Shown piece after piece: positions 1 through 20,324 of a stretch of DNA of 20,324 bases (positions within the stretch are counted from its first letter, which is position 1; the number at the start of each line of letters is the position of its first letter). Position numbers and translations under genes: made by a program. The notes beneath the pieces are model-generated. The model ran no database searches. It was not told the DNA's origin and saw only the letters and a list, made by a program, of their open reading frames with translations. This DNA comes from a virus: positions 1 to 20,324 of IMG/VR virus record IMGVR_UViG_3300018481_000817; one strand, written 5' to 3'.

Positions 1-170
1 TCCTTCTCGTCGTGGGCGGCGTCCTTCATTCGGCGGAGGGTCTCCCGCCGTCGCCAGGACGCCACGTCGGCCGCGATCTCGCGGCGCTGCTCGGGGCTGA
101 GCGGGGGAGCTGTGGCGAGCTGGCGTTGAATCCAGGCCTCCATGTCCGGGTCCGGGTCGGGGGTCCTCAC
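1..170 (-). CDS. small conserved hypothetical protein, partial (cut by window edge)
   Basis: About 56 codons are visible and the 3' end lies outside the window. The chosen start is GTG at 170, whose GTGA overlaps the TGA stop of the upstream HTH gene, the same coupling used by many genes here; an ATG at 143 is the alternative. The peptide has an acidic, Pro-rich start, then EAWIQRQLATAPPLSPEQRR and a basic stretch (WRRRETLRR). The W-I-x-RQL-x-x-APPLS-x-EQR pattern is familiar from small proteins of unknown function in actinobacterial phages and integrative elements, often close to HTH genes. It would be the second gene of the early leftward operon. No function is assigned. Confidence 0.6.
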   Translation of the reverse strand, partial: MRTPDPDPDMEAWIQRQLATAPPLSPEQRREIAADVASWRRRETLRRMKDAAHDEK

Positions 171-478
171 GGGGTCCCCACAGACACCCGCCTGCTCATC
201 TCGGCAACCAGGACGTCACCGGGGATGTCGGCAGGGTTGACCAGGGTGGCCTTCCGGAGCGCGGCTTCCTCGGCGGTCAGGTGACCGGCGGCAACGAGGG
301 CCTCGGCAGGGGAGAGGTTGAAGGTCCGGGCGAAGGAGATGGCCCCTTCGGCGGACGGGGTGTAGCGGCCGTGGAGCCACCCGGAAAGGGTGGTCGGGTG
401 GACGCCGAGCCGGGTGGCGGCGGCGTGCTGCTTGGTCGATCCGATGGCAGTACGGACGAAGGCGGCCCAGGTGCTCAA
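167..478 (-). CDS. XRE-type HTH regulator, Cro-like / early-operon side
   Basis: This 103-aa protein has a helix-turn-helix at roughly residues 17-37 (QHAAATRLGVHPTTLSGWL), the Cro/C1 type. The second half, with the AGHLTAEEAA stretch and a VLVAEMSRRV end, matches the plan of the divergent regulator at 709-1071, so the two look like distant paralogues. The start is TTG at 478, preceded by AAAGGGG at a suitable distance; no better in-frame ATG lies near. It is the first gene of the leftward early operon and faces the plus-strand repressor across a 230-bp gap, the normal place for a Cro-like antagonist. It would bind DNA as a dimer in the cytoplasm. Which of the two genes holds lysogeny is inferred from orientation alone. 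Confidence 0.75.
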   Translation of the reverse strand: MSTWAAFVRTAIGSTKQHAAATRLGVHPTTLSGWLHGRYTPSAEGAISFARTFNLSPAEALVAAGHLTAEEAALRKATLVNPADIPGDVLVAEMSRRVSVGTP

Positions 479-607
479 GGGCTAACCCCTTTCGACTCTT
501 TCGGGAGGGAGCTGGTCGTTTCACGGACGGTGAACGGCGCGGGGGAAAGAGAGGCGCGAGACCCGGGGGGCTTTGGTCTCGCTGGGCCCTGATGGGCCGT
601 GCCATCG

Positions 608-637
608 AATCTATGGGTGTGCCCAAAGATTTAGCAA
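608..637 (-). promoter_or_regulatory. candidate promoter for the Cro-like operon
   Basis: On the minus strand, TTGCTA (632-637) and TAGATT (608-613) are separated by 18 bp, a plausible -35/-10 pair. The 15-bp repeated motif at 612-626 lies between and on these boxes, so a bound regulator would block the promoter. The leader to the TTG start would be about 120 nt. The rest of the 479-708 gap holds only short GC-rich repeats. Confidence 0.4.
612..626 (+). promoter_or_regulatory. operator candidate, copy 1 (TATGG-N4-RCCCAA)
   Basis: The sequence TATGGGTGTGCCCAA matches the other three copies at every defined position. It overlaps the spacer and -10 of the proposed Cro-side promoter. The motif has partial dyad symmetry (TNNGG-N5-CCNNA), as expected for a dimeric HTH protein. 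Confidence 0.5.
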
Positions 638-655
638 GGGGAAGGGCGTGGCGAC

Positions 656-684
656 TTGTATGGTGTGGTGCTATGTCGTATGGC
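656..684 (+). promoter_or_regulatory. candidate promoter of the repressor gene
   Basis: TTGTAT (656-661) and TATGGC (679-684) are exactly 17 bp apart, followed by AAGGTG at 696-701 and the ATG at 709. The -10 box is the left half of operator copy 2, which suggests autoregulation. Confidence 0.45.
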
Positions 685-693
685 CGAGCCCAA
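679..693 (+). promoter_or_regulatory. operator candidate, copy 2 (TATGG-N4-RCCCAA)
   Basis: The sequence is TATGGCCGAGCCCAA. It covers the proposed -10 of the repressor promoter and the start point, 15 bp upstream of the repressor ATG. Confidence 0.5.
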
Positions 694-708
694 CTAAGGT
701 GAACCTTC

Positions 709-1071
709 ATGGCCCGAGATAAGTGGCGCGACTACGTGCTAGCAGTGACCGACGGTGATTCCCAGCGCGCGATTAAGGCGAAGACGGGAATCGACCAGGG
801 GACAATCTCCCGCTGGGTGAGCCCTACCCAGGAGCGCTCACTGTTGGAGGCATCCACAGCTAGAAAGTTCGCCACGGCATATCGGAGGCCAATCCTTGAG
901 GTGCTCGTCCACGCCGGGGTCTTATCGGAGGGTGAGGCTGGCATTAAGGTGAATCCGCCGGAGTCGCTGGCCGACACGCCGACCGTGGATTTGATTCTGG
1001 AGATGCGACGCATGGCCAATGAGCTGTCGCGCCGGATATCTGATGCCACCGATGGGGTGACAGGTATCTGA
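709..1071 (+). CDS. immunity-repressor-like HTH protein
   Basis: This 120-aa protein has an N-terminal helix-turn-helix at about residues 18-38 (DSQRAIKAKTGIDQGTISRW), followed by a short all-helical part and a basic/acidic C-terminal helix (LILEMRRMANELSRRI) that may dimerise. There is no protease or peptidase domain, so it is not a LexA-type self-cleaving repressor. The ATG at 709 has AAGGTG seven bases upstream. With the next gene it is the only transcription unit running against all others, the usual sign of the lysogeny-maintenance gene in actinobacterial temperate phages. It resembles the Cro-like gene at 167-478 in length, HTH position and the C-terminal EMRR/EMSRR segment. Operator copies 1 and 2 lie just upstream. 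The repressor role is inferred from orientation and position. Confidence 0.75.
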   Translation: MARDKWRDYVLAVTDGDSQRAIKAKTGIDQGTISRWVSPTQERSLLEASTARKFATAYRRPILEVLVHAGVLSEGEAGIKVNPPESLADTPTVDLILEMRRMANELSRRISDATDGVTGI

Positions 1072-1076
1072 GGGCC

Positions 1077-1152
1077 TTTGGTGGGACCCTTGTGTATGGC
1101 ACGAGACTCTGTTTAGGTGAGGGCTTAGACAACATTCGTTGGAAGGTCCCAA
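1077..1152 (+). promoter_or_regulatory. two degenerate operator-like sites before the membrane gene
   Basis: TTTGGTGGGACCCTT (1077-1091) and GTTGGAAGGTCCCAA (1138-1152) keep the GG-N5-CC core of the repeated motif but differ at some outer bases. TATGGC at 1095-1100 could be a -10 box without a clear -35. These may be weak binding sites or chance matches in GC-rich DNA. Confidence 0.2.
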
Positions 1153-1158
1153 CCCCTC

Positions 1159-1533
1159 ATGAACAAGGCAGACACCTCACGCGTCCTCGCGTCCATCACC
1201 GCCATGACCTCGGTCGTCGCGGTGGTGGCCTTCTCGGCCGCCGTGTTCTATGACTCCATCCGCTGGGTCAGCGTCGGTGTGCTCGCGGCGTTCGTTGCCA
1301 CCCGTGTCGACCGTCACCGCGTGAACCAGACGCTCGCCGCTCACAACGAAACCGTCAGCGCCCGCGACGAGGAGCTACACAACCGCATCCGCCAGGTCGT
1401 GACCTGGTGGCAGTCCGACATCCATGCCCTCACCCATGGCATGCCGCGTCCTGACGCGAGTGCGCTCCTGCGCGACCAGCCCCCTCAACCCCGACAGGGC
1501 GAGGAGGACCGGGCAACGGAGCAGCAGCCCTAG
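1159..1533 (+). CDS. two-pass membrane protein in the lysogeny operon; possible superinfection exclusion
   Basis: This 124-aa protein has two hydrophobic segments at about residues 8-29 and 34-48. A cytoplasmic-looking charged helix follows (DRHRVNQTLAAHNETVSARD and on), then a Pro/Gln/Glu-rich tail. The short loop between the segments (YDSIRW) suggests a hairpin in the membrane with both ends on the same side. The start ATG has GGAAGG upstream, somewhat far at about 12 bases. It follows the repressor on the same strand with an 87-bp gap, so it is probably expressed in the lysogen. Small membrane proteins in this position in other temperate phages can block DNA entry or lysis by related phages. 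That role is inferred from position; no family is recognised. Confidence 0.6.
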   Translation: MNKADTSRVLASITAMTSVVAVVAFSAAVFYDSIRWVSVGVLAAFVATRVDRHRVNQTLAAHNETVSARDEELHNRIRQVVTWWQSDIHALTHGMPRPDASALLRDQPPQPRQGEEDRATEQQP

Positions 1534-1541
1534 AGAGACCA

Positions 1542-1585
1542 CGAAGGGCTCCTGTTCCGCATCGGGGGGGAACAGGAGCCCTTCG
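1542..1585. terminator. hairpin terminator between convergent genes
   Basis: There is a perfect 17-bp inverted repeat, 1542-1558 against 1569-1585, with a 10-nt loop. It sits between the stop of the membrane gene (1533) and the stop of the integrase (1609), so it can serve both directions. Only a short T-run (TTT) follows on the plus strand and none on the minus strand, as is common in actinobacteria. Confidence 0.85.
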
Positions 1586-1608
1586 TTTGGGTGGGGAGGA
1601 CCGGGTGG

Positions 1609-3198
1609 CTATCGCCAAACGATGGCCACCCGGTCCTTGTCGAACTTGGGGCCAGCGGCGCGCGACCCCGGCTTGATGATGACCGCCTCGACCAGGCGCT
1701 CGATCTTGGCCCGGCGCTCACCCATGGACATCCCTGCCCACATCTCCGGAGTCACCGGAGCGACCGGCGGACCCACGGTCGCGTGGATGAACTCCTCCCT
1801 CGCGGCCACCAGCTCGTCCTTCTCGTCGTCCAGCTTGTTCGACATCCGGTAGTAGCGCGCGGCCGGAACGTTGCCCGCCATGTACTCGGCCTCCAGCTCC
1901 GCCAACATCTTGCGGACCTCGGCCAGCCGGGCATCCCCCTCGAACTCGGGGGCAACAGCGTCCTCGGTCTTCACGGTGGCGTAGCGGGCCAGCACCGCCT
2001 TCGTCACCACCTCGTCCACTCCAGCTCCGGTGGCCGTCACCACGTGCCTGTCGTCGGTGGAGACGTTGCCCACGCCGCAGAGGTAGCGGTGCGTGTTCCG
2101 CTCCTCGATCCACACCCCGGTCATCCGCGCTCGGCAGCTCCCACAGCGCACCAGTCCCGAGCACAGGTACCGGCGCGCTCCCGGCCGCGACCCTGCCCCC
2201 TTCCTACCTCCGCGCCCGTCGAGGACGGCCTGGAGGCGGTCATAGGTGTCCACGTCCAACAGCGGCTCCCACTGCCCGCGCACGATCACGTCCTCCTCGT
2301 CGGTGACCACCTCTCCCCGGTAGACCGAGTAACCGGCGAGCCGGGGGTTGCGGAGCATCTGGCGGAGCACGGTGGGGTGCCAGGGTGAGCCGGTGATGGT
2401 GGCCACCCCGTCCGCCTGCCAGCGGTCCGCGATGGAGCGGATGGTGGCCCGGCCCTCCATGAGGTCGTTGATGGCCTCCTCCAGGAGCCCGGCCTCGTCG
2501 GTGTTGAGGCTGGCCCGCTCCTCGGTGGTCTGGGCCTTCCAGGGGATGTCCGAGCGACCCCACCCGAACGGGCGGCGCGCGGGGAAGTTGGTGCCCAGCT
2601 CCGAGCGAGCCTTGATGGCGCGGGCGATGCGCTCCGCGATCCGCTCGGCCTCGGCAGTGTCGACGGCGGCCAGCATCCGGGCGATCATCCGACCGTCAGC
2701 GGTGGCCAGGTCCCCGGTGCCGGACACCTTGGTGACGAACTGCGCTCCGGCGCGCTCGTGCATCCGGATGAGCAACTCCAGCTCCATGGGTCGTCGGGTG
2801 AGCCGGCTGTTGGAGTAGGAGAACACCCGCTTGATCTGGCCGGTGATGATGTAGGCCAACAGGCGCTCGAACTCGGGTCGCGGCTTGCGGGAGCGGGTGG
2901 ACGCCCCGATGTCGTTGTCACGGAACCAGTTGGCTTCCGGCACGGTCACCCCGGCGGCTTTGGCCAGACCGAGGTTGTCATCCCGCTGGCGAGTGACCCC
3001 GACCTCGCGGCCTTCCTGGTCGTCGCTGATCCGCTCGTAGAAGGCGTCGGTGGAGTCGAGCCGGGGGAGGCCGCTGTTGATGAGAGCGTCCACCCGGCGC
3101 AGCGTGCCCTCGATGAAGTCCTTCATGAGGGCGGAGGCGGCGGCGTCCTGGACGATCCCCGGGGTGTTGGAGCTGGGGGTGATGGCTGTGGTGCTCAT
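1609..3198 (-). CDS. int: large serine integrase
   Basis: This 529-aa site-specific recombinase would integrate the phage genome at a bacterial att site. The N-terminal resolvase domain (about 53-200) carries YERISDDQ with the likely nucleophile Ser58 and Arg56, the SRLTRRPMELE block (131-141), and ends in a long helix (AERIAERIARAIKARSE). A recombinase domain follows (about 205-335; FPARRPFGWG, HPTVLRQMLRNPRLAGY). Next comes a zinc ribbon with Cys346, Cys352, Cys355 and Cys374, and a helical coiled-coil region (about 420-475). ATG at 3198 is chosen because GGAAAGGA lies upstream; the open frame extends further but without support. The 57 residues before the catalytic Ser are longer than usual (about 10-20). 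It is the last gene of the operon starting at 4372. attP should lie beside one end of the gene. Confidence 0.95.
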   Translation of the reverse strand: MSTTAITPSSNTPGIVQDAAASALMKDFIEGTLRRVDALINSGLPRLDSTDAFYERISDDQEGREVGVTRQRDDNLGLAKAAGVTVPEANWFRDNDIGASTRSRKPRPEFERLLAYIITGQIKRVFSYSNSRLTRRPMELELLIRMHERAGAQFVTKVSGTGDLATADGRMIARMLAAVDTAEAERIAERIARAIKARSELGTNFPARRPFGWGRSDIPWKAQTTEERASLNTDEAGLLEEAINDLMEGRATIRSIADRWQADGVATITGSPWHPTVLRQMLRNPRLAGYSVYRGEVVTDEEDVIVRGQWEPLLDVDTYDRLQAVLDGRGGRKGAGSRPGARRYLCSGLVRCGSCRARMTGVWIEERNTHRYLCGVGNVSTDDRHVVTATGAGVDEVVTKAVLARYATVKTEDAVAPEFEGDARLAEVRKMLAELEAEYMAGNVPAARYYRMSNKLDDEKDELVAAREEFIHATVGPPVAPVTPEMWAGMSMGERRAKIERLVEAVIIKPGSRAAGPKFDKDRVAIVWR

Positions 3199-3221
3199 GG
3201 TGTGTGGTTTCCTTTCCAGTG

Positions 3222-3256
3222 CCGCCCCGGGCTTGTTACAGGCATGCCCGGGGCGG
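3222..3256. repeat. inverted repeat upstream of the integrase
   Basis: A perfect 11-bp inverted repeat, 3222-3232 against 3246-3256, has a 13-nt loop. It fills most of the 67-bp gap between the small zinc-binding gene and the integrase start. No T-run follows on the minus strand. It may attenuate transcription into the integrase, act as a terminator, or be part of attP, which for serine integrases is often directly 5' of the gene. Confidence 0.5.
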
Positions 3257-3265
3257 TCCACGGTC

Positions 3266-3421
3266 TCAGGGGGTCTTGAGGTCCAGGTCGAGGTGCAGGG
3301 CACACTCGCGGCAACAGGGCACCTCGCCCAGGATTGGGTGTGTCACGGTCCCGGCGGCGGGGCGGGGGCAGCGCGCGAACCACTCGCACAGCCCACCCTT
3401 GCTACGGCGTGCCTGCTTCAT
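3266..3421 (-). CDS. 51-aa cysteine-rich protein, probable zinc binder
   Basis: The peptide has a basic start and then CEWFARCPRPA (Cys12, Cys18), HPILGEVPCCREC (His28, Cys36, Cys37, Cys40) and an acidic end. The C-x5-C plus C-x2/3-C arrangement fits a small zinc-binding fold, of a kind seen in many actinophage genomes with no known role. Its ATG overlaps the stop of the upstream gene (ATGA), so it is translated with that gene. It is the last gene before the integrase. Confidence 0.7.
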   Translation of the reverse strand: MKQARRSKGGLCEWFARCPRPAAGTVTHPILGEVPCCRECALHLDLDLKTP

Positions 3422-3603
3422 CGCGCGTCCTCCTTGCGGGCCTCGATGGAGCAGGAGAGGGAGAGCAGGGCGAAGGCCACGGCCGCAGCTCCACCCGTGA
3501 CGGCGGAGGTGAGCGTCCCGTCCAGCGCGGTGTTCACGGCGGTGATGACCACCATGAGGGTGGCGACGACTCGGTAGCCGAAGGCCTGGGTCTCGCTCCT
3601 CAT
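3418..3603 (-). CDS. small two-pass membrane protein
   Basis: This 61-aa protein has hydrophobic stretches at about residues 11-26 (VVATLMVVITAVNTAL) and 33-50 (SAVTGGAAAVAFALLSLS) joined by a short loop, with a basic tail. Its ATG shares one base with the TGA of the upstream gene (TGATG), and its own stop overlaps the next start. The tight coupling on both sides supports a real gene. No family is recognised. Confidence 0.65.
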   Translation of the reverse strand: MRSETQAFGYRVVATLMVVITAVNTALDGTLTSAVTGGAAAVAFALLSLSCSIEARKEDAR

Positions 3604-3953
3604 CAGGCACCAACCTCGGTACGCAGGAGGTACTCCCGGTCCTCACCCTGTTCGCGCCGGGGTTCGGTGAGAGCTGAGACCGGCACCTGGGCGGTGACGA
3701 CGTCGATGTTGCGAATGACGGCCGAGTCGGCAAGGACCTCCAGGACGACCACCCGCTGGACCCAGCCCGTGGTCGGGTCGGTGTAGGTCGCGGTGACCAG
3801 GTGGCCGCCGTCGAGCGCGATCCACAGCTCGGCCGCATCCCGGGTGTTGAACGCCGGGGTGGTCTGAGCCGCGTCGGGGTCCTGGCCCGGCAGCATCGGT
3901 TCGTAGACGGTGCCGCCGCTGGTGGTGCCGCGCTCGTGGATGTAGTAGTGCAT
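3603..3953 (-). CDS. hypothetical protein, 116 aa
   Basis: ATG at 3953 is chosen because AAGGAGAG lies just upstream; longer in-frame starts lack this. The protein is soluble and largely beta-strand in appearance (HLVTATYTDPTTGWVQRVVV, VLADSAVIRNIDVVTAQVPV), with a flexible Gly/Thr-rich segment near the start and an acidic/basic end. No catalytic motif or family was recognised. It sits in the operon from 4372 to the integrase. Confidence 0.65.
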   Translation of the reverse strand: MHYYIHERGTTSGGTVYEPMLPGQDPDAAQTTPAFNTRDAAELWIALDGGHLVTATYTDPTTGWVQRVVVLEVLADSAVIRNIDVVTAQVPVSALTEPRREQGEDREYLLRTEVGA

Positions 3954-3973
3954 GGCGTTCTCTCCTTGGGGTG

Positions 3974-4072
3974 TCAGGCGACGAAGTAGGTGGCTTGGTC
4001 GAGGTAGGCCAGCGTCATTAGGCCGAGCCCGATGAGGGCGGTGGTGGACGTGGTCCACATGAACTTGAACAT
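3974..4072 (-). CDS. 32-aa single-pass membrane peptide
   Basis: The peptide has a basic start (MFKFMW) and one hydrophobic helix (TALIGLGLMTLAYL). A purine-rich stretch (AGAGAGAG) lies about 8 bases before the ATG. It fills the gap between two clearer genes of the operon with normal spacing. It is too short for family assignment; the call rests on start signal, context and hydrophobicity. Confidence 0.45.
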   Translation of the reverse strand: MFKFMWTTSTTALIGLGLMTLAYLDQATYFVA

Positions 4073-4100
4073 TGCGGTTGCTCTCTCTGGTGGTAGAGAG

Positions 4101-4123
4101 AGCGGCCCTTACAGGGGGCCGCT
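4101..4123 (-). terminator. hairpin downstream of the 4139-4372 gene
   Basis: AGCGGCCC (4101-4108) pairs with GGGCCGCT (4116-4123) around a 7-nt loop, 15 bp after the gene's stop. There is no T-run. It may cause partial termination or stabilise the upstream message. The adjoining CTCTCTC...GAGAGAG repeat near 4080-4100 can form a second small hairpin. Confidence 0.4.
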
Positions 4124-4138
4124 CCCTGGTGGTTGGCG

Positions 4139-4372
4139 TCAGGCCCAGGCGAGGGCCATGGCCTCGTCACGGTCGGTTTCGTAGGCGACAATCTCGGAGA
4201 CCTCCAGCGGGCAAGGACCGCCGCCGGGGTAACCGTGACCAGCTCCGTCGCAGATCGAGCAGCAGGGCTGGTCGTGGGCCGCTTCCCACGCGGCGACGTA
4301 CTCGCAGTCGCGGGCCTCCTCGACGGTGTCGTGGCGGTGGTCCTCGGTGAACTCGGTCTTGTGAATGAACAT
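4139..4372 (-). CDS. 77-aa Cys-rich hypothetical protein, first gene of integrase operon
   Basis: The protein is acidic with a central CCSICDGAGHG motif (Cys37, Cys38, Cys41, then Cys54), which resembles a single DnaJ-type CxxCxGxG unit and probably binds zinc. His-rich segments (DHRHD) precede it. ATG at 4372 is preceded by GGAG eight bases away; a longer frame upstream runs through the promoter and terminator and is rejected. Operator copy 3 lies about 40-55 bp upstream. Function unknown. Confidence 0.7.
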   Translation of the reverse strand: MFIHKTEFTEDHRHDTVEEARDCEYVAAWEAAHDQPCCSICDGAGHGYPGGGPCPLEVSEIVAYETDRDEAMALAWA

Positions 4373-4410
4373 GGCTGGCGCTCCGTTGGTTGGCTGTGAT
4401 GTGGTCTTGC

Positions 4411-4446
4411 TTGGGTCCAACCATACCATCGGAGCAGGTAACCCAA
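4411..4446 (-). promoter_or_regulatory. promoter with operator candidate, copy 3, for the integrase operon
   Basis: On the minus strand, 4425-4411 reads TATGGTTGGACCCAA, a full match to the repeated motif. Its TATGGT is a likely -10, 48 bp before the ATG at 4372. The -35 is weak (TTGGGT at 4446-4441, 15-bp spacer, or CTTGGG with 16). The 19-bp block GGTATGGTT-NN-ACCCAA-N-C is shared with the promoter region at 7726-7742. Confidence 0.55.
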
Positions 4447-4535
4447 GTAATAACCAGCCACCTGGAGATGGTTTAGGGTACCGACAACGTTTCCCCAGGT
4501 GGGAGGGGCTTTGTCCGGTAAAAACCGCTTCAAGG

Positions 4536-4576
4536 AACCACCCCCGGCGACTGTGGGTGAGCCGCCGAGGGTGGTT
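4536..4576 (-). terminator. terminator after the TetR gene
   Basis: A 14-bp stem, 4536-4549 against 4563-4576 with one G-U pair, has a 13-nt loop. On the minus strand GGTTTTTA follows about 11 bases after the stem. It lies about 70 bp after the TetR stop and before the promoter of the integrase operon. The rest of the 4373-4647 gap shows no gene. Confidence 0.75.
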
Positions 4577-4647
4577 TTCCCTGACCCCGTACCGTGTGCC
4601 GCGTCTTGGGAGGGATCGCGACGACAGCGCGGGGTGAGAGCTGGGGG

Positions 4648-5340
4648 TCACTGCTCCTGTTCCTCCTCGAACTGAGGGAGCAGTACCTGTGCGTTGGCCT
4701 TGGCGATGTCCACAGCCAGCTCCCCCACCCCGCAGATGCGGAGGCTGGAGGACGCGATCACGTACGGCGACTTGACCCGGTTATAGTCCCCGTCCTTGAT
4801 CCAGTTGATGACGTTCTCCGCCGAGGTGATGAGCAGCGACCCCAACTGGGGACCGGTCGAGTCGAGAACGGCGTGAGTAGCCACCCGCCGCCCGATCCGG
4901 TGGTAAGCGGAGGTCAGCTCCTTGTGTTGGACGGCGAAGTCCGGGACCTTGTCGCGCGCGTCTGGGAGCATGCCGATCAACCCCGAGTTGTGGGGCGCGC
5001 TGGCGAGCGTGTGCACGTCGATGAGGGTGAGGAGATAGAGCGCGGTGGCGGGGTCCTCGGTGAGGTTCTCCACCACGTCCACCTGTTCCAGGGTGGGTCG
5101 GATCGACGCGCCCACCACCTCGGTCAGAATCTCCTCCTTGCCGGTGGCGAAGTGGTAGTAGAGCGAGGCCTGCCGAATGCCCACCGACTCCGCGATATCG
5201 CGGGTGCTGGTGTCGGCGAAACCCTTCTCCACGAACAGCCTCGCCGCCGCGTCGAGAATCTGTTCCCGGGGGGACATGCCGTAGCCGTTGTTGTCCGGCA
5301 GGTGGCGGGGACGGCCCGGTCGGCCGCGCCGCTCAGACAC
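4648..5340 (-). CDS. TetR-family transcriptional regulator
   Basis: This 230-aa protein has a basic arm RRGRPGRPR at residues 4-12 that resembles an AT-hook. A classic TetR DNA-binding domain follows: REQILDAAARLFVEKGFADT, then the HTH TRDIAESVGIRQASLYYHF (about 46-64). The helical C-terminal domain would bind an unknown ligand and dimerise. The start is GTG at 5340 with GGAGGTGG upstream, overlapping the preceding gene by 8 bp. It is the last gene of the operon from 7682 and is followed by a terminator. TetR genes are not standard parts of the phage switch, so it is probably host-derived cargo controlling a host or phage promoter. Its target is unknown. Confidence 0.9.
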   Translation of the reverse strand: MSERRGRPGRPRHLPDNNGYGMSPREQILDAAARLFVEKGFADTSTRDIAESVGIRQASLYYHFATGKEEILTEVVGASIRPTLEQVDVVENLTEDPATALYLLTLIDVHTLASAPHNSGLIGMLPDARDKVPDFAVQHKELTSAYHRIGRRVATHAVLDSTGPQLGSLLITSAENVINWIKDGDYNRVKSPYVIASSSLRICGVGELAVDIAKANAQVLLPQFEEEQEQ

Positions 5341-5686
5341 GGGGACCACCTCCGGCGACCGTGGCGTTACAGGCGGCACGGTCGAAGGCCTCGGCGTCTT
5401 GCTCCACAACGACGCGGAGGAGGTCAAACGCGTCTACCCCCTGAACGGCCAGGCGGGTCAGCTCCTTCGTGGTGAAGTCGCCGTTGAGGATGCGGAGTTT
5501 GGTGTCCGAGAGCTGGCCCATCGACCTCGTAGCAATCGCGTGCTGAATCATCCGCGACACGTGCTGAGGAAAGCCGTCAAGCGGCTGTGCCCCGCACGAG
5601 CACAGCGCTTGATCGAACGGGCAATCTGGTTCGTAAGTGTGGGTCGTAATCACGTCGGCGATGATGTCACCGGTTGTGTTACTCAT
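5333..5686 (-). CDS. hypothetical protein with CxC...H motif, 117 aa
   Basis: The N-terminal half has DCPFDQALCSCG followed by FPQHVSRMI (Cys22, Cys29, Cys31, His42), a possible zinc site. This pattern recurs in small actinobacterial phage proteins of unknown function. The C-terminal half is helical and acidic (TRLAVQGVDAFDLLRVVVEQ). ATG at 5686 has GGAAGGAA at good distance. Its end overlaps the TetR start by 8 bp, so the two are likely co-translated. Confidence 0.65.
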   Translation of the reverse strand: MSNTTGDIIADVITTHTYEPDCPFDQALCSCGAQPLDGFPQHVSRMIQHAIATRSMGQLSDTKLRILNGDFTTKELTRLAVQGVDAFDLLRVVVEQDAEAFDRAACNATVAGGGPRV

Positions 5687-5735
5687 GGGGTTCCTTCCGG
5701 TGTGTCGGAGTTGTTGTTACCCGAGACCTCGTCAG

Positions 5736-5936
5736 TTAGTGGTGCCTCACCTCCCGCTCGATGTGGACCGTCTGTTGTGCGAGTGCCTCGGTCATCCGGG
5801 AGGCGGCCAGCAGGCTCACAGCGTGTGAGAGCCGGTGGACCGCCGCCGAGAGGATGACCAGGGTGAGCACGATGACGATGAGGGTGAAGGACTGGAGCAT
5901 CTCCCCGATGCTCTCCCCGAGAGCGGTCCAGTTCAC
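5736..5936 (-). CDS. 66-aa single-pass membrane protein
   Basis: It has one strong hydrophobic helix (about residues 17-33, FTLIVIVLTLVILSAAV), then a helical cytoplasmic-looking tail with His and Arg (HIEREVRHH). The GTG start overlaps the upstream stop as GTGA. No family is recognised. Confidence 0.65.
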   Translation of the reverse strand: MNWTALGESIGEMLQSFTLIVIVLTLVILSAAVHRLSHAVSLLAASRMTEALAQQTVHIEREVRHH

Positions 5937-6178
5937 GGCTTCACGTCCCCCTTTGTGTTGGCTGAGGTCCGGTCGGTAAAGGTGCCGCGTAGGTCCCGTT
6001 CAATGTCGGCCTCGGTGTGGCCACCTACGAGCGCGACCCGCTGGGGAGGTAGACCGAGTTCGGCCAGGTTTACGAGCATCGGTTCACCCGCCATGAGGCG
6101 GGCCATGTTCTCCCCCGACAGCCCGAGGACTGCCATCCGGTCGCCGGTGGTTGGATTGCTGACTACGGCCTTGATCAC
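5933..6178 (-). CDS. conserved actinophage hypothetical protein, 81 aa
   Basis: This soluble protein carries GLSGENMARLMAGEPMLVNL followed by AELGLPPQRVALVGGHTEADI. The GLSxENxxRLxAGEP pattern recurs in small phage proteins of actinobacteria of unknown role. The GTG start overlaps the upstream TGA as GTGA and the stop overlaps the next GTG in the same way. Confidence 0.65.
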   Translation of the reverse strand: MIKAVVSNPTTGDRMAVLGLSGENMARLMAGEPMLVNLAELGLPPQRVALVGGHTEADIERDLRGTFTDRTSANTKGDVKP

Positions 6179-6816
6179 GCGGGCTCCTCAACCCCGGCAA
6201 TGCCGGGGAGGTCAGGGTGGACGTAGACGCGCCGGTCCTCGATGGGGTCCTCCAGGGCCTTGAGCAGCTCACGAACGAACTCGTCGGTGAGCGGCTCGAT
6301 CAGCCACTTGCTCCCGTACTTGTAGCCGGTCTGAGGGCACGGTGGAACGTTGTCCAGCCGCCACCCAATCACGTCGGTGACTCCCTCGGGGACCGTGTCG
6401 TCCTGGTGGGTACACGCGGCGCGGAGCCCGTTGTTGTGCCAGGTGTCGGCGGCCTCCTTGAGGAAGCGAACCAGCTCCTCCCCATAGGTGTAGGAGTCCA
6501 GCTCGTCCAGGACGTGGTGAGCCTGCCCGCCGGTGACGATGTCCTTGCCGCTCGGCTGCCACACGTTGGTCTGGATGGCGAAGTCCAGCGGACCCGCAAT
6601 GGTGAGGTGGTCGGTGGTCTCGCGCGCTCCATCAAGCTGTTCGATGCGGATGTCGACGGTGACCTTGAGGGACCGCTTGTAGTCGTACGGCGCACCGGGT
6701 GTGCTCCCGATGGTGAGGCCGGTGATGTCGTGGTAGTGGTGCCCCGGGCGGTTGCTCGGGGTGTTGAGCATGATGGTGCCGTTGAGCCCGTTGAACTTCT
6801 TCTGCTCGGTGGTCAC
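6175..6816 (-). CDS. conserved hypothetical protein, 213 aa, WHNN...CPxTGY type
   Basis: Residues 1-115 look beta-rich. Then comes a helix (GEELVRFLKEAADTW) and the motif WHNNGLRAACTHQ (126-138; His127, Cys135, His137). CPQTGYKYGSKWLIEPL (160-176) follows, ending in a helix. The WHxNxxRAxCxHQ plus CPxTGYxYGxxWL pair is characteristic of a family seen in actinobacterial phages and mobile regions; the Cys/His residues could hold a metal. The activity is unknown to me. The GTG start overlaps the upstream stop, and no separate strong ribosome site is visible, so translation is probably coupled. Confidence 0.7.
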   Translation of the reverse strand: MTTEQKKFNGLNGTIMLNTPSNRPGHHYHDITGLTIGSTPGAPYDYKRSLKVTVDIRIEQLDGARETTDHLTIAGPLDFAIQTNVWQPSGKDIVTGGQAHHVLDELDSYTYGEELVRFLKEAADTWHNNGLRAACTHQDDTVPEGVTDVIGWRLDNVPPCPQTGYKYGSKWLIEPLTDEFVRELLKALEDPIEDRRVYVHPDLPGIAGVEEPA

Positions 6817-7169
6817 GCGGGGACCTGCTTTCCGTCCTCAGTGAGGGCCATTCCGTGGCTTCGTCGGGTGTGAATCGAGAGGCCCTGCCACGTGGGGAAG
6901 TCGGCGTCACACCCCGGCTGCTGGCAGGGACCGGGGGCAGGCCTGGTGGCTCGGTTGCGCGTCTGCTTGGGTACGGCAAAGGGTTGACCGATGGCATCGG
7001 CCAGCTCCAGAGCCTCGTCGAGCGTGATGACCTTCCGGCACGGGGCACACAGGTCAACCACGACCGGCTTGCCCTTGCTGTTGAGCAACGGCGTCTCCTC
7101 GGCGTCCTCGGAGCTGTCCTCGTGGATGTTCACCCTGTCACACAGGGTGTAGGTAACAACTTGCTTCAC
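6813..7169 (-). CDS. C2H2 zinc-finger protein, 118 aa
   Basis: The C-terminal half has a classical C2H2 finger: Cys82-x4-Cys87-x12-His100-x4-His105 (CQQPGCDADFPTWQGLSIHT then RRSH). It follows a basic, Pro-rich linker. The N-terminal part has Cys10 and CAPC (41-44), a possible second metal site. GTG at 7169 has AAGGAGAG six bases upstream, which decides the start over the longer frame to 7286. It could bind DNA or RNA. Single C2H2 fingers of this type do occur in actinophages, but the target is unknown. Confidence 0.75.
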   Translation of the reverse strand: MKQVVTYTLCDRVNIHEDSSEDAEETPLLNSKGKPVVVDLCAPCRKVITLDEALELADAIGQPFAVPKQTRNRATRPAPGPCQQPGCDADFPTWQGLSIHTRRSHGMALTEDGKQVPA

Positions 7170-7315
7170 TGCTTCTCTCCTTTGGGTTGAGGACGCTCCC
7201 ACAGCGGCAGCGCGTCCTCGCCAGTCTCCTCGGAAAATTCGAGGAGGACATCTGGTTGGTCTACATGGTGGCCGAACGTGAACCATCCGGCCGGTGGGGG
7301 CTGGTAGCTGGTCAC
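7166..7315 (-). CDS. small acidic hypothetical protein, 49 aa
   Basis: The sequence begins MTSYQPPPAGWFTFGHH and continues with an acidic segment (EFSEETGEDALPLWERPQP). The GTG at 7315 has GGAGAG about 11 bases upstream, and the stop overlaps the next GTG as GTGA. It is supported by the coupling and by its fit in an otherwise empty gap. No function is known. Confidence 0.55.
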   Translation of the reverse strand: MTSYQPPPAGWFTFGHHVDQPDVLLEFSEETGEDALPLWERPQPKGEKQ

Positions 7316-7322
7316 GTCATAA

Positions 7323-7682
7323 TCACTCTCCGGAAGCGCCCGGAGGAGCCTCGGTCATCACGCGGGTGACCGACTCCAGCCGGAGTGCGTTTCTGCCGTC
7401 ACCCACGATGCGGCCGAGCCCTTCGTGGAGGTAGTCATCGGGGTACTCGTAATGACCCTTGACCTTCCCTCCGTAGGAGTCCAGCGTTTCCCAGCGTTTG
7501 GTCTGACAGCTCACACAGCGTAGAGCCCGCTCGTAACCTCCCTTGATGGGGTAGGCCGTCCACGGAGTCCAGTTGTGTCCGGTCTCGCGACACTGTAGGT
7601 AAGCCTCGGTGAGCGTCGCCGCGTAATCCGCGACTTCGTGAGGGTCGGCGTAATTCGGATCGTGGGTTGTGGCCTGGAGCAT
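7323..7682 (-). CDS. conserved phage zinc-ribbon-like protein, 119 aa
   Basis: After an acidic helix the protein has CRETGHNWTPWTAYPIKGGY (Cys31, His36), then RALRCVSCQTKRW (Cys56, Cys59). This spacing fits one zinc ribbon made of Cys31/His36 and Cys56/Cys59. A conserved-looking C-terminal part follows (YEYPDDYLHEGLGRI, NALRLES). Proteins with a C-x4-GHxW ... GGYxRxLRCxxC pattern are common in actinophages, function unknown. ATG at 7682 has AGAGAGG upstream. It is the first gene of the operon ending at the TetR gene, with operator copy 4 about 45-55 bp upstream. Confidence 0.75.
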   Translation of the reverse strand: MLQATTHDPNYADPHEVADYAATLTEAYLQCRETGHNWTPWTAYPIKGGYERALRCVSCQTKRWETLDSYGGKVKGHYEYPDDYLHEGLGRIVGDGRNALRLESVTRVMTEAPPGASGE

Positions 7683-7725
7683 GAACTAAAGGCCTCTCTG
7701 AAGTGTTGGGTCAACGTTAATTAGG

Positions 7726-7762
7726 TTGGGTGTAACCATACCTAGATCTGCGGGGACGTAAA
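7726..7762 (-). promoter_or_regulatory. promoter with operator candidate, copy 4, for the small-gene operon
   Basis: On the minus strand, 7740-7726 reads TATGGTTACACCCAA, a full match to the repeated motif. TATGGT is a likely -10 and TTTACG (7762-7757) a -35 with a 16-bp spacer. The -10 is 53 bp from the ATG at 7682, close to the 48 bp seen for copy 3. A half-site, ACCCAA, lies at 7711-7706. Confidence 0.55.
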
Positions 7763-7769
7763 TAGGAAA

Positions 7770-7813
7770 CGCCCCACCAAAGGTCCCTATTTCTACAGGA
7801 CCCCGGTGGGGCG
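7770..7813 (-). terminator. terminator of the lysis/late operon
   Basis: The outer stem CGCCCCACC (7770-7778) pairs with GGTGGGGCG (7805-7813). The inner stem GGTCC (7782-7786) pairs with GGACC (7798-7802). On the minus strand TTTCCTATTT follows directly. It lies about 38 bp after the stop of the last late gene. The remaining part of the 7683-7851 gap holds only the promoter. Confidence 0.85.
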
Positions 7814-7851
7814 AATTCTGGTGGATATGCCCTGGTGGGCATTGCCGGTAG

Positions 7852-8433
7852 TCAGTCGTAACAGCGCTTGGGAGGGTCGGGGTAGGGGTTGGCCGCCTGG
7901 GTCTCCCCGGACTTCTGAACCAGCTCGTCCAGGGCGGCATAGGCCTTCCGGTGTTCCTCCAGTGCCCCACGGAACCGAGCTGTGTCCGGCGCGTCATTGC
8001 CGGGCTCGAACAGCGGGGGCACCGCCGCGAAGACAGCGGCGACCGTGCTGTCCAGCTTGTCCCTAGCTTTGGTGACGGCGGAGTTGCGCGACGTGCGTGC
8101 GTCCAGGGCGACCGCGAACTCGGTGGCCCAGGTGGAGAGGCACTCCAGGGACTCGGCGCGCTGCTCCTGTTCCCGCTCGACCCGCTCGGAGGCTCGGGTG
8201 GACATCACGGCCGACCAGATCACCACGGCGAGCATGAGGATGATGACGAGGTCGCGGGCTCGCTCCAGGGAGAGGGTGACAGCTCCGCGCTCGTCCATCT
8301 TGTTGGTGATGTCGTCCATCTTGGCGTCGATCTCCTTCGTGAGGTCGCGGGTCTGCCACAGCGCTCGGCCGAACCAGCCGACAGCGTTTCCGGCCGTGAA
8401 CGCGACGGCGGCGAGGAGGAGGTCAGACCACAT
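7852..8433 (-). CDS. membrane protein of the lysis cassette, 193 aa
   Basis: TM1 is at about residues 4-24 (DLLLAAVAFTAGNAVGWFG) and TM2 at about 60-79 (LVIILMLAVVIWSAV). They are separated by a charged helical region (LTKEIDAKMDDITNKMDERG) with coiled-coil character. The C-terminal 110 residues are helical, with a Pro-rich end and one terminal Cys. ATG at 8433 lies inside the holin gene (11-bp overlap) behind AAGGAGGA, so the two are co-translated. It could be a second holin, an antiholin or a spanin-like helper. The location supports a lysis role; the exact function is unknown. Confidence 0.7.
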   Translation of the reverse strand: MWSDLLLAAVAFTAGNAVGWFGRALWQTRDLTKEIDAKMDDITNKMDERGAVTLSLERARDLVIILMLAVVIWSAVMSTRASERVEREQEQRAESLECLSTWATEFAVALDARTSRNSAVTKARDKLDSTVAAVFAAVPPLFEPGNDAPDTARFRGALEEHRKAYAALDELVQKSGETQAANPYPDPPKRCYD

Positions 8434-8626
8434 CGTCGTCCTCCTTCTTGTCCTTGCGCTTCTTCTCGGAGTGTCCGAGCCAGTTGACGACCGCGCCGAC
8501 CACGGCACCGATGGTGGCCAGGGTGGTGGGGGAGAGGTCCATGCCGAGCTGCTTGCCCCACACGAGCGCGATCACGGCGACGGCACCGGCGGTGATGATG
8601 ACCCACTGAGGAACGGTGGACACCAT
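8423..8626 (-). CDS. holin-like protein
   Basis: This 67-aa protein has two hydrophobic helices (about residues 8-24 and 33-51) and a highly charged C-terminal tail (HSEKKRKDKKEDDD), the usual plan of a small phage holin. Holins collect in the cytoplasmic membrane and open it at a set time, releasing or activating the endolysin. ATG at 8626 has AGGAGGAC directly upstream. It sits two genes after the endolysin, with the EEP-family gene between them. Confidence 0.75.
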   Translation of the reverse strand: MVSTVPQWVIITAGAVAVIALVWGKQLGMDLSPTTLATIGAVVGAVVNWLGHSEKKRKDKKEDDDVV

Positions 8627-8632
8627 GTCCTC

Positions 8633-9415
8633 CTAACGGGTGTTGAGGACTGTTCCCCGGAGGGAATGGTCGGAATTGAGCCGTCGGGTGAACTTGTGGG
8701 TCACCCTCCACCCGGTCCGGGCGACGGCGATGTGGTCGAGCGCCCGGGGCGCGGGAGTGGTCCAGTGCCACCGGGTCATGGCGGGGATCTCCGGCTCGCG
8801 CCGGTTCCAGTCCCCACCGATCACCAGCGGTCCGGCCGGAAGGTGTTCTCGAGTTGTGGTCCAGGCCTGCCGCCACCGGTCGGCCCGGTGCTCCCTCCGG
8901 CAGCCGTTGCGCTGGGGGTAGTGGAGGGAGAGCGCGGTGAACCGTTGTCCGGTGTCCCGGAGCTGGAGCGGGGCCAGGGTGACCCAGCGCGCGGGGTTGT
9001 ATGAGGGTGAGCCGTCCGGGCACCTCGGGGTGGGGTCGGAGACGCGGAGCGCCTCGGGCTCACCAGCGCCGCGTAGGCGGGCGGTACGCCACGAGATGGG
9101 TACTCCGCCCGCTGTGCGCCTGGTGGTGGCCCAGGGCCGCCCTAGCGCCTCCCGTACGGCCCGGTAGTCGCTCCGCTCCCCAATCTCCTGCCACAGCACC
9201 AGGTCACACGAGCGCGCGGCGGTCCGTACGTCCTCGCGCACCTGGTGGTCCGGCATGTCCGGGGTGTTCTGGATGTTGGCGGTACAGACCCTCAGCCGGC
9301 CCTCGTCACCGTGTGCCGGGGTGAGGCCCACGGCGTCGACGAACACCACCAGGGCCACCACCAGGGTCAAGGACCCCATCACAACAACGAGCCGGGTCAA
9401 GTCCTTCCCGTTCAC
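8633..9415 (-). CDS. membrane-anchored or secreted EEP-family (DNase I-like) hydrolase
   Basis: This 260-aa protein has an N-terminal hydrophobic helix (about residues 9-29), which is a signal peptide or anchor. It is followed by an endonuclease/exonuclease/phosphatase fold with all core motifs: TANIQN (45-50), WQEIG (Glu77), SLHYP (His165), GGDWN (Asp202, Asn204), DHIAV (Asp227, His228) and SDHSL (Asp249, His250). The family cleaves phosphodiester or phosphoester bonds in nucleic acids, lipids or sugars with a divalent metal. The GTG start overlaps the endolysin stop (GTGA). Placed outside the membrane it might degrade DNA released at lysis, or a cell-envelope phosphodiester such as teichoic acid. 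The substrate is not shown by the sequence. Confidence 0.85.
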   Translation of the reverse strand: MNGKDLTRLVVVMGSLTLVVALVVFVDAVGLTPAHGDEGRLRVCTANIQNTPDMPDHQVREDVRTAARSCDLVLWQEIGERSDYRAVREALGRPWATTRRTAGGVPISWRTARLRGAGEPEALRVSDPTPRCPDGSPSYNPARWVTLAPLQLRDTGQRFTALSLHYPQRNGCRREHRADRWRQAWTTTREHLPAGPLVIGGDWNRREPEIPAMTRWHWTTPAPRALDHIAVARTGWRVTHKFTRRLNSDHSLRGTVLNTR

Positions 9416-10158
9416 TCGCGGAAGTTCCGTCCCAGGCCGATCCGGGACAGCGACAACATGTCCGGAGTGGCGGCGCGGCCGGTGCCCCCGACGCGCAGCT
9501 CGTGAGCCTTCCAGGCGGCCACGGTCCGCTTGCCGACGTAGCCGTCCACGACGAGCCCAGCTCCGTACTTCTTGTTGAGCGCGATCTGGATGTTGCCGGT
9601 GCCGTGGTAGCGCTGGATGTCTCCGAGGTCGAGCCCCTGGGCGATGCGGAATTGGGACTGGATGATGCCGAGGTTGGAGATGGCCGAGGGAGAGGGAACC
9701 CAGCTCGGGACCTGCCCGGGGAGCTGGTTCTTCTTGATCCGCTGGGCGATGCCCCGGAGGGTGGTCGAGTTGGTGATGATGCCGAAGTGCATCTCGTCCT
9801 TGCGACCCTTGTAGTTGCCACCCCAGCGGACGGTGCCTTCCAGGTCCTTGAGGATCTTCTGGATGGCGGCATTCTGCTTGGCCGAGAACGACCCGGTGAC
9901 CCCAAGTACGTGGGCAGGAGCGTTTAGGTCGATGGCCGTACCTGACGCATGGTTGGACAGGGTGGAGGACCCGATGATGTCCCGGTAGCTATACCCCCAG
10001 GACCAGGCCTTGTTGATCTTCTCCACCTCGGCGTTGAACCGCTGGCAGAGGTAGTTGAAGACCGTGTGGACGTCTCCGGCCGCGACCGAGCCGGTGATCC
10101 AGGACAGCGGCTCCAGGTGAGCGGGAGGAGCTGGCCACCCGTTCTGGGAGACGCTCAT
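9412..10158 (-). CDS. endolysin, M15-type peptidase with peptidoglycan-binding domain
   Basis: In this 248-aa protein, the N-terminal domain has SNHASGTAIDLNA with His70 and Asp77, and DEMHFGI with Glu122 and His124. These are the zinc and catalytic residues of the VanY/L-alanyl-D-glutamate peptidase group (peptidase family M15). The C-terminal domain (about 178-222) resembles a PG_binding_1 fold (IQIALNKKYGAGLVVDGYVG). No signal peptide is seen, so export would depend on the holin. ATG at 10158 overlaps the TGA of the upstream small gene (ATGA). It would cut the peptide stem of the host wall at lysis. Confidence 0.9.
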   Translation of the reverse strand: MSVSQNGWPAPPAHLEPLSWITGSVAAGDVHTVFNYLCQRFNAEVEKINKAWSWGYSYRDIIGSSTLSNHASGTAIDLNAPAHVLGVTGSFSAKQNAAIQKILKDLEGTVRWGGNYKGRKDEMHFGIITNSTTLRGIAQRIKKNQLPGQVPSWVPSPSAISNLGIIQSQFRIAQGLDLGDIQRYHGTGNIQIALNKKYGAGLVVDGYVGKRTVAAWKAHELRVGGTGRAATPDMLSLSRIGLGRNFRE

Positions 10159-10277
10159 TCGTCTTCCTCGGGCTCCAGGTGTTCCGGGGGCTCGGTGGCC
10201 TCGGTGTCCTCGTCGGGGTCGTGGAAGAACGGAGGGGTGCCCGGCTCGGGCTCGACCTCGGGGGCCTGTTCCGTCAT
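10155..10277 (-). CDS. 40-aa acidic protein ahead of the endolysin
   Basis: The peptide is almost entirely Glu, Pro, Asp and Thr with a central PPFFHDPDED. ATG at 10277 has GAAGGAG seven bases upstream, and the stop overlaps the endolysin ATG. It may be disordered, or act mainly as a leader whose translation delivers ribosomes to the endolysin. No family can be named. Confidence 0.55.
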   Translation of the reverse strand: MTEQAPEVEPEPGTPPFFHDPDEDTEATEPPEHLEPEEDE

Positions 10278-10301
10278 GGCGTGCTCCTTCGGGTACGCGA
10301 A

Positions 10302-10325
10302 AGCCCCCACCGAATGGCGGGGGCT
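10302..10325 (-). terminator. terminator between tail and lysis modules
   Basis: A 10-bp stem (10302-10311 against 10316-10325, one G-U pair on the minus-strand transcript) has a 4-nt loop and is followed by TTTCGCG. It lies 16 bp after the stop of the preceding gene. It may reduce rather than stop transcription into the lysis genes, since no clear promoter is visible after it. Confidence 0.65.
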
Positions 10326-10341
10326 GAGGGGGTCGGGTGAG

Positions 10342-10647
10342 CTACTCGGTAGGTGGCTGGAGTGCCAACACGAGGGGCTGGACGGCGGCGAGGATGTCGG
10401 CGTCGGAGATCACGTCCGTTCTCGCCCCGGTGTCCGGGTTGAAGTCGGGTCGGTAGGTGTCCTTGGCGTACTGCCACTTGTCACCCCACCCGGAGGTGGC
10501 GACGAGGTGCAGCATCTGGTCAGCAACCCACTGACCAACGGACGGGATATCGACGTCGGCGGAGGCGGCTTCCTGGGCAACGGCGGCCTGGACGCGCCGT
10601 GCGAGCGACGACGACTCGGCGGCCTGGATGATGGACATGTACGACAT
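10342..10647 (-). CDS. small conserved protein at the end of the tail module, 101 aa
   Basis: This helical protein has RVQAAVAQEA, a central W-rich part (VGQWVADQMLHLVATSGWGD) and a C-terminal VISDADILAAVQPL. This plan (RVxxAVAxE, W, PGW/SGW, ItDxxILaAVQ) is shared by a family found after the tail genes in many actinophages, function unknown. ATG at 10647 has AAGGAACC upstream. The longer frame to 11160 runs antisense-like through the tail gene and is rejected. Confidence 0.7.
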   Translation of the reverse strand: MSYMSIIQAAESSSLARRVQAAVAQEAASADVDIPSVGQWVADQMLHLVATSGWGDKWQYAKDTYRPDFNPDTGARTDVISDADILAAVQPLVLALQPPTE

Positions 10648-10675
10648 GAGCGGTTCCTTGAAGGGTTGAGGGTGG

Positions 10676-13630
10676 TCAGCCGAGGAGCGGGAGGAGGTAG
10701 AACTGCATCCCGTTCGGCGTCCGGGCGGTGCCGGAGTTCTGCCAGATCGACACCTGCATCCGGTCACCCACGGCGATCTCAATGGGGGCCACGAGGGTCG
10801 GGCCGGTGGAGTTGCCCAGGGCCTTGGAGTGGAGGGCAATGTCGTTGATGCCGCCCATCTGGGCGTCGTTCTTCCAGACCTGCACGCCACAACCCCAGTC
10901 GTTGACGGTGTCAGCCGCCCATGAGGCCTTTGCGAAGACGAGGTAGGCACCTGCGGCCCCGGCCTGGCACGTCCAGGTGCCGGTGCTGGAGTCGTAGGTA
11001 AACCCTCGAAGGATCGAGTTAGACCAGATCGTGGGGGTTGCTTCCGTACCGAGGCGCGTGCCGGGTGCCCCGCTGTTCGCGGTGGCGCGGTAGGTCGAGA
11101 CACCAGCTTGCACACGACCCTGCCCGGATACGACTCCGGCGGCGCTTCCAGACAGCCCACCGAGTCGCCAGACTCCGTCGCCGCTGAGGTCGATCAGCGG
11201 GCCGTTGCTATCGGTCGCCTGGGACTTGATCGAGGCCGGGTCGGCATTGAGCGCAGCGAACCCGTTGCTAGCGGGCGGCGGGTTCCCGGCGGTCGGCGGG
11301 GTGATCGGGGTGACGTCGCCGAGGTTGGTGCCCCGGATGCCCTTGGCGAGGTAGTCGAAGCGGGTCAGGGCTGCGGCCCCGAACGCGGCGTAGATCCCGA
11401 TCCGGTCGGCGAGGTCGACTCGGGTGGGGTCGGTAATCTCGGCCTCGGGGGCAGCTCCGCCGACGATCACGGGGAACATGCCCTGCCCCAGGGTGACGGT
11501 CGTCGTCGGCGACGCAGCAGTCTCGTGGGTACCGTTGGTCGCGTTCCGGTCAGCCCAGGTATAGGCGGCCTTGAGGACGTCACCTGCGAGGTTTGGTCGG
11601 GCGTGCCGGTAGACGCGGGTGTCACCGCCGTTGTGGTCGACTTCGAGGAGTTCCTGATCGTGGTTGTCACCGAGGGGGTTGACGGCGAGGAGCTGCTTGG
11701 GTCCGACGCTGTCGCTACCGGCCCGAGTCATGTCGGCGGTGGTCCGACGTACCCACGTCGAGGAGCCGGGGTCGGCCTCGAAAGCCCAGAGCTTCGTTGG
11801 CGCGCCTACCGGGTTCAGGTAGAGGTACTGCTTTGCGGACCCGGTACCGAACATGAACCCGACGGCGTCACTCGCGTATCCGCCGGTCGGGGCTCCCGGC
11901 AGGAGCGCGGAGGCGGCCCCCGGGGTGACCGTCCCGTCGAGGGTGTAGGTACGGGTCCTGACCCCGGTGTCGCTGGTGAAGACCAGGACGACGTTGTTTG
12001 TCCGGTCCGGGTTGACCCCAACCCCCACATAGGAGAGGTCAGCCATGGTGCCGATGACGTAGGTCTCGACGACGGTCTCCCAGGTCGGGTCGAGCAGCAG
12101 AAAGACGTAGTCCTGGGGGCTGTGATTGATCCGGTAACCGAAGACCCAGACGCCTCCGGTTGTGTCGTCACGCCAGACCTGCTCGACCGAGACTCGGTTC
12201 GGGTCACCGATGGTGCGGGGGACCCCGTTCAGCCTGCGTTCTGCGCCGACGAATTGCTGGGTGGCAACGTCGAACTCCTGCCAGTCGATGAGGCTCGACC
12301 CGCCGGGCAGCCACGGGTTCCCGCCCTCTTCGAGGTAGAGGATCGACCAGGAGTAGTCGGGCACCTCGATGGTGGGCCAGCCCTGGGTGACCACCGGGGC
12401 GACGGCCGGGTTGGGGATTCCGGCGCGCATCACGAGGTCGCCACCGAGTTCCCCGTAGCCGTTGATCGACCAGTCCTGCTCGACGTTGAGAGACCGGGCG
12501 TTGATGTGGGCGTCGACGGTCGCGGCCGAGCCGTCGGCGGGGAAGGTGATCGTGCCGCCGTTGCTCTGCGGGATGGTGATCCCGGTCTCCGGGTTGATCG
12601 TGATGTTTCCGACCTGGATGGAGCCGGTGAGGATGAACCCGGCAACCAGGCGGGCGGTGACGATCTCGGAGACCTTCGAGGGGTCGAGCACGCCGGGCGT
12701 GATCGGGCCAGGTTCGGCCGCGCCGACGACGTTTCTCGCGACGGTCCGGACGTAGTAGATGGTGTCCAGCGCGAGGGGCTGTGAGGTGACGTTGCCCTCC
12801 TCGTCGGTGACGGGAGCGGAGACGATCACAAACACGGCCGACCGGCTGGACCCGGAGAGGGTTGCGGCGCTCGGGGCGAAGTCGGGCTCGGTGCTGATGT
12901 GAAAGTCGAGCGTGGTGGTTCCGGCGTAGTCCTCGATCACTTCAACCACGAGCGAGTCAATCGTCCCGTGGACTTCCACGGCCGGGGAGGAGGCGGGGGG
13001 TTCGGTCGGCTCGGCGGGTGGTGGCGGGTTGACGATGCTGGAGCCGTCGATCTTGGGCTGCACGCCGGGCACGTCGAGGACCTGGGAGAGGTCGTCGGCC
13101 ACCACGATGGGCGCGGGCGGGTCATAGAGCCCCTCGGGGAACGAGGCCCTCATGCCGTACGGAATCGGCACCTGGGCCACGTCTCCGGCCTCGTCGGCCT
13201 CCCCGGTCACCTCGGCGGTCTGAGGGAAGGAGACGAGCGCGTAGGCGTCGGTGGCCACCTCGGTGCCGACCACGAGCCAGACCGGGTCATCCTCGTCCAC
13301 CTGGATGGCGAGGGGCTCGGTCAGGGTGAGGGTGCCGGGGGTGAGTTCGGCGGTCTCGTCGTAGGTCCCTCCAGCTCCCTCGGTGACCTGGTCCTCGGGG
13401 ATGCCGGGGGTCACGGTGTCCACGGTGTAGCGCTCACCGAGGATGTCCACGATGACCCCAATGCCGGTAATGGTGGAGGTGTCGGGGTCGGTGGTGTCCT
13501 GGCTGGTGTAGTCCGTGAAGTCGGTGATGTCCGCGACGAGCAGCTCGGTGGCTCCGACCGTCGCGACGGCGGCGGCGTTGGAGCCGCGCTCGGTGATGAG
13601 TACCTCGGTCAACAGGCCTTCAGTTGGCAC
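10676..13630 (-). CDS. large tail-tip / receptor-binding protein
   Basis: This is a 984-aa protein. The first 200 residues are acidic and beta-rich, like a tail-attachment or OB-fold region. A fibronectin-III-like domain follows at about 210-315 (DTIYYVRTVARNVVG). Next come a fibre-like linker (VSEIVTARLVAGFILTGSIQ), a long beta-rich middle with W/G/D-rich blades that may form a propeller, and a C-terminal domain at about 861-984. This last part resembles a C1q/TNF jelly roll (AGAYLVFAKASW, GVQVWKNDAQMGG, IAVGDRMQVSIWQNSGT). Such C-terminal jelly rolls often bind the cell surface as trimers. GTG at 13630 has AAGGAAG upstream. It is the last large tail gene and the best candidate for host recognition. 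Confidence 0.75.
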   Translation of the reverse strand: MPTEGLLTEVLITERGSNAAAVATVGATELLVADITDFTDYTSQDTTDPDTSTITGIGVIVDILGERYTVDTVTPGIPEDQVTEGAGGTYDETAELTPGTLTLTEPLAIQVDEDDPVWLVVGTEVATDAYALVSFPQTAEVTGEADEAGDVAQVPIPYGMRASFPEGLYDPPAPIVVADDLSQVLDVPGVQPKIDGSSIVNPPPPAEPTEPPASSPAVEVHGTIDSLVVEVIEDYAGTTTLDFHISTEPDFAPSAATLSGSSRSAVFVIVSAPVTDEEGNVTSQPLALDTIYYVRTVARNVVGAAEPGPITPGVLDPSKVSEIVTARLVAGFILTGSIQVGNITINPETGITIPQSNGGTITFPADGSAATVDAHINARSLNVEQDWSINGYGELGGDLVMRAGIPNPAVAPVVTQGWPTIEVPDYSWSILYLEEGGNPWLPGGSSLIDWQEFDVATQQFVGAERRLNGVPRTIGDPNRVSVEQVWRDDTTGGVWVFGYRINHSPQDYVFLLLDPTWETVVETYVIGTMADLSYVGVGVNPDRTNNVVLVFTSDTGVRTRTYTLDGTVTPGAASALLPGAPTGGYASDAVGFMFGTGSAKQYLYLNPVGAPTKLWAFEADPGSSTWVRRTTADMTRAGSDSVGPKQLLAVNPLGDNHDQELLEVDHNGGDTRVYRHARPNLAGDVLKAAYTWADRNATNGTHETAASPTTTVTLGQGMFPVIVGGAAPEAEITDPTRVDLADRIGIYAAFGAAALTRFDYLAKGIRGTNLGDVTPITPPTAGNPPPASNGFAALNADPASIKSQATDSNGPLIDLSGDGVWRLGGLSGSAAGVVSGQGRVQAGVSTYRATANSGAPGTRLGTEATPTIWSNSILRGFTYDSSTGTWTCQAGAAGAYLVFAKASWAADTVNDWGCGVQVWKNDAQMGGINDIALHSKALGNSTGPTLVAPIEIAVGDRMQVSIWQNSGTARTPNGMQFYLLPLLG

Positions 13631-13634
13631 GCTT

Positions 13635-14870
13635 TCACTTCTTCCTTCGGGTGACGGTGCGGCGGCGGTTGCTGGTGGCAGTGACGCGGCGCGAGGGGGC
13701 GGCGGAAACCCATCTGTGGGTGCCGATGGACATGTCCCCGGAGGTGCCGAGCGGGATGGAGGCCTGTTCCAGGCGTACGGCCATGGAGCCGTCCTCGCCG
13801 GTCACGGTGACGATGTCGTCGGCGTCGAGGTGGAAGATCGGCACGCACGAGAACGAGGGGGTTCCCTGGAGCTGGTCCGAGCCTGCGAGTTCCAGGTCGG
13901 CCTTCCACTTGGCTTGGGCGACGGTGGTGTACGCGTCGTCGGCAATCACCTTGGGCAGGAGCCGGGAGACGCCCTTGCGGGCCAGGGAGACCGGGGAGAG
14001 CAGCCCGGTGGTGATCTGGGCGGTTGCCTGCGGCTGGGTGGTGGTGGTGATGGTCGACCCGGCGGCGGTCTTGGACGTGGTGGTCGTCTTCTTGCCGGTG
14101 ACCTGGACAAAGTTGGCCACGCTGGTGAAGTCGGTGGAGCTGTTGGCTACCTCGGTGAGGTAGGGCAGGGTCAGCTCACTGACGCTGGGCTTGGGCCGGA
14201 GGGTGGCGTAGCCGTCACAGGAGTAGATGAGCTGCATGCCCAGCTCCGCGGACGCGATCTTGGACGCGACCAGCCAGGGCGAGGCGTCGTCGGCCAACCC
14301 GACGCTGTAGGGCTTGGAGAGGCGGCGCGTGCCGGAGCCGAGGTTGAAGCGAAACTCCCCGGTCTTCTTGGCCAGGATGTCCCGGATTGCGGTGCGGGCG
14401 TTTACGCCCTTGGACACGGTGTAGGCGGAGGCTCCTCGGAGCGCCAGCGCGGTCTTCTCCTGGAGTTCGATGGAGACCTCGGCACCGTTGCGGCTCATGG
14501 TCGACGGCGGCCCAATGAAGCACGGAACGGCCACGGTGAATGCCGGGACGGTGGTGTTGCCGACCCGGGTGGTGGGCACCCGCAGCGTGTGGGTGAGCCG
14601 GACGAGCCGGTTGGGTCCAATGGTGGAGTTCTCGAGTGTGGTCACGCCCGTGGTGTCGAGCATCCCGGCGGGGTCGGAGACGGTGATGGACGCGGTGCGC
14701 CGAACCTGCTCCCCGTTCTGGAGGTTGATCTGCCCGTCGAGCAGCGTGAGCGCCCCGGCGGGGGTCTCGTTGAGGGTGAGCAGCTCCACCGAGACCCGGT
14801 AGTCGTGGGAGGAGAACAGCCGGGCCAGGTAGGCGGTGTTCTGGGCGGTGGTGAGTCCCAGGTTCTTCAC
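13635..14870 (-). CDS. minor tail protein, DUF5047-like
   Basis: This 411-aa protein begins near a conserved-looking segment: DYRVSVELLTLNETPAGALT, LLDGQINLQNGEQVRRTASI, then TVSDPAG. This matches my memory of DUF5047 minor tail proteins of Streptomyces-type phages. The middle has a helical part (VNARTAIRDILAKKTG) and a Thr-rich linker; the C-terminus is very basic (RRRTVTRRKK). The GTG at 14870 overlaps the upstream stop (GTGA); the longer frame to 15017 has no start signal and overlaps the upstream gene fully. It probably forms part of the tail tip. Confidence 0.7.
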   Translation of the reverse strand: MKNLGLTTAQNTAYLARLFSSHDYRVSVELLTLNETPAGALTLLDGQINLQNGEQVRRTASITVSDPAGMLDTTGVTTLENSTIGPNRLVRLTHTLRVPTTRVGNTTVPAFTVAVPCFIGPPSTMSRNGAEVSIELQEKTALALRGASAYTVSKGVNARTAIRDILAKKTGEFRFNLGSGTRRLSKPYSVGLADDASPWLVASKIASAELGMQLIYSCDGYATLRPKPSVSELTLPYLTEVANSSTDFTSVANFVQVTGKKTTTTSKTAAGSTITTTTQPQATAQITTGLLSPVSLARKGVSRLLPKVIADDAYTTVAQAKWKADLELAGSDQLQGTPSFSCVPIFHLDADDIVTVTGEDGSMAVRLEQASIPLGTSGDMSIGTHRWVSAAPSRRVTATSNRRRTVTRRKK

Positions 14871-16759
14871 TGCGCCCACCAGTTCATGGCCACGTCGAGC
14901 TGGCGCTCGGGCCACTGCACCGGGGTCTCGACCAGCGTGATGTCCCCGAGGATGACTTCCCCGGTGTAGTTGCCGAGGGTGAGGAGGTAGCGGGTCCCGG
15001 AGTCGGCGGCGGCCCACTCCCGCAACAGCTCCTCGACCCGCTGTGGCGTCGGGAGGGGCTCGGTGGGGGTGGAGTCCCCTACGCGGATAACGGTGCCGGA
15101 GAGCGCCCCCTGTGGCGCGCTACGGAGCAACCGGCGGCGTACGACCGGCGCGGCTGCCCCGGAGGCCGAGAGGGTGGCCGGGAGCGGCTGGTGAACGATT
15201 GAGGACTCGGGCTGGGTCTGCTCCTGCCCGTCGTTGCCCCACAACACGACGCGGCGGGTGAGGTCCTGGACCAGGTCGGGGTCTCCCGGGCTGGGGAAGT
15301 AGGCGTCGACCTCGGTGAGCCAGATCCCGACACATCGGGGCGTGCCAATGTAGGTGGGGCCGGCTGAGGCCTTGACTCCGTTGACGATGGGAACGAGCTG
15401 CCAGACGTGCTCCTCGTTCATGGTCGCGGCCGGGTCCACCACGGTGGCCGTGGTGCCCTCGAAGATGTCCAGGCCAACCCAGCGGGCCACCTCCTCCCCG
15501 TCGCGCACTAGGGCCAGGAAGTCCGGCACCGTGGCCCGGGTCGCGGTGAGTGTGACGTCAGGTACCCAGGTGCCGACGCGGCCGACCAGGGTGTCCACCG
15601 GGGCAACCGACGAGCTGGGGGTCAACACCACCGGCTTGGCGGCGATCACGGAGACGGGGTCACCGGGGGTGGCCACGCGGTCGGTGTCGTCCCACACCTC
15701 GATCTCGATGTCACCCTGTTGGCCGTTGCGGGTGAACCCCTTGTTCGGGGTCCACTCGGTGTCGGAGCCGAGCGTGCGGCCGGAGTCAGCGAGGACGTTT
15801 CCGGCAGCGTCGAACAACCGCCCGCGCCATGCCACCTGGGCAGCTCCGTCCGGCGGGGTGTAGGTCCACGTGACCGGCGGCGTGCCGTCCTGGATGGGGA
15901 CGGGACCCGGAGCTGGTTCACCGGGGGGCTGGGTGATGACCAGGGTACCGACCGGCACGCGGGAGAGGGTGGTCCACCCGGACCAGGGCGACCACCCGGC
16001 GGTGTTGGACTGGCGTACGCGCCACAACCGGGTCTCACCCTCGGCCAGGGCCGGGAAGGCAGCCCAGCGGCTCTCAGAGAGGTCCAGGAGGCCTCCGGTG
16101 GTGGCCACCTCCCCGGTGTCGAACTGGGGGGTGGTGCCGTTGCCGACCGGGTCAACCTGGACCTGCATCTTGGTTATGTCGGCGGCCTCGTTGAACATGA
16201 GCGTCGGGCGCGCCGAGGAGATGGCCGAGCCGGAGGGGTGGAGGCCGGTGGGAGCGACCGGCAGAACGATGTAGCTCACGTATAGCGCGGGACGACCACC
16301 GGTCGCGGCCGTGCCCCGGATCTTGATCGCGGTCGAGTCCGACAGCTCCAGCCGGAAGCCGTTGTTCGGCTGGGTGCCCCGCACCATCGCCTGGATCGTG
16401 GCAGTGACGGGCAGCTTGAACTGAGACCCGTTGCCGAGCGACCCGCGCGTGAGGGTGGCGACCTCGGGTCCCAGCGCCCCGTAGTTCCCCCAGGTCGGCC
16501 GGGTGGGGAGCGCGGTCGGCTTGGTCTGGAGGTTCATGGTCCGTGTCCCGCTGGCGGCAGCGGCCAGGCGGATGTCCACGTAGGCATCCGTAACGACGGC
16601 GTTGCGCGGAATCTTGGACAGGTCGGGACGGAAGACCGCGACGGCCCGCCCGGTCCCGCTGCCCCCTCGCAGCGGGAGCGAGGCGGGTCGCCCGTAGTAG
16701 GTGGTCACCTTGGCGGCCTGGAGGCTGTAGAGCTGGAGGACCGTCGTCTGGGTCGGCAT
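14867..16759 (-). CDS. minor tail protein with DNRLRE-like N-terminal domain
   Basis: This 630-aa protein has residues 1-170 with the plan of a DNRLRE/CBM96-type beta domain: TTYYGRPASLPLRGG, AVFRPDLSKIPRNAVVTDAY, ATIQAMVRGTQPNNGFRLEL and a closing RPALYVSYI. Two or three fibronectin-like modules follow (SARPTLMFNEAADITKMQVQ; LWRVRQSNTAGWSPWSGW; VTWTYTPPDG), then a beta-rich C-terminal part ending in DVAMNWWAQ. The ATG is one base after the tape measure stop. It directly follows the tape measure gene, where distal tail proteins are encoded. A sugar-binding role is an inference from the domain resemblance. Confidence 0.7.
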   Translation of the reverse strand: MPTQTTVLQLYSLQAAKVTTYYGRPASLPLRGGSGTGRAVAVFRPDLSKIPRNAVVTDAYVDIRLAAAASGTRTMNLQTKPTALPTRPTWGNYGALGPEVATLTRGSLGNGSQFKLPVTATIQAMVRGTQPNNGFRLELSDSTAIKIRGTAATGGRPALYVSYIVLPVAPTGLHPSGSAISSARPTLMFNEAADITKMQVQVDPVGNGTTPQFDTGEVATTGGLLDLSESRWAAFPALAEGETRLWRVRQSNTAGWSPWSGWTTLSRVPVGTLVITQPPGEPAPGPVPIQDGTPPVTWTYTPPDGAAQVAWRGRLFDAAGNVLADSGRTLGSDTEWTPNKGFTRNGQQGDIEIEVWDDTDRVATPGDPVSVIAAKPVVLTPSSSVAPVDTLVGRVGTWVPDVTLTATRATVPDFLALVRDGEEVARWVGLDIFEGTTATVVDPAATMNEEHVWQLVPIVNGVKASAGPTYIGTPRCVGIWLTEVDAYFPSPGDPDLVQDLTRRVVLWGNDGQEQTQPESSIVHQPLPATLSASGAAAPVVRRRLLRSAPQGALSGTVIRVGDSTPTEPLPTPQRVEELLREWAAADSGTRYLLTLGNYTGEVILGDITLVETPVQWPERQLDVAMNWWAQ

Positions 16760-16760
16760 G

Positions 16761-19124
16761 TCAGGCGGCTCCTGCTCGTGCGGTCTGGGCGGCCATCAGG
16801 TCGGCGGCGTCGATCCGCCCGTCCGCGAGGGCCTCGATGAACCCAATGCCGGAGGCCCAGTCGGTGATGGTCATGGCGAACCGGGTGGTGCCGCTGGTGG
16901 CCCCGGCGGTGAGCGCGGCTGTCGTGGCGGCGCTGGTGTTGGCGTCGGGGTAGGTGACCCCGGGGAGCGCGGCGTCGACGTTGGCGAGCATGGAGGTGGC
17001 CGAGGACATCGCGCGGGTCGCGGTGGGCGCTCCGCTGGTGATGCCCTTGGCCAACAGCTCCATGAGCCGCTTGCCAGCTCCGCCGTTGTTCCAGGACTTG
17101 AGCGGACCCCACTTGATCGGGCTCCCAGGGAGCAGTCCCTTGATCTTGGAGACACCGGACTGGACCTTGTCGATGGCTCCCTGGATCTTGGAGCCGATGC
17201 CGTCAACGAGCCCCTGGATCAGGCGGGCTCCGGCACCGAACAGGTCGATGCCGGTCACGACCCCAGTGAGGCGGGAACCGAGGGAGGAGAGCGCGGAGAC
17301 AGCCTTGCCGGGGATGCCCTTAATGAAGGAGACGAGCCCGTTGAAGATGGAGACCGCGCCGGACTTGATGCTGCCCCAGTTCTTGATCACCTGACCGACT
17401 GGGGTGAAGTTGAGGAACACCGACTTGACGGTGTTGAGCGCCCGGGAGACGAAGGCCTTAACAGCTCCAAAGATGGAGGAGGCCGCGGACCGGATCTTGC
17501 CCCAGTTCTGGATGATCTGACCGACCGGGGTGAAGTTGAGGAACACCTTCTTGAGGAAGCCGAAGATGGCTACGGCTCCGACCTTGATGGCGTTCCAGGT
17601 GCCGAGCACGATGGCGCGGAAGGTGTCGGACTTCTTCCAGGCGATGATGAAGATGGCCACGAGGGCCGCGATGGCCACCACGACCAGACCGATGGGGTTG
17701 GCCGTGAGTGCGGCGTTGAGGAGCCACTGACCGGCGGCCCACACCTTGGTCGCGACGGCGGCTGCCTTTCCGGCCACGGTGGACGCAATGGTGGCCACGG
17801 TGGCCCGCGCTCGGGTAGCTGTTCCCACGTTCTCAGCGGCCGTGCTGGCGGCGATGCTGGTGGCCAGGGAGCGGTTCGCGTTGGCCAGCGCGAGGTTGGA
17901 GACGACCTGGGCGGCCTGGAGCGGGATGGCTCCGATGGCGGCCACGTTGGCGGCGGCCTGGGCGGTCTTGTAGGCGGCGAACGCGACCACCAGCGCGGGC
18001 AGGTACTTGGCGAGAGTGTCGACGTGGTCGGCCGCGAACCCGATGGCGACCGCGAAGACGTTGATGGTGTCTGCTCCGCCCTGGGCGAACGCTGCACCGA
18101 GCTGGGACCAGTCCACGCCTGCGAGCGCGGAGCCGATCTTGCCGAGGGAGACGGACATCTCGGACATGGGTCCGGTGGAGGCCGAGAGCTTGGAGAAGTC
18201 GAGCCCGGAGGTGAACTTGATGAGAGCCGGCCCAATTCGGTCGATGACCGGACCGAGCTTTGCACCGATGGCGTCACCCAGCTTGGCGGCGCCAACCTCG
18301 ACGGGTCCAAGCGCGGTGGCAATGTCCTTGAACAGCGGGGCGAGGTGGGGGAACACCCCTCCCATGACCCCGGCTCCGATACGGCCGAGCGCGGCGTTGA
18401 CGTTGGCCAGGGCTCCGGTGAACGTGTCACCGCTGGACAGTGCCGCGCCGCCGAGACCGGCCTCCATGGCGGACGAGAACTGGTCGAAGGAGACCTTGCC
18501 CTCCGAGGCCAGGTTCTTGGCCTCCAGGGCGGTGACCCCCAGCTCCTTGGCGAGGAACTGGAGGACGGGGATGCCCCGGTCGGTGAGCTGGGCGATCTCC
18601 TCGCCCTGGATGATTCCACCGGCCGCGACCTTGTTGAAGATCGCGCCCATCTCGTCCATGCCGATTCCGGCGATGGTGGCCGAGTCAGCGACCAGCTTGA
18701 GCGTGTTCTCGAGTTCCTTGCCGGGCTTGATGCCGGAGGCCACGGCACCGGCGGCGGTGGTGGCTGCGGAGTCGAGTCCGAAGGCGGTGCCCTTCACCGA
18801 GGCCAGGGCGTTCTTCATGATGCTGTCGACGGTCCCGGCGTCGTGGCCGAGGCCGGTCAGCTTGGCGCGGGCCTGGTCGATGCCCTGGAGCCGGGAGAAG
18901 CCCTTGGCCAGGGTGGTTCCGATGAGCGCGACAGCTCCAGCTCCGGCGATGAGCGCTCCACCCTTGAGAGTGGTGCCGAGCGCCTTGGACATCGCCGAAC
19001 CGGTGGCCTTGCCCTGCTTGTCACCCACCTTGGCCATGTCGCCGGACAGGGCGGCGTCGGCGGCTCGTCCGAAACCTCGGGTGGAGGGGAGCAGCGAGAC
19101 GTAAGCCTGTGCGACCTCGGCCAT
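16761..19124 (-). CDS. tail tape measure protein
   Basis: This 787-aa, Ala/Gly-rich, helical protein has hydrophobic stretches at about residues 55-72 and 465-490 ([20 protein letters not shown]), the latter next to [17 protein letters not shown]-like text typical of phage tape measures. An N-terminal part ([34 protein letters not shown]) is also typical. The protein sets tail length and leaves through the tube at infection; at about 1.5 angstrom per residue the tail would be near 120 nm. ATG at 19124 has AGGAGGTGA upstream, which includes the stop of the chaperone frame. An internal 42-residue repeat is described separately. Confidence 0.95.
17372..17547 (-). repeat. internal direct repeat in the tape measure gene
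   Basis: Two 50-bp segments, 17372-17421 and 17498-17547, match at 46 of 50 bases, 126 bp (42 codons) apart. They encode the [10 protein letters not shown](I/V)I(Q/K)NWG(K/S)I motif twice. The near identity at the DNA level suggests a recent in-frame duplication or recombination. Confidence 0.85.
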
Positions 19125-19128
19125 GCGG

Positions 19129-19817
19129 TCACCTCCTGGTGAGTTGCGCCCACTGGGCGTGGAAGTCGTCCTTGGTCATCCGCACCGAGGGCTTGACCCG
19201 GCGGCTAGCGCGCTTGGGCTTGGTGGTCCACGGGCGCTTGTAGGGCACGGCCTTCTTGCCTGCGGCGGCCTTCATGACGAGGTCCCACAGGTCGGCCATG
19301 ACGCGGGCCTCCAGGGAGACGGGCTCGGTGAGTCCGGCGGCGGCGGCTCCGGTGGCACTGGAGGGGTCGGTCAGGAGCTGGTTCATGAGCCGGACCGCCT
19401 CGGCGATCCCCATGGCGGGGGTGCCAACAGCGCGGAGCGGGAGGCCGAACCGGACGCGCCAGTCGTACTCGACGGCTCCTCGGTGGGCCGCTACTGCTCC
19501 GAGGAACCGTCCGATTCCCCCTGGGACATCCAGTCACCGAGGATCTCCATCATGTCCCCGGTGGACAGGGTGCGGAGCGCGTTGACCACGTCGTCCTTGA
19601 CCATGAGGCGCAGGAGCGCGAACGCGTACTGGGCCTGCACCTGGGGGTCCTCGGGGCGCTCGACGATGTCCATGGTGAGCGAGCCGGGGAGCGCCTGGGC
19701 GTCATCCTCGGAGACCGGGGGGAGGGTGTAGGTGACCCCGTTGACGGTGAACCGGAGCCCGTCATCGGGGCTCCCGGTCTTTGGCTTGTGGTCCTGGGGG
19801 GTCTTGGCTGCGGGCAT
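19129..19817 (-). CDS. tail assembly chaperone, long form made by -1 frameshift
   Basis: The frame ending at 19129 has no start of its own that fits. Upstream of its first ATG (19413) it reads on without a stop through [18 protein letters not shown] to the end of the short chaperone, exactly one base behind it. Slipping at the G-run (19517-19521) gives a product of about 229 aa: 100 from the short form plus 129 from the second frame. The EYDWRxRFGLPL segment is typical of the second chaperone in actinophages. The basic C-terminal part ([12 protein letters not shown]) is unique to the long form. The short:long ratio is known to matter for tail assembly (lambda gpG/gpGT). Confidence 0.8.
19491..19817 (-). 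CDS. tail assembly chaperone, short form
   Basis: This 108-aa acidic protein contains [20 protein letters not shown] and a helical C-terminal half ([37 protein letters not shown]). It sits between the major tail and tape measure genes, the fixed position of the gpG-like chaperone, which binds the tape measure during tail assembly. ATG at 19817 has GGAGGA upstream. The stop is TAG at 19491. Confidence 0.85.
   Translation of the reverse strand: MPAAKTPQDHKPKTGSPDDGLRFTVNGVTYTLPPVSEDDAQALPGSLTMDIVERPEDPQVQAQYAFALLRLMVKDDVVNALRTLSTGDMMEILGDWMSQGESDGSSEQ
19515..19521 (-). other. probable -1 slippery site GGGGGAA
   Basis: In the short-form frame the codons are CAG-GGG-GAA. A step back by one base keeps GGG in the P site and continues as GGA-ATC in the long-form frame. 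The site is nine codons before the TAG stop, as expected for a gpG/gpGT pair. The exact slip point is inferred. Confidence 0.6.
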
Positions 19818-19852
19818 GGGTGTTCCTCCGGTGCGGAGAGGCGCGGATAGGT

Positions 19853-19893
19853 GCCGCCGAGGTGAGCGTCCGCACGGCACCCACCTCGGCGGC
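19853..19893 (-). terminator. strong hairpin after the major tail protein gene
   Basis: A perfect 12-bp inverted repeat, 19853-19864 against 19882-19893, has a 17-nt loop in the 86-bp gap after the major tail stop. No T-run follows. It may partly terminate or protect the upstream message, raising major tail protein over downstream products. Confidence 0.5.
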
Positions 19894-19903
19894 GAACTAG
19901 GGG

Positions 19904-20324
19904 TTACGGGGCGGGAGCGACCAGGCGGGTGTTGAACACGCGGCCGGTCTTGCCGCCGAAGGCGGGGTCGGGCGTGAACGTGATGGTCACGCCGTAGCCG
20001 ATGAGCTGGCCGGACTGGTTCGTGATCGCCTCGCGGCCGGACAGCTCCCCGACGTAGCAGGCCAGCTCGGCCTCGTCGCCGTCGATCACCTGGAAGATCC
20101 ACTTCTTCTTCCCGCCGGTCGCGGACGGGTCAATGTCGTAGGACCCGGTAAGGGGGTCGACGGTGGTGGCCCAGTAGGTCTCGATGGTGGACTCCTTGAC
20201 CTCCACCATGGTGAACGTGGCGGTAATCGAGGCCTCGGTGATGATCGAGCGCAGGACGGCGGCGTTCTGCCAGCCGACCAGGTTCTCCGACGAGGACTCG
20301 GGGGTGATCTCGAACCCGTCCTCA
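19904..20324 (-). CDS. major tail protein, C-terminal part (cut by window edge)
   Basis: The frame is open from the window edge to TAA at 19904 (about 139 codons). It encodes a beta-rich protein with NLVGWQNAAVLRSIITEASI, FTMVEVKESTIETYW and an end at VFNTRLVAPAP. The segment ESTIETYW / WIFQVIDG / GVTITFTPDPAFG and the place just before the chaperones fit the tube-forming major tail subunit of siphophages. The ATG at 20209 is internal and not the real start; the N-terminus lies outside the window. Confidence 0.8.
   Translation of the reverse strand, partial: EDGFEITPESSSENLVGWQNAAVLRSIITEASITATFTMVEVKESTIETYWATTVDPLTGSYDIDPSATGGKKKWIFQVIDGDEAELACYVGELSGREAITNQSGQLIGYGVTITFTPDPAFGGKTGRVFNTRLVAPAP

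Follow-up and report, generated by a model that had tools for sequence, protein, structure and literature searches.

A divergent EEP (DNase I-like) gene between the endolysin and holin-like genes of a phage fragment

Phage lysis is usually described in terms of a holin, an endolysin and envelope-disrupting proteins. Prophage-encoded secreted DNases are well established, examples being sda, spd1, spd3 and spd4 of group A streptococci (PMC1949102), and within the EEP superfamily the mycobacterial protein Rv0888 is an extracellular nuclease and sphingomyelinase that needs divalent cations (PMC4733049). At the locus analysed here, a gene of the EEP (DNase I-like) superfamily is found within the lysis region itself, where it separates the endolysin from a holin-like gene.

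Gene order in the lysis region

The window, by which we mean the whole stretch of DNA analysed, is a virus record of 20.3 kb. It carries tail genes, a lysis region and a serine integrase (1609-3303), with the genes mainly on the minus strand, and is probably a fragment of a temperate phage of actinobacterial type; no head or terminase genes were identified in the 20.3 kb. A full-length TetR-family regulator (4648-5427, minus strand; PF00440, 2.7e-16) might provide signal-sensing control, and an HTH protein (167-478, minus strand; PF01381, 2e-7) lies divergently from a weakly HTH-like ORF (709-1071, plus strand), possibly as the repressor pair of a lysogeny switch. The tape-measure protein (16761-19124, minus strand) has as its best match PHROG 971, which is labelled 'endolysin'; the next best matches are tape measures, and the label is probably misleading. 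The features of the lysis region are as follows.

9412-10158, minus strand: endolysin with an M15 peptidase domain (PF13539, 1.9e-11; PHROG 1512 'endolysin', 1.2e-25)
9412-9415, minus strand: GTGA overlap of 4 nt, the GTG start of the EEP gene lying on the TGA stop of the endolysin
8633-9415, minus strand: EEP (DNase I-like) phosphodiesterase gene, 260 aa, GTG start, 260 codons without an internal stop
9335-9391, minus strand: N-terminal hydrophobic helix of the EEP protein, residues 9-27, with K4 and R8 before it and TPAHGDEG (a possible signal-peptidase site) after it
8642-9298, minus strand: EEP catalytic domain, residues 40-258, from the alignment with relatives (structural match range 39-260)
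8612-9413, minus strand: stretch without a counterpart in the closest relative (insertion site), 802 nt compared with 26 nt there (blastn)
8629-8634, minus strand: AGGAGG Shine-Dalgarno sequence of the holin, overlapping the EEP stop codon TAG (8633-8635)
8423-8626, minus strand: holin-like protein of 67 aa, with two predicted hydrophobic segments (two-TM) and a charged C-terminal tail
7852-8433, minus strand: third membrane protein of the lysis region, with two hydrophobic segments and a charged stretch between them

The EEP gene is co-directional with the endolysin and the holin, lies between them, and shares codon letters with the former, which is the position expected of an accessory gene of a lysis cassette. 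The original prediction had placed it there in overlapping reading with both neighbours. The position and the 4-nt overlap with the endolysin stand, whereas the holin ORF lies 6 nt away, so that the endolysin overlap is the only one. The holin-like ORF is named from its sequence and position, no significant family match being found, and its true start may be the GTG at 8623. Translation of the EEP is probably coupled to that of the endolysin, as the overlapping codons suggest. A consensus scan for sigma-70-like signals, a class that does not cover the actinobacterial promoter types, found no promoter or terminator belonging to the EEP gene.

The sole close relative found is a 16.5-kb record, here called L008 (IMG/VR 3300018481_000116), which is 81% identical in nucleotide sequence over 8.7 kb. 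Scans using the holin and the third membrane protein as queries returned L008 only, and a scan using the tape-measure protein returned L008 and six more distant records. In L008 the endolysin, holin and membrane protein follow one another directly, with no EEP, and the cassette looks complete; the three proteins are 85, 70 and 68% identical, respectively, to those of the window. The flanks of the insertion are 81.4% identical up to the endolysin stop and 73.8% identical from the holin on. Given that 26 nt in L008 stand where the window has 802, and that the neighbours are kept, the EEP gene is evidently optional, and has been added or lost cleanly without disturbing the signals of the genes around it. 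An assembly chimera was considered and rejected, because both flanks are co-linear with L008 and the insertion is bounded by the codon overlap on one side and the holin Shine-Dalgarno sequence on the other.

The gene is best explained as an accessory insertion of the moron type at the endolysin-holin junction. With a single close relative to go by, a gain rather than a loss is suggested by the absence of the gene from other related records. A profile search of 39 related virus records recovered the EEP copies of the window, Circinus and Yosif, and no others. The EEP is not a conserved part of the cassette in close relatives, being absent from the one available, and since L008 keeps its endolysin, holin and third membrane protein, the EEP is probably dispensable for lysis in that lineage.

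Fold and N-terminus of the EEP protein

It was originally predicted that the protein is an intact EEP hydrolase with all its metal and catalytic motifs, beginning with a hydrophobic helix, and both parts of this description are borne out. The signature residues are N47 (ANIQN), E77 (QEIGE), H165 (LSLHYP), D202 and N204 (GGDWN), D227 (LDHI), and D249 and H250 (NSDH). Seven of them (N47, E77, H165, D202, N204, D249 and H250) are invariant in an alignment of six sequences with phage relatives at 23-30% identity, and D227 is present in the window protein.

Direct searches of the window protein against Pfam (including PF03372), PHROG, NCBIfam, PADLOC and PDB sequences gave no match, and a relative from phage Ankus reaches just 0.024 against PF03372; the EEP sub-family has thus apparently diverged beyond the reach of the Pfam model. 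When 37 related virus records were searched with PF03372 there was again no match, a negative that carries no weight, since the model misses even the window's own EEP. A family profile run against the PDB did, however, identify the EEP structure 3g6s, at 1.5e-5.

The AlphaFold model of the protein, which was repeated with five sequences, is of moderate confidence (mean pLDDT 66.9, pTM 0.71) and comes from a shallow alignment. In fold searches its closest matches are mouse TDP2 (Z 19.7 over 201 residues) and 3g6s (BVU_0621; Z 19.5), along with the mannosyl-6-phosphatase Bt3783 (Z 19.5), neutral sphingomyelinase (Z 17.9) and the SMase C of Streptomyces griseocarneus (7cne; Z 16.9); Foldseek gave an E of 2e-9 for the EEP fold. 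Membership of the EEP superfamily, with its alpha/beta sandwich, is therefore well supported, within the moderate confidence of the model. TDP2 and 3g6s have the fold and the metal-site residues in common with the window EEP; they are however only 15-17% identical to it and are not exported phage proteins, and their substrate is not transferable. Since phosphatases and sphingomyelinases score nearly as well as TDP2, the fold does not fix the substrate. The domain is compact (about 221 aa), contains four cysteines, and after residue 39 is very basic, with a calculated pI of 11.3.

The N-terminal hydrophobic stretch is 28 residues long, and its best 19-residue Kyte-Doolittle mean is 2.63, at residues 9-27. 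Across the six frames of the window, only this stretch and a transmembrane segment of the tape-measure protein have values of at least 2.6, and none of 20,000 codon shuffles of the EEP gene reached the hydropathy of its N-terminus. The relatives, which are of cytosolic type, lack this module: all of them begin at residue 40 or one before, so that the 39 extra N-terminal residues are unique to the window EEP. By its sequence the N-terminus appears to be a signal peptide or signal anchor, and the protein is most likely exported or membrane-anchored. From K4 and R8 ahead of the helix, the positive-inside rule would put the N-terminus inside and the EEP domain outside. A start at another GTG, codon 29, would yield a cytosolic protein; that GTG has no good Shine-Dalgarno sequence.

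Relatives in other phages

A tblastn search with the window EEP identified six Streptomyces phage records at 26-27% identity, and a wider search from one of these added Yosif gp5. The gp101-type 'phosphoesterase' of Circinus and BillNye and Yosif gp5 belong to the same sub-family, with 23-30% identity over the domain and the catalytic residues in common with the window EEP; the motifs ANI-N-PDM and QEIGE are shared between the window EEP and the Circinus/BillNye type. Unlike the window EEP, Yosif gp5 and Circinus gp101 have no N-terminal hydrophobic helix and do not lie between endolysin and holin. Two scans of 84,980 prokaryote species genomes, by a method that needs short exact peptide matches and may miss distant relatives, gave no hit, and a plasmid search found no EEP relative. 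The actinophages thus hold a divergent EEP sub-family that Pfam, PHROGs and NCBIfam miss.

The suggestion that the same gene order be sought in other phages was productive. A search from Yosif gp5 led to part of a 52-kb IMG/VR contig (3300037466_003953, here L088), in which blastn found no similarity between the window and the stretches compared. Its EEP (2908-3621) is of the same sub-family and has the same slot as the window EEP, with a GTGA overlap with the stop of an M15 endolysin and a holin-like gene next, into which it runs by an ATGA overlap. This holin-like gene has relatives in Rhodococcus phage REQ3 and Gordonia phage Gsput1, where they come straight after the lysin and no EEP intervenes. 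The EEP is therefore present at the endolysin-holin junction in two unrelated lineages and absent there in relatives of each, and this second lineage adds weight to the suspicion that it is out of the ordinary for a lysis cassette.

The two proteins differ in that they are only 23% identical, the L088 copy has no anchor, and a one-residue insertion separates its last D and H. Its final motif is VDFH instead of SDH, which makes its activity uncertain, and its lack of an anchor shows that EEPs in this slot need not be membrane-anchored. Indeed, the helix is absent in all three other lineages with the sub-family (L088, Yosif and Circinus), two of which carry the EEP gene away from the lysis genes. 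Were positions random among about 60 genes, the chance that one EEP of these three lineages falls in the junction would be roughly 5%, an estimate that is suggestive and does not amount to proof. Just upstream of the endolysin, L088 also encodes a membrane-anchored protein with collagen-like repeats (1734-2333).

Outside lysis regions, the non-anchored homologues have terminase or tRNA genes in their neighbourhood. The slot of the Yosif EEP in R4-like Streptomyces phages is flanked by the gene for a small membrane protein and that for the terminase small subunit. It is empty in Kaine, phiScoe25 and phiScoe10, holds a short unrelated endonuclease in Speedwell (PHROG 452, 3e-26), and holds annotated nucleases in Endor1 and Endor2. 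One nuclease standing in for another at this slot lends weak support to a nuclease role for the sub-family.

In Circinus (L002 8010-9210), and also in Ankus and DekoNeimoidia, gp101 forms a conserved pair with gp102, a papain-like amidase or peptidase (a weak, C92-like match), and the Circinus pair follows a small protein with one transmembrane segment. The 'phosphoesterase' gp47 of Circinus, beside a holin, was rejected as a third case of the gene order: it is a calcineurin-like metallophosphoesterase, which is another fold. At 44662-46487 of Circinus MK620896, a calcineurin-like metallophosphoesterase (PHROG 221, 4e-62) has a membrane protein on one side and a holin on the other, so that Streptomyces phages have a second phosphoesterase, not homologous to the EEP, next to a holin.

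Possible functions and comparison with known systems

The computed observations are an intact EEP fold with its residues, an exceptionally hydrophobic N-terminus, a clean insertion, and an EEP in the same slot of a second, unrelated lineage. On the basis of these, we tentatively propose, as the likeliest reading, that the window EEP is a nuclease, exported or anchored in the membrane, which is produced together with the lysis proteins and degrades nucleic acid at the cell surface during lysis. A late lysis mRNA would carry endolysin, EEP and holin in one message, with EEP translation coupled to that of the endolysin. The N-terminal helix would send the EEP domain through the membrane, leaving it on the outside, where it would be held at the membrane or released from it and kept away from the DNA of the phage itself inside the cell. 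At burst, the metal-dependent domain would meet and cleave spilled host DNA that would otherwise trap the progeny; the L088 protein, being soluble, would escape along with the endolysin. The benefit might be a less viscous medium in which the progeny diffuse more freely, or else destruction of the DNA of rival phages. A nuclease is preferred over an enzyme for another phosphodiester because TDP2, a DNA phosphodiesterase, is among the closest folds, because so basic a domain suits a polyanion, and because of the nuclease stand-ins at the Yosif slot. Against the proposal, the slot could simply tolerate insertions, the EEP fold is also that of phosphatases, sphingomyelinases and RNA deadenylases, the helix is confined to the window lineage, and L008 has a lysis cassette with no EEP.

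The predicted topology, with the catalytic domain outside, would equally suit superinfection exclusion or the killing of competitors, in which the nuclease, anchored on the outside of the membrane, cuts the entering DNA of other phages, either late in infection or from a prophage. The serine integrase points to a temperate lifestyle and the gene has an accessory pattern of presence and absence; moreover, periplasmic and membrane nucleases that meet incoming DNA are known, such as E. coli endonuclease I and pneumococcal EndA. We nevertheless regard this as unlikely, since the gene belongs to the late lysis operon and a scan for sigma-70-like promoters, a weak one for actinobacteria, found none for it, the L088 copy occupies the same slot with no anchor, and PADLOC gave no match. 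The same pattern of presence and absence, together with the integrase and the repressor-like HTH genes, would accommodate a lysogenic-conversion moron parked in the lysis region, whose secreted nuclease benefits the lysogen through nutrients or competition, with the prophage-borne secreted DNases of streptococci as precedent (PMC1949102). Such a role would need expression during lysogeny, however, and the consensus scan found no independent promoter, while the codon overlap with the endolysin ties the EEP to lytic expression; it seems improbable.

That the EEP has no lysis role at all, being a randomly acquired gene at a permissive site of a late operon, possibly a cytosolic nuclease or anti-defence enzyme (which its relatives in phages may also be) with an incidentally hydrophobic N-terminus, is about as improbable. 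Relatives at other loci, the sporadic distribution and the cytosolic form available from codon 29 speak for it; the second independent case in the same slot and a helix far beyond chance speak against it, as does the comparison of starts, the codon-29 GTG being poorly provided with a Shine-Dalgarno sequence and the codon-1 GTG overlapping the endolysin stop. No more probable is the idea, raised in the original prediction, that the enzyme cleaves a wall or lipid phosphodiester, here teichoic acid or phospholipid, and so aids lysis directly. It would agree with the presence of an EEP in the lysis cassettes of two lineages and with a fold that takes in sphingomyelinases such as the S. griseocarneus SMase C, and yet found no specific support: L008 keeps its cassette with no EEP, the domain is compact, and non-anchored homologues occur near terminase or tRNA genes. 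The known teichoic-acid hydrolases are, to our knowledge, of other folds.

Returning to the lysis-time nuclease, the presence of a nuclease-superfamily enzyme between endolysin and holin in each of two unrelated phages suggests that a lysis cassette may include a block against competitors or a tool for use after lysis, freeing progeny from spilled DNA. A broader reading, which we consider doubtful, is that actinobacterial phages have more than once recruited a dedicated lysis nuclease, sometimes anchored and sometimes soluble, that removes DNA from around the progeny at burst. The superfamily is a known one; in the open-access literature searched, neither an EEP within a lysis cassette nor one that combines this position with a targeting helix turned up.

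The streptococcal prophage DNases belong to nuclease families unrelated to the window EEP, and the likeness drawn here does not concern sequence or gene position. It lies in the kind of gene, an accessory phage gene for an exported nuclease, as the window EEP would be if its activity is confirmed (PMC1949102). Rv0888 differs in being a larger protein encoded by a cellular gene, and its likeness does not come from sequence comparison; it is, like the proposed window EEP, an actinobacterial enzyme of the EEP superfamily that acts outside the cell (PMC4733049).
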